Source: an uncultured Alphaproteobacteria bacterium
GTDB lineage: Bacteria > Pseudomonadota > Alphaproteobacteria > Rs-D84
Assembly: GCA_944389525.1 (NCBI GenBank)
Contig: CALXMR010000004.1
Span: forward strand, 1 to 64,000
Direction of reading: 5' to 3'
DNA length: 64,000 bases
Shown: positions 1-64,000 of the stretch, one piece after another
Layout of the letters: each line of letters starts with the position of its first letter
How positions within the stretch are numbered: the first letter of the stretch is position 1
The notes under the pieces: model-generated
Databases searched by the model: none
Seen by the model: only the letters and a program-made list of their open reading frames with translations
Told to the model about the DNA's origin: nothing
Translations under genes and position numbers: made by a program

Positions 1-63
1 CACCATATCTGGTGTTATAGTTATACAGAATGCACAAATGGTAAAAAGCAGTTTTTTTCTCAT
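1..63 (-). CDS. Partial CDS, N-terminus of a probable exported protein
   Basis: Only the first 21 codons lie inside the window. The reading frame opens with ATG followed by Arg-Lys-Lys and a hydrophobic stretch (LLFTICAFCITIT), which looks like a Sec signal peptide. An AGAGAG ribosome binding site lies about 5 bases upstream. No function can be assigned because the mature protein lies outside the window. Confidence 0.5.
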   Translation of the reverse strand, partial: MRKKLLFTICAFCITITPDMV

Positions 64-143
64 TTTTCTCTCTTTTGGGGTTATGCTGTCATTCTACTAA
101 AATCAGCATGTGGGTCAAGCTAAAAGTATGGCCAGATAATAAG

Positions 144-165
144 AAAACCGCCAAGTGACGGTTTT
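144..165 (-). terminator. Hairpin terminator after acpS
   Basis: A 7-bp stem (AAAACCG/CGGTTTT) sits a few bases beyond the acpS stop codon on the minus strand. The T-rich tail is weak. Confidence 0.5.
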
Positions 166-170
166 ATTTC

Positions 171-548
171 TTAGTTCTTTTCAATAATAACCACCGCGGC
201 AGAAAAATTATCTTGATCAGTGATTGACAAATGTATTGTAGCGTTGCCGCCGGTGATTTCTTTTAGTGCCGATTTCGCCCCGCCGGCCAGTAATAATTCA
301 GGACGCCCCGCATCATTGTGCACAACAGATACATCAGAAAAAGCAATATCGTCACCGAATCCAGTGCCCAAGGCCTTTAAACATGCTTCGCGTGCCGCCC
401 AGAAATTTGCCAGATGTTTTTCGGCGTTTGCGTTGTCTGCATCGGCATATTCCAGTTCCTTTTTTGTAAATATACGCTGTTTCTTGAATGCAGACCAATC
501 CAGGAACCGGTCGCATTCAACCAAATCAATTCCTATACCTACTATCAC
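171..548 (-). CDS. acpS: Holo-[acyl-carrier-protein] synthase
   Basis: This 125-residue protein matches the length and start of AcpS, which transfers 4'-phosphopantetheine from CoA to the serine of acyl carrier protein. The opening GIGIDLVE segment carries the conserved metal-binding Asp (residue 8). The WAAREACLKALGTG block around residues 50-63 carries the second acidic ligand, Glu54. Translation appears to start at GTG with a G-rich ribosome binding site (CAGGGGGAC) just upstream. It is a single-gene unit, divergent from the tRNA-Pro gene. Confidence 0.93.
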   Translation of the reverse strand: MIVGIGIDLVECDRFLDWSAFKKQRIFTKKELEYADADNANAEKHLANFWAAREACLKALGTGFGDDIAFSDVSVVHNDAGRPELLLAGGAKSALKEITGGNATIHLSITDQDNFSAAVVIIEKN

Positions 549-626
549 GGATGTCCCCCTGTTGTTTATTATGATATGCGAATACTAGTAACTTTTTTCC
601 GATTCGTGCAAGTATAAAATATATTC

Positions 627-655
627 TTGCTTTTCAATGGGGACAATTGTATAAA
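627..655 (+). promoter_or_regulatory. Sigma-70-type promoter of tRNA-Pro
   Basis: A -35 box TTGCTT and a -10 box TATAAA are separated by exactly 17 bases. The -10 ends 11 bases before the mature 5' end of the tRNA, the geometry expected of a stable-RNA promoter. Confidence 0.7.
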
Positions 656-666
656 TATACGCATGT

Positions 667-743
667 CGGGGCGTAGCTCAGCCTGGTAGAGTACTTGCAT
701 GGGGTGCAAGGGGTCGCAGGTTCAATTCCTGTCGCCCCGACCA
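667..743 (+). tRNA. tRNA-Pro (anticodon GGG)
   Basis: The 77-base sequence folds as a complete cloverleaf. The acceptor stem is CGGGGCG/CGCCCCG, the anticodon stem is CTTGC/GCAAG, and the T arm carries GGTTCAATTCC. The anticodon loop ATGGGGT gives anticodon GGG with G at position 37, as is usual for proline tRNAs. Discriminator A and the CCA end are encoded. Confidence 0.95.
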
Positions 744-745
744 AA

Positions 746-770
746 AATAAAAAAACGCCCACAGTGGCGT
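746..770 (-). terminator. Terminator for the 55-residue membrane protein gene
   Basis: The stem ACGCC/GGCGT is followed on the minus strand by an uninterrupted T tract. The T tract ends against the CCA end of tRNA-Pro, so the two convergent genes are packed back to back. Confidence 0.7.
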
Positions 771-938
771 TTAGTTGCGGGCATCTGTTATCTGGATAAC
801 GTTATCCGCAGATGCATCATGTGTGTCGGATTTATCCCCGCCAGACAATACCCATGCGACTATTCCAATACATAATATTGCCACCAGGAACATTAAAATA
901 TATTGCGCAATTTTAAATGCTGTTGTGTTAACAGACAT
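771..938 (-). CDS. Small single-pass membrane protein (55 aa), hypothetical
   Basis: This short frame encodes 55 residues: a polar N-terminus, one strong hydrophobic segment at about residues 11-32 (YILMFLVAILCIGIVAWVL), and an acidic hydrophilic tail. It has a good G-rich ribosome binding site (CAGGGGGG, 10 bases from ATG), and its stop codon abuts a strong terminator. These features make it a credible gene. I recognise no family. It lies alone between tRNA-Pro and corA. Confidence 0.6.
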   Translation of the reverse strand: MSVNTTAFKIAQYILMFLVAILCIGIVAWVLSGGDKSDTHDASADNVIQITDARN

Positions 939-1078
939 TGTATGTGCCCCCCTGCTTTCAACAATATAATGTTATCATATTATGAATGTGCGCCATATAA
1001 AAATTTATTCCCATCATTGGTTTGATTTTTATCAAACTTTATCCTAGAATAATTCTGGAATTGATTTGGGGTTGTGTC

Positions 1079-1963
1079 ATGTTTGTAACAGAAAAAACAA
1101 AATCTTTTTTGTGGGTGAATGTCGGAAATCCGGATCATGATGATTTTGAACGCTTGCAGACAGAATATAAAATTGATGAAGATACTATATCAGATATTTT
1201 GGACCCTGATGAACAGCCACGATTCGAAGTCGAAGATGATTACAAGGTTATCATCGTGCGATTTCCAATCATAAATCGCGAAATAGATACATTGTGGCAT
1301 ACAGAACCACTGTCGATAATTTATTCGTCAAATCGGGTTATTACGGTGTGTCGTAAACGCTGTGATTTGTTGGATAAAATACGACCTGACGAGAAGTTGT
1401 CGCGTGAAGAGTTCGTGTTAAATATAATTTACTATATTGCTGAATCTTATTTGCGGTCGTTGAAAGAATTAAATAAACGCGTGCTGGCGTCAAAAAAGGT
1501 TTTGCAAGAACGCGTTCGTAAAAAAGAATTGATGGCATTATTAGAAGTTGAAAATAGTTATACATTGTATATGGCGGGACTGAAAGGCAATGTCGCTGTG
1601 CTGGATAAATTGGAAAAGGTGCGCGGTTTTGTTAAAACCGAAGAAGCGCAAGAGTTAACCGAAGATGCGCGCATTGAACTGTCCCAGGGAATAGAAGTTG
1701 TTACATCGTACAGTAAAATGCTGAAATCAATCAAAGAAACATTCGAAAGTATTATTAACATGGATTCCAATACATACATTAATCGTTTGACCATGTGGAA
1801 TATTATTTTGGTTGTGCCAACGGTTATTGTCGGATATTACGGCATGAATACAAAGTTGCCGTTCGCAGATAACGACCAAACCGCCACGGCGATTTTTGTG
1901 CTGATAATGATTTTGTTGGTGGGGTTTGCGTTGTTCAGTTTTATTCGCCGGCGTGTCGTATAA
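1079..1963 (+). CDS. corA: CorA-family Mg2+/divalent cation transporter
   Basis: The 294-residue product has the CorA layout: a large N-terminal cytoplasmic alpha/beta domain, a long helical stalk at about residues 130-230, and two C-terminal transmembrane helices. The signature YGMN at residues 254-257, before the last helix, is the selectivity motif of CorA pores. The family forms pentameric inner-membrane channels for Mg2+ uptake. The frame could open earlier at a TTG, but the ATG used here gives the normal N-terminus. It is a single gene, convergent with adk. Confidence 0.92.
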   Translation: MFVTEKTKSFLWVNVGNPDHDDFERLQTEYKIDEDTISDILDPDEQPRFEVEDDYKVIIVRFPIINREIDTLWHTEPLSIIYSSNRVITVCRKRCDLLDKIRPDEKLSREEFVLNIIYYIAESYLRSLKELNKRVLASKKVLQERVRKKELMALLEVENSYTLYMAGLKGNVAVLDKLEKVRGFVKTEEAQELTEDARIELSQGIEVVTSYSKMLKSIKETFESIINMDSNTYINRLTMWNIILVVPTVIVGYYGMNTKLPFADNDQTATAIFVLIMILLVGFALFSFIRRRVV

Positions 1964-1992
1964 AAAAATCGCCAAACACGGCGATTTTTTTT
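1962..1992. terminator. Bidirectional terminator between corA and adk
   Basis: The stem AAATCGCC/GGCGATTT is flanked by an A run on one side and a T run on the other, so it can serve both convergent genes. Confidence 0.85.
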
Positions 1993-2545
1993 ATTCCCCC
2001 AGTGCTGTCAGTATGTTTTTAAAGTTATCGTCCACATCCCCCGTGACATCAACATCAGAAAACTTTACCCCAGGGACGGTTTCCAGCCATTTTATCGCCG
2101 GCATTGTTGTGTTCCAGAATATGTCCAGGCGTTTGCGAATCGCGGCGCCATCGGCGTCATCGGCGCGGCCCCCACCTTCGCGGATGCGCTTTTGAATACG
2201 GGCAACCATGATTTCTTCGGGTACATCCAGATACAGTACATGTATATTAAATTTATCCGCATAATTTTGAACCAGCCATTTTGCCTGGTCCAGTGTGCGG
2301 GGAAATCCATCCAGTAAAATATCTGTGTCTGGGGTAATGTTTTCCGCGACCAGCCGTACCAACATGTCGAACGGCAACAGTTCCCCGCGTGCCATAATGT
2401 CGGCAATTTGTTTATCAGTGGCCGCCGCATCGCGCAGCATTTTCCCAGTTTCAATTATTTTGTATTGGTGGTGGTTGCATAACATGCGGGCAAACGTGCC
2501 CTTGCCTACGCCTTGGCCGCCCATTAAAAGAACTATCGTTTTCAT
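1991..2545 (-). CDS. adk: Adenylate kinase
   Basis: This 184-residue protein has the adenylate kinase P-loop GGQGVGKGT at residues 9-17. It also has the NMP-binding segment with an FPRT motif (DGFPRTLDQAKWL) and a short-form LID (RIREGGGRADDAD). The enzyme interconverts 2 ADP and ATP plus AMP. The start was placed at the ATG right before KTIVLLMGG; an upstream in-frame ATG would add 12 residues not expected in the family. The LID is the short type without a zinc knuckle. Confidence 0.9.
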   Translation of the reverse strand: MKTIVLLMGGQGVGKGTFARMLCNHHQYKIIETGKMLRDAAATDKQIADIMARGELLPFDMLVRLVAENITPDTDILLDGFPRTLDQAKWLVQNYADKFNIHVLYLDVPEEIMVARIQKRIREGGGRADDADGAAIRKRLDIFWNTTMPAIKWLETVPGVKFSDVDVTGDVDDNFKNILTALGE

Positions 2546-2562
2546 GTGTGTGATTATAACAT

Positions 2563-2600
2563 AAAAAACAAAACCCGACAAGTGTCAGGTTTTGTTTGGT
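2563..2600 (-). terminator. Terminator after rpsA
   Basis: An imperfect hairpin (AAAACC.GAC/GTC.GGTTTT) with flanking A and T runs lies between the rpsA stop and the adk start. It must lie inside the adk promoter region. Confidence 0.6.
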
Positions 2601-2622
2601 TCCAGATAAAACGAATTTTATC

Positions 2623-4311
2623 TTATTTTTTGCTGTTTTCAATCGCAGCACCCAGAATATCGCCCAAAACAGAGCCACTGTCGGCCTGGTTGGCGTATTC
2701 TTTGACCGCCTGTTTTTCCAGTGTTACCTGTAACGCACGGATGGACAGTTTAACAACATTGTTGTCAACAGATACAACCGATGCCTCGACAGTGTCGCCA
2801 ACTTTGAATTTGTTGGTGTCTTGTTCGGATTTTTCGCGTGACAGGTCTGTGCGGCGAATCACACCACGAATATCGTTTGGCAATGCCAAAATCAATTCGT
2901 CTGGGGTTATTTCAGATACAGTGCCGGAAACAACCGCGCCCTTTTTCAGGGATGCGCTGTGGCTGTCGGCAGATTCTGTTAACTGTTTTATGCCCAGTGT
3001 GATGCGTTCTTTTTCTGGATTGATGTCCAAAATTTTCGCGGTGACTTCTTGGCCACGGACGAACTTTTTCAGTTCTTCTTCGTCCAGTTTGTTCCAAGAC
3101 AGGTCGGAAATATGAACCATTCCGTCCAATTCTGGGGTCAGCGCAACGAACAAACCAAATTCAGTTGTGTTCTTTATCGGGCCGGTAACGACATCGCCAA
3201 CATTGTGGGTTTCGGCAAATTGCTTCCATGGGTTTGGTTGCAATTGTTTATAGCCCAGTGAAATGCGGCGTTTGTCTTGATCAATACCCAGAACAACAAC
3301 ATTTACATCCTGGCCCGTTTGCAAAACTTTGCTGGGGTGGATGTTTTTGTTTGTCCATGATAGTTCAGACATGTGAACCAGGCCTTCGATATTATTGCCC
3401 AGATCAATGAATGCGCCATAATCGGTCAGTGATGAAACCTTGCCCGATACTGTATCGCCAACATTGAATGCACGGGATGCGTTTTCCCATGGGTCTTCTT
3501 CCAATTGTTTTGCGCCCAATGAAATACGATGTGTTTCAGGGTCGAATTGGATAACCTTGACCTTGATTTTCTGGCCAACATGAACCAGTTCACGTGGGTG
3601 ATTAACGCGTTTCCATGACAAGTCTGTGACATGCAACAACCCATCAATTCCGCCCAAGTCAACAAATACACCATAATCGGTGATGTTTTTAACCGTACCT
3701 TCGATGACGGCGCCCAGTGCAATGTTTTTCATTGCTTCTTTTTGTGCGGCGGCGATTTCATCAGCCTGGATTGCGCGGCGCGATACAATTGCATTTGTGC
3801 GCAGTGCATCCATCTTTAATACGCGGAATTTGTCTTTCAGTCCAATCAGCGATTTTGCATCGCGTACTGGCTTGTGATCAACCTGGGACGATGGCATAAA
3901 CGCAAATACGCCGTTGATGTCCACAGTATATCCGCCACGAACAACATCGATAATTGTACCTTCGGGGTCAATACCTTCGGCAACAGTTTTTTCCAGTTCT
4001 TTCCATGCTTTTTCTGCACGGGCCTTGGTATACGACAGAACGGCGGTACCTTCGCGCGATTCATAGCGTTCGACAAACACATCGATGATGTCGCCCACAG
4101 ATGGTACAGACGCACCAAATTCTTTTAATGGAATGCGCCCTTCGGATTTCAGGCCAACATCAACAATCGCAAAATCACCACGGATGTCTTTGACTGTGCC
4201 CTTGGTGGCATATCCCTGTAAAGTTTCTTGGGTACCATAGTCTTTGTTAAACAACTGGACAAAATCTTCGCCAGATACGGGATTAAATAAATCTTTGGAT
4301 AAATCTTTCAT
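2623..4311 (-). CDS. rpsA: 30S ribosomal protein S1
   Basis: The 562-residue protein consists of tandem S1 RNA-binding domains of about 85 residues each. Repeats of the type GxVxxxxDYGxFVDLG...GLLHVTDLSW recur at roughly residues 205, 290, 375 and 460, preceded by two degenerate N-terminal copies. Length and six-domain layout match proteobacterial S1, which unfolds mRNA leaders on the small subunit. A leader of about 105 bases separates the start from a near-consensus promoter. Confidence 0.97.
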   Translation of the reverse strand: MKDLSKDLFNPVSGEDFVQLFNKDYGTQETLQGYATKGTVKDIRGDFAIVDVGLKSEGRIPLKEFGASVPSVGDIIDVFVERYESREGTAVLSYTKARAEKAWKELEKTVAEGIDPEGTIIDVVRGGYTVDINGVFAFMPSSQVDHKPVRDAKSLIGLKDKFRVLKMDALRTNAIVSRRAIQADEIAAAQKEAMKNIALGAVIEGTVKNITDYGVFVDLGGIDGLLHVTDLSWKRVNHPRELVHVGQKIKVKVIQFDPETHRISLGAKQLEEDPWENASRAFNVGDTVSGKVSSLTDYGAFIDLGNNIEGLVHMSELSWTNKNIHPSKVLQTGQDVNVVVLGIDQDKRRISLGYKQLQPNPWKQFAETHNVGDVVTGPIKNTTEFGLFVALTPELDGMVHISDLSWNKLDEEELKKFVRGQEVTAKILDINPEKERITLGIKQLTESADSHSASLKKGAVVSGTVSEITPDELILALPNDIRGVIRRTDLSREKSEQDTNKFKVGDTVEASVVSVDNNVVKLSIRALQVTLEKQAVKEYANQADSGSVLGDILGAAIENSKK

Positions 4312-4415
4312 ATAGAAATTTAAACAAAGCTTGCCATCGCAAAATGTTTTTGAGTATAGCGAGGTCTTGTGGGGTTAATCGGATTGATTCTGCGCCCACC
4401 CGCAAAATCAGTGCG

Positions 4416-4444
4416 ATTATAAATGGAATTGCTGTAAAAATCAA
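4416..4444 (-). promoter_or_regulatory. Promoter of rpsA
   Basis: On the minus strand, TTGATT and a perfect TATAAT are spaced by 17 bases, which predicts an rpsA transcript with a leader of about 100 bases. Confidence 0.7.
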
Positions 4445-4472
4445 CTTTTTTTTTGACAAAACAAATAACGAA

Positions 4473-4500
4473 TTGACAAATTGTCAAAAATGTATATTAA
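4473..4500 (+). promoter_or_regulatory. Putative promoter/operator with an inverted repeat
   Basis: TTGACA followed after 16 bases by TATTAA is a plausible promoter for the downstream membrane protein gene. The -35 box lies inside the inverted repeat TTGAC-aaatt-GTCAA (4473-4487), which could bind a dimeric regulator. A second TTGACA lies 20 bases upstream. Confidence 0.4.
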
Positions 4501-4538
4501 TTGAAGTTCGATGAGTTCTACTAAATAGGGTTTTTGTT

Positions 4539-4943
4539 ATGGATACAGTAAAAAATAATCTAAGACGCATCATGTGTGCCACGGGCTTGGGAACATTCTG
4601 TGCAATTGGCTCTGGTGCGGCCGCAGCGGTTATATTGTCGGTTGCTGGTCTAGCGACGCATATCGTTGGATATTTGGGACATGATGATTTAGAAAACTAT
4701 TCTTTGAATCATCGTTTTTCGGCGGCATATAATATAAATGCCCCAGAATCACATAAGTATTATTATGTTAATGGAACGGCAAATTCTTATGGAATGACAG
4801 CAGAGATAATGTATGCTATATTGGGGTCGTCTGCACTTCTTAGTGGTGCGTTGGGGGGACGCATAGGTGTTTGGTTGGCCAAGGATTATGAAAGCGAGTT
4901 GCGTCGCCGTAAAGAAAGAAAATTAAATCGACGTATTCGTTAA
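4539..4943 (+). CDS. Two-TM membrane protein, hypothetical
   Basis: The 134-residue product has two hydrophobic segments, at about residues 18-43 (with a GSGAAAAV small-residue run) and 88-112 (ILGSSALLSGALGGRIGVWLA). They flank an extracytoplasmic loop with several tyrosines, and the tail is very basic (RRRKERKLNRRIR). The Gly/Ala-rich helices resemble pore-lining or glycine-zipper helices, but I recognise no family. It is monocistronic with its own promoter and terminator. Confidence 0.75.
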   Translation: MDTVKNNLRRIMCATGLGTFCAIGSGAAAAVILSVAGLATHIVGYLGHDDLENYSLNHRFSAAYNINAPESHKYYYVNGTANSYGMTAEIMYAILGSSALLSGALGGRIGVWLAKDYESELRRRKERKLNRRIR

Positions 4944-4951
4944 AATAATTA

Positions 4952-4979
4952 AGGTGCCAAACGGCACCTGTTTTTTTTT
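4952..4979 (+). terminator. Terminator after the two-TM protein gene
   Basis: The 7-bp stem AGGTGCC/GGCACCT is followed by nine T residues. Confidence 0.9.
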
Positions 4980-5435
4980 CTAGCGCGCGATTATGCGTGC
5001 GCGTTCACCACTGTCGGCATCCAGCACATATACGGATTGGCCAACCGTGAATACAACATCATCGCCCTGGGTTAATGTTACGGAACGACCGGAATCCAAT
5101 TTTACAATGTACTCCATGCCGCGTTGTGCCGACAGTCCTTCTTGGGCCTTGCCACCGACATAGCCGCCCAGAACTGCGCCACCGACCGCACCAATCGTTT
5201 GGACCAGAGTGCTGTCGCCAACCATGCTGCCCGCGACACCGCCAACAATCCCGCCGGCCAGCTGGCCAACTTCGCCGTTTTCGGTCGCAATGGTTACAGG
5301 ACGCACATTTACAATAACACCTTCGGATACAGTATTAACGGTACCAGCGCCCGATGTTTCATATCTGTCGACATTTAAATTTGCCCCGCATGCCGCCAAA
5401 GTAAAAGCTACAGCCAATGTTAAAAATTTTTTCAT
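4980..5435 (-). CDS. Glycine-zipper outer-membrane lipoprotein (SlyB/Pcp type)
   Basis: The 151-residue protein has a lipoprotein signal (LAVAFTLAAC). A central Gly-zipper 2TM-type region of about 50 residues (GQLAGGIVGGVAGSMVG, then GAVGGAVLGGYVGG) follows. The C-terminal beta-rich tail is typical of SlyB/Pcp-like lipoproteins. The cysteine after LAA would be lipidated. The ATG was chosen because an AAGGGGGA ribosome binding site precedes it. In the family these proteins help maintain outer-membrane integrity; the exact role here is unknown. Confidence 0.8.
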   Translation of the reverse strand: MKKFLTLAVAFTLAACGANLNVDRYETSGAGTVNTVSEGVIVNVRPVTIATENGEVGQLAGGIVGGVAGSMVGDSTLVQTIGAVGGAVLGGYVGGKAQEGLSAQRGMEYIVKLDSGRSVTLTQGDDVVFTVGQSVYVLDADSGERARIIAR

Positions 5436-5507
5436 AGCAGTCCCCCTTGTTGATTTAGTCACAGTATAATGATTATATGCGTGTATTGCAACATGACAGA
5501 AATAATA

Positions 5508-5526
5508 AAACGCCCCGTGGGGCGTT
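5508..5526 (-). terminator. Terminator hairpin
   Basis: The strong stem AACGCCCC/GGGGCGTT is followed on the minus strand by TTTTATTATT. It terminates the gene ending at 5536. Confidence 0.75.
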
Positions 5527-5535
5527 GTCTTTTAC

Positions 5536-6021
5536 CTAGCGGTTTTTTGTGCGGGCGGCCGCCATCATTTTTTCAATCTGGGATGGCGTCAGCATGTACA
5601 TCGCATTAATTGGAATACCGTATTGCCGCGCGTTGTGATATACCTGTAATACTTCGGATTCTGGTAATTTGTTGATACTATCAATATCGCCATTTGGGCG
5701 GACAATATTGTTTGTTATGTCTGTTTTCAGTGCCCATGTCAAATCCATAACCAGACCGGGATTCAATACCGCAGTACTGGGGGTTATAGTTGTGCTGTAT
5801 GGCAGATTATATTTCTGGTGTATGGCGATATAGCCAGGCTGGGTTCGAAACATGCGACCAGAACGTTCATCATATTCTTTATAGGTGTCCGACATAAAAT
5901 AATCTTGGGCGGCCAGCGATGTGCGACGAATCAAATCCGCATTTTGGACAAAAAACTGCGGGTTTATTTTTTCTAAAAACATCATGCGCAGTGCATATAT
6001 CGGTAACAGTTCTTGTTTCAT
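5536..6021 (-). CDS. Hypothetical protein (161 aa)
   Basis: This soluble protein of 161 residues has no signal peptide and no membrane segment. The first half contains several aromatic and basic residues. The C-terminus (PINAMYMLTPSQIEKMMAAARTKNR) looks helical. It has its own terminator and sits between the SlyB-like lipoprotein and trigger factor genes. I do not recognise it. Confidence 0.7.
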   Translation of the reverse strand: MKQELLPIYALRMMFLEKINPQFFVQNADLIRRTSLAAQDYFMSDTYKEYDERSGRMFRTQPGYIAIHQKYNLPYSTTITPSTAVLNPGLVMDLTWALKTDITNNIVRPNGDIDSINKLPESEVLQVYHNARQYGIPINAMYMLTPSQIEKMMAAARTKNR

Positions 6022-6080
6022 GCTTATTCACCTTTGTATTGCCACGCAAATATATCATCGTTTGCAAATATGTCAATATA

Positions 6081-6103
6081 AAACGCCCCGCACGGGGCGT
6101 TTT
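6081..6103 (-). terminator. Terminator after the trigger factor gene
   Basis: The perfect 10-bp stem AAACGCCCCG/CGGGGCGTTT lies directly beyond the stop codon. Confidence 0.85.
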
Positions 6104-6106
6104 ATA

Positions 6107-7405
6107 TTATTTTGTGCCATTGGCCTGCTGGAACAGTTCTTCGGGCTTTACGGCCTTGTCTTTTGTTTTGACATGGGCCAGCATTGCATCCAATGCCTTG
6201 CGTTCAAAAATCATGCCGCGCAGCATTGCCAATGCATTTTGATTTTTGTTATAGAATTCGAACACTTGCTTTGGATCTGGGTAACGCGCCGCTTCGGCCC
6301 AGATGGCGTGTTGCAGATCGTCACGTGTGACCTCTACTTTGTTTTGTGTGCCCCACTCTGCCAAAATCAGTCCCAATTTAACACGGCGTTCGGCATCTTT
6401 GCGTTCTTTTTTGTCGTCCCATTTTTCGGCATTGCCGTTTTTGCTGGTGCGATCATATTCTTGTTTTGCCATGTTGTATTCTTGGTCGACCAATGTTTCT
6501 GGCAAATCCAGTTTAATTTTATCCGCCAGAATATCCAGCAATTCGTTGCGCATGTCGCGTTTGGCGGCTTCTTCGTATTGCTCGTTCAGAATGCCACGAA
6601 TATGCTCGCGCAGTTTTTCCACAGATTCTTGCCCCACAGATTTTGCCAATTCATCGTTTAATTCTGGCAAAATATGTTTGCGTACTTCATGGACCTTGAC
6701 CGCAAAACGCGCATCTTTGCCGGCCAGATTTGCGGCATGATAATCAGATGGGAATTTAACATTCACATCAAATTCATCACCTGCCTTGTGGCCGACAACT
6801 TGGTCTTCGAAACCCGGAATAAATGCCCCAGATCCTAAAACCAGATGGTGTTTTTTCGCAGTGCCACCGTCAAATGCGTTATCACCAATGTAGCCAGTAA
6901 AGTCAATAACGGCCGTATCACCATTTTGGGCAACATAGTCATCGGATTGTTTTTCCGCCGTGCTGCGGTTCTGGCGAATGTTTTCAATCGCCCGTTCGAC
7001 TTCGGATTCATCTAACTTGGTTGTCTTTTTCGTGATTGTATATTTTTCTAAATCAATCGCCGGCAATGTTGGTAAAATATCAAATTCCAGTGAATATTCG
7101 GCATCTTTGCCAATTTCCCAACCGGCCAGGTCCGCCTTTGGCGTGCCCGCCAGACGGATTTTTTTATCCGCGATATATTTATTTAAATCTTGGTTCATCA
7201 GTTTATCAATCGCATCAGACATCGCAGATGCATTATATTTCTGGCGCAGGATTGATAATGGAATATGCCCCGGACGGAAACCTGGCATTTTCGCCTTTTT
7301 GCCATATTCGGCCAGGATTTCATCGGCCGCGGCCTGTAATTCATCGGCGGAAATCACCCCACTGATGGAATAGTGCAAATCTTTGATTTTTTCTTTTTTA
7401 AACAT
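6107..7405 (-). CDS. tig: Trigger factor, ribosome-associated chaperone/prolyl isomerase
   Basis: The 432-residue protein has the three trigger-factor domains. The N-terminal ribosome-binding domain carries the GFRPGHIP signature near residue 45. The FKBP-type PPIase domain spans about residues 155-240 (GDTAVIDFTGYIG ... GFEDQVVG). The rest is the long helical C-terminal chaperone domain. It binds nascent chains at the exit tunnel next to L23. The start was set at the ATG before FKKEKIKD, which has GGGGAAG upstream; a longer in-frame extension is not supported. Confidence 0.95.
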   Translation of the reverse strand: MFKKEKIKDLHYSISGVISADELQAAADEILAEYGKKAKMPGFRPGHIPLSILRQKYNASAMSDAIDKLMNQDLNKYIADKKIRLAGTPKADLAGWEIGKDAEYSLEFDILPTLPAIDLEKYTITKKTTKLDESEVERAIENIRQNRSTAEKQSDDYVAQNGDTAVIDFTGYIGDNAFDGGTAKKHHLVLGSGAFIPGFEDQVVGHKAGDEFDVNVKFPSDYHAANLAGKDARFAVKVHEVRKHILPELNDELAKSVGQESVEKLREHIRGILNEQYEEAAKRDMRNELLDILADKIKLDLPETLVDQEYNMAKQEYDRTSKNGNAEKWDDKKERKDAERRVKLGLILAEWGTQNKVEVTRDDLQHAIWAEAARYPDPKQVFEFYNKNQNALAMLRGMIFERKALDAMLAHVKTKDKAVKPEELFQQANGTK

Positions 7406-7484
7406 TGTCTTCCCCATTAAAAATGTAAATTGCCGAATGATTATACACAGTTTTTTTACAAACGCAATACACTTTTTTAAAGAT

Positions 7485-7509
7485 AAAATCCGCCGCGTGG
7501 GCGGATTTT
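7485..7509 (-). terminator. Terminator after rplM-rpsI
   Basis: The 10-bp stem AAAATCCGCC/GGCGGATTTT lies just past the rpsI stop. Confidence 0.8.
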
Positions 7510-7523
7510 GAATACAGGCGTCA

Positions 7524-8015
7524 TTAACGCTTGCTGAACTGTGTTGAACGACGCGCCTTGTGATGACCAAAGTGTTTGCGTTCAACAACACGGCTGTCGC
7601 GGGTCAAGAACCCGGCTGCCTTTAATGTAGCGCGTAAATCCGGTTCGGCGCGTTCCAGTGCCTTGGATATACCGTGTTTCACGGCACCGGCCTGGCCGGA
7701 CAAACCACCACCAGAAACAATTGCATGAACATCGTATGCCGTTTCGCGCTTTGTAATGCCGAACGGTTGCGCGATAATCATTTGTAACACAGGACGGCGG
7801 AAATATTTTTCCATCGGTGTGTCGTTGACGATAATCTGACCGCGACCCGCGACCAAATATACGCGTGCAACAGAATCCTTGCGTTTGCCGGTGGCATATG
7901 TTGCATTAGATAATTTTACATCTGCGACCGCCTTTTTTGCGGTTGTTTTCGCTGGGGCCGCCTTTTTTGTTGTTTTTGCTGCTGTTTTTGTCGCAGTCTT
8001 TTTGGTTTCTGTCAT
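7524..8015 (-). CDS. rpsI: 30S ribosomal protein S9
   Basis: The 163-residue protein carries a Lys/Ala/Thr-rich extension of about 35 residues ahead of the conserved S9 domain ([14 protein letters not shown]). It ends in the invariant basic tail [11 protein letters not shown] that reaches the ribosomal P site. Such N-terminal extensions are common in alphaproteobacterial S9. Its start codon overlaps the rplM stop by one base (TAATG), so the pair is translationally coupled. Confidence 0.97.
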
Positions 8016-8488
8016 TATTCGCCCCTTTTGTTTTTACGGTTCATCCCCGCAAAGTCAATAACAATTGGATTTTGTGCCGCGTGTTTGTGTTCAGCACCCG
8101 CGTACACATGCAGTTTGGTCAAACGCTGGTTTGCCAATGCAACCGCAGTGCGACGCCCCATCATGCGTTTTACCGCGTTGAAAACCAATTTTTCTGGTTT
8201 TTCATTGCGCATTTGTCCCAGGGTGCGTTCCTTGGTGCTGCCGGTCCACAGGGAATGCCAAAAGAATTTTGTTTTGTCAGCCTTTTTCCCAGACAGTGCC
8301 ACTTTATCCGCGTTGATAATAATGACATGATCGCCACAATCCATGTTTGGGGTCCATGTTGGTTTATTTTTGCCGCGCAGAATGTTTGCGGTGAATGCCG
8401 CCAAACGCCCCAGCGTGCAATCGGTTGCGTCAATCAGATACCACTTTGCATCTAATTCGCATTTTTTTAACGATTTTGTCGCTGCCAT
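8015..8488 (-). CDS. rplM: 50S ribosomal protein L13
   Basis: The 157-residue protein shows the L13 hallmarks: [15 protein letters not shown] near the N-terminus, the [12 protein letters not shown] block, and GMMGRRT near residue 110. It is the first gene of the rplM-rpsI operon, the conserved order in bacteria. Confidence 0.97.
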
Positions 8489-8586
8489 AATTTTTACCTT
8501 TTTATTAATTTAGCGAGGACATTATGCCCTGTCCCCGCAGAAAAGTCAAGGAAAATTGATATGGTATTATTATACCGTATATTTTT

Positions 8587-10239
8587 CTACATTTCATCTG
8601 GTATTTTTAATCCCATCAAATTAATTGCGGTTGCCAATGTATCGCGCGCAATTTTTGTTATGGTCAATCGTTTTGCACGTGTGTTTTCATCGATGTCATC
8701 GCGCAAAATTGGACAGTTATGATAGAATGTGTTCGCCAGTTGGCATAAATCATACGCATAGTTGGCAATCATATCTGTTGCGCGGTTTTCAAATGCACTG
8801 TTTACCGTGCGTTCAAAATCCAGTGTTTCAATTAACAAATTGCGTTCGTCGTCTGTTAATTCTGGTGCGGTGGTATTCGTGATATCCCCTGCCCGTTTTA
8901 ATACGCTGTTCAGACGAACCGCAGTGTATAAAATGTATGGGCCGGTGCGGCCTTCGAAATTGGTGATTTGGTTTGGGTCGAATACATAGTCGGCGCGCAC
9001 ATCGTGCAGTAAGTCATTAAACTTTACCGCCGCCAGTGCAATTGTTGAAATGGTCTCGTCATCCAGTGTTTTGCCAGCATTGGCAACGCGCGTGCGTGCA
9101 GCATTGGTCACCATATCCAGTATATCCAGTAATTCGGCCACACCACCGTCACGGGTTTTAAATGGCTTGCCATCTGGACCAGTCAGGCTTCCAAACCCAG
9201 TATGAAACAATTCGGCGGTTGTAATCTGTGCCATTTTTGCAACACGAAACACCTGGTTAAAGTGTAAGTTTTGCCGCGAATCTGTGAAATACCCAATGAT
9301 ATCAGGATTGTCCGTCTTGGTGCGATAATATATCGCGGACAAATCGGCGGCGGCGTATGTCTGGGTACCCGTGCTGGTCCGGAACATCAGTGGTGGCATT
9401 GGGGCGGTATCATCATCAGTTTTGACATCGACAATGATTGCGCCGTCTGATTCGTGTAACAAGTTATGCTGTTCCAGTATTTTCTGGGTGTCGGCAACAT
9501 ATGGTGCAACACCGCGTTCGCCCATGGTTGCATCAAATGGCAACAGGTTCAAACGATCCAGAACTTCGTCCATTTGCGCCAACGATATTTTCATGAAATC
9601 GTCATAGATTTTCTTGTATTCTGGGTTCCCAGACTGCAATCCGGCGGTGATTTCTTTGGCACGGGTCATCCACGCGTCATCATTTTTTGCCCGTTCGGTT
9701 GATGCCGGATAAATCTGGTTTAATTCGGCCGCATTTTTCGGCATGCCGTATTCCAGAATCCATGCGATAATCAATCCCATCGGTCGCCCCCAATCGCCGA
9801 TATGATTGTAACTTTTGGTTGTGTGCCCCAAGAATTTTGCAATACGGTTAAATGTGTCGCCAACGATGGATGTGCGCAGGTGGCCAATGTGTAACGCCTT
9901 GCCTACATTGTATCCGCCATAATCCAAATCAATCTTTTTGGGATCAGATGTTTTTGTGACATGCGGTTGGGCGGCAGCGTGCCATATAAAATCATCGCGT
10001 AATTTTATGTTGATAAATCCTGGGCCGGCCACTGATGCATCTGCAACAAAGTCCAATTCGCGCAATTTTGGTAAAATTTCATTTGCCAGTTCGCGTGGAT
10101 TTTTCCCGGCACTTTTTGCGCCGACCATCGCGGCGTTTGTTGAAAAGTCACCAAACGACCGGTTGCGTGGCGTTTCTAAATTGGCCACAAAGCCCAATTT
10201 GGCGTTTATGTTTTCTGAAACATATTTATATAGATTCAT
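8587..10239 (-). CDS. argS: Arginyl-tRNA synthetase
   Basis: The 550-residue class I synthetase has an N-terminal additional domain (Add-1). It carries the HIGH signature at residues 117-120 (GKALHIGHLRTS) and the KPFKTRDGG region that replaces KMSKS in ArgRS. The C-terminal anticodon-binding helical domain ends in GLKIPDEM. It charges tRNA-Arg in an ATP-dependent reaction that requires the bound tRNA. It stands alone between rplM and the sensor kinase gene. Confidence 0.95.
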   Translation of the reverse strand: MNLYKYVSENINAKLGFVANLETPRNRSFGDFSTNAAMVGAKSAGKNPRELANEILPKLRELDFVADASVAGPGFINIKLRDDFIWHAAAQPHVTKTSDPKKIDLDYGGYNVGKALHIGHLRTSIVGDTFNRIAKFLGHTTKSYNHIGDWGRPMGLIIAWILEYGMPKNAAELNQIYPASTERAKNDDAWMTRAKEITAGLQSGNPEYKKIYDDFMKISLAQMDEVLDRLNLLPFDATMGERGVAPYVADTQKILEQHNLLHESDGAIIVDVKTDDDTAPMPPLMFRTSTGTQTYAAADLSAIYYRTKTDNPDIIGYFTDSRQNLHFNQVFRVAKMAQITTAELFHTGFGSLTGPDGKPFKTRDGGVAELLDILDMVTNAARTRVANAGKTLDDETISTIALAAVKFNDLLHDVRADYVFDPNQITNFEGRTGPYILYTAVRLNSVLKRAGDITNTTAPELTDDERNLLIETLDFERTVNSAFENRATDMIANYAYDLCQLANTFYHNCPILRDDIDENTRAKRLTITKIARDTLATAINLMGLKIPDEM

Positions 10240-10267
10240 TTCTTGTATCCGTGATAGTTATATAAAA

Positions 10268-11548
10268 TTATATTGGTAACACAATTCGAACGCGCAGACC
10301 GCCCAAATCACTGTTTTCCAGGAACATTTGTCCGCCATGATTTTCAATTGCAGTTTGTGCAATAGACAGCCCCAGCCCGGTGCCACCGGTTTTTTCGCTG
10401 CGTGCGTCATCCAGTCGCACGAATGGGCGCATCGCATCGCGTTTTTTATCATCTGGGATTCCAGGGCCATCGTCTTCGATTATAACTTCGACCTGGTCAG
10501 CGGTGTCGTGTTCCGTGATGCGAATTGTTTTTTTAGCATAACGGGCCGCGTTTTCGATTATATTCGCAAATGCCCGCGCCAGTGCCATTGGCCGTGCATA
10601 GAACTGGACCGGTTCATCTGGGAAATCGGTTTGGATATTTTTGTCTGGGGCGGCATCACGCGCAATGCGCAACAGCATCGCCGGCAGTTCGGTTGCCTGT
10701 TCAATCTCGGGCAATTCGCCGCGTGCAAATGCCAGATAGCCGTTTACCATTTCTGTCATGCGATCAATATCGTGCAGTAAATCATCTTTGGATGTGGCAT
10801 CTGTTTCCACCGCCAAACGCATGCGGGTCAGTGGTGCCTTTAAATCATGGCTGACCGCGTTCAGCATATCTGTACGCGTGCGATTGTATCTGTTCAGCCG
10901 TTCTTTCATTGTAATCATTGCGGCGGCCGCTTCGCGGATTTCTTTGGACCCAGTTGGCTGGAACCCTGGCGCGTCCAGACCGCGGCCGAATCGACCGGCT
11001 GCCTTGGCAATGCGGCGTATGCTGCGTGTGTGCATAATGATAAATGGTGTAATTAATATTGATACAATTAATATTGAACCAATTAACCATATGATAAACA
11101 CTTCTGTACTGGTGGAATATATACGATACAGCGATGTCCCGAATGTGGCAATTTTACCTGAATTTGTTGGAACATCAATGAATACCAGACGCTTGCCCTT
11201 GTCAATATAAATCTGGGCGGGGCGTTTCAGGCGGTTTGATAATTCCGTGGCCAACAGGCCTGCCTCGCGCGAGTTGTTGTCGTTTTTGCTGGGGCGGTTC
11301 AGTTTTGGATTGACGGATATATTTATCCCCATATCGCGTGCCATTGTGCGGGCAGTGTTTATTTCACCTTCGTCCATAAAGTTCATCATTGTGCTGATTT
11401 CAACGGCTAAACTGCGTGCCAATGTGGCATGAACGCGCGACCAGTGATTGCCAAAAAATACATTCGCGATAATTACCTGGGCGATAATCAGCGGAATTAA
11501 AATCATCAAAATTGTTCGCCATAAAAAACTGCGTGGTATCAATCTCAT
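10268..11548 (-). CDS. Sensor histidine kinase, EnvZ-like
   Basis: The 426-residue kinase has transmembrane segments at about residues 12-33 and 150-172 around a periplasmic sensor region, followed by a HAMP linker. The dimerisation H box VSHDLKAPLTRMRL carries the phosphoacceptor His234. The ATPase domain has an N box (NIIENAARY), G1 (DDGPGIPDD) and G2 (GGTGLGLS). Layout and H box match the EnvZ subfamily of alphaproteobacteria. Its start overlaps the regulator stop by four bases (ATGA), so the two are co-expressed. The stimulus is unknown. Confidence 0.88.
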   Translation of the reverse strand: MRLIPRSFLWRTILMILIPLIIAQVIIANVFFGNHWSRVHATLARSLAVEISTMMNFMDEGEINTARTMARDMGINISVNPKLNRPSKNDNNSREAGLLATELSNRLKRPAQIYIDKGKRLVFIDVPTNSGKIATFGTSLYRIYSTSTEVFIIWLIGSILIVSILITPFIIMHTRSIRRIAKAAGRFGRGLDAPGFQPTGSKEIREAAAAMITMKERLNRYNRTRTDMLNAVSHDLKAPLTRMRLAVETDATSKDDLLHDIDRMTEMVNGYLAFARGELPEIEQATELPAMLLRIARDAAPDKNIQTDFPDEPVQFYARPMALARAFANIIENAARYAKKTIRITEHDTADQVEVIIEDDGPGIPDDKKRDAMRPFVRLDDARSEKTGGTGLGLSIAQTAIENHGGQMFLENSDLGGLRVRIVLPI

Positions 11549-12210
11549 ACTGGGTCACCATTTTTTGTGTTTTCTGTACGGACGGGGGTGATTATTTTGT
11601 ACCCGCGGCCGCGGACAGTTATTATATCTATGTTTGATAATACACCATTTATTTTATTGCGCAAGCGTTTTGCAACCATCGGTGATGCCGGTGCAATATT
11701 GCCCAGTGGCATGGTTAGGCGCTGTAATAATCGTTTTTCTTCGCCAGATAATGCCAGCAAGTGTGGGGTGCCGCCCTGTTCAGATGTGACAAAAAATTCG
11801 TTATCTGTGAACACCAATCCATCTGGCATCTTGACATCTGTATTTTCGTTTTGGTGGATTATGTTATTCAGACGCAGAACCAGTTCGCGCAGTTGGAATG
11901 GCTTTGCCAAATAGTCGTTTGCCCCGCCCGCCAGGCCATCAATCGCGTTTTCTGGCCCTGTCATCGCGGTCAGCATAATTACAGGTGTCATATTACCATC
12001 GGCGCGAATTTTCTTTAAGAATGTCAGTCCATCCATGCCGGTCATCATTCTGTCCAGTACGATTGCATCAACAACCATCCGCCCCAGGATTTCTGTGCCC
12101 TGTTCCGCACTGTTGGCGGTTATGGCATTAAACCCCGATGTTCGCAGCCCGTGCGCCAGTGTTGTGCGCAACATATCATCATCGTCAATAATTAAAACTG
12201 TTTTAATCAT
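11545..12210 (-). CDS. OmpR-family response regulator
   Basis: The 221-residue regulator has a receiver domain with the acidic pocket at residues 9-12, phosphoacceptor Asp53 (AIVLDRMM), Thr near residue 81 and the LAKPF Lys near 103. It ends in a winged-helix DNA-binding domain (MVAKRLRNKI ... ITVRGRGYKI). The start is the ATG immediately before IKTVLIID. It forms an operon with the downstream kinase. The wing GRGYK is conserved; the segment ahead of the recognition helix is shorter and more divergent than in OmpR. Confidence 0.88.
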   Translation of the reverse strand: MIKTVLIIDDDDMLRTTLAHGLRTSGFNAITANSAEQGTEILGRMVVDAIVLDRMMTGMDGLTFLKKIRADGNMTPVIMLTAMTGPENAIDGLAGGANDYLAKPFQLRELVLRLNNIIHQNENTDVKMPDGLVFTDNEFFVTSEQGGTPHLLALSGEEKRLLQRLTMPLGNIAPASPMVAKRLRNKINGVLSNIDIITVRGRGYKIITPVRTENTKNGDPV

Positions 12211-12283
12211 ATCGGTATAAAGCGCCACACACAACTGCGTGCGAAAATTCTGTTTTCGCGGGTTATCGCATGGCGCGGTTAAG

Positions 12284-13204
12284 TTATTTTAATGGTTCTA
12301 CCGCGTATTCGCCGGGCTGTATCATCATCATAGAATTGGCGCCCGCCATATCAGATTCATCTGTGACCGCCGCACGGAACTGCATTCCGCCCGTGGTGAA
12401 TTCTGTTTTAAACAACGCGTATCCAGTCCCGCCGCCGGTGGTCGGTCCCTGCATCCCCAGCGAGTAATAGCCGCCCAGAATACCATAGTCTAGATCAATA
12501 TAGTCAATGTTTACTAATAATGACACATTGCTGAGCCCATCACTGGTCATGTTGCAGGTGAATTCGCGGTTCGACAGGGTTGCCTGGGAATTCGCGGGAA
12601 TCACAATATCCATAATTGTGGGTTCGCATGTGCGTTCAATCCCATTGACCAGGAAATCGTATGTCATGCTGACCGTGGCGCGTGACAGACCAGTGGAAAC
12701 ATTTACCTGGGAAATTGTGGCCTTGGGTATTTTAACCAGTGCATTTGCAATACCACTGCGCACAGGGAACGATATGCCCGATTGCAGACAATCGCGCGAG
12801 AATGGATCCGCCTCGCATATATACAGGCGCGAATGAGTGTTCATCATGAACATGTTGGCCAAACTGTTGAACAAAAATGTCCGTGTTATGCGGTCGTTTA
12901 ACCGGGTGCACCCGAAATTGCGGCAGATAATCATTGGGCGGTCTGCGAACATAACGCCGGGGTGCGCCATGGATTCGATTTGTCGGGCCTCTTCTATATT
13001 CAAATCGTAATTCAGACTGTCGGCGCGGTTCATGAATTCTGTCTCTGGGATAAAGTTCGGGTCATCGGGATATGCATAATATGATTGAACCGGGGTTTCT
13101 GTGTATATTGTTTGAAAATTGTCGTAAACAATATCTTCGGTGGCGGCGTACGCCCCGCATGCAACCAATGACGCAAAAACAACCGGTAAAATGAATCTTG
13201 CCAT
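12284..13204 (-). CDS. Secreted protein of unknown function (306 aa)
   Basis: A Sec signal peptide (FILPVVFASLVACGAYAA) precedes an exported protein of about 285 residues. It contains paired cysteines (CRNFGC, CEADPFSRDC, CEP and CNM) likely to form disulfides, and its C-terminal half is beta-rich. Cleavage after AYA is predicted, although VAC-G could also be read as a poor lipobox. The gene has an AGGGG ribosome binding site. No family is recognised. It neighbours the two-component pair and may be a target, which is a guess. Confidence 0.7.
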   Translation of the reverse strand: MARFILPVVFASLVACGAYAATEDIVYDNFQTIYTETPVQSYYAYPDDPNFIPETEFMNRADSLNYDLNIEEARQIESMAHPGVMFADRPMIICRNFGCTRLNDRITRTFLFNSLANMFMMNTHSRLYICEADPFSRDCLQSGISFPVRSGIANALVKIPKATISQVNVSTGLSRATVSMTYDFLVNGIERTCEPTIMDIVIPANSQATLSNREFTCNMTSDGLSNVSLLVNIDYIDLDYGILGGYYSLGMQGPTTGGGTGYALFKTEFTTGGMQFRAAVTDESDMAGANSMMMIQPGEYAVEPLK

Positions 13205-13355
13205 GATTATGCCCCTATATCTCTGTTGATAAATCTTAGAACATTACGGGTCGCAATGTCAAAGCAAAAATTTTTATTGAAAATTGTGTATCGTTTGTTC
13301 TATAAGTATCCATGAAACTTGAAACAAATGCGTAAATTATGGAAAGGCGGTTTAA

Positions 13356-14015
13356 ATGGTTGATGTAATGATTTCGGGCGAAGCGGGCAAATTACACGCG
13401 GTATATCATAAATCTGATGTGCCGGCGGCGCCGTTGGCGGTTGTGTTGGCGGGAAATCCGCGGCAAAAGCATCATATGAATGATCGGGTGTCGTATGCGA
13501 TGTTTCGTGCGTTCATGGATATTGGGTTTTCGGTTGTGCGGTTTAACTATCGTGGTGTCGATTATTCCGAAGGGGCAATCGGCACAACATCTGAAAATAT
13601 GTTGGATATCGCAACTGTGATTGATTGGATTCAGAATAAAAATGAAGACAGCGACAAAATTTGGCTGGCGGGGAACCAGTTGGGGGCATGGTATGTGTTA
13701 CAGGCAATGATGCGCCGACCCGAAGTTTCGGGCTTTGCGCTGGTATCGCCAGATCCGGCGGTGGCTGATTTTGCATTTCTGTCACCGCGGCCAAATCGTG
13801 GGCTGTTGTTACAGGGGGCAAATGAATCTGATGATGCCAAGGCGTTTGCAACACATCTGACCCAGGTGTTGAAAAAACAGGCACAAATTGATCTGGAAAC
13901 AATTCGGGTGAAAAATGCGGATGAACATTACAGTCAACCGGCTGATTTGCGCCAGATGTATAATGACTTAAAGGCCTATGTCGGGCGTGAAAACGCGGAT
14001 AGTAAATTGTTGTAA
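13356..14015 (+). CDS. Alpha/beta-hydrolase-fold protein lacking the nucleophile serine
   Basis: The 219-residue protein follows the small alpha/beta hydrolase pattern of COG2945: [17 protein letters not shown], then [11 protein letters not shown], and a late His (DEHYSQP). At the nucleophile elbow, however, it reads LAGNQLGAW. Gln therefore stands where GxSxG needs Ser, and a classical triad is impossible. It may be a binding protein or a pseudoenzyme. A GGAAAGGCGG ribosome binding site precedes it, and ruvB begins 8 bases downstream, so it heads the ruvB-tol gene run. Confidence 0.7.
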
Positions 14016-14022
14016 TAATACG

Positions 14023-15012
14023 ATGCAGAACACAGACAGATTTTTAGACCCAAACATCCCAGATGAAATGGCGGCATCTATTCGGCCGCGCGTGCTGGGG
14101 GATTTTATTGGGCATGATGCGCTGAAACAGAATTTATCTGTGTTTATTTCGGGCGCGAAATCCCGGGGCGAGGCAATGGATCATGTGCTGTTATATGGGC
14201 CACCGGGGTTGGGTAAAACAACACTGGCGCATATTGTGGCAAATGAACTGGGGACTAATTTTCGTGCAACGGCGGCACCAATGCTGACCAAGCAAGGTGA
14301 TTTGGCCGCAATACTGACATCGTTGGAACCGATGGATGTTTTGTTTATTGATGAAATTCATCGCCTGCCCACCGCAATCGAAGAAGTGTTATATTCCGCA
14401 ATGGAAGATTTTAAATTGGATATCATGTTGGGCGAAGGGCCGTCCGCGAAAAGTGTGCGGATTGACCTGCCCCCGTTTACACTGGTGGGGGCAACAACGC
14501 GTACGGGGTTGCTGTCGAATCCGTTGCGGGACAGATTTGGAATTGATTTGCGGTTGTCTTTTTATTCGCCTGATGATTTGGCAAAAATCATTATGCGCAG
14601 TGCAAGTATATTGGGCATGCCAATTGATGCAGATGGCGCAAAAATGTTGGCGCACAGTGCACGCGGAACACCGCGTATTGCGAACAGATTGTTAAAGCGG
14701 GCGCGGGATTTTGCAACCGCGTTGGGGCGCGATGTGATTTCGGTCGATACAATAAAAACAACACTGGTACAGTTACATATTGACGCCAGTGGTCTGGATG
14801 AAATGGATCGTGAATATATGAATGCGATTGTGCGGCATTACGCTGGGGGACCAGTGGGGATTGAAAATCTGGCCGCGGCATTGTCTGAACCGGCCGATAC
14901 AATAGAAGATGTGATAGAACCGTATTTAATGCAGTTGGGATTTATTCAACGTACGCCGCGTGGTCGTATTGTGACTGATGCGGGTTATGCCCATTTGGGA
15001 TTGGTGAAATAA
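14023..15012 (+). CDS. ruvB: Holliday junction branch-migration ATPase RuvB
   Basis: The 329-residue AAA+ protein has Walker [10 protein letters not shown] (residues 59-67), Walker [10 protein letters not shown], the sensor [18 protein letters not shown] with an arginine finger, and a C-terminal winged helix ([17 protein letters not shown]). It drives branch migration with RuvA. The ATG chosen, after the hydrolase stop, gives the standard RuvB N-terminus. RuvA and RuvC are not in the window. Confidence 0.96.
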
Positions 15013-15018
15013 TCAAAA

Positions 15019-15630
15019 ATGAATAATCTGGTAGATTTCTTTGCAATCGCAGAAAAATTGGAATGCGAATACAGAACGACCCGGATGTCTGACGGGGCGC
15101 AACAGTCTGTGGCATCGCATTCGTGGAATATGATTATAATTGCAATCGCGTTGCAACCGCATTTGACACGTCCTGTAAATATGGAACGCGTGATGGAAAT
15201 GTGCGCCCTGCACGATTTACCAGAAGCGATTGTTCATGATGTTCCGTTGCATAAGCAAACGCCGGACGTGCGTGCAAAAAAACATGCCCAGGAATCTGGG
15301 GCTGTTTCGCAAATTACTGATTTGTTGGGGAATGACAAAATTCGTAATGTTTTGGATGAATATGAAGAACGTAAATCGTACGAAGCCCGATTGGTCAAGG
15401 CAATAGATGTTTTTGATGTGGCATTGCAACATTTATGTGCCGCAGATTTGAAATACGTCGGTGAATATGATGATAATTTTTATTGGAAATTATTTTTTTC
15501 AGATAAATTGGCATCTGGATTTGATTTTGAACCAATATTGCGGGATGTTTTTGACGAAGTTCGGCGACGGGTATCCAAGCGCCTGTTAAATGAACTGGGT
15601 ATCGATTCAAGTGTGTTTGTGGGGAAATGA
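15019..15630 (+). CDS. HD-domain metal-dependent phosphohydrolase (YfbR/HDDC2-like)
   Basis: The 203-residue protein carries the HD-domain ligands His34 (ASHSWNM), the His65-Asp66 pair (CALHDLPEAIVHDV, with Glu69) and a distal Asp in LVKAIDVFDVAL. This arrangement is that of YfbR/HDDC2 5'-deoxynucleotidases, so dephosphorylation of dNMPs is a likely but untested activity. It lies 6 bases after ruvB and its stop overlaps the ybgC start (ATGA), indicating one operon. Confidence 0.78.
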   Translation: MNNLVDFFAIAEKLECEYRTTRMSDGAQQSVASHSWNMIIIAIALQPHLTRPVNMERVMEMCALHDLPEAIVHDVPLHKQTPDVRAKKHAQESGAVSQITDLLGNDKIRNVLDEYEERKSYEARLVKAIDVFDVALQHLCAADLKYVGEYDDNFYWKLFFSDKLASGFDFEPILRDVFDEVRRRVSKRLLNELGIDSSVFVGK

Positions 15631-16013
15631 AAAAAATGAAAACTTATACTTTTCCATTTGCGATTGCGTATGCGGATACTGATGCGGGCGGTATTGCGTA
15701 TCATGGGCGATATATTGAAATCGCAGAACGCGCGCGTATGAACATATTGCGCGGAATCAGGTTCCCAGATGGCGATGTGGGATTTGTTATTCGCGATTTA
15801 AATATTCGGTATATCAAACCACTGTTCCTGGGGGACGAGTTTGTTGTTGAAACGACGGTGACTAAATTCGGGGCGGCATCGATGTCGGTGGAACAAAAGT
15901 TCGTGAAAGATGGTGAAATTTGTGCTATACTGTCGGGGACGGCGGCATATATCGGTGCAAACATGATGCCACGGCGTATACCAGAATCTGTTGCGGCACC
16001 GTTTCGGGATTAA
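15627..16013 (+). CDS. ybgC: Acyl-CoA thioesterase, Tol-Pal associated
   Basis: The 128-residue hot-dog-fold protein has the 4-hydroxybenzoyl-CoA thioesterase signature YADTDAGGIAYHGRYIE at residues 15-31. The conserved Asp is within this block and His26 is nearby. YbgC hydrolyses short or medium acyl-CoAs and is the usual first gene of tol operons, which is its position here. Confidence 0.9.
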   Translation: MKKMKTYTFPFAIAYADTDAGGIAYHGRYIEIAERARMNILRGIRFPDGDVGFVIRDLNIRYIKPLFLGDEFVVETTVTKFGAASMSVEQKFVKDGEICAILSGTAAYIGANMMPRRIPESVAAPFRD

Positions 16014-16049
16014 TTAACAGTTAAATAAAATACCATAGGGGAAAATATA

Positions 16050-16571
16050 ATGACAAATGCGTTTTCTTTTACAACATTGTTTACTGGTGACTTGATGACA
16101 TTGTTTGTGTCACTGGTGCTGATACTGGGCAGTGTTATTTCATGGGCGATAATAATTGAAAAAATTCGGCTGTGGCATTACCAGAAAAGAAATCCTGTGC
16201 AAATCAAGGGTGGTGATAATCTGTCGATAATTGCAGATAAATTAATTCGGCCGTTTGATAAAAACTTGTGGTTTTTATCGATGCTGTCGTATATCGCGCC
16301 GTTTGTCGGGCTGTTTGGGACAATTTGGGGTGTGATGGATTCTTTTTCGTCAATTGGAATCAATCAATCGGTGTCGATTGGGGTTATTGCACCGGGGTTG
16401 GCGACTGCGTTGGGGACAACTGCGCTGGGGCTGATTGCGGCGGTGCCGGCGGCGGTTGCGTATTACTATTTCAGTAAAAAATCTGATGATTTATACGACA
16501 GATTGACTGAAAAATGTAAAGAGATGAAGTTCGAAAAGTTTCCAAAAAATACTAAACGCGGGGCGAAATAA
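16050..16571 (+). CDS. tolQ: TolQ/ExbB proton channel subunit, short form
   Basis: The protein has the MotA/TolQ/ExbB fold. TM1 lies at about residues 16-37. A C-terminal pair of helices with the signatures SYIAPFVGLFGTIWGVMDSF and GVIAPGLATALGTTALGL forms the proton channel with TolR. At 173 residues it is about 55 shorter than typical TolQ; the missing part is the cytoplasmic loop between TM1 and TM2. Context (ybgC upstream, tolR 2 bases downstream) supports the assignment. Confidence 0.87.
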   Translation: MTNAFSFTTLFTGDLMTLFVSLVLILGSVISWAIIIEKIRLWHYQKRNPVQIKGGDNLSIIADKLIRPFDKNLWFLSMLSYIAPFVGLFGTIWGVMDSFSSIGINQSVSIGVIAPGLATALGTTALGLIAAVPAAVAYYYFSKKSDDLYDRLTEKCKEMKFEKFPKNTKRGAK

Positions 16572-16572
16572 T

Positions 16573-16977
16573 ATGACACGCAGAAGGCTGAGAAATACAG
16601 ACGCCACAATGTCATTAACACCAATGATTGATGTTATGACAGTGCTGTTGGCAGTATTTATGGTAACAACACCGATGTTGACCACAGGGATTGATTTAAA
16701 TCTGCCACGGGCGGGAAATTCGGCACTGTCGGGGAATGACCATGCAATTCAAATCAGTGTTGACGCCGCGGGTAACTATTATGTGGGCAAGACATTGGTT
16801 TCGCGCGATGATGCGGTGCGCCGTGTGGTCGCGATGCGCGGTGAAAATCCGGACCTGACAATCATGATTAATGGTGATGCGTCTGCGGATTATGGCGCGG
16901 TGATGTCTTTGATGGGCAAACTGAAAGATGTCGGTTTCCAACGCGTTGGTTTGCGTACGCAGTTGGATTTGGAATAA
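16573..16977 (+). CDS. tolR: TolR/ExbD proton channel subunit
   Basis: The 134-residue protein has one N-terminal transmembrane helix beginning with the conserved SLTPMIDVMTVLLAVFMV, whose Asp takes part in proton conduction. A small periplasmic ExbD-like domain ending LRTQLDLE follows. It pairs with TolQ to energise the outer membrane link through TolA. Confidence 0.9.
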   Translation: MTRRRLRNTDATMSLTPMIDVMTVLLAVFMVTTPMLTTGIDLNLPRAGNSALSGNDHAIQISVDAAGNYYVGKTLVSRDDAVRRVVAMRGENPDLTIMINGDASADYGAVMSLMGKLKDVGFQRVGLRTQLDLE

Positions 16978-16994
16978 CACCAGGCAAGTGAAAT

Positions 16995-17798
16995 ATGAAT
17001 TTTGGAAATCGATTTTCATCAGAAAACTTGTTGATGTCAGTGTGTGGGCACCTGTTGCTGGTTGCGTTGATGATAACATCGTTTGTCGTTGTTGTTGATC
17101 GTGCAAAAATGGTCGCGCCTGATAGAATTGAAATATATGAAATCGATTTAAATGCGGTCCAGGTCAGCGGGGATGAAACCATACTGCGTAATGTTAATGC
17201 AGATGATGTGCCGGTCGATTCTGTCGCACTGGGGCCAGAATCAGAAACGCCGGCGGCGGGCGCACAGGCCGAACCAGGACCCGAACCAATATTGGATGAT
17301 GCGGACGCGCCGATCACAGAACCCAGTCTGGTCGAAGATGTCCCGGCACCAGAAATTCCAGAACCAACCGTACAGCCGGTTGAGTCAAGTGCAGACACAG
17401 ACGATCCAGCAAAAACAGATGAAGAACCGAAAAAGAAAAAAACAGTTATTCGTGTTAATCGTGAAAAATTGTCGCTGAATCGGACGATGACCGTGTCCGT
17501 GGTGGATGCGCTGCGGGTTGCGATGACGCGCTGTTGGACAATTGATACAACACGACCAGATATTGACGGCATTCGTGCGGTTGCGCATTTGACAATGCGG
17601 CGTAATGGCACCGTGCGTGATGTGTGGTTTGAATCGGCTGCGCGTGCGGAAACTGATCCGGCGTTTGCGTATGTGCTGGAAACAATTCGCAGTGCGATAA
17701 ATGTGTGCCAGCCGTTCAAGATGCTGCCGGAAAACGAATTTGATAAATGGGAAAAGATTCAATTAACATTCTATCCAACCCAGGGCAAGGTTATGTAA
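16995..17798 (+). CDS. tolA: TolA-like protein with Pro/acid-rich shaft
   Basis: The 267-residue protein has an inner-membrane anchor at about residues 16-36. A periplasmic shaft rich in Pro, Glu, Asp and Ala (residues 70-150) follows, then a short KKKK basic patch and a C-terminal TonB/TolA-type domain of about 110 residues (residues 155-265). The C-terminal domain includes DGIRAVAHLTMRRNG and two Cys (Cys178-type and C in NVCQPF). The shaft is shorter and more acidic than the Lys/Ala helical rod of enterobacterial TolA. The position after tolQR identifies it. No tolB or pal follows. Confidence 0.78.
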   Translation: MNFGNRFSSENLLMSVCGHLLLVALMITSFVVVVDRAKMVAPDRIEIYEIDLNAVQVSGDETILRNVNADDVPVDSVALGPESETPAAGAQAEPGPEPILDDADAPITEPSLVEDVPAPEIPEPTVQPVESSADTDDPAKTDEEPKKKKTVIRVNREKLSLNRTMTVSVVDALRVAMTRCWTIDTTRPDIDGIRAVAHLTMRRNGTVRDVWFESAARAETDPAFAYVLETIRSAINVCQPFKMLPENEFDKWEKIQLTFYPTQGKVM

Positions 17799-17802
17799 AT
17801 CC

Positions 17803-17825
17803 CGGGGCATTTGCCCCGTTTTTTA
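17803..17825 (+). terminator. Terminator of the ybgC-tolQRA operon
   Basis: The stem CGGGGCA/TGCCCCG is followed by six T residues, five bases after the tolA stop. Confidence 0.9.
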
Positions 17826-17893
17826 CAGAGTGTAGAGTACAGAGTTCAAAGTGCAAATGATGTGTCGCTGCGCGACAAGTTTTATTACCTGAA

Positions 17894-17955
17894 TCCTGGG
17901 GTCAAAATGCACCCCACAAAAACATTCGTTTTTGCGGGGACCCCGCGCCCCAGGA
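17894..17955. repeat. Nested palindromic element
   Basis: An outer inverted repeat (TCCTGGGG ... CCCCAGGA) encloses a second one. The inner arms are CCCCACAAAAAC and GTTTTTGCGGGG, separated by ATTC. The element can fold into a long two-storey cruciform or RNA hairpin. It lies in a non-coding stretch between the tol terminator and a small HTH gene and has the look of a dispersed REP or rickettsial-type palindromic repeat. Whether other copies exist cannot be judged from this window. Confidence 0.7.
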
Positions 17956-18002
17956 TGACAAGAGAAAATAATTATGCGGCCTCCCTCTAACGGGGGGATT
18001 TT

Positions 18003-18242
18003 TCACTGGTTGTGGCGGGTGGGTTCACGGTATGGTGCGTTTCTTATTGCCATCATTGTCCATGCACTGTAAAACATTCGTTCCAGCACAGATTCAGGAA
18101 TTAATTCTTTGCCACATTCGTATTTTAATAATTTTCGTGCGGGTATGTGCAGCATTCTTGCCGCATCGTTTCGTTTTATTTTTGCGGTTCTGCGTGTACG
18201 GCGTAATTTTTGACCGATGTATGAATTATCGACCAGTATCAT
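18003..18242 (-). CDS. Small HTH (XRE/Cro-like) protein
   Basis: The 79-residue basic protein has a Cro/C1-like helix-turn-helix pattern, IGQKLRRTRRTAKIKRNDAARML followed by IPARKLLKYECGKELIPESVL. The pattern aligns with helices 1-4 of XRE domains, although the second helix is atypical. A GGAGAG ribosome binding site precedes ATG. Upstream on the same strand lies a highly structured leader ending in an intrinsic terminator, so expression may be controlled by attenuation. Confidence 0.6.
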   Translation of the reverse strand: MILVDNSYIGQKLRRTRRTAKIKRNDAARMLHIPARKLLKYECGKELIPESVLERMFYSAWTMMAIRNAPYREPTRHNQ

Positions 18243-18270
18243 TTTTTTCTCTCCACTGTTTTATTATGGT

Positions 18271-18302
18271 TAATAAAAACACCGCCGTGATTAAGGGCGG
18301 TT
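18271..18302 (-). terminator. Leader terminator upstream of the small HTH gene
   Basis: On the minus strand, ACCGCC/GGCGGT form a hairpin followed by GTTTTTATTA, about 30 bases before the HTH gene start. It can be an attenuator for that gene or the end of a small RNA. Confidence 0.65.
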
Positions 18303-18426
18303 GGAGGTTAACAACTATTAAAGGTAATAGCGTTGCTTATTCAATATATTCGCAACCCTCCAACCCGTGTTGGAGTAAAGCCTTTAAAGGGTTGTTAAGC
18401 CCCGCATTGGTAATCATCCAATGCGC
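18271..18426 (-). ncRNA. Candidate structured leader RNA or sRNA with alternative folds
   Basis: Read on the minus strand, this segment has a 7-bp hairpin (18424-18404). A long-range helix follows, of 8 bp (18398-18391 with 18315-18308) plus 7 bp (18387-18381 with 18324-18318). It encloses two further hairpins (18375-18358, 7 bp; 18356-18332, 5 bp), and the terminator comes last. The 3' arm of the 7-bp inner hairpin can pair instead for 9 bp (18365-18357 with 18307-18299), invading the terminator stem. A CATAAT -10-like box lies just upstream. This is riboswitch-like architecture; I match it to no known family. Confidence 0.5.
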
Positions 18427-18532
18427 GCTTATTATGACATATAAATGATTGAATTTCCAGTAATAAAAAATTTTGATTTTTTTGATAATAATGTGGTTGC
18501 CCTGGGGGTGGATTTTTTGCTATTGTCGGGGC

Positions 18533-21500
18533 ATGGAAAATCAATTCGTTCATCTTCGTGTGCATTCGCGCCTGTCTATTGGTGCAGGGACGCTGAAAAT
18601 AAAGCAAATTCCAGAACTGTGCATTGCGAACAATATGACCGCGTGTGCAATAACTGACACGAATATGATGTCGGGGTGCGCCGAATTTTCCGATGTTATG
18701 CCAAAAAATCATATTCAACCGATTATTGGCACAGAAATTACCCTGAACCAGCATAATGTAGACCCCAAGATATTACGGTCAAATTCGTTGTCGCGTATTG
18801 TTTTGTTGGCACAGAATCATGATGGATACTTGAACCTGTGTGAATTAAGTCGTGTTATGTACATGCGCACAGAAAATCATCATCTGGGGCCGTATATCAC
18901 ATTTGATGAATTGGCGGCGCATAGTGATGGGCTGGTATGTCTGTCGGGTGCACATACGGGGCCAATTGGCATGGCAATTTTGAATGCCCAGGATGCGTTA
19001 GCCCGCGAATATGCCAAACGCTTTCTGGATATTTTTGGTAATCGTTTTTATATGGAAATTCAGCGGCATGGGTTAGCGGATGAAATAAAAACAGAACCAG
19101 AATTTTTAAAAATTGCGTTGGATTTAAATATTCCAATTGTTGCGACAAATGATGTGGAATTCGCCACACCCCATGATTACGAGGCCGAAGATGCGTTAAG
19201 TTGTGTCTTGGGCCAGACCAAAGTGATTGATCCAGAACGACCGCGCAAGTCATCGGAACAGTATTTTAAATCTGGGGCGGAAATGATTGAATTGTTTTCT
19301 GATCTGCCAGAAGCGATTCAGAATACAATCAATATCGCGAACCGATGCGGGTTTATGGTGAATGTGCACGAAAAACCATTGCTGCCGCGGTTTGGTGATG
19401 ATTTAGAACAAGAATGCAAAATGCTGCGTGATAATACTATGGCGGGGCTGGCGAAAAAGTTAAAGCAGCATGGAATCACAGATACTGCGCCATATTATGA
19501 ACAGGCGGAATTTGAACTGGGGGTCATTATTAATATGGGATTCCCAGGATATTTTTTGATTGTTGCGGACTATATTAATTGGTGTCGTAATAATGATATT
19601 CTGACCGGCCCAGGGCGCGGGTCTGGTGCGGGATCTATTGTTGCGTGGGCGTTGGGTATTACGCATGTGAATCCGTTACAGTATGGATTGCTGTTTGAAC
19701 GTTTCTTGAATCCTGATCGTATTTCCATGCCGGATTTTGATGTGGACTTTGAACCCACAGGAATTGAACGCGTGTTGGCATATATTTGTGATAAATATGG
19801 TCATGATTCTGTGTGCCGAATCATTACATTTGGCAGCCTGCAAGCACGCGGCGCAATTCGTGATATCGGGCGCGTGTATGGTATACCCTATTCTAAATCA
19901 GACAGACTATCAAAACTGATTCCCCAGGACGCAAAAACATTAAAAGATGCGGTTGATGCATCCCCAGAAATCCAGGCGATTTTACAGTCTGATGAAGATA
20001 TGAACAAGGTTGTGAGTATTGCCGAAGAACTGGAAGGGTCGTTGCGCAATCTGGGCCAGCATGCGTGTGGTGTCGTTATCGGCGACAGACCCACAACAAA
20101 AATTGCACCGGTATATCGTGACCCGGCAAACCCGTTGCCATCGTGCCAATTTGATGGGCACTATCTGGAATCGTCTGGACTGATTAAGTTTGATTTTTTG
20201 GGTTTAGAAACACTGGCGATATTAAAATATGCAATAAAGTTAATACAACAGACGCGCGGAATAAATATTGATCTAGATAAAATTCCAACAGATGATCCAA
20301 AAACAATGAAGTTGTGGCAATCGGGCCTGACCGAAGGTATATTCCAATTCGATGCCCCATTTGTGCAGCAAACTTTGCGCAAGATGCACCCGACTAGTTT
20401 CTTGGAAATATCGGCGTTGAATGCGTTGAATCGGCCGGGGCCAATCGCGTTTATTCCGCAATTTATTGCGCGTATGCACGGCGAAGAAAAAGTTGAATAT
20501 GTACATCCGCGGGCCGAACCAATTTTGAAAGAAACATATGGTATTATTGTATACCAAGAACAGGTTATGCAGTTGACGCGCGCCTTGGCCGGGTTTACAC
20601 GCGGACAGTCGGATAATGTGCGCAAGGCGATGGGTAAAAAAATCGTCAAGATGTTGGATGAACTGGAAGGTAAATTCTATGAGGGATGCGAAAAAGAACA
20701 AACACTGAATCGTGAACAAGCCAAAGAATTGTGGGAACAATTCAAAGAATTTGCAAAATATGCATTCAATAAATCGCATGCGGTTGCGTATTCTATTGTC
20801 GCAAATGAATGCGCGTATTTAAAAGCGAACTATACCCCAGAATTTTTGGCGGCATCTATGTCCAGTAATTTAAATGATACGGATCAATTGGCGTTATTTG
20901 TCGATGATGCCAAGGCGAATTTTGGGATTCAAATTGTTGCGCCTGATATTAATAAAAGCGAATCGCTGTTCACGGTGCGGGATGGAAAAATAATCTATGC
21001 ATTGGCGGCGATAAAGGGTGTTGGTACGGTCGCAACAGATGCGATTGTTGCCGAACGCAATGCAAATGGTAAATTTAAAAATCTGACTGATTTTGCGAAA
21101 CGGTGTGCGCCGATTATAAATAAACGAATCCTGGAAGCGTTTGCCAAGGTCGGCGTTCTGGATTCATTAGAGCCAAATCGTGCGGCGATATTTATGAATG
21201 CAGATGCGATTTTATCTTATGCGTCAAAGTCGCGTGACGGTGTAAACCTGTTATCGCTGTTTGCCAATACGGTCGAAGACGATGTTGCCGAAGACAGATT
21301 GAAAAAAAATCTGCCGCATGTTGCACCATGGACATTCGCCCAGCGTTTGGAAAACGAATTGTCTGCATTAGGATTTTATATCTCGGCGCATCCGTTGGAC
21401 CAGTATAAGCATTTGATAAAGCGCGCAAACCTGGCGACCAGTGCGACTTTGGCGGAACTGGGCGACAGAAAACCGGTGCAAATTGCCGCAACTGTTGGGT

Positions 21501-21943
21501 CTTTTTCGCGTCGCCGGACCAAGGCTGGCAAGGATATGATTACCATAAATGCATCGGACAGTTTTGGTAATATTGATGCCGTTGCGTTCGGTCAGTCGGC
21601 GGCAGAATTTGCGCAAATATTATCAAATGAAACATTGGTTTTAATATCTGGAAAAACATCGTGTCGTGATGATAGGGTGTCGATATTTGTGGATTCAATA
21701 ATGCCATTGACCCAATGGGTGGCAAAAATCGCCAAGAAAATAACATTGGATATATATGATGCGGGGGTATTGCCAGATGTTAAAAAGGCAATAAATGCAC
21801 TGCGCCGGGGGCCAACGCGGGTGGTGCTGAATCTGCATGCCACGGACAAGATTGCGGCGGTTGCGCTGCCGGGTGGGGTTGAATTGGGGGCGACAACCGC
21901 AACAGATTTTATTAACCTGGGGCTAAGGGTGGAAATTGAATAA
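18533..21943 (+). CDS. dnaE: DNA polymerase III subunit alpha
   Basis: The 1136-residue polymerase starts with the PHP domain (HLRVHSRLSIGAG). It has the C-family catalytic motif PDFDVDFEP near residue 400, the GPGRGSGAGSIVAWALGIT block near 360 and the FNKSHAVAYS region near 745. The helix-hairpin-helix and OB-fold parts form the last third. It is the replicative polymerase, with separate proofreading by DnaQ. The ATG before ENQFVHLRVH is used because the frame upstream is not conserved. The rsmH start follows the stop directly. Confidence 0.96.
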   Translation: MENQFVHLRVHSRLSIGAGTLKIKQIPELCIANNMTACAITDTNMMSGCAEFSDVMPKNHIQPIIGTEITLNQHNVDPKILRSNSLSRIVLLAQNHDGYLNLCELSRVMYMRTENHHLGPYITFDELAAHSDGLVCLSGAHTGPIGMAILNAQDALAREYAKRFLDIFGNRFYMEIQRHGLADEIKTEPEFLKIALDLNIPIVATNDVEFATPHDYEAEDALSCVLGQTKVIDPERPRKSSEQYFKSGAEMIELFSDLPEAIQNTINIANRCGFMVNVHEKPLLPRFGDDLEQECKMLRDNTMAGLAKKLKQHGITDTAPYYEQAEFELGVIINMGFPGYFLIVADYINWCRNNDILTGPGRGSGAGSIVAWALGITHVNPLQYGLLFERFLNPDRISMPDFDVDFEPTGIERVLAYICDKYGHDSVCRIITFGSLQARGAIRDIGRVYGIPYSKSDRLSKLIPQDAKTLKDAVDASPEIQAILQSDEDMNKVVSIAEELEGSLRNLGQHACGVVIGDRPTTKIAPVYRDPANPLPSCQFDGHYLESSGLIKFDFLGLETLAILKYAIKLIQQTRGINIDLDKIPTDDPKTMKLWQSGLTEGIFQFDAPFVQQTLRKMHPTSFLEISALNALNRPGPIAFIPQFIARMHGEEKVEYVHPRAEPILKETYGIIVYQEQVMQLTRALAGFTRGQSDNVRKAMGKKIVKMLDELEGKFYEGCEKEQTLNREQAKELWEQFKEFAKYAFNKSHAVAYSIVANECAYLKANYTPEFLAASMSSNLNDTDQLALFVDDAKANFGIQIVAPDINKSESLFTVRDGKIIYALAAIKGVGTVATDAIVAERNANGKFKNLTDFAKRCAPIINKRILEAFAKVGVLDSLEPNRAAIFMNADAILSYASKSRDGVNLLSLFANTVEDDVAEDRLKKNLPHVAPWTFAQRLENELSALGFYISAHPLDQYKHLIKRANLATSATLAELGDRKPVQIAATVGSFSRRRTKAGKDMITINASDSFGNIDAVAFGQSAAEFAQILSNETLVLISGKTSCRDDRVSIFVDSIMPLTQWVAKIAKKITLDIYDAGVLPDVKKAINALRRGPTRVVLNLHATDKIAAVALPGGVELGATTATDFINLGLRVEIE

Positions 21944-21944
21944 T

Positions 21945-22790
21945 ATGAAACATGTTCCTGTATTATTAAATTCTGTGCTGCGTGCGTTGGGCGATATTCA
22001 GGGGCGCGTGGTTATCGATGCAACATTTGGTGCAGGCGGGTATTCACGGGCGTTTCTGGATGCGGGGGCGCATGTTGTCGCGTTTGATCGCGACCCGAAT
22101 GTTGTAGAGGATGCGCAAAAAATGAAGTCTGAATTCGGGGCGCAATTTGAGTTTATGCCCCGCCCTTTTTCGCATATTTCTGATTTGCCTGGGCAGTATG
22201 ATGCGATTGTATTTGATTTGGGTATATCGTCAATGCAGATTGATGTTGCTGCGCGTGGTTTTTCATTTCGTGGGGATGGGCCGCTGGATATGCGCATGTC
22301 AGCAGATGGCATGACGGCCGCAGAATTAATTCAGAATTCGTCTGTGGATATGTTGGCGGGTATCTTGCGCGATTATGGGGATATAAAATCAGCCGTGGCA
22401 TTGGCGCGTAAAATCAAAGACGGCGCCCCGAAAACAACATTTGAATTAAAAGGATTAATTAATAAACCGCGTGATGTTGCCCCTGTGTTCCAGGCGTTGC
22501 GTATCGCGGTAAATGATGAAATGGGCGAACTGGTGCGCGCGTTGGACGCGGTGCCGGCGCGATTGGTGGTGGGTGGCAAATGTATCTGTGTCACATTTCA
22601 TTCAATCGAAGACAGAATTGTGAAAAACACTTTTCGAACATGGACAACACCGCCGGGCGATCCGCGGATGCCGGTGGTTGCCCCGCCCCAATTTGTGGGA
22701 ATGCGGGCGGCGGTCCCCAGTGATGATGAAATTGAACAAAATCCCCGCGCGCGCAGTGCGCATATGCGGGGCGTGATAAAATCATATTGA
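21945..22790 (+). CDS. rsmH: 16S rRNA m4C1402 N4-methyltransferase
   Basis: The 281-residue protein shows the MraW/RsmH pattern: HVPVLLNSVL at the N-terminus, the SAM-binding GAGGYSRAFL, FDRDP, the FDLGISSMQID and FSFRGDGPLDMRM blocks, and the C-terminal CVTFHSIEDRIVK. It methylates C1402 in the ribosomal P site. In most bacteria rsmH sits in the dcw cluster after mraZ; here it follows dnaE immediately, without ftsL or ftsI. Confidence 0.95.
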   Translation: MKHVPVLLNSVLRALGDIQGRVVIDATFGAGGYSRAFLDAGAHVVAFDRDPNVVEDAQKMKSEFGAQFEFMPRPFSHISDLPGQYDAIVFDLGISSMQIDVAARGFSFRGDGPLDMRMSADGMTAAELIQNSSVDMLAGILRDYGDIKSAVALARKIKDGAPKTTFELKGLINKPRDVAPVFQALRIAVNDEMGELVRALDAVPARLVVGGKCICVTFHSIEDRIVKNTFRTWTTPPGDPRMPVVAPPQFVGMRAAVPSDDEIEQNPRARSAHMRGVIKSY

Positions 22791-22848
22791 CCAAGATGTC
22801 TGAATTTTTGTACGATTAAACACAGTAGAAAAACAGAAGGAAGATGTT

Positions 22849-23358
22849 ATGAAAAAAATACTTTCACCGATGCTGTTTGGGGCGATTGCGGCGATGGCGA
22901 TAATGCCAGTGGCAATGGCGGTTTGTCCGGTTTGTACGGTCGCCGTTGGCGCAGGATTAGAAGGAATGCGTCTGTTGGGGGTGGATGATGTTATAACCGG
23001 CATTTGGGCGGGCGCGTTGACGCTGTCGCTGTTTATGTGGACGGCGGGGTGGCTGAAAAAGCGCGGTGTCACCAATGTTTGGTTACAGATTGTCGTGCCA
23101 TTTGTTGTGTATTATGGGCTGCTGGCGGCGGTGTATGCGTTGCCAGGCGTTGAATTCGGCGCGGCAACACTGTGGGGAATTGATAAATTCTTGTTGGGAA
23201 TCATTGTGGGTACGATTGCGTTCTATGTCGGGGCGCGTTGGTATGCCAAGATTAAACGCGACAATGGCGGACATGCAAAGTTCGCGTTTCAAAAGGTTGT
23301 TGTGCCGTTGTCAATGCTGGTTGTGGTGACGGTCGTATTTTGGCTGATAACAATGTAA
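22849..23358 (+). CDS. Polytopic membrane protein with CPVC motif
   Basis: A signal-like N-terminus (MKKILSPMLFGAIAAMAIMPVAMA) is followed at once by VCPVCTVAVGAGLEG, then four hydrophobic segments at about residues 45-63, 76-96, 108-126 and 148-166. The extracytoplasmic Cys-x-x-Cys next to a membrane domain suggests a thiol-redox or metal/haem-related role. Similar CPVC membrane proteins occur in many uncultured lineages without assigned function. It has a good AGAAGGAAG ribosome binding site and begins a four-gene run. Confidence 0.75.
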   Translation: MKKILSPMLFGAIAAMAIMPVAMAVCPVCTVAVGAGLEGMRLLGVDDVITGIWAGALTLSLFMWTAGWLKKRGVTNVWLQIVVPFVVYYGLLAAVYALPGVEFGAATLWGIDKFLLGIIVGTIAFYVGARWYAKIKRDNGGHAKFAFQKVVVPLSMLVVVTVVFWLITM

Positions 23359-23389
23359 TGTGGCGGCACTGTAAAGGAAGGAAAGAATC

Positions 23390-24022
23390 ATGAAAACGAA
23401 ATCGGTAACAAAAAAGCAGACAGCAAAAAAATCTGTAAAGTCGTCAAAAATGACGATGCAGGAAATGATTGAAAAGGTAGACGCATCAAAAAAAGTAAAT
23501 CCATTGGATTTATCGTCTGACCAAGATTTATCTATCGCATTGATGAATTTAATTTCACTGGAAGAACATTTCTTTTTCAGTGGCGCAAAAACACAAAAGA
23601 CCGGTTTTTATGATTTAATAAACACGGTGCGTGATATGCGCAAGGAACTGATGGCGCGTATCGTGAAAAAATCAACCGCCGAAAATGGCGAAGTTTGGTG
23701 CATATCGAAACACTTGTTGGCGGCGTCTATGCGCGTGATGGAAGTGGGCACCAAGGCACTGTCGGCGGGCAATACGGCGGATGCGTATGATTTGTTTAAT
23801 AAGTCGTATGAATTGTATTCGTTGTTCTGGGGGATTAATATGGATTTGATTGATTTGACCGGTGTTAAAAAAATTGCCCCAGATATTTATGCAAAATGCG
23901 CGGTGCCTGATGTGACGACACGGCCAGATAAAAAATCTGAACCAAATGTTGCGGAATCGCGGTCTGCGGTGCGGCGATTGGGCGATTGGGTGAAAAATGC
24001 GGTTAATTGTTGTATTGAATAA
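23390..24022 (+). CDS. Helical cytoplasmic protein, hypothetical (210 aa)
   Basis: A very basic N-terminal tail (first 20 residues mostly Lys, Thr and Ser) precedes a predominantly helical domain. The Cys near residue 104 and the CC pair near the C-terminus are the only notable residues. No signal peptide or membrane segment is visible. It starts 31 bases after the CPVC membrane protein with a strong GGAAGGAAAG site, so the two are likely co-expressed. No family is recognised. Confidence 0.72.
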   Translation: MKTKSVTKKQTAKKSVKSSKMTMQEMIEKVDASKKVNPLDLSSDQDLSIALMNLISLEEHFFFSGAKTQKTGFYDLINTVRDMRKELMARIVKKSTAENGEVWCISKHLLAASMRVMEVGTKALSAGNTADAYDLFNKSYELYSLFWGINMDLIDLTGVKKIAPDIYAKCAVPDVTTRPDKKSEPNVAESRSAVRRLGDWVKNAVNCCIE

Positions 24023-24081
24023 ATTCGTGGTTGATTAAGCATGTAAAAAAGTGATAAAATAACAAAAGAGAGATGTAAGAT

Positions 24082-26604
24082 TTGAAGTTTCGCGTTACTG
24101 TTTTTTTCAGAATACCATGTTGTCTGGCGACTTTATTGATCGCGGGGTCGGCGTATGCAGAAACAGTGGCCAGTCCGCGGGCGGCATCTAATGTTATAAA
24201 TGTATCATCCCCGCGTGCGGAATCAAATCGCGTGGTGCGTGCATCTGGCACCAATCAAAACAGTACGGCGGCAACGGCTTCAGGGCGGTCATCGTCTGAT
24301 ACGGTGGCACGTGGTACAACCCGTCGGACGGTCACAAATACATCCACTGTTTCACGCAGTGCAATGCCGGTCCATGCGCGTACTGGTGCGGCCACCGCGC
24401 GCAGTGGCACGATACGCAAAAATTCTTCAGCGGGTGCTGGTGTGTCGCGTGCGGCAACATCACGCGCGGCGTCATCAAATGTCGTGCGCAGTGCAACGCA
24501 CAATCTGGCCAGTATGGCACGCGCGGCGTCAAATCAGTCTGTGGTTGGCGCATCGCGGTCGTCGATGGCGCGTGCGACGGCGGTGTTTAGTGATGTTTCA
24601 AAAATTGGTGGCGGATATGCCACATGTCGTGATGCGTATGCCACATGTATGGATCAATTCTGTGCCAATGCAAACGACACATATCGCAGATGTATTTGCA
24701 GTTCGAAATATACGGATATTCGTAACACGGAAAGCGCAATTGACCAGGCCTTAAGTATGTTGACGCAATTCGAAAATAATAATTTGACCGCCGTTACACT
24801 AAGTGCCGAAGAAGTATCCGCAATGTACAGCGCGACCGAAGGTGAAATGGCAATCAAAAATGATACCAGTGCGGCGGCACAAATGCTGACAGAAATTAGT
24901 GATTTATTGGCGGGCCGTACAACTGCGTCATCAAACACCACCAGTACGAATAACAGCACAACATCGTTGGGAATTCTGACGGTGGATTTTACATCAGACC
25001 TTGATGATATTTGGTCAAACACCGGCAATTCTATATTTAATACCACAACAGACACTGGGGTTGATTTGTCCACCCTGGAAGGTCAGGCGTTATACAACCA
25101 AGTGAATACACAGTGTCTGGAATTGGTTGCGGATTCGTGCGAAAATGATGCGGTGTTGACCATGGCGCGCAGCGCGTACAGCATCATGATTACCCAGGAT
25201 TGTAATACGTACCAGAAACGCGTTGATGCACAAAAAGAATCATTGGAAAATACGGTGCGTACCGCTGAAAAATATCTGCGCGAGGCCAGATTGGAAGAAT
25301 ATCGCGCGCACAATTCAGCCGATGTTAACGAGTGTATCACCGCGGTGCGCAGTGCGATATTAAGTGATGTGGCGTGTGGGCCGAATTTTGAAAAGTGCAT
25401 GGATTATACCGGTGCGTACATAAATTCAACCACAGGTGATGCAATCTATTCGCCCAGGTTGTTTGAACTGGCGGATGTAATTGTGTTGCCGGGGGTTAAT
25501 TCTTCGGGCGCAGGCGATATATTGGGCGAAAATCCAGAATTTAATGCATTCTTGGACGAGAAGAGAATGTATGCAGAAAGTGCACTGGATACATGTCGCG
25601 ATATGGCGGATATTGTATGGCAAGAATTTAAACGCCAGGCGATTATCGAAATTGCCCAGGCCCAAGATGAAAAAATCGAAGAAGTTAAAATGTCGTGCGT
25701 CAGTACAATGGCAGAATGTTATGATACACAAACAGGCGCGTTACAGGATTTTGATAATACAACATCGCAGTATACGGGGGCAATCAGCGCATATGCCGCG
25801 CGCGAGATGTGCGCCGACCAGGTTATTGCATGTGCATCGTTGTATGGAAATACATCGGGGTGTGAATTTGATGGAAATGGGCGGTTGACCGCGGGAAATA
25901 ATGATGGATCGACATTTATGGGTGCCGCCGCCAGCGAGAGATGTGGCCTGACCGCGTTGTTGAAGTTTGTTGATACTGTTGATACCGTACGCGTCAGCGA
26001 AGGGTGTGAAACAGCGTTGGAAAATTATCTGACGGATATATGTACACCAGAAACCGGCAGTCGTGGATATCCGTGGAATTGTGTCAATTTGTTAAGGGGA
26101 CAAAACGGCGACAGGGGTAATGATACCCTGTGGGGTGTGGCGACCAATTTTGCCCAGCAAAATTGCAGTCTGGGGTCCAATACCACTGGGTTGCCGACGG
26201 CGATTCAAACAACGATTGAAAATGTAATAGACGATATGTCCGAAGAAATAGAGTTCCAATTGGCCCAAGTATGTGAAACGGATCTGGGTGGATTGTGGTT
26301 AGCCCCGGGTACGGTGACATATAAAGAAACAGATGTTAAAAATTTAACCTCATTTTATTCAACGGTCTATGGTGGCAATACTGGTACTGCCCAGGATGAT
26401 GCGGCATGGGGACGCTGTGTTGAAAATACAACAAAGGTTCAATGTCTGGCATACAATGTGGCCGGTGAAGATCCCGTGGCAACATATGACCAGACGCGTG
26501 ATGAATGTGTGTTTAGCGAAGATTGGTACCAGGGACAATGTGAAAATGTGCTGGGCGGGTATTATGAATTCAGTGAATGTTATGTTCCAGAAAGCGTACA
26601 ATAA
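24082..26604 (+). CDS. Large secreted Ser/Ala/Thr-rich Cys-containing protein (840 aa)
   Basis: Translation probably begins at TTG with AGAGAGATGTAAG upstream. A signal peptide (CCLATLLIAGSAYA) is followed by about 150 residues of low-complexity Ser/Ala/Thr/Arg sequence with repeated RAAS or SRA units. Then comes a large domain with regularly spaced Cys pairs (CRDAYATCMDQFC, CRCICSS-like, CEFDGNG) and coiled-coil-prone stretches near 350-400. It is probably a disulfide-stabilised periplasmic or surface protein. I recognise no family; length and position make it the main product of this locus. Confidence 0.75.
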   Translation: MKFRVTVFFRIPCCLATLLIAGSAYAETVASPRAASNVINVSSPRAESNRVVRASGTNQNSTAATASGRSSSDTVARGTTRRTVTNTSTVSRSAMPVHARTGAATARSGTIRKNSSAGAGVSRAATSRAASSNVVRSATHNLASMARAASNQSVVGASRSSMARATAVFSDVSKIGGGYATCRDAYATCMDQFCANANDTYRRCICSSKYTDIRNTESAIDQALSMLTQFENNNLTAVTLSAEEVSAMYSATEGEMAIKNDTSAAAQMLTEISDLLAGRTTASSNTTSTNNSTTSLGILTVDFTSDLDDIWSNTGNSIFNTTTDTGVDLSTLEGQALYNQVNTQCLELVADSCENDAVLTMARSAYSIMITQDCNTYQKRVDAQKESLENTVRTAEKYLREARLEEYRAHNSADVNECITAVRSAILSDVACGPNFEKCMDYTGAYINSTTGDAIYSPRLFELADVIVLPGVNSSGAGDILGENPEFNAFLDEKRMYAESALDTCRDMADIVWQEFKRQAIIEIAQAQDEKIEEVKMSCVSTMAECYDTQTGALQDFDNTTSQYTGAISAYAAREMCADQVIACASLYGNTSGCEFDGNGRLTAGNNDGSTFMGAAASERCGLTALLKFVDTVDTVRVSEGCETALENYLTDICTPETGSRGYPWNCVNLLRGQNGDRGNDTLWGVATNFAQQNCSLGSNTTGLPTAIQTTIENVIDDMSEEIEFQLAQVCETDLGGLWLAPGTVTYKETDVKNLTSFYSTVYGGNTGTAQDDAAWGRCVENTTKVQCLAYNVAGEDPVATYDQTRDECVFSEDWYQGQCENVLGGYYEFSECYVPESVQ

Positions 26605-26621
26605 AGACAGATATGCATATG

Positions 26622-28082
26622 ATGAAAAAAATAAAAATTTTATTTGGTATATCGTTAATATGCGGGTGTATAACCGCCGCATATGGTGAGGTTAACGAAG
26701 ATTCTATGAACAAATTGAGGGCATGGGGTGGTGCCGAGATTCGCTATTGTTTTGGGTCCAGTATGGGTAATGCATCGATTGGTGTGTATAAAGACACTTG
26801 CAAGGGTGGGTATAATATAAACGACGTGTCACCATCGCAATGTTTTTTTGCTATGTCTCGACATGGTATGCATAATAAAGATAACAAGATGAGAGGTGGG
26901 TATGTAATTATGATGGTTGCGCGCGACATACGTGAAAATGGTGCGCGTTTTTGTGCAACAACCGTGTGGGGGGAATACCCGCGAAAAAACGGGGGTATGT
27001 TGCCAACAGAGATAAGATACTCCGATACTGGCCAGGGGGCTTATTGCATATGGTTATGCAAACCCGGGTATATGGGGGATGGTTGTACCCAACAGGTAAC
27101 AAGCGATTCATGCGATACGACAACAATACATCGTTCTGATTTTGATGGGTATACATATTCAAATAATTCTAACTTAGATACCGAGATACAAAAATTCCAT
27201 TGGAATGCGTATGATAATTGTGGTACTAAAGAGGGTAAAGAACATGATATGATTTTGGCAATTTCGGATTGGTTGCCCAGTGGCCATGGGGTCAAGGCGC
27301 GGCCCTTTATTCTATATGCGCGTCGTGAGGCACATAATAAAGCATATGGCGCAATAGAGGTTTTACCCGCGGGGTCAGAGACGATATTATGCAAGACAGG
27401 ATATGAACCGAATGCAGATGAAAGTGACTGTATAGAAAGAAATACCGCGGCGTGTGCATTGGAACATGTCTGTTCAGGGTGGTCAGATGACGAATTCGAT
27501 GCAGCAACCATGACTTTGCATTATAACGAAGACCAAAACTGTTATGAATATAGATGTCTGGACGGGAATGAGGCGTTTGTGACAGATCTACAACGGACGT
27601 GTTCGACATGTGTACTAAATGCCAGATGGGGGGTGTCGCCCGTTTATGGCACGTGTGTCGAGTGTGAACGTGGGCAAATATTTGATGAAAATGCGGTGGC
27701 AACTGGATACTGCAAGCCTGTGGCGGCGACATATACCAAGCAAGAATTACAATATGGAATAGGAAAAAACAAAGATTCAAGGTTGGAAGATCAGTGCTGG
27801 GTTAAGCCGGAACGGCAAGCTTATGCTGCCTGTGTTACTGGTGAAACAAGTCAGACGACAACAGATGATGGATCGCGCCCGTCGTTTGTACAGAGTACCA
27901 TAACACTGACAGGAACAGTAACAAATACAAACAGTGTGAATAACAACACAAATTCGGGTGGTGGTACCAGCACTAGTAGTACAGTAATTCCTGGTGGTGG
28001 GATGAATGTGATGGGGTATACCCCGGTCCAGTTAGAAGGGGGTGTGACATCCCCATCTGGGGGACCGGTCAGGTTGAATTAA
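26622..28082 (+). CDS. Secreted Cys-rich protein (486 aa), hypothetical
   Basis: The signal peptide (KKIKILFGISLICGCITAAYG) leads into an exported protein with many cysteines. These include CIWLCKPGYMGDGC, CKTGYEPNADESDC and CRCLDGNEAF-like elements that resemble small EGF-like or laminin-like knots. The last 80 residues form a Thr/Ser/Asn/Gly-rich tail (TNTNSVNNNTNSGGGTSTS). Starts two or three codons earlier are possible. It lies 17 bases after the 840-residue protein and ends at a strong terminator, closing the operon. Confidence 0.72.
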   Translation: MKKIKILFGISLICGCITAAYGEVNEDSMNKLRAWGGAEIRYCFGSSMGNASIGVYKDTCKGGYNINDVSPSQCFFAMSRHGMHNKDNKMRGGYVIMMVARDIRENGARFCATTVWGEYPRKNGGMLPTEIRYSDTGQGAYCIWLCKPGYMGDGCTQQVTSDSCDTTTIHRSDFDGYTYSNNSNLDTEIQKFHWNAYDNCGTKEGKEHDMILAISDWLPSGHGVKARPFILYARREAHNKAYGAIEVLPAGSETILCKTGYEPNADESDCIERNTAACALEHVCSGWSDDEFDAATMTLHYNEDQNCYEYRCLDGNEAFVTDLQRTCSTCVLNARWGVSPVYGTCVECERGQIFDENAVATGYCKPVAATYTKQELQYGIGKNKDSRLEDQCWVKPERQAYAACVTGETSQTTTDDGSRPSFVQSTITLTGTVTNTNSVNNNTNSGGGTSTSSTVIPGGGMNVMGYTPVQLEGGVTSPSGGPVRLN

Positions 28083-28083
28083 A

Positions 28084-28111
28084 AAAAACCGCGAATGTCG
28101 CGGTTTTTTTA
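28084..28111. terminator. Bidirectional terminator
   Basis: The stem AAAACCGCG/CGCGGTTTT separates the secreted-protein operon from the convergent HTH regulator gene. Confidence 0.85.
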
Positions 28112-28115
28112 TTTA

Positions 28116-28529
28116 TCAGGCTTCTATGCCGTTTAATGATTTAACCATTTTCATAACCATCTGGCGTTGATCATCAGGCAATTTCCAATACAATTTTATC
28201 AATTCCAGCGATTCATTTTTCGCCAACGGGTCATCAGGTTGTGGTTCTGATACCCGCATTATACGCCCCCGGCGCGTGGGTTCGGGCAGATTGCCTGGCA
28301 GACCCTGGAAAAAGAAAGATACAGGTGTGTCTAGCGCCATGCTGAGTTCAAACAGACGTGATGCAGATATGCGATTGCCTGCACTCTCGTATTTCTGTAT
28401 TTGTTGAAATGTAACGCCACAAATTTTAGCCAAATCTTTCTGGGACAGGCCCATCATCATGCGGCGCAGTTGTACGCGCTGGCCAATGTGTTCATCGACA
28501 GCCGTGGGGGCAAATGGTTTTCCACTCAT
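28116..28529 (-). CDS. XRE-family transcriptional regulator
   Basis: The 137-residue protein has a clear Cro/C1 HTH at about residues 16-70 (IGQRVQLRRMMMGLSQKDLA, then GVTFQQIQKYESAGNRIS). A C-terminal helical region follows. This architecture is common in alphaproteobacteria. The ATG before SGKPFAPTAV is used; a longer frame overlaps the promoter region. It is divergent from gpmI, and their promoters overlap, so it may regulate itself and gpmI. Confidence 0.85.
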   Translation of the reverse strand: MSGKPFAPTAVDEHIGQRVQLRRMMMGLSQKDLAKICGVTFQQIQKYESAGNRISASRLFELSMALDTPVSFFFQGLPGNLPEPTRRGRIMRVSEPQPDDPLAKNESLELIKLYWKLPDDQRQMVMKMVKSLNGIEA

Positions 28530-28577
28530 GTTATTTCTCGCTTTCTTTTTTAAGAAATACTTCCTAAATACAATCTT

Positions 28578-28606
28578 GTTATACAATTTTTCTTTTTGTT
28601 TTGCAA
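28578..28606 (-). promoter_or_regulatory. Promoter of the XRE regulator gene
   Basis: On the minus strand, TTGCAA and TATAAC are spaced by 17 bases. The -35 box overlaps the -35 box of the divergent gpmI promoter. Confidence 0.55.
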
Positions 28607-28624
28607 TCAAAAAACGGATATGAT
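28596..28624 (+). promoter_or_regulatory. Promoter of gpmI
   Basis: TTGTTT and TATGAT are spaced by 17 bases, about 45 bases upstream of the gpmI start. Confidence 0.55.
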
Positions 28625-28669
28625 AGATTTATCCCGAATATATGTGTTAAACGGAAAGGATATTTTGTT

Positions 28670-30142
28670 ATGATTAAACCAATTGTTTTGTGTATTATGG
28701 ATGGTGTTGGCATCAGTGATGTGCCCCAGCATAATGCGGTGGCGATGGCCAAAATGCCGTTCTTTGACAGTTTGTTAAATAAATACCCGCATTCAAAACT
28801 GGATGCCAGTGGCCCGGCCGTTGGATTGCCAGATGGCACCATGGGAAATTCAGAGGTTGGACACATTACCATTGGGTCTGGTCGGGTGGTAAACCAATTC
28901 TTGCGCCGTTTCCAGTTAGAAGATTGGAATAAAAATGCCCAGTTGCATAATTTTATCGAAACCGTTCGTGCACGTGGGGGAATCGTTCACTTGGCCGGGT
29001 TAATGTCTGATGGGCGGGTGCATTCAGATATTCGTGATATGATGGTTATCGCGCGCCATGTTTTGGATGCCGGGTTGCGCGTGTGTGTGCACTTTATTGC
29101 CGATGGTCGTGATACGCCGCCGCAATCAGCGCCAGAGTATATTGGTATAATCAAGACGGCATTGGCGCCCTATTTTGCCGATGGTCGTGCGTTTTGGGGT
29201 ACTATTTCTGGGCGGTATTACGCGATGGACAGAAATAAAAATATGGATCGTACTGAATTGGCATTTAATGCAATTGCGCGTGGCGTGTCAGAATATAATG
29301 CCCCCAGCATAGATGTGGCATTGTCTGATGCATATGCGCGCGCAGAAACAGATGAATTTATTCGCCCGACTGTGATTGATGGCGATGTACCAATAACGGA
29401 CAAGGACGGGTTCTTGTTCGGTAATTATCGCAGCGATCGTGCGCGTCAAATTGTTCGGGCAATTCTGTCAACGGGTGCGGTGATGTTGTGCTTTTCGCAA
29501 TATGGCGAAGGGTTGAACGAGTTATGCCCCGCCCTGTTGCCAGATGTGTCGGTGGAAAATACTCTGGGGGATGTGTTGGCCGCAAATGGCAAGTCACAAC
29601 TGCGAATCGCAGAAACAGAAAAATATAACCATGTGACATATTTCTTTGATGCGGAACGCAATGTGGATTTCCCGGGTGGTGAAAAAATTCTGGTCCCGTC
29701 ACCAGATGTCGCGACATTCGATATGAAACCAGAAATGTCGGCCCGTGAAATTACAGATGCGTTGTTGCCAAAATTGGCGCAATTTGATGTCGTTATTTTG
29801 AACTACGCCAATGGTGACATGGTGGGACATACCGGGAACGAGACCGCGGCCGTGCATGCAATGGAATTCTTGGATGCGCAATTGGCGCGATTGGTGCCGG
29901 CGGTGTTGGCGTTGAATGGTGTGGTTTTAATTACTGCTGATCATGGAAATGCAGAAAAAATGTGGGATGCGGAACATAATTTGCCGTGGACGGCACATAC
30001 AACGAATCCGGTAAACTTTATTGTTGTATCAAATGATTCGTATGCGGTGCGTGATGGCGGTCTGGCCGATATTGCGCCAACAATATTAAAACTGATGAAT
30101 CTGGCCCAGCCATCAGATATGACCGGGCACAGTTTGATATAA
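28670..30142 (+). CDS. gpmI: 2,3-bisphosphoglycerate-independent phosphoglycerate mutase
   Basis: The 490-residue alkaline-phosphatase-superfamily enzyme has the metal motif CIMDGVG at residues 8-14, the catalytic Ser61 in MGNSEVGH, and the substrate segment HFIADGRDTPP. The distal metal ligands lie in NYANGDMVGHTG and TADHGNAE. It interconverts 3- and 2-phosphoglycerate with two Mn2+ ions. A GGAAAGGA ribosome binding site precedes ATG. Confidence 0.95.
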   Translation: MIKPIVLCIMDGVGISDVPQHNAVAMAKMPFFDSLLNKYPHSKLDASGPAVGLPDGTMGNSEVGHITIGSGRVVNQFLRRFQLEDWNKNAQLHNFIETVRARGGIVHLAGLMSDGRVHSDIRDMMVIARHVLDAGLRVCVHFIADGRDTPPQSAPEYIGIIKTALAPYFADGRAFWGTISGRYYAMDRNKNMDRTELAFNAIARGVSEYNAPSIDVALSDAYARAETDEFIRPTVIDGDVPITDKDGFLFGNYRSDRARQIVRAILSTGAVMLCFSQYGEGLNELCPALLPDVSVENTLGDVLAANGKSQLRIAETEKYNHVTYFFDAERNVDFPGGEKILVPSPDVATFDMKPEMSAREITDALLPKLAQFDVVILNYANGDMVGHTGNETAAVHAMEFLDAQLARLVPAVLALNGVVLITADHGNAEKMWDAEHNLPWTAHTTNPVNFIVVSNDSYAVRDGGLADIAPTILKLMNLAQPSDMTGHSLI

Positions 30143-30143
30143 A

Positions 30144-30167
30144 AAATCCGCCATTGGCGGATTTATT
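30144..30167. terminator. Bidirectional terminator between gpmI and tadA
   Basis: The perfect stem AAATCCGCCA/TGGCGGATTT immediately follows the gpmI stop and overlaps the tadA stop. Confidence 0.85.
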
Positions 30168-30618
30168 TATCGTTTTTCTGGCGCCGGGCGCGAAAAAAAT
30201 CGCGTAACAGTGCGGCTGATTGATCGGCGAATTCAGGCATCTGGATTATGGTCGGACGCCACAGGTGACGGTCAGTTTCGTATATACGGGCATTATGCAG
30301 GATTCCACCACCCTTGGCGTCAACGGCGGCAAAGTATATATTACGAATTCGGGCCAGCGATATCGCCGTTGCACACATTGCACACGGTTCCAGCGTGACA
30401 TAAATGTCACAGTTATCCAGAAACTTTTGCCCCAATCTTTTGCATGCACGATTTATCGCAACGATTTCAGCGTGCAGTGTTGGATTCTGGCGCAGTTGTA
30501 CCATGTTTTCGCCGCGGGCAATAATCTGGTTATCACGAACAATAACCGCACCAATTGGAACATCATCGTGCGATTGGGCACGAATGGCTGAATTTAACGC
30601 TTGCGTCATGAATTGCAT
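30163..30618 (-). CDS. tadA: tRNA adenosine(34) deaminase
   Basis: The 151-residue deaminase has the zinc motif HAE at residues 49-51 and PCAMC at 78-82, with the catalytic Glu51. TadA converts A34 to inosine in tRNA-Arg(ACG). The start is uncertain: ATGs at 30618 and 30609 both lack a ribosome binding site, suggesting a leaderless message. The frame also stays open to 30645, across the start of the divergent rsmD gene. Confidence 0.9.
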   Translation of the reverse strand: MQFMTQALNSAIRAQSHDDVPIGAVIVRDNQIIARGENMVQLRQNPTLHAEIVAINRACKRLGQKFLDNCDIYVTLEPCAMCATAISLARIRNIYFAAVDAKGGGILHNARIYETDRHLWRPTIIQMPEFADQSAALLRDFFRARRQKNDK

Positions 30619-30635
30619 GTTATACACTGTATACC

Positions 30636-31199
30636 ATGAATTCAAAATTGCAAATTATTTCCGGACGTTTTCGTGGGCGCAAATTATATTTGCCGCCAAA
30701 CGCCCGGCCAACCCAAAATCGCGCGCGTGCGGCGTTGTTTAATATGCTGGCATCTGGGATTATTGATGTGGGCGCAGATATAATGGTGTGGGATGCCTGT
30801 GCCGGCAGTGGGGCGTTCGGTATTGAATGTCTGTCGCGATATCCGAATGCGCGGGCTGTATTTACTGATACGGATACAGAATCAATCAAAACGATGAAAC
30901 GCAATTTGGGCCTGTTGAACATAGGGGTGGTGGCGCGGGTTGAAAATGTTGACGCAATTGCCGCCGTGCCACAGTTCGGGCCAGATGCAGATTTAATATT
31001 TGTCGATGCCCCATATGATATGGCCAATATTGGCGCGGTGTTTGTTGATAAACTGACCCGTGTGGTGCGGGATGGCGCGATACTGGTTTGGGAACAAGAA
31101 GTGGGGCACCCTGCCCCTGTGACGGATGGATGGCGTATACTGCGGGACAAGGTGTATGGTCGCGCGCGTTTTTTAATCGCGGTGCGTGAAAAGAAATAA
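30636..31199 (+). CDS. rsmD: 16S rRNA m2G966 methyltransferase
   Basis: The 187-residue Rossmann methyltransferase has the RsmD pattern: IISGRFRGRKL near the N-terminus, RPTQNRARAALFN, the SAM motif WDACAGSGAFGIE, and DAPY at residues 124-127 as the catalytic (D/N)PPY-type motif. It modifies G966 of 16S rRNA. Its start lies only 18 bases from that of the divergent tadA. Confidence 0.92.
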   Translation: MNSKLQIISGRFRGRKLYLPPNARPTQNRARAALFNMLASGIIDVGADIMVWDACAGSGAFGIECLSRYPNARAVFTDTDTESIKTMKRNLGLLNIGVVARVENVDAIAAVPQFGPDADLIFVDAPYDMANIGAVFVDKLTRVVRDGAILVWEQEVGHPAPVTDGWRILRDKVYGRARFLIAVREKK

Positions 31200-31299
31200 A
31201 AACCTTGATTTTTCAATAATTTTGATAAATAATATGCGCCGCATGACACCCTTGGAGGTCATGCACCATAACAACACTATGAATCGTAAGGATTGAAAA

Positions 31300-31926
31300 A
31301 TGGCAATTAAATTAAAAGCACAAATTCGCGGACGTGTCGGCAAGGGGGCCGCGCGTGGCGTTCGTAAAAATAAAAATGTCCCCGCTGTTATTTACGGTGA
31401 AAAACAGGCACCTGTGGCGATTGAACTGAATGGTCGCGATTTTGATGCATTGTTGAAAACACCCAGTTTGCGGACAAAATTAATCGAAATCGATACGGAT
31501 AATGGTCACGAAGACGCAATGTTGATGGATATTCAATATCATCCGGTGTCTGATGCGGTTATCCATGCGGACTTTAAACGCATTGATGTTAAAAAACCGG
31601 TCGAAGTTAGCGTTCCAGTCGAAGTTATTAATGTCGATGTGTCCAAGGGTATTAAATTGGGCGGTGTGCTGAACTTTGCGGTGCGTAAAGTCGCGGTGCG
31701 CGGTCTGGTTCACGATATCCCAGAAAAAATTACAATTGACTTAGCAAACTTGACCATTGGTGATTCTGTGCACGGTTCTGACCTGGTATTACCAAAGGGT
31801 ATTGAATTGGGGCTGCACCAGGCGGAATTGGCGTTCGCGACAATTGGCGGTAAAATGCCAGATGATGCCGATGCAGGCAAGCCGGCGGCCGCAGCAACTG
31901 CGCCAGCGGCAGATGCGAAAAAATAA
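31300..31926 (+). CDS. rplY: 50S ribosomal protein L25/general stress protein Ctc
   Basis: The 208-residue long-form L25 has the N-terminal 5S rRNA-binding domain (GKGAARGVRKNKNVPAVIYG) and the C-terminal TL5/Ctc beta domain. It ends in an Ala/Pro-rich tail. The long form is typical of alphaproteobacteria. A GTAAGGA ribosome binding site precedes ATG. Confidence 0.93.
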   Translation: MAIKLKAQIRGRVGKGAARGVRKNKNVPAVIYGEKQAPVAIELNGRDFDALLKTPSLRTKLIEIDTDNGHEDAMLMDIQYHPVSDAVIHADFKRIDVKKPVEVSVPVEVINVDVSKGIKLGGVLNFAVRKVAVRGLVHDIPEKITIDLANLTIGDSVHGSDLVLPKGIELGLHQAELAFATIGGKMPDDADAGKPAAAATAPAADAKK

Positions 31927-31947
31927 TCTGGTTACAATTGGATTTTC

Positions 31948-31972
31948 CCGCCCCATTATGGGGCGGTTTTTT
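31948..31972 (+). terminator. Terminator after rplY
   Basis: The 8-bp stem CCGCCCCA/TGGGGCGG is followed by T6. Confidence 0.9.
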
Positions 31973-31993
31973 GTATTATTTTTTTCCTGTGGT

Positions 31994-32022
31994 CTTGAAA
32001 TGAATTTTGATGTTCACTATAT
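31994..32022 (+). promoter_or_regulatory. Heat-shock (RpoH-like) promoter of dnaK
   Basis: CTTGAA followed after 16 bases by ACTATAT matches the alphaproteobacterial RpoH consensus (CTTGA ... CyTATnT) in all but one -10 position. It lies about 45 bases upstream of the dnaK start. Regulation by RpoH is inferred. Confidence 0.5.
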
Positions 32023-32066
32023 GGTATTCAAGCAAAAATATGCAGTTCTAGCAAGGAGTGAAAAAA

Positions 32067-33962
32067 ATGGCAAAAGTGTTAGGTATTGATTTAGGTACAA
32101 CTAATTCCGCCATGGCGTTCATGGATGGAACAGAACCGAAAATCATCGAAAATTCAGAGGGACAGCGTACAACACCATCTGTGGTTGCGCTGACATCGGG
32201 GGGTGAACAATTGGTCGGCATTACGGCCAAAAACCAGGCGGTTACAAACCCAGAAAACACAATCTATGAAATCAAACGCTTGATGGGGTTGCGTTATGAC
32301 AGCCCGGCGGTCAAAGAAATTGCCGCGCGCGTTCCGTATAAAATTGTTGCCGGTGATAATGGCGATGCATGGGTTGAAATGGATGGCAAGAAATATGCCC
32401 CGTCACAGATATCTGCGATGATTTTGGCAAAATTAAAGAAAGATGCCGAAGCATACTTGGGCGAAACAGTAACAGATGCCGTTATTACTGTGCCGGCATA
32501 CTTTAATGATTCACAACGCCAGGCCACAAAAGACGCCGGCCGTATTGCGGGTTTAAATGTATTGCGTATTGTTAATGAACCAACGGCTGCCGCATTGGCA
32601 TATGGTTTGGACAAGGATAAAAATGGCACGATTGCGGTGTACGACCTGGGTGGTGGTACATTTGATATTTCCATACTGGAAATTATCGATGGCGTGTTCG
32701 AAGTAAAATCGACAAACGGTGATACCGCGTTGGGTGGATCTGACTTTGATGCGCGTATTTTGAAATACTTGATTGATGAATTCAAGGCCCAGACGGGTAT
32801 CGATCTGTCAAATGACAAGTTGGCGTTACAGCGTTTGAAAGAAGCCGCAGAAAAGGCAAAAATCGAATTGTCGTCAAAGACGACAACTGATATTAACCTG
32901 CCGTTCTTGACGGCGGATGCCACAGGACCAAAGCACTTTAATACAACATTGACGCGGGCCAAGTTGGAATCGCTGGTTGATGACCTGATTCAAAAGACAA
33001 TTGAACCGTGTCGCAAGGCATTAAAAGATGCGGGTCTGGACAAAGGTCAGATTAATGAAGTTATCTTGGTCGGTGGCCAAACGCGTATGCCAAAAGTTCA
33101 AGAAACAGTCAAAGAATTCTTTGGGCGCGAACCGCACAAGGGCGTTAACCCAGACGAAGTTGTTGCGTTGGGTGCGGCAATCCAGGGCGGTGTGTTAAAG
33201 GGCGATGTCAAAGATGTATTGCTGTTGGATGTTACGCCATTGTCGTTGGGTATCGAAACATTGGGTGGGGTGTTTACGCGTCTGATTGATCGTAATACAA
33301 CAATCCCGACAAAAAAGTCCCAGGTGTTCAGTACTGCTGAAGATAATCAGTCGGCCGTGACAATTCGGGTGTTCCAGGGTGAACGCGATATGGCGGCAGA
33401 TAACAAACTGTTGGGGCAATTTAATTTGGAAGGTATCGCACCTGCCCCGCGCGGCATGCCACAAATCGAAGTGTCTTTTGATATTGACGCCAATGGTATT
33501 GTGCATGTGTCGGCCAAGGACAAAGGCACCGGTAAAGAACAGGCGATTTCAATTAAATCGGATGGTGGTCTGTCCGAAGATGAAATCAAGCGTATGGTTG
33601 ACGAAGCCGCCGCAAATGCCGATGCAGACAAGAAAAAACGCGAACTGGCCGAGGCAAAAAATGCCGCAGAAACTGCCATATTCAGCATCGAAAAGTCGTT
33701 GAAAGAACACGGTGATAAAATCAGTGCTGATGAAAAGACCGCTATTGAAGATGCCAAGAAAGAATTGGCGGACGAACTGGCAAAATCTGATGCCACCGCA
33801 GATAGTTTAAAGGCAAAGACAGACGCATTGGCAGAAAAAGCCATGAAACTGGGCGAAGCGGTGTACAAGGCGGCCCAAGAATCGTCTGCGGCGGGGGAAA
33901 ACGCGGAAAGCAAGTCAAATGACGATGGTACGCGTGACGCAGATTTTTCTGAAAAGAAATAA
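32067..33962 (+). CDS. dnaK: Hsp70 chaperone DnaK
   Basis: The 631-residue chaperone opens with [13 protein letters not shown]. It has the Hsp70 signatures [14 protein letters not shown] and [14 protein letters not shown] and the linker [15 protein letters not shown] before the substrate-binding domain. A helical lid and a charged disordered tail complete it. A GCAAGGAG ribosome binding site precedes ATG by 8 bases. dnaJ does not follow; the next gene lies on the other strand, so the usual dnaKJ pair is split here. Confidence 0.97.
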
Positions 33963-33974
33963 TCGGCCGTGATA

Positions 33975-34004
33975 CAAAAAATGCCCCATCTGGGGCATTT
34001 TTTA
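33975..34004. terminator. Bidirectional terminator after dnaK
   Basis: The stem AAAAAATGCCCCA/TGGGGCATTTTTT can serve dnaK and the convergent small gene. Confidence 0.9.
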
Positions 34005-34009
34005 TTGTG

Positions 34010-34228
34010 TTATTGGCGGCGTTCGCCCTGGTGCCGGGCCGCGGACAGTGCCGTCCGCAACGACTGTTCAGCAATTTGACGCAATTTTTGTACGAATGTA
34101 CGCATGTTCATGGCATCGGCCACACTGTCAGCGAATATTTGCGATATGTATTCAATTTGGGTCGGTGCGATGACAAAAACTTCACTGGTTATATTTGATG
34201 GATTCAGTCGATACACTGGTTCGCGCAT
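34010..34228 (-). CDS. Small hypothetical protein (72 aa)
   Basis: The 72-residue product is mostly helical, with acidic and hydrophobic positions in the middle (IEYISQIFADSVADAMNM) and a basic C-terminus (SAARHQGERRQ). A seven-G ribosome binding site lies 9 bases before ATG, matching other genes here, and it ends at a strong terminator. These support a real gene between dnaK and secA. No family is recognised. Confidence 0.55.
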   Translation of the reverse strand: MREPVYRLNPSNITSEVFVIAPTQIEYISQIFADSVADAMNMRTFVQKLRQIAEQSLRTALSAARHQGERRQ

Positions 34229-34367
34229 GATATTTTTCCCCCCCGGGTTGTAAAATTTATTTATGATGAATACTTGTTTGTTCCTTTGTTTGCATTATAT
34301 CATAAAGTATCTTGACCGCAAGGCGCAAAATTGCTATACCAACAGGGAAAAAGACAAGGAAAATAGT

Positions 34368-36977
34368 ATGTTACAGAATATTATCGGTAAAATCTTGGGT
34401 TCTGCGAATGACAGAATTGTTAAATCGTATGATAAAACCGTTTCTTTAATCAATGATTTGGAACCAAAATATCATGAAATGTCTGATGAACAGCTGCGTG
34501 AACAGACGAATGTATTGCGTGGCCGTTTGGCGGCGGGCGAAAAGGAAAAGAATATATTGCCAGATGCGTTCGCCCTGGTACGCGAGGCGTCTGTGCGTTC
34601 TATTGGGTTGCGGCACTTTAATGTCCAGTTGATTGGGGGTATGGTATTGACCAATGGGCAAATTGCCGAAATGAAGACAGGTGAAGGTAAAACATTGGTC
34701 GCAACATTGGCCCTGTATTTAAAGGCATTGCATGGTCGCGGTGCACATTTGATTACGGTGAATGACTATCTGGCATCGCGTGACGCGGAATGGATGGGCC
34801 AGGTTTATCGTTTCTTGGGGTTGACTGTTGGTATTATCCAGCATGATATGACAGATGATGAACGCCGGGCGGCGTATGCGTGTGATATTACATATGTAAC
34901 GAATTCTGAATTAGGATTTGATTATCTGCGCGATAATATGAAATTCTCCAAGGCTCAACAGGTGTTGCGCCCGCTGTTCTATGCCATCGTTGACGAAGTG
35001 GACAGCATTTTAATTGACGAAGCGCGTACCCCGCTGATTATATCTGGGCCGGCCGAAGATACCAGTGAACTGTATGAACGGGTTGATGCGGTTGTTGCAC
35101 AGCTGGGGGTGGACGATTATAAAAAAGATGAAAAAGATCGGCATGTAACACTGACGGATGTGGGGGTCGATAATGCCACGCGTATGCTGAAAGACGCCGG
35201 GTTGTTAATTGGCGATAATTTGTATGCGTCTGAAAACGCCGCGCTGGTTATGCATATCCAGCAATCGTTATTGGCGCACCATCTGTACCATAAAAATGTG
35301 AACTATGTTGTGCGTAATGGCGAAATTCTGATAGTTGATGAATTTACCGGTCGTGTGATGACGGGGCGCCGCTTTGGCAAAGGACTGCACCAGGCGATCG
35401 AGGCCAAAGAACATGTAAAAGTACAACCAGAAAATCAAACAGTGTCCAGTATTTCGTATCAGAACTTGTTCCGGTTGTATCCGACATTGGCTGGGATGAC
35501 TGGCACCGCCATGACCGAAGCGGCCGAATTCGAAGAAATTTATAAACTGCGCGTGGTGTCAATTCCGACAAATCGCCCGGTGGCGCGTATTGATCATCAT
35601 GACGAAATATATCGTAACAAAGATGAAAAATACGATGCAATTATAAAGCAAATTGCCGAATGTATGGAACGCAAACAGCCAGTCTTGGTTGGTACGGTGT
35701 CTATTGAAAAATCCGAAGAATTGGCGGCGATTGTGCGTAAAAAACTGGGGATTAGTCCGGCGGTGTTGAACGCAAAACATCACGAGTCAGAGGCAAAAAT
35801 TGTTGCCCAGGCCGGTGCACCAGGTGCGGTTACAATTGCAACAAATATGGCGGGACGCGGTACAGATATTAAACTGGGCGGAAATGCGGAAAATCTGATT
35901 GCAGAATTGTCCCCAGAAGATCCAGATTTTGATACCAAAAAGCAAGAAATCTATGACCGGATTGAAAAAAATAAAAAGCAGGTCTTGGATGCGGGCGGTT
36001 TGTATGTAATTGGTACAGAACGGCATGAATCACGCCGTATTGATAATCAGTTGCGCGGCCGTTCTGGGCGCCAGGGTGACCCCGGGGATTCAAAGTTCTT
36101 TTTGGCACTGGACGATGATTTAATGCGTATATTTGGTGCCGCGCGGTTGCAAGGAATGCTGACTACATTGGGACTGAAACCGGGCGAGGCAATTACCCAT
36201 CCGTGGATAACCAAGGCGTTAGAAAAGGCACAAAAACGCGTTGAATCCAGATATTTCGAATCCCGTAAAGAATTATTGAAATACGATGATGTTATGAACG
36301 AACAACGCGGCGTAGTGTACAAGCAGCGCGATGATTTGATGGTGTCAGATGATTTAGCGCCGTTGGCACGCGAAATGATTGGTGATGTTGTTGAAATGAT
36401 TTGTGAAAACAATATCCCAGAAAAAGCACACCCGGCAGATTGGAACTTGCGCGGGATTCATGATGCGATGTTGCGTGCATTTGCGTTGGATATCACAGAT
36501 ATTGAAAAATGGAAAACAGACGAGACAATATCTGATCGACGGGCGTATGAAATATTGTACAATTTGGCAATGCGCCGGTATCAACACCAGGCCGAAAAAT
36601 ATGGTCCAGAATTGATGCAGATGGCATCGCGTCAAATGATGCTGGGGGCGTTGGATGCGGTATGGAAACGGCATCTGCAACAGATGGATTATTTACAGAC
36701 GGCAATCGGTTTGCGCGGGTATGCCCAGAAAAATCCACTGTATGAATATAAACGCGAGGCATTGGATTTATTCAAAAATACAATTAACAACTTTAAGATA
36801 ATGTCTGTATCGTACATCTGTCGGATGGAATTGACACACGAAGATGTCGCAAAGACTGAACGCGAACGGGCGCAGCATGATGCCGCGCTGAACCAGGCGG
36901 GCGAAGCGCGCCGTAACGCGCCGTGTCCGTGTGGGTCGGGTTTGAAATACAAACATTGTTGTGGAAAGTTGAAATAA
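34368..36977 (+). CDS. secA: Preprotein translocase ATPase SecA
   Basis: The 869-residue motor has NBD1 with Walker A MKTGEGKTLVA, the DEVDSILIDEARTPLIISG block, the preprotein cross-linking domain, and NBD2 with TNMAGRGTDIKLGG and RHESRRIDNQLRGRSGRQGD. The C-terminal zinc motif is CPCGSGLKYKHCCG. It drives export of signal-peptide proteins through SecYEG, which fits the many exported proteins here. The ATG before LQNIIGKILG has an AAGGAAA site; an upstream in-frame extension is not conserved. Confidence 0.97.
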   Translation: MLQNIIGKILGSANDRIVKSYDKTVSLINDLEPKYHEMSDEQLREQTNVLRGRLAAGEKEKNILPDAFALVREASVRSIGLRHFNVQLIGGMVLTNGQIAEMKTGEGKTLVATLALYLKALHGRGAHLITVNDYLASRDAEWMGQVYRFLGLTVGIIQHDMTDDERRAAYACDITYVTNSELGFDYLRDNMKFSKAQQVLRPLFYAIVDEVDSILIDEARTPLIISGPAEDTSELYERVDAVVAQLGVDDYKKDEKDRHVTLTDVGVDNATRMLKDAGLLIGDNLYASENAALVMHIQQSLLAHHLYHKNVNYVVRNGEILIVDEFTGRVMTGRRFGKGLHQAIEAKEHVKVQPENQTVSSISYQNLFRLYPTLAGMTGTAMTEAAEFEEIYKLRVVSIPTNRPVARIDHHDEIYRNKDEKYDAIIKQIAECMERKQPVLVGTVSIEKSEELAAIVRKKLGISPAVLNAKHHESEAKIVAQAGAPGAVTIATNMAGRGTDIKLGGNAENLIAELSPEDPDFDTKKQEIYDRIEKNKKQVLDAGGLYVIGTERHESRRIDNQLRGRSGRQGDPGDSKFFLALDDDLMRIFGAARLQGMLTTLGLKPGEAITHPWITKALEKAQKRVESRYFESRKELLKYDDVMNEQRGVVYKQRDDLMVSDDLAPLAREMIGDVVEMICENNIPEKAHPADWNLRGIHDAMLRAFALDITDIEKWKTDETISDRRAYEILYNLAMRRYQHQAEKYGPELMQMASRQMMLGALDAVWKRHLQQMDYLQTAIGLRGYAQKNPLYEYKREALDLFKNTINNFKIMSVSYICRMELTHEDVAKTERERAQHDAALNQAGEARRNAPCPCGSGLKYKHCCGKLK

Positions 36978-37006
36978 AAAAAATCCGCCAGATGGCGGAT
37001 TTTTTT
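36976..37006. terminator. Bidirectional terminator between secA and pfkA
   Basis: The stem AAATCCGCCA/TGGCGGATTT has long A and T flanks. Confidence 0.9.
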
Positions 37007-38084
37007 ATTTGGTTTCCCCCAGGTATATCCCCATGTTGGTGGCAATGTCCAACAGTGGATCATCGGGTGAAACATATGCATCAGATGTTTGCAGGTCTGG
37101 TATATTCGGATCGGCGGTAACATATCCGGCACTGAAAAATTCTTCTAGACTGACGGTTTTGCATTCGCAATCATGAACTGCGGTCATGACATAGGTTTCA
37201 TTGTTCGCAATCGCATTTAATGCACAATCAGCAAATCGTGCCGCCAAGATACGATCCGCGGCCGTTGTGTCACCAACGCGTTGGGTATGTTCTGGATATG
37301 CCGTACGGTTCGGAATTCCGGCCGCAGTTAATTTGCGCGATATCATATCGGCTGGTCGGCCTGAATGCCCGCGTAACGATATCCCTTCGGACACCAGGAT
37401 TATTCCATAATCGCGCGGTGCGTGCAGTATGTGATCTATCAGTTTGTGTACATCGAATTTTATTTCTGGGATTAATATTGCCGATGCGCCAATCGCAATA
37501 CCCGCATTCAACGCCAGTTGTCCACAATCACGCCCCATTGTTTGTACCACGAACCAGCGGTGATGACTGCGTGCGGTCAACATCAGTTGATCACAAAACG
37601 AAGTCAACTGTTGCACCGCCGTGTTAAAACCAATGGTTTTATCTGTTAATGGAATATCCATATCAATAGTCTTTGGGATGCATATTAATTGCAGGCCGGA
37701 ATATATATCACGATTACACCATGCCAAAGATAAACTGCCGTTGCCACCAATCAATATCAATGCGTCCAGTTTTAATTCATTTAACGATTTACGCAGTTGG
37801 CGATTAAAGTGTTGCAACCTGCCCGTTTGGGCGGCGGTTTCAAAATTCAATGCCTGGGGCCGGCCGTTGTGCAGAAAACTGCCCGCCATACGGGCGCATT
37901 CAATTGGTAATGTTTCGTTGTTAAATTCGATAACGCGTGGCGGTGTGCTGCACAGGCCGTCTGTGCCGTCCAGTATACCCACAGTGCGCCACCCACGCAA
38001 TGCGGCACCACGGTAAATTCGCTGGATAACCGTGTTTAATCCAGAACAATCACCACCCGTGGTCATAATGCCTATCTTTTTCAT
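37005..38084 (-). CDS. pfkA: 6-phosphofructokinase family protein, divergent
   Basis: The 359-residue protein aligns with PFK across its length: GGDCSGLN at residues 10-17, GGNGS near 113, PKTIDMDIPLTDKTIGFNTA with the catalytic Asp, MGRDCGQLAL, and EHTQRVGDTTAADRIL. Several usual residues are changed: GGDGS reads GGNGS and QRGG reads QRVG. The Lys in PKTID is typical of PPi-dependent enzymes, while the Gly after N is typical of ATP enzymes. The phosphoryl donor is therefore uncertain. It is monocistronic. Confidence 0.78.
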   Translation of the reverse strand: MKKIGIMTTGGDCSGLNTVIQRIYRGAALRGWRTVGILDGTDGLCSTPPRVIEFNNETLPIECARMAGSFLHNGRPQALNFETAAQTGRLQHFNRQLRKSLNELKLDALILIGGNGSLSLAWCNRDIYSGLQLICIPKTIDMDIPLTDKTIGFNTAVQQLTSFCDQLMLTARSHHRWFVVQTMGRDCGQLALNAGIAIGASAILIPEIKFDVHKLIDHILHAPRDYGIILVSEGISLRGHSGRPADMISRKLTAAGIPNRTAYPEHTQRVGDTTAADRILAARFADCALNAIANNETYVMTAVHDCECKTVSLEEFFSAGYVTADPNIPDLQTSDAYVSPDDPLLDIATNMGIYLGETK

Positions 38085-38125
38085 ATTGCCCCCTGTCTTG
38101 TCCCGCGTATTATATCACAAATAAG

Positions 38126-38153
38126 TTGACAAAGAAATTATTTTTGCAATAAT
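38126..38153 (+). promoter_or_regulatory. Promoter of the LysM protein gene
   Basis: A consensus TTGACA and AATAAT are spaced by 16 bases, about 40 bases upstream of the start codon. Confidence 0.6.
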
Positions 38154-38193
38154 TTGTCCAAAGAAAAATTATAATCGCCCAGGAGATTTACAT

Positions 38194-39366
38194 ATGTCCA
38201 AAAATAATAAAAATAACAGCAATATTGGCAAGACTAAACGGTCCACAGATGATTTAATCGACAGCGCAATTGCCCAGCAAAATGACTGGATGGAAAATCG
38301 GCGCAATTTTGCGCGGCGTTTCTTGAAAACACTGAATATCTTTGCGCGGCCCAATCCGAAAAAAGATAGTGATGTTGCCGCCGCGGTGGTTGCAAATGTG
38401 CAATCGAAAAATCAGCACAGTGGTCTGGGGGCGTATTGGTTCCCGATACTGTGTGCGATATTGGTTGTTATGGTTGCAGTCTGGGTTATGTTTGTTCGGA
38501 CCAGTTCGGCCCCGGTTGTTGTCGCAGAAAATACAACAGAAACAACAGTCGCCGCGGATGAAAAATCAATCAAGGCAGAAGTTTTTGCACCACTGTTTGA
38601 TATTGTTCGTATCGAACCAGATGGTAATGTTGTCGTGGCGGGGCGTTGGATGGCAAATAAAAATATATCAATTGTTGTAAACGGTGACATTGTCGCCACC
38701 GAGCGTACAGATGCCAACGGTGAATTTGTGTACGCCCCAGCGCGCCAGTTTGAACCAGGAAACTATACCTTTTCGTTGATTGGCGTTGATCCAGAAATGA
38801 AATCCGAAGAAAATGTTTTTATCTATATTTCTGATCAGGGGTATAAAAATTCTGTATCATTGTTAATGACCAAAGACGGCAGTACTTTATTACAGGCGCC
38901 AACAATGTTGGTTGATGGCGATTTGGTTGTGTCAAAGATAGACTATCTGGATACGGGGCGCATTGTTGTGACCGGTGATGCATTGCCGCGCCTGCGTGTG
39001 TCGTTGGCATTGGACGATGAATATCTGGGCTTTGCGCGCGTGTCTGATTATAAGCATTTTGGTCTGGGGGCGGATGTAGGTGAACTGAAACCAGGGCAAG
39101 AATATAAATTAACAGTGCGCTTGCATGACGGTGATGGGCGCACAATTGCCGAAATTGCACACAAATTTGAAATGCCCAGAATGACTGGCGATGATGATAC
39201 ATACTATACGGTTCGCCGTGGGGATTGTTTGTGGATTATTGCGCGGAATTTTTTACGGCGTGGAATTTTGTTCAGCATCATTGCCGACAGAAATAATATT
39301 GAAAATCCGGATTTGATTTTCCCAAATCAAAATCTGCAAATACCAACGGGGGGAACAGCAAAATGA
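38194..39366 (+). CDS. Membrane-anchored LysM-domain protein
   Basis: The 390-residue protein has a cytoplasmic N-terminus, one transmembrane helix at about residues 80-102 (YWFPILCAILVVMVAVWVMFV) and periplasmic beta-sandwich-like repeats. A LysM domain occupies about residues 335-385 (YYTVRRGDCLWIIARNFL ... NPDLIFPNQNLQIP). Such proteins tether the inner membrane to peptidoglycan, and LysM/BON-like relatives occur throughout alphaproteobacteria. The following small gene overlaps its stop by four bases. Confidence 0.85.
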   Translation: MSKNNKNNSNIGKTKRSTDDLIDSAIAQQNDWMENRRNFARRFLKTLNIFARPNPKKDSDVAAAVVANVQSKNQHSGLGAYWFPILCAILVVMVAVWVMFVRTSSAPVVVAENTTETTVAADEKSIKAEVFAPLFDIVRIEPDGNVVVAGRWMANKNISIVVNGDIVATERTDANGEFVYAPARQFEPGNYTFSLIGVDPEMKSEENVFIYISDQGYKNSVSLLMTKDGSTLLQAPTMLVDGDLVVSKIDYLDTGRIVVTGDALPRLRVSLALDDEYLGFARVSDYKHFGLGADVGELKPGQEYKLTVRLHDGDGRTIAEIAHKFEMPRMTGDDDTYYTVRRGDCLWIIARNFLRRGILFSIIADRNNIENPDLIFPNQNLQIPTGGTAK

Positions 39367-39638
39367 ATGAAAAGCGTCAAAATGAAATGATTTATCGTAC
39401 TGCATCGATGGAATCACGGCACGAAATGGATTTGGCAGGATTGCTGATGATGGTGTCATCGTTGGAAATGCGGGCAAAGGTTTTGCGTGCAATCTCGGTA
39501 TTGCGGATTCTGGAAAATGTTCGCAAGAATATTGAACGCGGTGGCGTAAATAAAAAAGTCTTGCGTGCAACGCAAACAAAACTGGAAAAAATTCAGGCGG
39601 AATTGATAGATTATCAGCAAAACCAAAGTATCAGATAA
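39363..39638 (+). CDS. Small helical protein (91 aa), hypothetical
   Basis: The 91-residue all-helical protein has no membrane segment. It contains Leu/Ile heptad-like spacing over about residues 40-85 (LRILENVRKNIERGGVNKKVL), suggesting a coiled coil. It starts inside the stop of the LysM gene (ATGA), so the two are translationally coupled and probably functionally linked. Confidence 0.7.
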   Translation: MNEKRQNEMIYRTASMESRHEMDLAGLLMMVSSLEMRAKVLRAISVLRILENVRKNIERGGVNKKVLRATQTKLEKIQAELIDYQQNQSIR

Positions 39639-39668
39639 TAATATCTGTTGCCGCACATGGGGGGATTT

Positions 39669-40166
39669 ATGTCTGGCAGGAATATATTTGGGTATTTTGT
39701 TGGAATACTGTTGTTTTTGATAATTATTCCTGGGGTGATGTATGGCGTTGCGGTTAATTTTATTATGCCCATAGATTTGGTGGTGTGTTGTGTGCTGGGG
39801 TTGTTGCTGGCTGTATTGGGCATAGTTTTTATGATTTGGTCAAATGTTGATATGGTCAGAATTGGTCGCGGTTGTCCAACAGATGGATTTAATATCGCGT
39901 TGGGAGAACGAACCAAGAAACTGATTGTCAGCGGACCATACCGGTATACACGAAATCCGATGTTGTTTGGTACATTTGTTTTCTATCTTGGATTGGCGTT
40001 GCTGTTTAATTCATATTCTGCGTTGGTTGTGCCGATTGTATTTATTTCATATATGGTGTGGCATGTAAAAAAATTTGAAGAACCCAGATTGTATAACGAC
40101 TTCAAAGACGAATATATCAGATATAAAAACACTACCCCATTGTTGTTTCCAAAATTAAAAAAATAA
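39669..40166 (+). CDS. ICMT/PEMT-family membrane methyltransferase-like protein
   Basis: The 165-residue protein has four hydrophobic segments and the isoprenylcysteine methyltransferase-like signature GPYRYTRNPMLFG near residue 90. The C-terminal motif EEPRLYNDFKDEYIRYK holds the conserved Glu. The family methylates lipid or protein substrates with SAM at the membrane; the substrate here is unknown. A six-G ribosome binding site precedes the chosen ATG. Confidence 0.8.
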   Translation: MSGRNIFGYFVGILLFLIIIPGVMYGVAVNFIMPIDLVVCCVLGLLLAVLGIVFMIWSNVDMVRIGRGCPTDGFNIALGERTKKLIVSGPYRYTRNPMLFGTFVFYLGLALLFNSYSALVVPIVFISYMVWHVKKFEEPRLYNDFKDEYIRYKNTTPLLFPKLKK

Positions 40167-40190
40167 AAAACCGACACAGTGTTGGTTTTT
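40167..40190. terminator. Bidirectional terminator
   Basis: The hairpin AAAACCGACAC/GTGTTGGTTTT separates the methyltransferase-like gene from the convergent GIY-YIG gene. Confidence 0.8.
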
Positions 40191-40437
40191 ATTGTTGCCA
40201 TAATCGTTTGTTGGCAAAGGCTTGACCAGAACCGCTTTTTAGGTACATCTCAAAATTTTTTGCCGATGTTTCATCTGAAAAAGCAATGTAAGTTATTAAT
40301 TTCCATGGTTTGAATTTTGCCGTATGTTTGGAATATCCAGCATTATGGTCCGCCAGCCGCTGTTTCAAATCTGTGGAATAGCCAACATATCTTTGATTTG
40401 GAAATTTTTCAGATTGTATAAGATAAACATAAAACAT
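40189..40437 (-). CDS. GIY-YIG domain protein (URI-type endonuclease-like)
   Basis: The 82-residue protein is a compact GIY-YIG domain: YVYLIQSEK for the first motif, RYVGYSTDLKQRLADHNAG with the conserved Arg, and a C-terminal Glu (NFEMYLKSGSG). Free-standing proteins of this size are common in bacteria and have no established role. Confidence 0.88.
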   Translation of the reverse strand: MFYVYLIQSEKFPNQRYVGYSTDLKQRLADHNAGYSKHTAKFKPWKLITYIAFSDETSAKNFEMYLKSGSGQAFANKRLWQQ

Positions 40438-40455
40438 ATGAAAATATTATTATAT

Positions 40456-40700
40456 TCAGCCACACTTCGTCAAGACTTCGTGTGGCACGCCTTTGCCTGT
40501 GCGGCTCGTCTGGCGTGTGGCGCAGCCACCCGAAGCCTCGCCGAGGCGAAGGGTGGTGCGGGCGAAGGGAATGTATAATTCCCTGCCGAAATCAATCCAA
40601 TCGCTGGGGCTCTTGGTGATTTCGGCGGGCCCCTTTCACTGCGCGCTGGCGCGCTGCGTTCCGAACCCTGCGCCGCTGGCGCGGCTTTGTCGGGTTCGCT
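40456..40700. repeat. Hairpin-rich repeat tract
   Basis: This GC-rich stretch between the GIY-YIG gene and tRNA-Gly holds no credible gene. It is a chain of palindromes: CCACAC/GTGTGG (40460-40485), CCACCC..GCCTCG/CGAGGC..GGGTGG (40526-40556), AGGGAAT/ATTCCCT (40566-40584), GCCGAAATCA/TGATTTCGGC (40585-40626) and CGAACCC/GGGTTCG (about 40664-40697). Composition differs sharply from the flanks, suggesting inserted mobile repeat elements. Confidence 0.7.
40554..40572. repeat. Direct copy of the tRNA-Gly 3' end
   Basis: These 19 bases are identical to 40753-40771, which is the 3' end of tRNA-Gly including CCA, discriminator and acceptor strand. The 200-bp spacing is compatible with an att-like duplication left by integration, or with a tRNA-derived repeat. 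Confidence 0.6.
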
Positions 40701-40713
40701 TCCATCGCCGACA

Positions 40714-40746
40714 ATCCAAAAAACAAAACCGACACCAGGTCGGTTT
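40714..40746 (-). terminator. Terminator of tRNA-Gly
   Basis: The stem AAACCGAC/GTCGGTTT, followed on the minus strand by TTGTTTTTTGG, lies 6 bases beyond the tRNA 3' end. Confidence 0.8.
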
Positions 40747-40752
40747 ATTTTT

Positions 40753-40826
40753 TGGTGCGGGCGAAGGGAATCGAACCCTCGTCTTCAGCTTGGGAAGCTG
40801 ACGTGCTACCATTATACCACGCCCGC
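40753..40826 (-). tRNA. tRNA-Gly (anticodon CCC)
   Basis: The minus strand folds as a 74-base cloverleaf. The acceptor stem is GCGGGCG/CGCCCGC, the anticodon arm is TCAGC-TTCCCAA-GCTGA with anticodon CCC, and the T arm contains GGTTCGATTCC. CCA is encoded. The sequence closely resembles other bacterial tRNA-Gly(CCC). A TATAAA -10 box lies just upstream. Confidence 0.95.
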
Positions 40827-40895
40827 GATTGTCTGGTGCATTTTATACCCCGCATGCATAAAAGTCCAGCACAAAAAACATCTGACTTTTTCGGG

Positions 40896-40924
40896 TTGCT
40901 TTTTATATTTTTCAGGCCTAGGAT
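40896..40924 (+). promoter_or_regulatory. Putative promoter of the glutamate dehydrogenase gene
   Basis: TTGCTT and TAGGAT are spaced by 17 bases, about 36 bases upstream of the start codon. Confidence 0.4.
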
Positions 40925-40960
40925 TCATTTTGCCTTAAACTAACTAAGGGAGTTTTAATT

Positions 40961-42214
40961 ATGGCAAACGAAAATTTAAATCCGTTAATCGGTGCCCAGC
41001 AACGGGTCAAGGTAGCATGTGAAAAACTGGGGATGCCGGCGGAAGTTTATGAAATTTTAAAAAATCCACAGCGTATGATAGAAGTATCGATTCCGGTGAA
41101 AATGGATGATGGATCAATTCGTGTATTTACCGGTTTTCGTGCCCAGCATAATACTGCGGTGGGGCCGTCCAAGGGTGGCGTGCGCTTTCATCAAAATGTA
41201 ACGCGTGATGAAGTGGCGGCGTTGTCTATTTGGATGACTTTCAAGTGTTCGGTAACAGGCATTCCGTATGGTGGCGGCAAAGGCGGCATCATCGTCAATC
41301 CAAAAGAATTGTCGGCGGGTGAACTGGAACGGTTATGTCGCGGATATGTGGATGCGATTTATCCAATCTTGGGTGAACGGCGCGATGTGCCAGCCCCAGA
41401 TGTTAATACCAATGGCCAGATTATGGCATGGATGATTGATGAATATATCAAACTGTCTGGGGAATCTGCGTTTGGTACATTTACTGGAAAACCTGTGGAA
41501 CTGGCGGGATCGCTGGGGCGTAATGCGGCGACCGGCCTGGGTATTTCAATTATTATGGCAGAGGCATTAAAAAAGCAAGGCAAAGAAATGCGCGGCGCGC
41601 GTGTCGCAATCCAGGGATTCGGCAATGTAGGCAGCTTTACCGCAAAATGCAGCAGTGATATGGGCGCAAAAGTTGTCGCAATCGCAGAATGGAATACAAC
41701 ATTGTTTAATGAAAACGGTCTGGATATTAACGCATTGATGAAATTCAAGGCGGAAAATAACGGCAGTATAAAAGGATTCCCAGGGGCGTCTGAAATCAGT
41801 GCCGAAGAATTCTGGGGATTGGATGTTGATGTATTATCCCCATGCGCGATGGAAAACACCATCAACAAAGAAACTGCGCCGTTAATCAAAACAAAACTGG
41901 TGGTCGAAGGTGCAAATGGACCAACCACACTGGATGGTGAAGAAATCTTGTTGAAAAACGGTGTGACGGTTGTGCCAGACATTCTGGCAAATGCCGGCGG
42001 TGTGACGGTTTCATACTTTGAATGGGTCCAGAATCGCTATGGCTATTACTGGGGCGAAGATGAAGTCGAACAGAAAGAAAAAGTCGCAATGAAAAATGCG
42101 TTTGATGCGATTTATAAAATCAAAGAAGAATACAATGTATCAATGCGTGAAGCCGCATATATGCACTCAATCAAACGGGTTGCGGCGGCAATGAAATTGC
42201 GTGGATGGTACTAA
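40961..42214 (+). CDS. gdhA: Glutamate dehydrogenase
   Basis: The 417-residue Glu/Leu/Phe/Val dehydrogenase has the substrate motif PSKGGVRFH and the catalytic Lys region VTGIPYGGGKGGI near residue 105. The dinucleotide-binding GFGNVGSF lies near 225, and DILANAGGVTVSYFEW near 345. It interconverts glutamate with 2-oxoglutarate and ammonia. Length and motifs fit the hexameric small-subunit class. An AAGGGAG ribosome binding site precedes ATG. Confidence 0.93.
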   Translation: MANENLNPLIGAQQRVKVACEKLGMPAEVYEILKNPQRMIEVSIPVKMDDGSIRVFTGFRAQHNTAVGPSKGGVRFHQNVTRDEVAALSIWMTFKCSVTGIPYGGGKGGIIVNPKELSAGELERLCRGYVDAIYPILGERRDVPAPDVNTNGQIMAWMIDEYIKLSGESAFGTFTGKPVELAGSLGRNAATGLGISIIMAEALKKQGKEMRGARVAIQGFGNVGSFTAKCSSDMGAKVVAIAEWNTTLFNENGLDINALMKFKAENNGSIKGFPGASEISAEEFWGLDVDVLSPCAMENTINKETAPLIKTKLVVEGANGPTTLDGEEILLKNGVTVVPDILANAGGVTVSYFEWVQNRYGYYWGEDEVEQKEKVAMKNAFDAIYKIKEEYNVSMREAAYMHSIKRVAAAMKLRGWY

Positions 42215-42235
42215 GTTTGGTTCCGCGTAAATAAA

Positions 42236-42262
42236 AAAATCCCCGAACACGGGGATTTTTTA
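42236..42262 (+). terminator. Terminator after gdhA
   Basis: The stem AAATCCCC/GGGGATTT is followed by a T-rich tail. Confidence 0.85.
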
Positions 42263-42280
42263 TTTTTGCGAATTTTGCAA

Positions 42281-42700
42281 TTATTTTGAACACAGTTCAA
42301 CTGCATAAAATTCGTTGTTTGCAATATCTTCGGCAGTGCCACAGAACAGACGGAAATTGCATGTGTTTTCAGGTGTGCCCATTTGTTCCATTGTGTTTTG
42401 TGGAATGATGTTCAGCATGCATTGACCATCCGTAATGCTTTCTGTCGGAATTACAGCAGAAAAGAATGCCACTGTTTTCTTCTTGGCGGCAATTTCTTTG
42501 ACGGTATCGCTGGCAACAATTGGAATCACATAGTCACCATTTGGGCCAATCGCGACAATGGTTGTGCCAACGCCCTGTTGTGCACTGGCCTGGATTTCTG
42601 ATTCGATTTTTGCAAAATCTTCGGGTGTTGGGGCGGCGTTTTCACTGTTGCATGCGGCCAATGTGGCGGCAACCAGGGCAAATATAGACAATTTTTTCAT
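42281..42700 (-). CDS. Lipoprotein, hypothetical (139 aa)
   Basis: The lipoprotein signal MKKLSIFALVAATLAAC predicts lipidation at the Cys. The 120-residue mature part has four further cysteines (CMLN, CNF, CGTA, CSK), probably in disulfides. It shows alternating short beta segments (GTTIVAIGPNGDYVIPIV). AAGGAGAA precedes ATG at ideal spacing. No family is recognised. Confidence 0.78.
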   Translation of the reverse strand: MKKLSIFALVAATLAACNSENAAPTPEDFAKIESEIQASAQQGVGTTIVAIGPNGDYVIPIVASDTVKEIAAKKKTVAFFSAVIPTESITDGQCMLNIIPQNTMEQMGTPENTCNFRLFCGTAEDIANNEFYAVELCSK

Positions 42701-42776
42701 GGGTTCTCCTTTTGTTTTCTTGTGTGTTTGCGGGTTCATTATAGCAGTAAATAAATAAAAATAAATCATAAAATGT

Positions 42777-42805
42777 TTGACTTTTTTACTTTTTTAGTAC
42801 ATACT
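42777..42805 (+). promoter_or_regulatory. Putative promoter of the rpsP operon
   Basis: TTGACT and CATACT are spaced by 17 bases. This leaves a leader of about 130 bases before rpsP, in which I see no clear structure. Confidence 0.4.
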
Positions 42806-42943
42806 GGGCCTGCAAATCCCAAAGATTGCCATCACAGATTATCCAGATGCGGGTTCGCATTGGTACACCATCCGATAAGTTTTTATCCTTGGTGCGGGTT
42901 TTCTTTGTGGATGAATAGTTAAATAAAGTTAAGGAGCAAAATT

Positions 42944-43408
42944 ATGGCAACTGTTATCAGATTGGCGCGTTTCGGTGCAAAAAAGCGTCCGTATTATCAT
43001 ATTGTCGTTACAGATTCACGCAATGCGCGTAATTCTGGAAATGTATTAGAGGTTGTTGGAAAATACGACCCGATGTTGGCACGCGATAATGAAAAGCGTG
43101 TTGTGCTGAAAATTGATGAAATCAAGGCCTGGTTAGGCAAAGGTGCAAAACCGTCCGACCGTGTTTACCGTTTCTTGGCGAATGCCGGATTGGTTTCTGC
43201 ACGCGTTGTTCCAAACCAGACAAAAAAGAATCAGCAGTCTGAAAAGACATTGATGAAAATCAAAGACAAACAAGAAAAACTGGCGAAAATAGCCGAAGAA
43301 AAAGCCGCCGCAGAAGCCGCAGCCAAGGCCGCAGCAGAAGCGCCAGCCGAAGAAGCCCCGGCCACAGATGCCCCAGCGGCAGAAGAATCTGCGCCGGTTG
43401 CCGAATAA
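42944..43408 (+). CDS. rpsP: 30S ribosomal protein S16
   Basis: The 154-residue protein contains the S16 core (VIRLARFGAKKRPYYHIVV, then GKYDPM and LAKGAKPSDRV-like blocks). A long C-terminal extension of Lys/Glu followed by an Ala/Glu/Pro-rich tail is common in alphaproteobacteria. It is the first gene of the rpsP-rimM-trmD-rplS operon. TAAGGAG precedes ATG. Confidence 0.95.
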   Translation: MATVIRLARFGAKKRPYYHIVVTDSRNARNSGNVLEVVGKYDPMLARDNEKRVVLKIDEIKAWLGKGAKPSDRVYRFLANAGLVSARVVPNQTKKNQQSEKTLMKIKDKQEKLAKIAEEKAAAEAAAKAAAEAPAEEAPATDAPAAEESAPVAE

Positions 43409-43421
43409 TTTTGCATACAGA

Positions 43422-43450
43422 AATGGTCCGAATGAACCGTTCGGACCATG
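43422..43450 (+). promoter_or_regulatory. Intercistronic hairpin between rpsP and rimM
   Basis: A perfect 10-bp stem ATGGTCCGAA/TTCGGACCAT lies between the two genes without a following T run. It sequesters an upstream in-frame ATG of rimM and ends 6 bases before the likely start. It may uncouple expression by RNA processing or by blocking ribosomes. Confidence 0.6.
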
Positions 43451-43456
43451 TTAACT

Positions 43457-43924
43457 ATGTCAGATAAACAGCAAATCTTGGTTGGAAAAATTGTCGCGCC
43501 CCAGGGAATCCGGGGCGAAGTCCGTGTGCAAACATATACCGCCGTGCCGACTGACTTGCGTGATTTGTCTGTGTTTTGTTCGCGTTTTGGGGCTGGGGCG
43601 TTTCATTTTGTGCGTGCAATCCCGGCATCCAGTGTTATTGTGGCGCGGATTGATGGTATAGATAATCGTAATGACGCGGAATTATTGCGCGGCACAGAAT
43701 TGTTTATCAATCGCGATGACCTGCCGATGCCGGATGATGGTGAATATTATTATGCAGACCTGGTTGGAATGCGTGTCATGTGTGATGGCGTGGATATTGG
43801 CGTTGTTGATAATATTCAAAATTATGGCGGTGGCGATATATTGGAACTGGACAGTGGCGAAATGGTCTCGTTTCACGGTGCAGATGTGGATATGGATAAA
43901 CGCATCATTTATGTACGGGGGTAA
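43457..43924 (+). CDS. rimM: 16S rRNA processing protein RimM
   Basis: The 155-residue protein has the RimM N-terminal domain (VGKIVAPQGIRGEVRVQ, RGTELFI). The C-terminal PRC-barrel has YYYADLVGMRV and GGGDILELDSG. It assists maturation of the 30S head with S19. The second in-frame ATG is preferred, since the first lies in the stem of the upstream hairpin. Confidence 0.9.
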   Translation: MSDKQQILVGKIVAPQGIRGEVRVQTYTAVPTDLRDLSVFCSRFGAGAFHFVRAIPASSVIVARIDGIDNRNDAELLRGTELFINRDDLPMPDDGEYYYADLVGMRVMCDGVDIGVVDNIQNYGGGDILELDSGEMVSFHGADVDMDKRIIYVRG

Positions 43925-43930
43925 AGGAAC

Positions 43931-44242
43931 ATGAAAAAACCAAAAATAACACCCAGAACTTTTGTCAAAGATACCTGGATTTGTATTCCAAAACGCGCAA
44001 CAGTACACCCAAATGGTGAACGGTTTGCCAGCTGTGTATATGTTTGTGAACAGTTTATGGATTATGCTGTGGATAAATGGGGACGCCGGATAATTCCGCT
44101 GGGGGCGACATGCCCATATTGTGATAACAAGGCATGTACGGGGGAACGCGTTTCGTGTAACGGCGAAATCTTTGACATAATATACGGGTACAATCCAATT
44201 TCCAAGGTGTTTTATAACAAGAATGATGGCAACAGCAGATAG
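43931..44242 (+). CDS. Small Cys-containing protein (103 aa) in the trmD operon
   Basis: The 103-residue soluble protein has six cysteines, including CPYCDNKAC near residue 61. This Cys pattern might bind a metal or act as a thiol motif. It sits between rimM and trmD with short spacers (6 and 11 bases) and a GTAAAGGAAC site, so it is made with the ribosome-maturation genes. This position is normally empty. I recognise no family. Confidence 0.7.
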   Translation: MKKPKITPRTFVKDTWICIPKRATVHPNGERFASCVYVCEQFMDYAVDKWGRRIIPLGATCPYCDNKACTGERVSCNGEIFDIIYGYNPISKVFYNKNDGNSR

Positions 44243-44253
44243 ACAACAGTGAT

Positions 44254-44934
44254 ATGCATTTTAACATACTGACCATTTTTCCAGAAATGTTTCCTGGCAC
44301 ATTGGGTGGCGGGGTTGTTGGACGCGCCTTGTCCAACGGCGTATGGTCGTATGACGCGATAAATATTCGTGACTTTGCACATGACAATTACGGCAGTGTT
44401 GATGACGAACAGTTTGGCGGCGGTGCCGGGCAAGTTATGCGTGCAGACATTCTGGGGGATGCGATTGATTCAATAAAAACGCGTGGTAAAATTATATACT
44501 TTTCACCGCGCGGCGCGCGTCTGACGCAAAAGATGGTGCGTGAATTTGCCGCAGATGCAGACGCGAACTATACCCTGCTGTGTGGCCGGTACGAAGGAAT
44601 TGATCAACGCGTTATAGATGAATATGGTATAATGGAGTTGTCCATCGGTGATTATATACTGTCAGGTGGTGAAATTGCCGCCCAAGTTTTTGTTGACAGT
44701 GTGGTTCGCGTGATGGATAATGTGGTCGGCGGTGGCGCAGATGCCACACGCAACGAGAGTTTTGAAATCGGGGGGCTGGAATGGCCGTTATATACCCGCC
44801 CGTCAGCATGGCGTGGACGAAATGTCCCAGAAGTCCTGCTGTCCGGTCACCACGGCAATATAGAACGGTGGCGGAAACAACAATCGGACGATTTAACAAA
44901 ACAACGGCGTCCGGACTTAATAAAGGAAAAGTAA
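44254..44934 (+). CDS. trmD: tRNA (guanine37-N1)-methyltransferase
   Basis: The 226-residue SPOUT enzyme shows the TrmD pattern. It has [11 protein letters not shown] at the start, [12 protein letters not shown], and the SAM knot [15 protein letters not shown] and [20 protein letters not shown] and HHGNIERWR follow near the C-terminus. It methylates G37 to prevent frameshifting, and tRNA-Pro(GGG), encoded in this window, is a classic substrate. Confidence 0.95.
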
Positions 44935-44936
44935 AA

Positions 44937-45341
44937 ATGAGCATTATTAAAAAAATCGAAGCGGCCCAGGTCGCAAAATTGGCAGCAGACAAAAAAATCC
45001 CGGCGTTCAAGGCGGGTGATACTGTCAAGGTGCATGTAAAAATCAAAGATGGCGACAAATTCCGTATCCAAGTATTCGAAGGTGTCGTTATCGCACGTGA
45101 CGGTGGCACAGGTAACAACGCATCATTTACAGTTCGCCGTGAATCTTATGGTGTTGGTGTTGAACGCAAATTCCCGTTGTACAGCCCGGCAATTGAAAAA
45201 ATTGAAAAGGTTCGTACAGGTCGTGTTCGCCGCGCAAAGTTATTCTTTTTGCGTGGACTGTCTGGTAAAAAGGCGCGTATTGTCGAAGATTTGTCGGCCG
45301 CGGCCGCAGACAAGGCAGCCAAGGGCACAGACAAAGAATAA
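44937..45341 (+). CDS. rplS: 50S ribosomal protein L19
   Basis: The 134-residue protein has the L19 core: [49 protein letters not shown] and [13 protein letters not shown]. It starts 3 bases after the trmD stop with AAAGGAAAAG upstream. It is the last gene of the operon. Confidence 0.96.
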
Positions 45342-45365
45342 TATTTGTTTGTATATGCGTGTAAT

Positions 45366-45398
45366 AAACCCCGGCGTTTTGTCGGGGTTTGTTTTTTT
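45366..45398 (+). terminator. Terminator of the rpsP-rplS operon
   Basis: The stem AAACCCCG/CGGGGTTT is followed by GTTTTTTT. Confidence 0.9.
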
Positions 45399-45440
45399 AA
45401 TGGTTTGACTTTGTTGTGTATGCGCGGTATCATGTCCGTT

Positions 45441-45797
45441 ATGAAAAAGTATCTGGGGATTTTTGTTGGATTTTTGTCTGTACTGGCGCCAGTGATGGTG
45501 GCGCACGCGTATGTTAATCGCGAAAGTGCGGCGTTGCGTGTCATGAACAAGGCCGCGGGCAAGGTTTATTCCGTTGTTGCGCCCGTGGGACAAACAGTAC
45601 AATTTGAAAAGTTGGGCATAACAGTTCGGTCGTGTATGCAGTCTGATCCGTTTGATGCAGAAAACTTTTTCGCGTTTGTCGAAATATCCAAGACAGACGA
45701 AGGAAAAATTTTTAGCAATTGGATGAATGCAAATGAACCAGGCGATAACCCTGTACAAAATGCCGACTATGATGTATGGCTGGTAAAGTGCGAGTAA
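45441..45797 (+). CDS. DUF2155-domain exported protein
   Basis: The signal peptide (KKYLGIFVGFLSVLAPVMVAHA) precedes a mature domain of about 95 residues. It carries the DUF2155 pattern: a V.P.GQTVQFEKLGITVRSC segment, an FVEI segment, an intermediate W..N.NEP, and a final YDVWLVKC with paired cysteines. DUF2155 is largely alphaproteobacterial and its function is unknown. Alternative ATGs 9 and 21 bases upstream exist. It begins a run of three envelope genes ahead of tsaD. Confidence 0.8.
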   Translation: MKKYLGIFVGFLSVLAPVMVAHAYVNRESAALRVMNKAAGKVYSVVAPVGQTVQFEKLGITVRSCMQSDPFDAENFFAFVEISKTDEGKIFSNWMNANEPGDNPVQNADYDVWLVKCE

Positions 45798-45800
45798 AAA

Positions 45801-46106
45801 ATGAAGTTTGTAAAAAAATATCTGAAAATATTTATTGGTGTTGCGGTTTTAATACTGGCGATTGTGGTGTTTTTCTTTGCCATGCGTACCAGTAATTTGG
45901 AAAACGCCAGTTTGCGCAAATGGCGTGCGGCGGATTTAAATCGCCGTATGGCGGCTGCCCAGATTTTGTCTGCATCAGATGCCAATCTGGATTTGTTGGT
46001 CAAGTGTGTGGATAAAATTGCCACCCTGCCCGAGTCTGGGGATATGATGGTGCGCGATGCGGTTACATTGTGTAATATGGGCATCATAATGAATGAAAAT
46101 AATTAA
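45801..46106 (+). CDS. Small single-pass membrane protein (101 aa)
   Basis: The N-terminal transmembrane helix (about residues 8-27, LKIFIGVAVLILAIVVFFFA) precedes a helical periplasmic domain. That domain contains two cysteines (LVKCVDKI, TLCNMG). Its start is 3 bases after the DUF2155 stop and its 3' end overlaps the next gene by 14 bases, indicating tight coupling. No family is recognised. Confidence 0.72.
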   Translation: MKFVKKYLKIFIGVAVLILAIVVFFFAMRTSNLENASLRKWRAADLNRRMAAAQILSASDANLDLLVKCVDKIATLPESGDMMVRDAVTLCNMGIIMNENN

Positions 46107-46818
46107 TCGTCTTTGTTCGGTGACGCGGTTTGTTTTGATTATGCTGGCAACTGCCGGGTGCGGTTCGGTTGGTGGGCGCGCATGCGTGGATATTGGATGT
46201 GAATATCTGGGGGCGACATATACAGCAGATCCATTGGGCGAAGCAATGCCGCCAGATGTCGACCCATTAATTCGCACGGACGCGTTCGATTGTACGACAT
46301 TTGTTGAAACGGCCTTGGCCGGTGAAAATTTAAAAAAACTGAATAAAATCCGATATAAAAACGGCGATATTGATTTTCTAAATCGTAATCATTTTATCGA
46401 GACGGACTGGTTGATAAACAATGCTGGATTGGTTGAAAATGTCAGTTCTGAATATGGTCCAACCGCGCGGCGCGATGTTGTTATCGATAAACAAAATTGG
46501 ATGCGGGTTGTGCATGGTATTAATACTGATTTTGCGCCATTGGCGGTTGTGTTGGAATATATTCCGTATGAATGTGTAAAAAATATTCGTGTGGCAAAAC
46601 CAATGATAGTATTATTTATTAGTGGAAAATCTGAAAAAAATGATAAAATAGGCACGGATATAGCGGTGCGGCACATGGGGTTTTTGCTGCCAAATGGAAT
46701 GCTGCGACATGCGTCATCACAGGCCGGATGTGTTGTGGATGTTGATTTCGATGAATATGTCCAGATGCGCCGTGCAGATAAAAATAATATCGGGATAATG
46801 CTGGTAGAAATAAAATGA
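46093..46818 (+). CDS. DUF1460-like lipoprotein (NlpC/P60-superfamily amidase-like)
   Basis: The 241-residue protein has a lipoprotein signal (FVLIMLATAGC). The putative catalytic Cys sits in DAFDCTTFVETALA near residue 74, as in DUF1460 N-acetylmuramyl-L-alanine amidase-like proteins. The matching His is probably in VRHMGFLL. A role in cleaving or recycling peptidoglycan is inferred from this motif. It overlaps tsaD by four bases (ATGA). Confidence 0.72.
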   Translation: MKIINRLCSVTRFVLIMLATAGCGSVGGRACVDIGCEYLGATYTADPLGEAMPPDVDPLIRTDAFDCTTFVETALAGENLKKLNKIRYKNGDIDFLNRNHFIETDWLINNAGLVENVSSEYGPTARRDVVIDKQNWMRVVHGINTDFAPLAVVLEYIPYECVKNIRVAKPMIVLFISGKSEKNDKIGTDIAVRHMGFLLPNGMLRHASSQAGCVVDVDFDEYVQMRRADKNNIGIMLVEIK

Positions 46819-47945
46819 GTGACGAAAAAATTATTCATATGGATATGGGACAAATGTCATCGGGCATAGCACATGACGGTGGCACGGCACCGATATTGTG
46901 CCTGGGGATAGAATCGTCATGCGATGAAACATCGGCGGCGATTGTGGATTCTGACAGAAATATTTTATCGCATATTATTTATTCGCAAATCCCAGAACAT
47001 CAAAAATATGGTGGTGTTGTTCCAGAATTGGCGGCGCGTGCACATATTTTGGTTATTGATGATGTTATTCGCCGTACGCTGGACGCGGCCGGCAAAACAA
47101 TGGCAGATATTGATGTTGTCGCGGCCACAGCAGGCCCGGGATTGATAGGCGGTGTTCTGGTCGGATGGATGGCGGCGGTTGGTATCGCGCAATCAACGGG
47201 CAAGCCATTGGTTGCGGTTAATCATCTAGAAGGACACGCGCTGGTTCCGCGGTTGCATGCGGCCACGGCAGATGGTGCCGATGGTGCCACCAGCGTTGAA
47301 TTCCCATACTTGTTGATGTTGGCATCGGGGGGGCATTGCCAGATACTGTTGGTGCGTGGCGTTGGACAATATGAAATGATTGGCCAGACATTGGACGACA
47401 GCGCGGGCGAAGCGTTTGATAAAGTGGCCAAGATGCTGAATCTGGGTTATCCAGGTGGGCCAGTTGTTGATCGCCGGGCGGCATTGGGGAATGCGCACGC
47501 GTTTCGTTTCCCACGACCACTGTGTGACAAGCCAGGATGCGATTTTTCATTCAGCGGTATTAAAACAGCGGCACGGACATTTTTGGATCGTAATCCAACG
47601 CCGTGGTCTGATGAATTTATAAATGATTTTTGCGCATCGTTCCAGGCGGCTGTGGTTGATTGTATAACAAACAGACTGGAACACGCGATGGATGATGCGC
47701 GTGTGGTTGCGGCGATGCCAAAAACTTTGGTGGTTGCTGGCGGCGTTGCCAAGAACAGTGCAATCCGCAGTGCGATGGAAAAATTGGCCACGAAACACGG
47801 CATGGTGTTTGCGGCCCCGCCAATGAATTTATGTACAGATAACGGTGCCATGATTGCATGGGCGGGACTGGAAAATTATCGCGCCGGGCGTATGGTTACT
47901 GAACCAATTGCGCCCCGCCCCCGTTGGCCGTTGACAGATATGTAG
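46815..47945 (+). CDS. tsaD: tRNA t6A37 threonylcarbamoyltransferase TsaD
   Basis: The 376-residue ASKHA protein has LGIESSCDETSAAIV, the metal motif VNHLEGHALVPRL, LLMLASGGHCQIL, and VAGGVAKNSAIR, all typical of TsaD/Kae1. It transfers the threonylcarbamoyl group to A37 of ANN-decoding tRNAs with TsaB and TsaE. About 25 extra N-terminal residues precede the usual start; an internal start cannot be excluded. Confidence 0.95.
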   Translation: MSDEKIIHMDMGQMSSGIAHDGGTAPILCLGIESSCDETSAAIVDSDRNILSHIIYSQIPEHQKYGGVVPELAARAHILVIDDVIRRTLDAAGKTMADIDVVAATAGPGLIGGVLVGWMAAVGIAQSTGKPLVAVNHLEGHALVPRLHAATADGADGATSVEFPYLLMLASGGHCQILLVRGVGQYEMIGQTLDDSAGEAFDKVAKMLNLGYPGGPVVDRRAALGNAHAFRFPRPLCDKPGCDFSFSGIKTAARTFLDRNPTPWSDEFINDFCASFQAAVVDCITNRLEHAMDDARVVAAMPKTLVVAGGVAKNSAIRSAMEKLATKHGMVFAAPPMNLCTDNGAMIAWAGLENYRAGRMVTEPIAPRPRWPLTDM

Positions 47946-47995
47946 CTAATACAAAAATTGATATTTGTTGGTCGATGTGGTACAATCTGGGTAAA

Positions 47996-48505
47996 ATGAA
48001 AAAAAATGCGGCAATATATGAACAGGCAACAAAAAGCTTGCTGAAAAATCTGGATGAAATGCATCTGGACCAGCGGCAACGGTTGCGTGCAAAAAATCTA
48101 ACACTGTTGTTTCGTGATGGATTTAAATTAGATTATGTAAAACACGCGACCTTTTATTTGAACATAGGGTATGATTATAAAAAGTTTCCGTATGATTCGT
48201 ATGGTTTTTGTCGCGCGTCCAGTTTTGCATTTGTAGCATTAATGGACAACCCGGATTGGCAATTGATGTATATTGACGACACTTGGACATATGGCCCACA
48301 TTACTTTGTAACACATATGCCAACAAAAAAAACATTTGATTTGACTTTTGATCAATATTTATACGATGGACACAGCGTGCCATATTACATGGGACGGCCC
48401 GTAAAAATAGACCCAGATGGTAAAAATGTTGTCGTAAGATTCTTGAATTCTTTGGGGGTAGATTTTACTGTTGCGGCTAAAAATATTGACAGGGGGATGC
48501 TATGA
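47996..48505 (+). CDS. Hypothetical soluble protein (169 aa)
   Basis: The protein is rich in Tyr, Phe, Asp and Lys (YLNIGYDYKKFPYDSYGFCRASS, and YIDDTWTYGPHYFVTHMP). Together with HxxT-like segments, this might form a small catalytic or binding domain, but I recognise no family. Its stop overlaps the xseA start by four bases, so it is part of the tsaD-xseA transcription unit. An in-frame ATG seven codons earlier is possible. Confidence 0.7.
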   Translation: MKKNAAIYEQATKSLLKNLDEMHLDQRQRLRAKNLTLLFRDGFKLDYVKHATFYLNIGYDYKKFPYDSYGFCRASSFAFVALMDNPDWQLMYIDDTWTYGPHYFVTHMPTKKTFDLTFDQYLYDGHSVPYYMGRPVKIDPDGKNVVVRFLNSLGVDFTVAAKNIDRGML

Positions 48506-49737
48506 TTGAAAAACCACAGCCCTTTGTTCAGCCAGATACGATATTCAGCGTGTCCGATGCATCGGCATTGTTAAAGGGTGTTGTTGAAACGGCGTTTCCG
48601 CGTTTGCGTGTGCGGGGCGAACTGTCCCAGATTACGCGCGCGACATCGGGACATATGTACATGACGATAAAGGATTCTGGGGCGGCAATATCGGTGATTA
48701 TATGGCGTGGCACGCCCGTGTCATTTAAACTGGCAGACGGGATGGAGGTTATAATTACCGGTCGATTTACAACATATCCCGCACGCAGTAATTATCAAAT
48801 TATCGCCAGCGAAATAGAAATGGCCGGCGTTGGGGCGATTCTAAAAATGTTGGAAGAACGCAAACGCAAACTGGCCGCCGAAGGGTTGTTTGATGCCGCA
48901 CGGAAAAAGCCGTTGCCCCGGTTTCCGGGGCGCATTGGTATCGTGACCAGTCCGACTGGTGCGGCATTCCAAGATATTCAAAATCGTTTGCGCGAACGAT
49001 TCCCGGTGGAAATCGTACTGTATCCTGCAACTGTCCAGGGTGTAACCGCTGCGGATGAAGTTGCCGCAGGCATCGAATATTTTAATCGTGCAAAGAATGT
49101 TGATGTTATTATCGTTGCGCGTGGCGGCGGCGCGTTGGAAGATTTGTTGCCTTTTTCCGAAGAAGTCGTTGTGCGTGCCGCTGCGGCCAGTCAAATACCA
49201 TTGATTTCTGGCGTGGGGCACGAGCCTGATTGGATGTTGATTGATTTTGCGGCCGATGTGCGTGCGCCTACGCCAACTGGTGCCGCGGAAATGGTTGTTC
49301 CGACCAAGTTGTCTTTAATCCAGGAATTGGATAATTTATGGCATCGGTTGTCCAGTAACTTTACAACGCGTTTGACCAATGCGCGGGCGCGAATTGAATC
49401 AATTGTTGTAAAAAGCCCAAAACAATTGGTTATGGAACAGCAACAGCGTCTGGACGACATCGCGCGTACCATGAATATTATAATTAATGGAAAAATTACG
49501 GCGGCGCGTGGGCGAATGGATGCAGTTGCAACATTTCCAAATATCTTACAGGCTAAGATGAACGCGCTGGGGCAGTCGGTTGTGCATCTGGGGCAAATGT
49601 TAAATTCACTTAGTTATAAAAATGTTTTGGCGCGTGGGTACGCAATTGTGCGCGATGCGGATGATAAAATTATCAGCCGCGCAGACGGTACGGTGCCGGC
49701 ATCTATTGAATTCGCAGACGGAATTATCAAGATTTAA
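48502..49737 (+). CDS. xseA: Exodeoxyribonuclease VII large subunit
   Basis: The 411-residue protein has the N-terminal OB-fold (LRVRGELSQITRATSGHMYMTIKD). The catalytic domain contains RIGIVTSPTGAAFQDI, IIVARGGGALEDL and SGVGHEPDWMLIDFAADVRAPTPTGAAE. A coiled-coil C-terminus follows. With XseB it degrades single-stranded DNA. It is slightly shorter than usual (about 450), owing to a reduced coiled coil. Confidence 0.94.
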   Translation: MIEKPQPFVQPDTIFSVSDASALLKGVVETAFPRLRVRGELSQITRATSGHMYMTIKDSGAAISVIIWRGTPVSFKLADGMEVIITGRFTTYPARSNYQIIASEIEMAGVGAILKMLEERKRKLAAEGLFDAARKKPLPRFPGRIGIVTSPTGAAFQDIQNRLRERFPVEIVLYPATVQGVTAADEVAAGIEYFNRAKNVDVIIVARGGGALEDLLPFSEEVVVRAAAASQIPLISGVGHEPDWMLIDFAADVRAPTPTGAAEMVVPTKLSLIQELDNLWHRLSSNFTTRLTNARARIESIVVKSPKQLVMEQQQRLDDIARTMNIIINGKITAARGRMDAVATFPNILQAKMNALGQSVVHLGQMLNSLSYKNVLARGYAIVRDADDKIISRADGTVPASIEFADGIIKI

Positions 49738-49738
49738 A

Positions 49739-51391
49739 TTAATTTTTTATCAGTGTGCGGGCGGTTGCCAATGATTCAGGTGTTATTTTTGCGCCGCTGA
49801 TTATGCGCGCAATTTCGTTTATTCTGTCATCGCCGGTGATTTCTGTGACGGTTGTTGTGGTTGTGTCGTCATGTGTTTGCTTTGATATCTTAAAATGTTT
49901 GTCTGCGTATCCGGCCACCTGGGCAGAATGCGTGATGACCAGCGCCTGGGACCCGGTGGCCAGGCGATTTAACCGGTCGCCCACTGCGGATGCAGTCGCA
50001 CCACTGATACCAGTATCGATTTCATCAAATACAAATGTGTGCCCCGCCCCAGAATTTGATAACACCACGCGCAACGCCAACATCAATCGCGCCAGTTCAC
50101 CACCAGATGCCGCACGATGCAATGGCGCAAACGGCATTCCGGGATTTGTTTTTATCATAAACACTATATCATCGCACCCATCCACAGATGGCGCCGCGGC
50201 GGCACATTCTGCCATAAAATCGGCATTGCCCAGTTTCAGGTCTGGTAATTCTGCTAACATCCGGGTGCGCAATTGTTTTGCGGCATCGGCGCGGGCGTTG
50301 GTTAATTGTGTTGCCGCTGCGGTGAATTCACTGTATGCCGATTTTACAATTGCCGTTTGTTTTTTTAATTCTGTATCTGAATTTTCAATGGCGTTTAATT
50401 GTTCGGTCATTTCGGCCAGTTTCTGGGGCAATTCGTCCGCCGTCACACGATATTTTCGGGCCGCGGCGCGTATGGCAAACAGTCGTTCTTCGACAGAATC
50501 CAGGGTTGCAGTGTCAATTTCGGCCGGGGCCAGTTTTTCTTCGACATCGGATAAAATTTGCGCCGCGTTATACAATGCGTCTATTTGTTCGGTGTATGGG
50601 TTTGGGTCTGTCTTGATACGCAATAAAATATTTGCCGCCGTGTAAATATTATCGTACAAGGATTCACCGCGCGGGTTTAACGCGGCGATGGCGTCTGATA
50701 AAATTGCAGAATCTTTTTCCGCATTCATCATGGATGTACGCTGTGATGCCAGTTGTTCTTCTTCGCCAACCTGGACCCCCAGGGCGGACAATTCGTTAAC
50801 ATTGTGTGTCAAGAAATCGCGATCAGATGCTGATTTTTCCAATGTTTTTTGCAAATCGTCTAATTTCTTTTTTGCGTTGTGGTACGCGATATAGGCGTCA
50901 TGCGTGCGTGATAACAGTTGTGCATAATCCGGGATTGTTGCCACACCAAATGCGTCCAGGGCATCACGATGCGTTGACGGATTCAACAACGCATGGTTTG
51001 CAAATTGGCCATGAATCTCAACCAGTGTGTCACCAACCTGTTTCAGTGTTTTTATTGATACAGGTGTATCGTTTATCCATGCGCGGCTTTTGCCGTCTGC
51101 GGACAATGTACGCCGCAGTATTAAATTATCATCGCAATCAATTCCGTTTTCGTCCAGAATTTTGCACAATTCGGCATTTATTGTATCAAATTCTGCAATA
51201 ACAGACGCGCTGTCACATCCGTGCCGAACCAAACCTGCATCAGAACGCGCCCCCAGCGCCAGCGCCAGCGCGTCCATTAAAATGCTTTTCCCGGCACCCG
51301 TTTCGCCAGTCAGTATGTTCAGCCCCGCCCCGAATTCCAAATTCAGTTTTTCTATCAAAACAATATTTGAAATGTATAAATGTGTCAGCAT
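49739..51391 (-). CDS. recN: DNA repair ATPase RecN
   Basis: The 550-residue SMC-like protein has Walker A LTGETGAGKSIL (about residues 28-39), paired coiled coils in the middle, and the C-terminal signature AASGGELARLMLALR. Walker B FDEIDTGISG follows. RecN aids double-strand-break repair. It is convergent with xseA with a one-base gap. Confidence 0.95.
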   Translation of the reverse strand: MLTHLYISNIVLIEKLNLEFGAGLNILTGETGAGKSILMDALALALGARSDAGLVRHGCDSASVIAEFDTINAELCKILDENGIDCDDNLILRRTLSADGKSRAWINDTPVSIKTLKQVGDTLVEIHGQFANHALLNPSTHRDALDAFGVATIPDYAQLLSRTHDAYIAYHNAKKKLDDLQKTLEKSASDRDFLTHNVNELSALGVQVGEEEQLASQRTSMMNAEKDSAILSDAIAALNPRGESLYDNIYTAANILLRIKTDPNPYTEQIDALYNAAQILSDVEEKLAPAEIDTATLDSVEERLFAIRAAARKYRVTADELPQKLAEMTEQLNAIENSDTELKKQTAIVKSAYSEFTAAATQLTNARADAAKQLRTRMLAELPDLKLGNADFMAECAAAAPSVDGCDDIVFMIKTNPGMPFAPLHRAASGGELARLMLALRVVLSNSGAGHTFVFDEIDTGISGATASAVGDRLNRLATGSQALVITHSAQVAGYADKHFKISKQTHDDTTTTTVTEITGDDRINEIARIISGAKITPESLATARTLIKN

Positions 51392-51411
51392 GCCCGAATT
51401 ATAACCGTGTT

Positions 51412-51855
51412 TTATATTTCTTGCAATGAAAAGTCATGTGTCCATAATATATATCCGCGAATATTGTATTGCGGGTATATGTCGCGGACCAGCGTCTTGT
51501 ATTCGCCGATTTGCGCGACATATGTGTCAACCATTGCGGATTTGTCGATGTCGGTTTTATAGTCCAGTATGTCTATTGTTTTTTTGTCGTGGTCGATAAC
51601 CATGCGGTCGATGCGGCGACTGATGAATTTACCGTTTATGTATCCGGCGATGGGAACCTCGGTTCGGGATGCGGGGGTAAAAAATTTATCCAGGTTTGGG
51701 TGCGATAAAATTTGCTGAACCAGTTCATTATCACCATGGGTGCCTTTGCCGTCTATAACGATGTGTTGCATCAGTGAATGCATGTGCGAACCGCTGTCCG
51801 TGGCGTGGTCTGATTTTTTTATTTTGTTCAGTAAATTCTGCAGATTATTTGTCAT
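51412..51855 (-). CDS. Stand-alone RecB/AddA-type PD-(D/E)XK nuclease domain
   Basis: The 147-residue protein has the RecB-family nuclease motifs in order: an N-terminal His region (MHSLMQHIV), EVPIAGYINGKFISRRIDRMV, DILDYKTD near residue 105, and QIGEYKTLV. This corresponds to the nuclease module at the C-terminus of AddA. Its ATG lies inside the 3' end of the helicase gene, overlapping it by 11 bases with CAGGA upstream. The frame is +1 relative to the helicase, so coupled re-initiation is more likely than -1 slippage. Confidence 0.82.
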   Translation of the reverse strand: MTNNLQNLLNKIKKSDHATDSGSHMHSLMQHIVIDGKGTHGDNELVQQILSHPNLDKFFTPASRTEVPIAGYINGKFISRRIDRMVIDHDKKTIDILDYKTDIDKSAMVDTYVAQIGEYKTLVRDIYPQYNIRGYILWTHDFSLQEI

Positions 51856-54454
51856 CGTTAATCCTGAATATTGGGTCTGTTGATTCTTTGGCCAGTACGC
51901 GCCATAATTGTGTATGCCATGCGATTTCGGACGGTGTTGTAGATGAATATCCGTATATGTACAATCTGTCGCGTGCACGTGTCATCGCAACATACAACAA
52001 TCGATAGTATTCTGCAATCTGGGTTTGACGCAATGCGTCCGCAGCAATGGCGCGCCCCATGCCATTGTCGGCGCGCGGTGACCACAACCATGCCAACGGC
52101 AGATTTTGTCCGCGTGCGCGCAGATGTGGCGGTTGCGTTTCTGGGGGTATTGGTAATACGGAATCTGTTTCTGGGGTTTTAATTGTATCTATTAAAAACA
52201 CAACCCGTGATTCCAGACCCTTGCTGCCGTGGACGGTGACAACGCGCACCCCGGCTGATGCGTCCATGTCGCGTTTTATTTCGCTGGCCCCGGTTATAAA
52301 CCATTTCAGAAAGTGTCGCAATGTGCCTGTTTGTGTGCGTTCGTATGACAGACAGATTGTCATAAATTCTTCCAGTGGGTCGATTATCTGGTCGCCCAGC
52401 GCGGCAATCATGCTGGCGCGTGTGTCGTTGTCGGACAGAACCCGTGAAAAAAATGAATACGGTGCCAATGTTTGCGACCATCCGATTATACAGTCCAGGC
52501 GCGCATAAATTTCAGGCATTTTTATACGAACTATGTCGTAAATCGTTGTTTGGGGCGTATTATTTTTTATTTTACATAAATTAAAAATATCGCGTTCGGT
52601 CAATCTGAAAATCGGGCTTTTTAATACGCAACATAAACTGTAATCATCGGCGTTATTAATGCAAAATCTGACCAGGTTCAACAGGTCGCGAACGGCGGGA
52701 AAATCCGGTAAAACAATTCTGTCACTGCCCGCGACAGGAATGTTGCGGCGTTTTAATTCGCGTACCATTGTCGGCGCCATTGGGGCGCGATTTTGTACCA
52801 GTATCATTATGTCGTTGGGCGCAAAATCACCGCCAGATACCAGTTCTTGTATTTTGTCTGCGATATCGGCAATATAGTCGTTAACCGCTTTATCATCGTT
52901 TTTCTTGCTGGTCAAACTGTGCAATTCGACCAAGCCGCCGGGTTCGTTACGAAAGCACGCATGCGGATTATTTTCAAAACCGCTTAGTCTGATTATTGTT
53001 TCGTCATTAAAAAATGTGTCAACGGCGCGCAATATCGGCGGTAAAGAACGAAAACTTTGTACCAATGGAATTTCGTGAATGGTGCGCATATTCTGTCGAA
53101 TTTGTGCGGATATTTCAGCACGGCTGAGTGCAAAAGCGCGTGGATCTGCACCTTGGAACCCGTAAATTGACTGCTTTGTGTCACCAACAACAAACAGTGA
53201 ATGTGGTGATTTGGCGGTGTCGCCATCAGTAAAGAAATCGCCCGCCAACATGCGTAAAATATTCCATTGCAGTGGACTGGTGTCTTGGGCCTCGTCTACT
53301 AAAATATGTGTTAATTTAATATTCAGTTGCGATAATACCCAGCCCATAGTTTCCGGATTCGAAAACAGTCGACATGTATATAAAATCAAATCTTCGAAAT
53401 CTAATAAATTATGGGCAATTTTTAAATCACGATAGATTTTTGCAAATGCGGCCGACAAATCAAATATAGACATCGTATCATTAAACAATTGCGTGGCCAG
53501 GTTTCTTTGGTCGATTTGATACACGCGTTCTTGTTCCGCAACCAGATAATCACGCTTGCTGACAGGCTGGCTTTTTTTGCCGTCTGTTTTCTTTATGTAT
53601 GCCAGTTTGTATTTTTCAAAATCTATCGTTTTATTAATGTATTGTTGTGTTAAATTAATAATGTTTATCAAGAATGCGGCCGGTTTTTTTGTACTTTTTA
53701 TCTCTGCTGTGGCCAATTCAATGATTTTTTCCAGTTTTTTGGGCGAAACATCTGTTTCAATCGGTGTATCCAGTTCTAAAAAATATCGCGCAGTATCAAT
53801 AAAATATTTGCGATAATTATCAATATTTTCAACTTGAAAAAAGTCTTTGTATCGCGCGCTGAGAATTTTTAACAAATCATCCAGATAGTGTTCGGAAACG
53901 CGGCCGACAATATGGGTGAATGCATCGCCGACCCGCGGGTCATTTGAAGTATTTATCAATTTTGCAAATGCGTCTTGTAACAATGCCCGTTGTGGTGCAT
54001 CCGATACCAGTGACCATGACGGTGATATGCCAGCCTCGATCGGAAAGCGGCGTAAAATTTCTTCGCAAAAGCCATGAATGGTTTTTATTTTTAATATTTC
54101 TGGGTTATCAATATAAAAAAAGAATATCTGGCGCGCGTGCGCCAAGTCATCTGGCGTTGGTGGTGTATTACTGGCAACGCCAGATAACAATTCGGCCAGT
54201 TCGTCATCTGGGGCCATTGCCCATGTACGCAGCGCAGACAAAATCCTGTTTCGCATTTCGCCCGCCGCCGCATTTGTATATGTCAGACACAATATACCGC
54301 AATCGTCCAGATTTTCCGTACGAAACAATATTCGCAACAAGCGTTGAACCAAAACACTGGTTTTACCGGTGCCGGCATTGGCCTGGACCCAGATATTTTC
54401 TGTGGGATTTGCGGCCGCATCTTGGTTTGGCGAAAGTGTGCGTTTTTGTGTCAT
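51845..54454 (-). CDS. addA: AddA-type UvrD/RecB superfamily helicase lacking its nuclease domain
   Basis: The 869-residue SF1 helicase has Walker A ANAGTGKTSVL (residues 25-35), LCLTYTNAAAGEMRNRI, Walker B VDEAQDTSPLQW, VGDTKQSIYGFQGADPRAF, VRVVTVHGSKGLESRVVF and LLYVAMTRARDRLYIYG. It ends right after the helicase core, where normal alphaproteobacterial AddA (about 1150 residues) continues into a nuclease. That domain follows as the overlapping downstream gene. addB is not adjacent. Confidence 0.88.
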   Translation of the reverse strand: MTQKRTLSPNQDAAANPTENIWVQANAGTGKTSVLVQRLLRILFRTENLDDCGILCLTYTNAAAGEMRNRILSALRTWAMAPDDELAELLSGVASNTPPTPDDLAHARQIFFFYIDNPEILKIKTIHGFCEEILRRFPIEAGISPSWSLVSDAPQRALLQDAFAKLINTSNDPRVGDAFTHIVGRVSEHYLDDLLKILSARYKDFFQVENIDNYRKYFIDTARYFLELDTPIETDVSPKKLEKIIELATAEIKSTKKPAAFLINIINLTQQYINKTIDFEKYKLAYIKKTDGKKSQPVSKRDYLVAEQERVYQIDQRNLATQLFNDTMSIFDLSAAFAKIYRDLKIAHNLLDFEDLILYTCRLFSNPETMGWVLSQLNIKLTHILVDEAQDTSPLQWNILRMLAGDFFTDGDTAKSPHSLFVVGDTKQSIYGFQGADPRAFALSRAEISAQIRQNMRTIHEIPLVQSFRSLPPILRAVDTFFNDETIIRLSGFENNPHACFRNEPGGLVELHSLTSKKNDDKAVNDYIADIADKIQELVSGGDFAPNDIMILVQNRAPMAPTMVRELKRRNIPVAGSDRIVLPDFPAVRDLLNLVRFCINNADDYSLCCVLKSPIFRLTERDIFNLCKIKNNTPQTTIYDIVRIKMPEIYARLDCIIGWSQTLAPYSFFSRVLSDNDTRASMIAALGDQIIDPLEEFMTICLSYERTQTGTLRHFLKWFITGASEIKRDMDASAGVRVVTVHGSKGLESRVVFLIDTIKTPETDSVLPIPPETQPPHLRARGQNLPLAWLWSPRADNGMGRAIAADALRQTQIAEYYRLLYVAMTRARDRLYIYGYSSTTPSEIAWHTQLWRVLAKESTDPIFRINDDK

Positions 54455-54563
54455 TCTGGCCTTGCTTTATTTATGGGATTTTAGTATATATTTCATAGAA
54501 CTGCAAGAATATATCAGGCGCGTGTGAACAGCGCGTGAAACAATAATACCGTGGGGGGATTTT

Positions 54564-56489
54564 ATGTTATCAATTCAGACAATTTGGATTATTTGTGGTG
54601 TGGCGGCCGGACTGTTTGTTGTCGCGATGGCGGTGGTGTTTTTTGTTTCACGAAAATCACAGCGCGTTATGCAATCTGTATTGAATATAATGACACGGCC
54701 AGAACACGCCCGGGTCCAGGATGCGGTGCGGGTCTTGAACAGTATTATGGCAGATGAAATGGCCAAACTGGAATCTGTGTTCAATGCAATTCGGGATTCT
54801 TTGAATGCCCAGATTACGGTTGCCCAGGGGTTACAACAATCACTGGGGCAGCAAAATGAAAAACTGGTTGCGACCGCAGATGATGCCACAAAAAAATTGG
54901 CCATAATGGCCCAGCGGTTGGATAACACGGTATCCGATTTGCGCGGGGTTGTTGAATCGTCCAGTTGGGGCGATGTTGAAATGTCCACCGACAGATTCAG
55001 CGCAACTGTAAATGACTTGATGGCAAAGATTGATGCCACAACCCAGGATACAACCGAACGCACATCGCAAATCCAGGCGCGCATTGAATCATGGATTGCA
55101 TCGGCCGAAACAATGTCGCAACAATTAAAATCTGAATTTGAATCTAATTCAGAACAAATGAAAACAGCGGCGTCTGAATACGAAAACATGGTTCAAAAAA
55201 TAGACGAATTGGCCACCACAACCGCAACAGGTTTCGATAATGTAAAAACCGCGTCCGCCGGGTACGAAGATGTTATGAACCGCAATAATGACGCACTGGA
55301 TAAACATCTGGAAAAAATGGATGCGTTTGCAAAGCAGTCCAAGAAGCATTTGACCAACCAGATGAATACATTGACCAATACGGCAAATGTTGTCGGCGCC
55401 CAGGTTCGTTTGGCCGAATCATCTATTGATAAACAGGTTCATAAATTGGGCAGCGCGGTAGAGCAGCTGATGACCACAGGGACATCGACAGAAAATTCTG
55501 TGCGCAATATATCAACAGAATTATCCACGCTGACCAATCGGTTCAACGGTGAAATCAAAGATTTTGCCACCGGGGTTGTATCTGAATTAAAAACTGTTTC
55601 GGGTGTTGCGAATACCACATTGGAAAACACCAAGACCGCCGCCGGGGCGTTTTCAGAATCTGTGCGCACGATGGCGACCGGGGTGCGCGAGACACTGATA
55701 GAAATGAATACCGCACATACACAGTTGTCTGGCCAGTCGGCGAATCTGATAAAAATGTCGGCAGAAACCACGGCACAATTGCAACCATTGTCGGAACTGA
55801 TAGAAAAGTATTTTTCTGCCCTGCCCGATTTGGCGCGGGATTCGGTCGAAACGGGTGATAACCTGCAAAAGATTGTTGCATCGCTGAATGAAAAAATAGA
55901 ATTGATGAAATCTACGGTGGCGGAATCAACAACAACTATTGCGGATTCGGCCGTAAAATTAGAAGATTTGGCCAGCACATCGCGGCAGCAAATGATCGAT
56001 TTGATGTCTGATTATGCCAAGGCAGTCAATACTATGCAGACATTGAACAAACAAATGATGGTTGCGCGCGCAACTGCGCCAATGGATGCAATGGGGGCAA
56101 CGCCTGCGCCCGCATTTGGTCGCATCAGCAGCCAGGATTTTTTAAAGCAAAGTGAACGCCTGTTTGAAAAAATGCACGAACAAACACTGGACTTGACACG
56201 CGCAACTGGGGCCGAAATACCGGATGTTGTGTGGAAAAAATATCACGGTGGTGACAAGACGATATTTTCAAAATGGTTGGCGAAAATGATGGGCGCGGCG
56301 GATAAAAAACAGATACGCGATATGTTAAAATCTGATGCCGTATTCCGGTCCCAGGCAACCCAGTTTGTGCGCAGTTTTGATAAAGTCTTGGCGGGTGCAA
56401 AACAGGCCGATAACGCAGATAAATTGGCCGCAACATTAATGAAAACAGATCTGGGGCAAATTTATATCGCGTTAAAGGGACATGTGTAA
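54564..56489 (+). CDS. Membrane-anchored coiled-coil protein (641 aa)
   Basis: The N-terminal transmembrane helix (about residues 7-28) is followed by about 450 residues of almost continuous Thr/Ser/Ala-rich coiled coil. Its repeating pattern is reminiscent of methyl-accepting chemotaxis proteins or apolipoprotein-like rods. A compact C-terminal domain of about 120 residues (VVWKKYHGGDKTIFSKWLAK onward) completes it. No HAMP or chemoreceptor hairpin tip is visible. A six-G ribosome binding site precedes ATG. It may organise the envelope or a cytoplasmic scaffold; function is unknown. Confidence 0.78.
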   Translation: MLSIQTIWIICGVAAGLFVVAMAVVFFVSRKSQRVMQSVLNIMTRPEHARVQDAVRVLNSIMADEMAKLESVFNAIRDSLNAQITVAQGLQQSLGQQNEKLVATADDATKKLAIMAQRLDNTVSDLRGVVESSSWGDVEMSTDRFSATVNDLMAKIDATTQDTTERTSQIQARIESWIASAETMSQQLKSEFESNSEQMKTAASEYENMVQKIDELATTTATGFDNVKTASAGYEDVMNRNNDALDKHLEKMDAFAKQSKKHLTNQMNTLTNTANVVGAQVRLAESSIDKQVHKLGSAVEQLMTTGTSTENSVRNISTELSTLTNRFNGEIKDFATGVVSELKTVSGVANTTLENTKTAAGAFSESVRTMATGVRETLIEMNTAHTQLSGQSANLIKMSAETTAQLQPLSELIEKYFSALPDLARDSVETGDNLQKIVASLNEKIELMKSTVAESTTTIADSAVKLEDLASTSRQQMIDLMSDYAKAVNTMQTLNKQMMVARATAPMDAMGATPAPAFGRISSQDFLKQSERLFEKMHEQTLDLTRATGAEIPDVVWKKYHGGDKTIFSKWLAKMMGAADKKQIRDMLKSDAVFRSQATQFVRSFDKVLAGAKQADNADKLAATLMKTDLGQIYIALKGHV

Positions 56490-56510
56490 ATTAATTTGGT
56501 TGATCAGTAA

Positions 56511-56537
56511 AAAAAATCGCCCAAATGGGCGATTTTT
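56511..56537. terminator. Bidirectional terminator
   Basis: The stem AAATCGCCC/GGGCGATTT with A and T flanks lies between the coiled-coil gene and accDA. Confidence 0.85.
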
Positions 56538-58281
56538 AATGTTCTGTTTCGGCGTCATGTGGTGGCGCACAAAAGTCAACATCGCGCGTCATTGCCAAAA
56601 ATTTTTCCGCACGCCGCGCAGGCAGTTCATCCACAGGGATTTTTTGCAAATCTGTAATTTGGTCGGCAACCGCAGTAGACAATAATTCCATGGTCGTTTG
56701 CCAATCAGTGTGCGCGCCACCAGATGGTTCATCAATAATCTGGTCGATGATATTCAAATCTGCCATGTCGCGTGCGGTTAACTTCATCGCGGCGGCGGCA
56801 GTGGCCTTGTACTTATTATCTTTCCACAAAATACTGGCGCAAGATTCAGGTGCAATCACCGAATAAATCGTGTTTTCCAGCATTAATACACGGTCGCCCG
56901 TCCCAATTGCAATTGCGCCACCGCTGCCCCCTTCGCCGACATTAACGGCGACATACGGTGTTTTTATTGCCAGCCCCGTTGATATTGATGCGGCGACCGC
57001 CTGGGATTGACCGCGTTCTTCGGCGGCACTGCCCGCGAATGCGCCCGCGGTATCGAACAAAGTAATTACTGGCAGATTCAATTTTTCGGCCAGGCGCATT
57101 AAACGCTGGGCCTTGCGATAACCTTCGGGATTGGGCATGCCAAAACGATGGAACTGGCGCGTTTCGATGGTGCGTCCTTTTTCTTGACCGATAATGACAG
57201 CCGGAATTCCGCGCCAAAATCCGATTCCCCCACACATTGCCGGATCTTCGCCAAACAATCTGTCGCCGGCCAAGTATGTCCAGTCTTCTACAATGCCGTT
57301 AATATAATCTAGGAAGTGTGGCCGGTTTTCATTACGCGCCAACAGCACTTTATCATATGCGTCATTTTCACCCATGCCACGGACCTTTTTATTATCCGAT
57401 ACAGGTGTTGCAATGTTTATTTGTTTAGGCTCGCGTTTTTGCTTTGTCACCACGGCCAAAATCTTTTCCAGTTTTTCTTTCATTTCTGCGCGCGGGACGA
57501 CCATATCAACCATGCCGTGTTCGTACAGATAGTCCGCAGTCTGGAAATTAGACGGCAATTTTTCACGAATGTTTTGTTCAATTACACGCCGACCGGCAAA
57601 CCCAATGCGGGCGCCCTGTTCAGCGATATGAATATCCCCCAGCATTGCAAATGATGCCGTAACACCACCAAATGTTGGATCAGTTAATATCACAATGTAT
57701 GGAATTCCATTCGCGTGCAGTTTATTTACCGCGACCGTTGTGCGTGCCATTTGCATTAATGACAGTATGTTTTCTTGCATGCGGGCGCCGCCACTGCATG
57801 TGACCATTATAAATGGCCGATGTGTTTCAATTGCGTGTTCCATACTGGCAACAATGCCATCGCCCGCGGCACGGCCCATAGAACCCAACATAAAATCGCC
57901 GTTTAGTATACAAATTGTTGTTGGAATGCCGCCGATTATACCATCTGCGGTTGTGACGGCATCGTTGTATCCGGTTTCGGCGCGTGCCTCGTCCAGTCTT
58001 TCTTGATATGGTTTGCGGTCCGTGAATTTTAACGGGTCATCAGACACAATCGGCAGTTTTAATTTTTCCCATTCGTTATTATCAAACAGTAAATCAAACC
58101 GCTGTTTGGGCGTCATGATAAATGCGCGCCCACAACGCGGACAAATATAGTGATTTGTTTTGTAATCTTTGTAATACACTAAACGGCCGCAAGATTCGCA
58201 CTTTATCCACATCAGTCGGCGAATTCGATCATACCGTTCACGATTATGATTTTTTATTCCAGATTTTTTACCGAATAACAT
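56536..58281 (-). CDS. accDA: Fused acetyl-CoA carboxylase carboxyltransferase beta-alpha subunits
   Basis: The 581-residue protein contains AccD followed by AccA in one frame. The AccD part (about residues 1-285) has the zinc ribbon Cys28, Cys31, Cys47 and Cys50 and the carboxyltransferase block CSGGARMQENILSLMQMAR. The AccA part (about 300-581) has RQFHRFGMPNPEGYRKAQRLM, FDTAGAFAGSAAEERGQS and GEGGSGGAIAIG. It transfers carboxyl from biotin to acetyl-CoA, the first step of fatty-acid synthesis. The two subunits are normally separate genes in proteobacteria. Confidence 0.93.
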   Translation of the reverse strand: MLFGKKSGIKNHNRERYDRIRRLMWIKCESCGRLVYYKDYKTNHYICPRCGRAFIMTPKQRFDLLFDNNEWEKLKLPIVSDDPLKFTDRKPYQERLDEARAETGYNDAVTTADGIIGGIPTTICILNGDFMLGSMGRAAGDGIVASMEHAIETHRPFIMVTCSGGARMQENILSLMQMARTTVAVNKLHANGIPYIVILTDPTFGGVTASFAMLGDIHIAEQGARIGFAGRRVIEQNIREKLPSNFQTADYLYEHGMVDMVVPRAEMKEKLEKILAVVTKQKREPKQINIATPVSDNKKVRGMGENDAYDKVLLARNENRPHFLDYINGIVEDWTYLAGDRLFGEDPAMCGGIGFWRGIPAVIIGQEKGRTIETRQFHRFGMPNPEGYRKAQRLMRLAEKLNLPVITLFDTAGAFAGSAAEERGQSQAVAASISTGLAIKTPYVAVNVGEGGSGGAIAIGTGDRVLMLENTIYSVIAPESCASILWKDNKYKATAAAAMKLTARDMADLNIIDQIIDEPSGGAHTDWQTTMELLSTAVADQITDLQKIPVDELPARRAEKFLAMTRDVDFCAPPHDAETEH

Positions 58282-58283
58282 CT

Positions 58284-58565
58284 TTAATTCTCGTTCATTT
58301 TTTTTGTTAATTCGCGACTGGGCTTGAATAAAATAGTCGTACTGGCGTCCAAATGCATCGGCTGGCCGGTGCATGGATTATATCCAATTTTTGTTGCCCG
58401 AGCGCGCGGCTGAAATGTTCCGAAACCGCGAACTTCTATCCGATGGCCGGTGGCAACAGATTCAATCATATGGTCGGTAACAGTGTCCAGTATGGCCGCC
58501 GCGTCAGATGCACGCATATGCTTGAACTGGACCTGGATAGAACGGACAATATCAGAACGTTTCAT
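58284..58565 (-). CDS. ihfB: HU/IHF-family DNA-binding protein (IHF beta-like)
   Basis: The 93-residue protein has the HU/IHF fold. Helices are followed by GHRIEVRGFGTFQPRARATKIGYNPCTGQPM, whose Pro intercalates in bent DNA, and then FKPSRELTKKMN. The R.FGTF segment is closest to the IHF beta subunit. It ends 2 bases before the accDA start, so the two are co-transcribed. Confidence 0.85.
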   Translation of the reverse strand: MKRSDIVRSIQVQFKHMRASDAAAILDTVTDHMIESVATGHRIEVRGFGTFQPRARATKIGYNPCTGQPMHLDASTTILFKPSRELTKKMNEN

Positions 58566-58736
58566 GCTGTATTCCTTTGTTATATTTTGACCTGTATATT
58601 ATTTATATCTTTGTCCTTTTTATCAAGAATAAAGTTTTTTGTAAATTATGAAAAGGTTCTTGTGCATTGTTATTACTGAATAATGATACGATATAAATAT
58701 AAATTTATCAAGACACAAAAATGGAGGAATGCACAA

Positions 58737-59513
58737 ATGCACAACATGTTTGAACCGTGCCCATGTGCCGCCCATGACAATGCAAATACGGCACATGTCC
58801 CACAAATGCCGCTGATTGGTGATGCGGCCCCAGAATTTCTGGCAAATACAACCAATGGAACGGTGAATTTCCCAGCAGACTATGCGGGGCGTTGGGTGAT
58901 ACTGTTTTCTCATCCAGCTGATTTTACGCCCGTGTGTACATCTGAATTCATGACATTTCAATCAATGATAGACGAATTTCGTGCGCTGAATACAGACATT
59001 ATTGGGCTGTCGGTTGGGACACTGACCGGGCATCTGGCCTGGATACGCGCAATTCGTGAATTAGAATATCGCGATTGGCGCAATATGAGTATTACATTCC
59101 CAATCATAGATGATATGAACATGGATGTTGCCTACAAATATGGAATGATACACCATAATGCTGCTGATGGAAAAACAGTACGCGCAGTATTCATAATTGA
59201 TCCAAAGGGGATTATCCGCGCGATACTGTATTATCCATTAACCACTGGGCGCAATTTTAGCGAGATTCAGCGTTTATTGGTGGCGTTGCAAACAACTGAT
59301 GCGTTTCATGTATCCACACCCGCAGATTGGACCCCGGGCGAAGATGTTATTGTGCCGGCCCCGACTACAACAGCTGAGATGGATGCGCGGATGAGCAAAC
59401 AGAATAAATCACTGGATGTGCGCGCATGGTTCTTTGCGTTTAAAAAATTGGCGGCGGATACAATTATGTCAAAACTGTCCCAACGCCCATCGTCCAGACG
59501 CAAGAAAAATTAA
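58737..59513 (+). CDS. Peroxiredoxin (Prx6/1-Cys type)
   Basis: The 258-residue peroxiredoxin has the active site HPADFTPVCTSEF with peroxidatic Cys67. The long Prx6-type C-terminus includes LYYPLTTGRNF and TPADWTPGEDVIV. The first residues hold an unusual Cys-Pro-Cys (Cys8, Cys10), and the last 30 residues are basic. It reduces peroxides. GGAGG lies 9 bases from the chosen ATG. Its end overlaps the convergent alkyltransferase-like gene by 4 bases. Confidence 0.9.
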   Translation: MHNMFEPCPCAAHDNANTAHVPQMPLIGDAAPEFLANTTNGTVNFPADYAGRWVILFSHPADFTPVCTSEFMTFQSMIDEFRALNTDIIGLSVGTLTGHLAWIRAIRELEYRDWRNMSITFPIIDDMNMDVAYKYGMIHHNAADGKTVRAVFIIDPKGIIRAILYYPLTTGRNFSEIQRLLVALQTTDAFHVSTPADWTPGEDVIVPAPTTTAEMDARMSKQNKSLDVRAWFFAFKKLAADTIMSKLSQRPSSRRKKN

Positions 59514-59854
59514 AATACCAGCGGAAAATCCCGAATATCCATTGGCACGCCATCGCGTTCGGGATTCCATTGGAATTCGTCCATCTTGACGCGTTTATCA
59601 CGGGTGAACTTGATACCTTCGGATTTCAGGGCCTTGTATTGCTGTTCAAAAAATCCGGCACCACACAGGCTGCCGTCTTTAAAGACCACGCGATGCCATG
59701 GCAAATGCCAACTGTTTTTATTGTTGGACGCATATCCCACAAAACGCGCCATGCGCGGGCGCCCAATCATGCGTGCAATTTGCCCAAATGTTGCCACCCG
59801 CCCCGCCGGGATTCGTGCGACAATATCATAAACCTGTTCGTTAAATGATTTCAT
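59510..59854 (-). CDS. Alkyltransferase-like protein (ATL)
   Basis: The 114-residue protein has the MGMT DNA-binding fold (GRVATFGQIARMIGRPRMARFVG). Trp53 replaces the reactive Cys in LPWHRVV, the hallmark of ATL proteins. These bind O6-alkylguanine and recruit nucleotide-excision repair rather than reversing the damage. The ATG before KSFNEQVYD gives the usual start. Confidence 0.88.
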   Translation of the reverse strand: MKSFNEQVYDIVARIPAGRVATFGQIARMIGRPRMARFVGYASNNKNSWHLPWHRVVFKDGSLCGAGFFEQQYKALKSEGIKFTRDKRVKMDEFQWNPERDGVPMDIRDFPLVF

Positions 59855-59959
59855 GTCAGTAATATTGTATCGCCTTGTGTAAAAAATCAAATTGTTTTTA
59901 ATTGGATGGATAAAAAACTAGTTTGACTGTGCTTATATAAAAGATATACAATTTCAGTG

Positions 59960-60397
59960 ATGAAAAAGTTGCGTTGTTTATTTATTTTTCTATTGCTGTC
60001 TGTGATGGGTGGATGTGCCATTGCCAATGATATAACTCGTGATTGGGGCGGTATTTGGCAATTGAACGGCGCAGATGGTGATTTGGGCGGCAAAATGGAA
60101 ATATACAACTGTACCGACACGGAATGTGATTTTACAATACAATCGTGGTATAAACTGCATACTTGTGAAGCGAACGGTGTGATTATATTAAAAACACCAA
60201 CCCATGCTGTGTATAATTCAAAAAAATATATGTATGACAAGTCCAAAGATTTGGAATATTTTGTTCCGGTTGGAATTAATTTTGAATTATTGCCAAACGG
60301 TAATCTGAACCTGGAATATAAAAATCCAGATTCAGATGATGCATTTTGTGGTATGTCGGCCACGCTTGAGGGCGTGTGGATAAAACAAACCAATTAA
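59960..60397 (+). CDS. Lipoprotein or exported protein (145 aa), hypothetical
   Basis: The N-terminus (CLFIFLLLSVMGGC) fits a lipobox with lipidation at Cys. The mature part is beta-rich with five further cysteines (YNC, TEC, HTC, FCGM) and contains the segment WGGIWQLNGADGDLGGKMEI. Its 3' end overlaps the end of the convergent GH108-like gene. Periplasmic location and position make it a candidate inhibitor of that enzyme, which is only an inference. Confidence 0.65.
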   Translation: MKKLRCLFIFLLLSVMGGCAIANDITRDWGGIWQLNGADGDLGGKMEIYNCTDTECDFTIQSWYKLHTCEANGVIILKTPTHAVYNSKKYMYDKSKDLEYFVPVGINFELLPNGNLNLEYKNPDSDDAFCGMSATLEGVWIKQTN

Positions 60398-61143
60398 TAT
60401 GATTTTGTTCGTTGTGTCCACCCGCCTTGGGCCGTTGGCCAGTTTGACATAGTTTGTAATGATTGTATTCTGTTGTCTATCAGTGATTTCATAAAATCAT
60501 TTATTTTGCTGTTCGGAATTGCATTTAATGCAGTTATCGTTTGCTTGCCCAGATATCCTGTTTCAGGTAAATTGGCATTCATTTGGTCATTTAATGTTTG
60601 TTGGACTGTTTTTGTTGGAATGATTGGACCACTCATGACACTCATGTCAAATACTGCGTTCCGTATGCGTGGGTTATTTATTTGCGGTATATTGGTGTTA
60701 TCCCAGTATTCAGCCTTGTATATTTCGCGTGCTTGTTCTGGTGTTAAATCTTTTACGTCAGATGGCATGTTTGATTCTGGGTGTTTTGCAGAATAATTGA
60801 TCAGTGTAGTTTGTGTAATCCCCATATTGGTTGGTTCGTCATCAATTTGATTGCTGCCATCAGTATAACCGCCCTCGCGTTCTGCAAGTTTTTCATAAGC
60901 CATATCAAAGTTTTTATCATCAGTATCATTTTTCATCGCTTCAGTCCTCTTATACATTTTACTCTTTATCGTGTTTCCTTGGTCGTCAATGGTATCTTCG
61001 GTGATATAGCAACGACAATTCGGATGTACCGGTATTTCGGGAATGTCTGATTCATTAAAAAAACACTGTTTCGTCCAGTGCGGCACATTCATCGCACGTA
61101 CCATCGGTCCCTTCGCTGTGCCATCGCCATCTAGACCTAGCAT
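60394..61143 (-). CDS. GH108-like lysozyme with HPNCRC-containing N-terminal segment
   Basis: The central part (about residues 78-240) matches the GH108/ZliS muramidase family. The putative catalytic Glu90 is in LAEREGGYTDGSNQID, followed by DEPTNMGITQTTL and YWDNTNIPQINNPRIRNAVFDMSV. The C-terminal peptidoglycan-binding type tail has GYLGKQTITALNAIP. The N-terminus (residues 1-50) ends in VHPNCRCYI, a motif of phage MuF/gp7-type head proteins, which can carry C-terminal toxins. The frame has a stop 6 codons upstream, so the gene looks truncated. A peptidoglycan-degrading effector or phage remnant is likely. Confidence 0.72.
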   Translation of the reverse strand: MLGLDGDGTAKGPMVRAMNVPHWTKQCFFNESDIPEIPVHPNCRCYITEDTIDDQGNTIKSKMYKRTEAMKNDTDDKNFDMAYEKLAEREGGYTDGSNQIDDEPTNMGITQTTLINYSAKHPESNMPSDVKDLTPEQAREIYKAEYWDNTNIPQINNPRIRNAVFDMSVMSGPIIPTKTVQQTLNDQMNANLPETGYLGKQTITALNAIPNSKINDFMKSLIDNRIQSLQTMSNWPTAQGGWTQRTKSY

Positions 61144-61145
61144 AT

Positions 61146-61247
61146 ATGAATCCAGAAACTATCAATCACATCCTCTCCGGCAAGCAAAAAGTTAATGTGA
61201 ATGATTTGTTTCAGATTGCGAGAGAGAATCAGGTTACAATGTTATAA
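61146..61247 (+). pseudogene. Possible remnant of an HTH protein on the plus strand
   Basis: A 33-codon frame reads NPETINHILSGKQKVNVNDL followed by FQIARENQVTML. It resembles the recognition-helix half of an XRE domain (IxxILxGKxxVxVxxLxxIA). It has no ribosome binding site and ends inside the adjacent membrane protein gene. It may be a fragment left by rearrangement, or chance. Confidence 0.25.
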
Positions 61248-61583
61248 GCATACTGTTTTTAGCATTGAACATAATATCAATTGAAATACCAAAAAAACAG
61301 GCATTCCAAGCAAAGGGATAAAAAACGTTTTGTTTTTATATACTGGGACAAGAATATATCCTAACCACATTAACAATCCAAGCACTACAAGTATACACAA
61401 CACATCATAATGTGCCATGCATACCTGTTGTGAGTTACCTGTTAAATAAGAACATGAATTCAACCATATTCCACCATTTTTTGCTATTCTATCAAAATAT
61501 GCTAAATCACATAAAAATATGTAAAAAAGCCCAGACAAGAATATTGCCACAGTATACAATAATGGGTATATTTTTTGTTTCAT
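61242..61583 (-). CDS. Three-TM membrane protein, candidate immunity protein (copy 0)
   Basis: The 113-residue protein has hydrophobic segments at about residues 6-28, 55-77 and 86-108. The first loop carries the shared motif SCSYLTGNSQQVCMAHYDV. Two related proteins follow in this region (copies at 62597 and 63434), each placed directly after a transpeptidase-like gene. Here the preceding enzyme gene is reduced to a 13-codon tail, so this copy is an orphan. An immunity role is inferred. Confidence 0.72.
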   Translation of the reverse strand: MKQKIYPLLYTVAIFLSGLFYIFLCDLAYFDRIAKNGGIWLNSCSYLTGNSQQVCMAHYDVLCILVVLGLLMWLGYILVPVYKNKTFFIPLLGMPVFLVFQLILCSMLKTVCL

Positions 61584-61585
61584 GC

Positions 61586-61627
61586 CTAATATTTTACATT
61601 GATAATTAAATCATGTCCATTTAGTTC
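61586..61627 (-). pseudogene. Orphan C-terminal tail of an L,D-transpeptidase-like gene
   Basis: The intergenic sequence encodes ELNGHDLIINVKY and a stop. This aligns with the extreme C-termini of the neighbouring enzymes (NGKDLIIKVKY, VGKDLIVEVKY, TGKDLLVYVKY). It ends 2 bases before the start of a candidate immunity gene, the same arrangement as in intact cassettes. It is the remnant of a deleted cassette. Confidence 0.65.
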
Positions 61628-62013
61628 TAAGATGCAGAATACGTCATCAATGCACGCGAAAACATATTGTTATTCGTCAGCAGAATCTCGAATATATTTG
61701 TGCAAAAACCAATCAGCAACGGCAACGCTAATAACAATATTGCAATTGTCACATTCTTTTTACGTAATGCAATTATCGCAAATATAACTACTGACAATGA
61801 TTCTATAAAATTCCGACTAACAAAGTATACATACGAATATGGATTTTCCCAGACAATACCCATAGCTTCACTGCCCCACGGACAATGGTTGCTTGGACCC
61901 CAATCGACACAACCTTTTATAATTGCATCATAGTAGCCATCAATACAGCTATATATAAAAAAGACATGTATTGCGAATAGTATCCATAAAAATATTTTTT
62001 GCCGTCGTGTCAT
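61627..62013 (-). CDS. Multi-pass membrane protein, candidate immunity protein (copy 1)
   Basis: The 128-residue protein has hydrophobic segments at about residues 6-24, 66-83 and 88-112 and a long first loop with cysteines (CIDGYYDAIIKGCVDWGPSNHC). It is not clearly related to the other three small membrane proteins of the array, although it holds the same position. The ATG begins one base after the upstream enzyme's stop codon, implying translational coupling. A specific immunity role for that enzyme is inferred. Confidence 0.7.
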   Translation of the reverse strand: MTRRQKIFLWILFAIHVFFIYSCIDGYYDAIIKGCVDWGPSNHCPWGSEAMGIVWENPYSYVYFVSRNFIESLSVVIFAIIALRKKNVTIAILLLALPLLIGFCTNIFEILLTNNNMFSRALMTYSAS

Positions 62014-62014
62014 A

Positions 62015-62392
62015 TCAGTATTTTACATAAACCAATAAGTCTTTGCCAGTACTTTCCAACCAATACGTGAATTGGCCAATTTGCCCAGTCATATCAATAC
62101 ACCCGGCAGAGCCCGGCCACATTCCGCCATGGATACTAAAATTATCGCGACCGTACGTGTTAGTTTCTTTTGACGGTTCCAACCAAACACGAGAGTTACC
62201 CCATGAATAATAAGAGCCGGGCCATTTGCCACCCGAGTCTTCTTTTACAACAACAGCACTACCAACTATCAATCCTTTTAAATCCATAAACTGTAACTGT
62301 TCCTGTCTTGCAACATACGTACCTTCTGGGATTGGACCAGTGGATTTCTGGTCTTGATATTCTGAGCTTTGGTAACCGGGACGACCAGACAC
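62015..62392 (-). CDS. L,D-transpeptidase-like enzyme (Tlde1/DUF2778-like), copy 1
   Basis: Reading from GTG, the 125-residue domain has SGRPGYQSSEYQ, TGPIPEGTYVARQ and the active-site segment FSIHGGMWPGSAGCIDM with His88 and Cys98. This combination is typical of DUF2778/Tlde1 L,D-transpeptidase-fold peptidoglycan enzymes. The same frame continues upstream for 4 codons to a TAA, then 29 codons to an ATG at 62494 whose peptide matches copy 2. The gene may thus be truncated, recoded, or restarted at GTG. It lacks a signal peptide and would need a dedicated delivery route. Confidence 0.72.
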   Translation of the reverse strand: MSGRPGYQSSEYQDQKSTGPIPEGTYVARQEQLQFMDLKGLIVGSAVVVKEDSGGKWPGSYYSWGNSRVWLEPSKETNTYGRDNFSIHGGMWPGSAGCIDMTGQIGQFTYWLESTGKDLLVYVKY

Positions 62393-62440
62393 CGCATTTG
62401 CCTGTTATGCACTGAAAAATCCGCACTGCAATGCCACCGC
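62340..62440. repeat. 101-bp identical block, copy 1
   Basis: These bases are identical to 63268-63368. The block spans codons encoding AVALQCGFFSA, the in-frame TAA and the start of the enzyme domain. Flanking parts of the genes diverge, which suggests recent gene conversion or selection on the block. Confidence 0.8.
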
Positions 62441-62494
62441 CGCCTCGCCGCCGAATATATTGCGAAACAAATCCCAGATACCGAAATTGTGCAT
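62408..62494 (-). other. Upstream in-frame peptide ahead of enzyme copy 1
   Basis: Twenty-nine codons from ATG to the TAA at 62405 encode a peptide that begins MHNFGIWDLFRNIFGGE and ends AVALQCGFFSA. It aligns along its whole length with the corresponding peptide of copy 2. It is either the original N-terminus of the enzyme cut by a shared stop codon, or a leader peptide. Confidence 0.45.
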
Positions 62495-62589
62495 TTATAA
62501 ACTGACCATTTGGTTATCATCGTATAAAAAAACAAGAACAGAGCCAGACATACAACACTGCCAATAAAATCAAAATACTTCTTCATCAA
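62495..62589 (-). pseudogene. Truncated immunity-type gene, first transmembrane segment only
   Basis: The frame opens MMKKYFDFIGSVVCLALFLF and resembles the start of the membrane protein at 63760 (MKKISHIVSCVIAICLFF). After the first hydrophobic segment it runs into the upstream part of enzyme copy 1 and stays open in the wrong frame. A recombination deletion inside a cassette explains it. Confidence 0.5.
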
Positions 62590-62596
62590 TTATATT

Positions 62597-62935
62597 TTAC
62601 ATTAACCAATATAATAGCGATTGAATTATCGGCCAGACAAAAATCCCTATAAATAATCCTGCTAATGGCATCCATAACAATCGTGTTTTATATACAGGGA
62701 CTAGTTTATATGTAAGAAACACGAGTCCTGCCAATACACATATAATACTGACAACATCATAGTTAGCCATGCATAAATATCGTGATTTTTCAGATAAATC
62801 ACTACAAAAGTACCACCATACTTCATCGTATTTTGCAATACGTCCCATTGCCGATAAATCAATCAAAAACGCAAACAATGCCCCCCACAGAATCACAGCA
62901 TTGCAATACATGGTTTTTTGCCAATTTATTTTCAT
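62597..62935 (-). CDS. Three-TM membrane protein, candidate immunity protein (copy 2)
   Basis: The 112-residue protein has hydrophobic segments at about residues 10-30, 57-77 and 86-110. The loop motif FCSDLSEKSRYLCMANYDV is shared with its paralogues, as is DLSAMGRIAK after the first helix. It starts 13 bases after the stop of enzyme copy 2. Its last codons overlap, in another frame, a sequence reading ILVNVKY, like the enzyme tails, suggesting the 3' end was made by recombination. Confidence 0.72.
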   Translation of the reverse strand: MKINWQKTMYCNAVILWGALFAFLIDLSAMGRIAKYDEVWWYFCSDLSEKSRYLCMANYDVVSIICVLAGLVFLTYKLVPVYKTRLLWMPLAGLFIGIFVWPIIQSLLYWLM

Positions 62936-62948
62936 GTTACATTAGTCC

Positions 62949-63320
62949 CTAATATTTTACCTCTACAATTAAATCTTTACCGACAAATTCGAATAGCGCA
63001 ACAAAATTTTTAATATTACTTGTCATATCAATGCAACCGGCAGACCCAGGCGCCCAGCCGCCATGAATGCTGAAATTATCACGACCATAGGTATTGGTTT
63101 CTTTTGCTGGTTCTAACCAGACACGCGAGCTTCCCCAAGACATTGAAGACCCGGGCCAAGCACCCCTATCAGTAACTTTAGTCGTCCAGCCAACAAGCCA
63201 ATCTGTAGCAGACATAAACTGTAGTTTTTCCTGTCTTGCAACATACGTTCCTTCTGGGATTGGACCTGTGGATTTCTGGTCTTGATATTCTGAGCTTTGG
63301 TAACCGGGACGACCAGACAC
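62949..63320 (-). CDS. L,D-transpeptidase-like enzyme (Tlde1/DUF2778-like), copy 2
   Basis: The 123-residue domain from GTG has TGPIPEGTYVARQ and FSIHGGWAPGSAGCIDM with His86 and Cys96. It is identical to copy 1 over the first 31 residues and then diverges to roughly half identity, except around the active site. As in copy 1, an in-frame TAA lies 4 codons upstream of GTG and a 29-codon peptide precedes it. It is followed by its own membrane protein gene. Confidence 0.72.
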   Translation of the reverse strand: MSGRPGYQSSEYQDQKSTGPIPEGTYVARQEKLQFMSATDWLVGWTTKVTDRGAWPGSSMSWGSSRVWLEPAKETNTYGRDNFSIHGGWAPGSAGCIDMTSNIKNFVALFEFVGKDLIVEVKY

Positions 63321-63368
63321 CGCATTTGCCTGTTATGCACTGAAAAATCCGCACTGCAATGCCACCGC
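63268..63368. repeat. 101-bp identical block, copy 2
   Basis: Identical to 62340-62440. The spacing between copies is 928 bp, one cassette length. Confidence 0.8.
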
Positions 63369-63422
63369 AGGCTCGCCGCTGAATACATTGCATCGCATTT
63401 CCCCGACATCGACATTACGCAT
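63336..63422 (-). other. Upstream in-frame peptide ahead of enzyme copy 2
   Basis: Twenty-nine codons from ATG to the TAA at 63333 encode MRNVDVGEMRCNVFSGEP and then AVALQCGFFSA. It matches the peptide ahead of copy 1 in length and in most positions, so the ATG and the TAA are both conserved between cassettes. Confidence 0.45.
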
Positions 63423-63433
63423 TTATAAGCAGA

Positions 63434-63760
63434 CTACACCAGTCCCCAAAATGTTATAACCGATAAACTGAACAGCAAAAAACCACAAATCGGTATCAAC
63501 AATACCCATTTGCGATATGTTTTGAATAAATAAAATAATAAAAGACACAACATGCATAATATTATCACAATAGATACAATGTCATAGCTGGCCATACAAT
63601 TCAGATAAGCCCCATCAATATCAAACGGACACCCCCCTGTCCAAATATGATTAAATTTAGAAATTCTGCCAATACACGCTAAATCAAATAAAAAAACATA
63701 CAGGGCAAAAAATAGACATATAGCTATAACACAACTTACTATGTGTGATATCTTTTTCAT
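63434..63760 (-). CDS. Three-TM membrane protein, candidate immunity protein (copy 3)
   Basis: The 108-residue protein has hydrophobic segments at about residues 8-29, 59-80 and 86-106. It shares DLACIGRISKF and the loop GGCPFDIDGAYLNCMASYDI with its paralogues. The two loop cysteines would lie in the periplasm and could form a disulfide. It starts 17 bases after the stop of the partial enzyme at the window end. Confidence 0.72.
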   Translation of the reverse strand: MKKISHIVSCVIAICLFFALYVFLFDLACIGRISKFNHIWTGGCPFDIDGAYLNCMASYDIVSIVIILCMLCLLLFYLFKTYRKWVLLIPICGFLLFSLSVITFWGLV

Positions 63761-63777
63761 TTTGTGCCTTTGTTTTT

Positions 63778-64000
63778 TCAGTATTTTACCTTAATAATCA
63801 AGTCTTTTCCATTCTTTTTGAACCAATCTGCAAACGCGGGCATTTCACTTGTTAGGTCAATACATCCCTCAGAACCAGGCTCTTCGCCACCATGAATACT
63901 AAAACCACCGCGTCCGTATGTATCTACTTCTTTGGACGGTTCCAGCCATACCCTATGTTTGCCCCAACCGCGTTCTCCGCCAGGCCAAGATGTATACTTT
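63778..64000 (-). CDS. L,D-transpeptidase-like enzyme, copy 3 (partial, cut by window end)
   Basis: The last 73 codons are visible: HRVWLEPSKEVDTYGRG, then FSIHGGEEPGSEGCIDL with the active-site His and Cys, and the tail NGKDLIIKVKY. It is clearly homologous to copies 1 and 2 but diverged. Its 5' part lies beyond the window. Confidence 0.75.
   Translation of the reverse strand, partial: KYTSWPGGERGWGKHRVWLEPSKEVDTYGRGGFSIHGGEEPGSEGCIDLTSEMPAFADWFKKNGKDLIIKVKY

Follow-up and report, generated by a model that had tools for sequence, protein, structure and literature searches.

A leader RNA family of gut Alphaproteobacteria with a conserved terminator overlap, remotely related to sRNA-Xcc1 and laid out like the phage C4 antisense system

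The window, the whole 64,000-nucleotide stretch of DNA analysed here, belongs to contig 4 of a 0.92-Mb alphaproteobacterial genome. It holds a leader element on the minus strand, flanked by the divergent gene dnaE (start 18533, plus strand) and a gene for a 79-amino-acid HTH_31 protein (18242-18003). The parts of the locus, in the direction of the leader, are listed here with the evidence for each.

18431-18459, minus strand: promoter-like site, TGGAAA and CATAAT 17 nt apart, the latter with a preceding TG (9 of 12 consensus matches)
18403-18425, minus strand: P1, 5' hairpin (fold; most homologues have P1, with altered sequence)
18388-18403, minus strand: P2 hairpin (both-side changes at 4 of 4 pairs)
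18398-18392, minus strand: PK1a, the P2 loop UUAACAA, counterpart of the C4 a1 target (PK1 covariation)
18381-18387, minus strand: P3a, a b1-like strand whose partner is the P7 loop (swap test)
18369-18375, minus strand: strand A, CUCCAAC, 5' arm of hairpin P5 and partner of B (A:B matching across copies)
18357-18365, minus strand: strand B, GGUUGGAGG (covariation and fold energies)
18332-18356, minus strand: P6 hairpin with the near-invariant 15-nt loop GAAUAUAUUGAAUAA (98.6% of cells paired; both-side changes at 5 of 5 pairs)
18315-18330, minus strand: P7 hairpin, CUAUU/AAUAG (92.5% of cells paired; both-side changes at 5 of 5 pairs)
18324-18318, minus strand: P3b, a b'-like strand in the P7 loop
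18308-18314, minus strand: PK1b, UUGUUAA, an a'-like strand whose partner is the P2 loop (swap and covariation tests)
18299-18307, minus strand: strand A', CCUCCAACC, alternative partner of B (fold energies, covariation and overlap counts)
18275-18301, minus strand: intrinsic terminator, ACCGCC...GGCGGU and a U-rich run (sequence and fold; kept across the family)
18003-18242, minus strand: putative regulated gene for a 79-amino-acid HTH_31 (XRE-type) protein (Pfam HTH_31, E 2.9e-6, over the cut-off)

The terminator stem comprises 6 bp (18301-18281) followed by the U-run, and the ATG at 18242 lies about 32 nt downstream. Strand B can pair with A, forming hairpin P5, or with A', forming an antiterminator that corresponds to the closing stem of Rfam RF02221; the terminator stem shares its 5' end with the last three bases of A'. 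The promoter-like site is weak by itself because two sites of its kind were found where 1.3 ± 0.9 were expected. Elsewhere in the window, at 17860-17990 between the TolA/TonB-like and HTH genes, lies a long imperfect palindrome, TCATCCTGGGG...CCCCAGGATT, that resembles a repeat element.

The first-pass annotation had proposed a minus-strand leader RNA at 18271-18426 with a 5' hairpin, a 15-bp two-part long-range helix around two hairpins, and a terminator. We confirmed that the sequence folds in this way, the helix parts having 8 and 7 bp, and that its fold energy is low relative to dinucleotide shuffles (z of -3.7; 1 of 200 shuffles was equally low). The proposed 9-bp alternative helix, GGUUGGAGG:CCUCCAACC, pairs exactly and takes up the three outermost base pairs of the terminator stem. 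In constrained folds computed without pseudoknots, the terminator state has -58.1 kcal/mol and the alternative -53.2 kcal/mol. An Rfam covariance search of the window gave nothing relevant at the gathering threshold or at E 10, in line with the absence of a match anticipated for this copy; a match to RNAIII (E 0.018) was discarded, being on the opposite strand and far under threshold. Chance folding of the window leader was ruled out by its homologues, described below.

By DNA search, most congeners hold similar sequence, in many cases at more than 10 places per genome. We built a covariance model, R1, from 42 copies and searched with it; copy counts from such searches are lower bounds per genome. 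R1 matched in 54 of 59 congeners, with at least 52 copies in one genome, and some Candidatus Enterousia genomes of about 0.9 Mb hold more than 50. Candidatus Enterousia is a gut lineage placed by NCBI in Alphaproteobacteria incertae sedis. Matches occurred in at least 171 of 190 genomes sampled across the order, and in 15 of 289 sampled class-wide, among them the window's genome and two congeners. Among the matches listed for the exact core pattern, the named genomes were solely alphaproteobacterial or proteobacterial MAGs, mostly from animal gut.

The copies stand before genes. With start codons picked by a simple rule, a downstream open reading frame starts in 137 of 142 parsed copies, at a median of 52 nt past A' (quartiles 49 to 56). 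Upstream of P2, a TATAAT box with at most one mismatch is found in 135 of the 142 copies, compared with 97 ± 5 in shuffles, and in 70 of them the -10 box starts 30 to 31 nt before P2. The claim of a minus-strand leader RNA in the window is supported. The genes that follow encode mainly small HTH proteins and secreted or surface proteins: at no fewer than 25 of 98 homologous loci, Pfam identified the protein encoded after the leader as HTH_31, and a crude rule assigned a signal-peptide-like N terminus to 70 of 131 downstream proteins, compared with 25% of background open reading frames. In other alphaproteobacterial orders, four copies (L240, L242, L249, and L251) precede proteins that look prepilin-like by eye, hinting at a surface-protein theme beyond Enterousia.

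Individual copies depart from the common pattern. A degenerate copy in the window's genome (L004; G000:C2 38201-38293, minus strand) has neither a B/A' complement nor a terminator, which suggests that old copies decay. A second dispersed repeat (TTGCGAGGGAGCAGCGCGACCGTGGCAATCC) follows the leaders at L023 and L144, and interrupts the terminator at L144. The window's genome also holds a deeply divergent extra copy on contig C3 (L425; G000:C3:31300-33400; 32281-32394, plus strand), found by RF02221 (E 5.7e-4) and not among the R1 matches listed. Its sequence reads GGTCGGGGGG...ATACAACAGGGACGCAAG...CCACCCGACCGCCAAATC...GATTTGGATTGGCGGTGTTTT, and its terminator overlaps A'.

We then compared the copies helix by helix, and compensatory changes were found in the homologues, as the leader proposal had predicted. 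Covariation was computed on 117 copies aligned with the covariance model, an alignment fitted to its four modelled helices (P2, P5, P6, and P7), in which both-side changes occur at 19 of 22 pairs. PK1, formed by the P2 loop and the strand before A', and B:A' lie outside the model and are independent tests. PK1 has 203 doubly changed cells, compared with 58 ± 5.5 when shuffled, and a covariation score of 0.640, compared with 0.179. For B:A', 96% of cells are paired and 18 are doubly changed, compared with 3.4 ± 1.6. In P3, a copy's own strands form a Watson-Crick run of 4.98 bp on average, compared with 3.33 ± 0.06 with strands of other copies. Covariation supports every helix, the two pseudoknot-like pairings included.

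This comparison changed the description of the 15-bp helix. Its pairing stands, but part of it is better described as the P2 hairpin, whose loop pairs downstream (PK1), together with P3, a helix that joins P3a to the loop of a further hairpin, P7. The resulting pseudoknotted arrangement is visible solely through homologue comparison. The P6 loop is the sole strictly conserved part, and the P2 loop, PK1, and P3 vary freely with compensation.

Each copy's strands fit their own partners best. Tested within genomes, the pairing of a copy's own strands averages 9.37, compared with 6.29 for other copies, and only 0.6% of pairings between different copies attain that own-strand average; each copy has a pairing address of its own. 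The swap and shuffle comparisons are not strict probabilities, since copies within a genus are related, a concern that the within-genome address test lessens.

A dispersed MITE-like mobile repeat without a regulatory role would account for the many copies per genome and their varied places. It would not account for compensatory changes in every helix, a near-constant distance to the start codon, or the promoter placement. We consider this explanation hardly credible and rejected it on covariation and position.

The terminator/antiterminator geometry seen in the window recurs in 142 parsed unique copies, far beyond chance. An intrinsic terminator follows A' in 139 of the 142, overlapping it by 3 to 4 nt in 124. 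B matches A' at no fewer than 7 of 8 positions in 141 copies and matches A at no fewer than 6 of 8 in 122, and this matching is kept across several covarying sequence sets (GGTTGGAG/CTCCAACC, GGTCAGGA/TCCTGACC, and GGCTGGAG/CTCCAGCC). The two mutually exclusive folds read from the window copy are therefore conserved: the 5' arm of the terminator overlaps A', and A' can instead pair with B, the inner-hairpin arm. Within the leader, B has two conserved, exclusive partners, and pairing with one of them uses up part of the terminator, itself conserved.

A constitutive leader, in which structure and terminator serve to hold expression at a fixed basal level or to protect the mRNA and nothing switches, would agree with the terminator state being the stabler fold and with there being no known trigger. 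Such a leader would have no need for the three-way matching among A, B, and A' or for the 3- to 4-nt overlap of A' with the terminator, both of which are conserved, and we regard it as very improbable.

The window copy gives no match to RF02221 (sRNA-Xcc1) even at E 10, and so falls short of its gathering threshold (53 bits), but intermediates join the two families. One alphaproteobacterial copy (L252) is matched by R1 (E 4.4e-7) and, at the same place, by RF02221 with 66 bits. RF02221 weakly matches two Enterousia copies in one genome (G083; E 6e-6 and 7e-5; 35 to 40 bits), and R1 weakly matches three RF02221 loci (E 2.9e-4 to 4e-3). Both types have, in the same order, a closing stem B:A', P6, P7 with a variable loop, and an a' strand before A', and both carry the signature AAUA...GAAUAA in the P6 loop. 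Read past the 87 nt of the Rfam model, RF02221 loci also have the P2 loop and P3a and likewise stand close to the gene, and in both types the upstream P2 loop and P3a pair with 3' strands. Judged by these sequence intermediates and the common layout, the window family is a remote relative of RF02221. The statement that the element belongs to no known RNA class accordingly did not quite hold: besides this relationship, its layout is that of the phage C4 antisense system.

C4 is an antisense RNA that RNase P cuts at the 5' end of the closing stem (PMC5320573, citing Hartmann 1995), and its a' and b' loops act at the target RBS (PMC5320573, PMC12197685). In phages P1 and P7 (RF01695), the order of parts is like that of the window family: a1 hairpin, b1, terminator hairpin, antisense core, gene. 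The two short pairings, a'/a1 and b'/b1, are also common to both, and the Rfam models c4-a1b1 (RF03163) and isrK (RF01394) match upstream in C4 loci. In the Enterousia type, upstream strands are complementary to a' and b' by both swap and covariation tests (own 7.16, compared with 4.62 ± 0.08 swapped). C4 differs in lacking the AAUA/GAAUAA loop; Rfam clan CL00128 includes C4 and omits RF02221, and R1 gave no sequence-model match to C4 (RF01695) loci. The kinship of the window family with C4 itself would be one of layout only.

RF02221 loci come closer to C4. Their P2-loop and P3a sequence is repeated directly before the start codon. In swap tests on 96 phage RF02221 copies, the 3' strands pair with their own upstream region at 7.53, compared with 5.81 ± 0.11, and with their own RBS region at 7.21, compared with 5.70 ± 0.10. 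At 60 phage RF02221 loci the downstream families are AntA (14), KilA-N (11), Bro-N (9), ORF6N (8), Rha (7), P22_AR_N (6), and P22_AR_C (18), all antirepressor-type. By these sequence comparisons, RF02221 itself is a phage C4 layout, with predicted targets upstream (a1b1) and again over the antirepressor RBS (a2b2).

The Enterousia type has neither the RBS target nor the antirepressors. No a2b2 target was found over its RBS (5.007, compared with 4.990 ± 0.066 swapped), and its downstream genes are of HTH_31/HTH_3 type or secreted, with no phage antirepressor among them. A terminator follows A' in 139 of 142 Enterousia copies but in 10 of 96 phage RF02221 copies, whereas a terminator-like hairpin upstream of B, at the P4 position, is found in 34 of 142 and 85 of 96, respectively. 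Strand A has no matched counterpart in phage RF02221, where 72 of 96 copies reach the same threshold and 62 ± 2.5 would by chance. Compared with its relatives, the Enterousia type has lost the RBS target, has its terminator moved from upstream of the core to directly after it, and has the competing strand A.

sRNA-Xcc1 was mapped as an 88-nt RNA (PMC2996969), which we infer to start at B since the Rfam model does, and Xanthomonas integron cassettes carry it upstream of symE (PMC12444791). We found no statement in the searchable literature that sRNA-Xcc1 is C4-like. The integron link and the inverted arms of the element raised an attC-like integron site as a candidate, which was rejected, the copies being dispersed single leaders at a fixed gene distance.

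The likeness to C4 bears on where the leader acts. The layout equals that of C4 systems, whose RNAs act in trans (PMC5320573, PMC12197685), and the a' and b' strands of a released leader could target a further copy of that leader instead of its own transcript, as autoregulation or as immunity to an incoming phage or element of the same address. The fit of each copy's a'/b' to its own a1/b1 would be expected if cross-talk were selected against, and a viral contig carries one copy of the Enterousia type next to tail genes (L235). We nevertheless think a C4-like antisense RNA acting in trans unlikely, as the defining RBS target a2b2 is absent and the downstream genes encode HTH regulators and surface proteins, not antirepressors. 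The private addresses would be compatible with a released leader acting back in trans on its own locus. The viral copy (L235, 12038-12172, plus strand), identical to another on IMG/VR viral contigs (L236), lies near genes for a tail sheath, a tail tape measure protein, and an endolysin, and precedes a gene for a secreted-looking protein, possibly phage cargo.

A small-molecule riboswitch, with the pseudoknotted core and conserved P6 loop as putative aptamer and the A/B/A' switch as expression platform, seems rather improbable. The fold is compact and pseudoknotted, its unpaired loop is near-invariant, the terminator platform is classic, with the mutually exclusive folds of an expression platform present, and many copies precede a coherent gene set (HTH regulators, secreted and surface proteins). 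Against this, the relatives are phage antisense modules, the P2 loop, PK1, and P3 that would matter to an aptamer vary with compensation, leaving only the P6 loop constant, and the genes have no metabolic theme.

The reading we favor, and hold to be fairly probable, is that the element is a cis-acting transcription attenuator whose family derives from, or shares ancestry with, a C4-type antisense module that stands before phage antirepressors and is known in part to Rfam as sRNA-Xcc1. Under this attenuator model, transcription would start directly upstream of P1, and the RNA would fold into a pseudoknotted core through pairing of the P2 loop with PK1b and of P3a with the P7 loop. When B pairs with A (P5), A' would be free, the terminator would form, a leader RNA of about 150 nt would be released, and the gene would be off. 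When B pairs with A', closing the core as in sRNA-Xcc1 and C4, the terminator stem would lose its outer half, allowing read-through into the gene. We infer that in the cell antitermination corresponds to B:A' and termination to A:B, and that the choice is regulated. The B:A' state would need help or kinetics, because the terminator state is favored by about 5 kcal/mol (without pseudoknots). Candidate triggers are a C4-like RNase P cut at the 5' end of B, a protein on the conserved P6 loop, the released leader RNA pairing in trans, and a small molecule.

Terminator/antiterminator riboswitches and attenuators work on the same principle, exclusive helices deciding an intrinsic terminator, but unlike them the window family has a pairing address private to each copy. 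The divergence of a' and b' between copies exceeds what a purely cis switch needs; this counts against the attenuator reading and could point to trans action. More tentatively, a phage immunity antisense module may have been domesticated and multiplied into a chromosome-wide attenuator set in genome-reduced gut Alphaproteobacteria, each copy with its own address, so that surface-protein and HTH genes are switched singly, possibly via released leaders acting on matching leaders.

These comparisons link three items that are separate in databases: a gut-bacterial leader family, sRNA-Xcc1 (filed as a virulence-associated "trans-acting sRNA"), and C4 antirepressor control. If the link is true, host and plant target predictions for sRNA-Xcc1 homologues would be misdirected, because the matched target sits in the RNA's own transcript. 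A phage switch would also have become bacterial gene control, deployed as many as about 50 times within a genome of less than 1 Mb. The leader family is large and previously unclassified, and it appears to have descended from a phage antirepressor antisense switch, now fused to a transcription stop signal.
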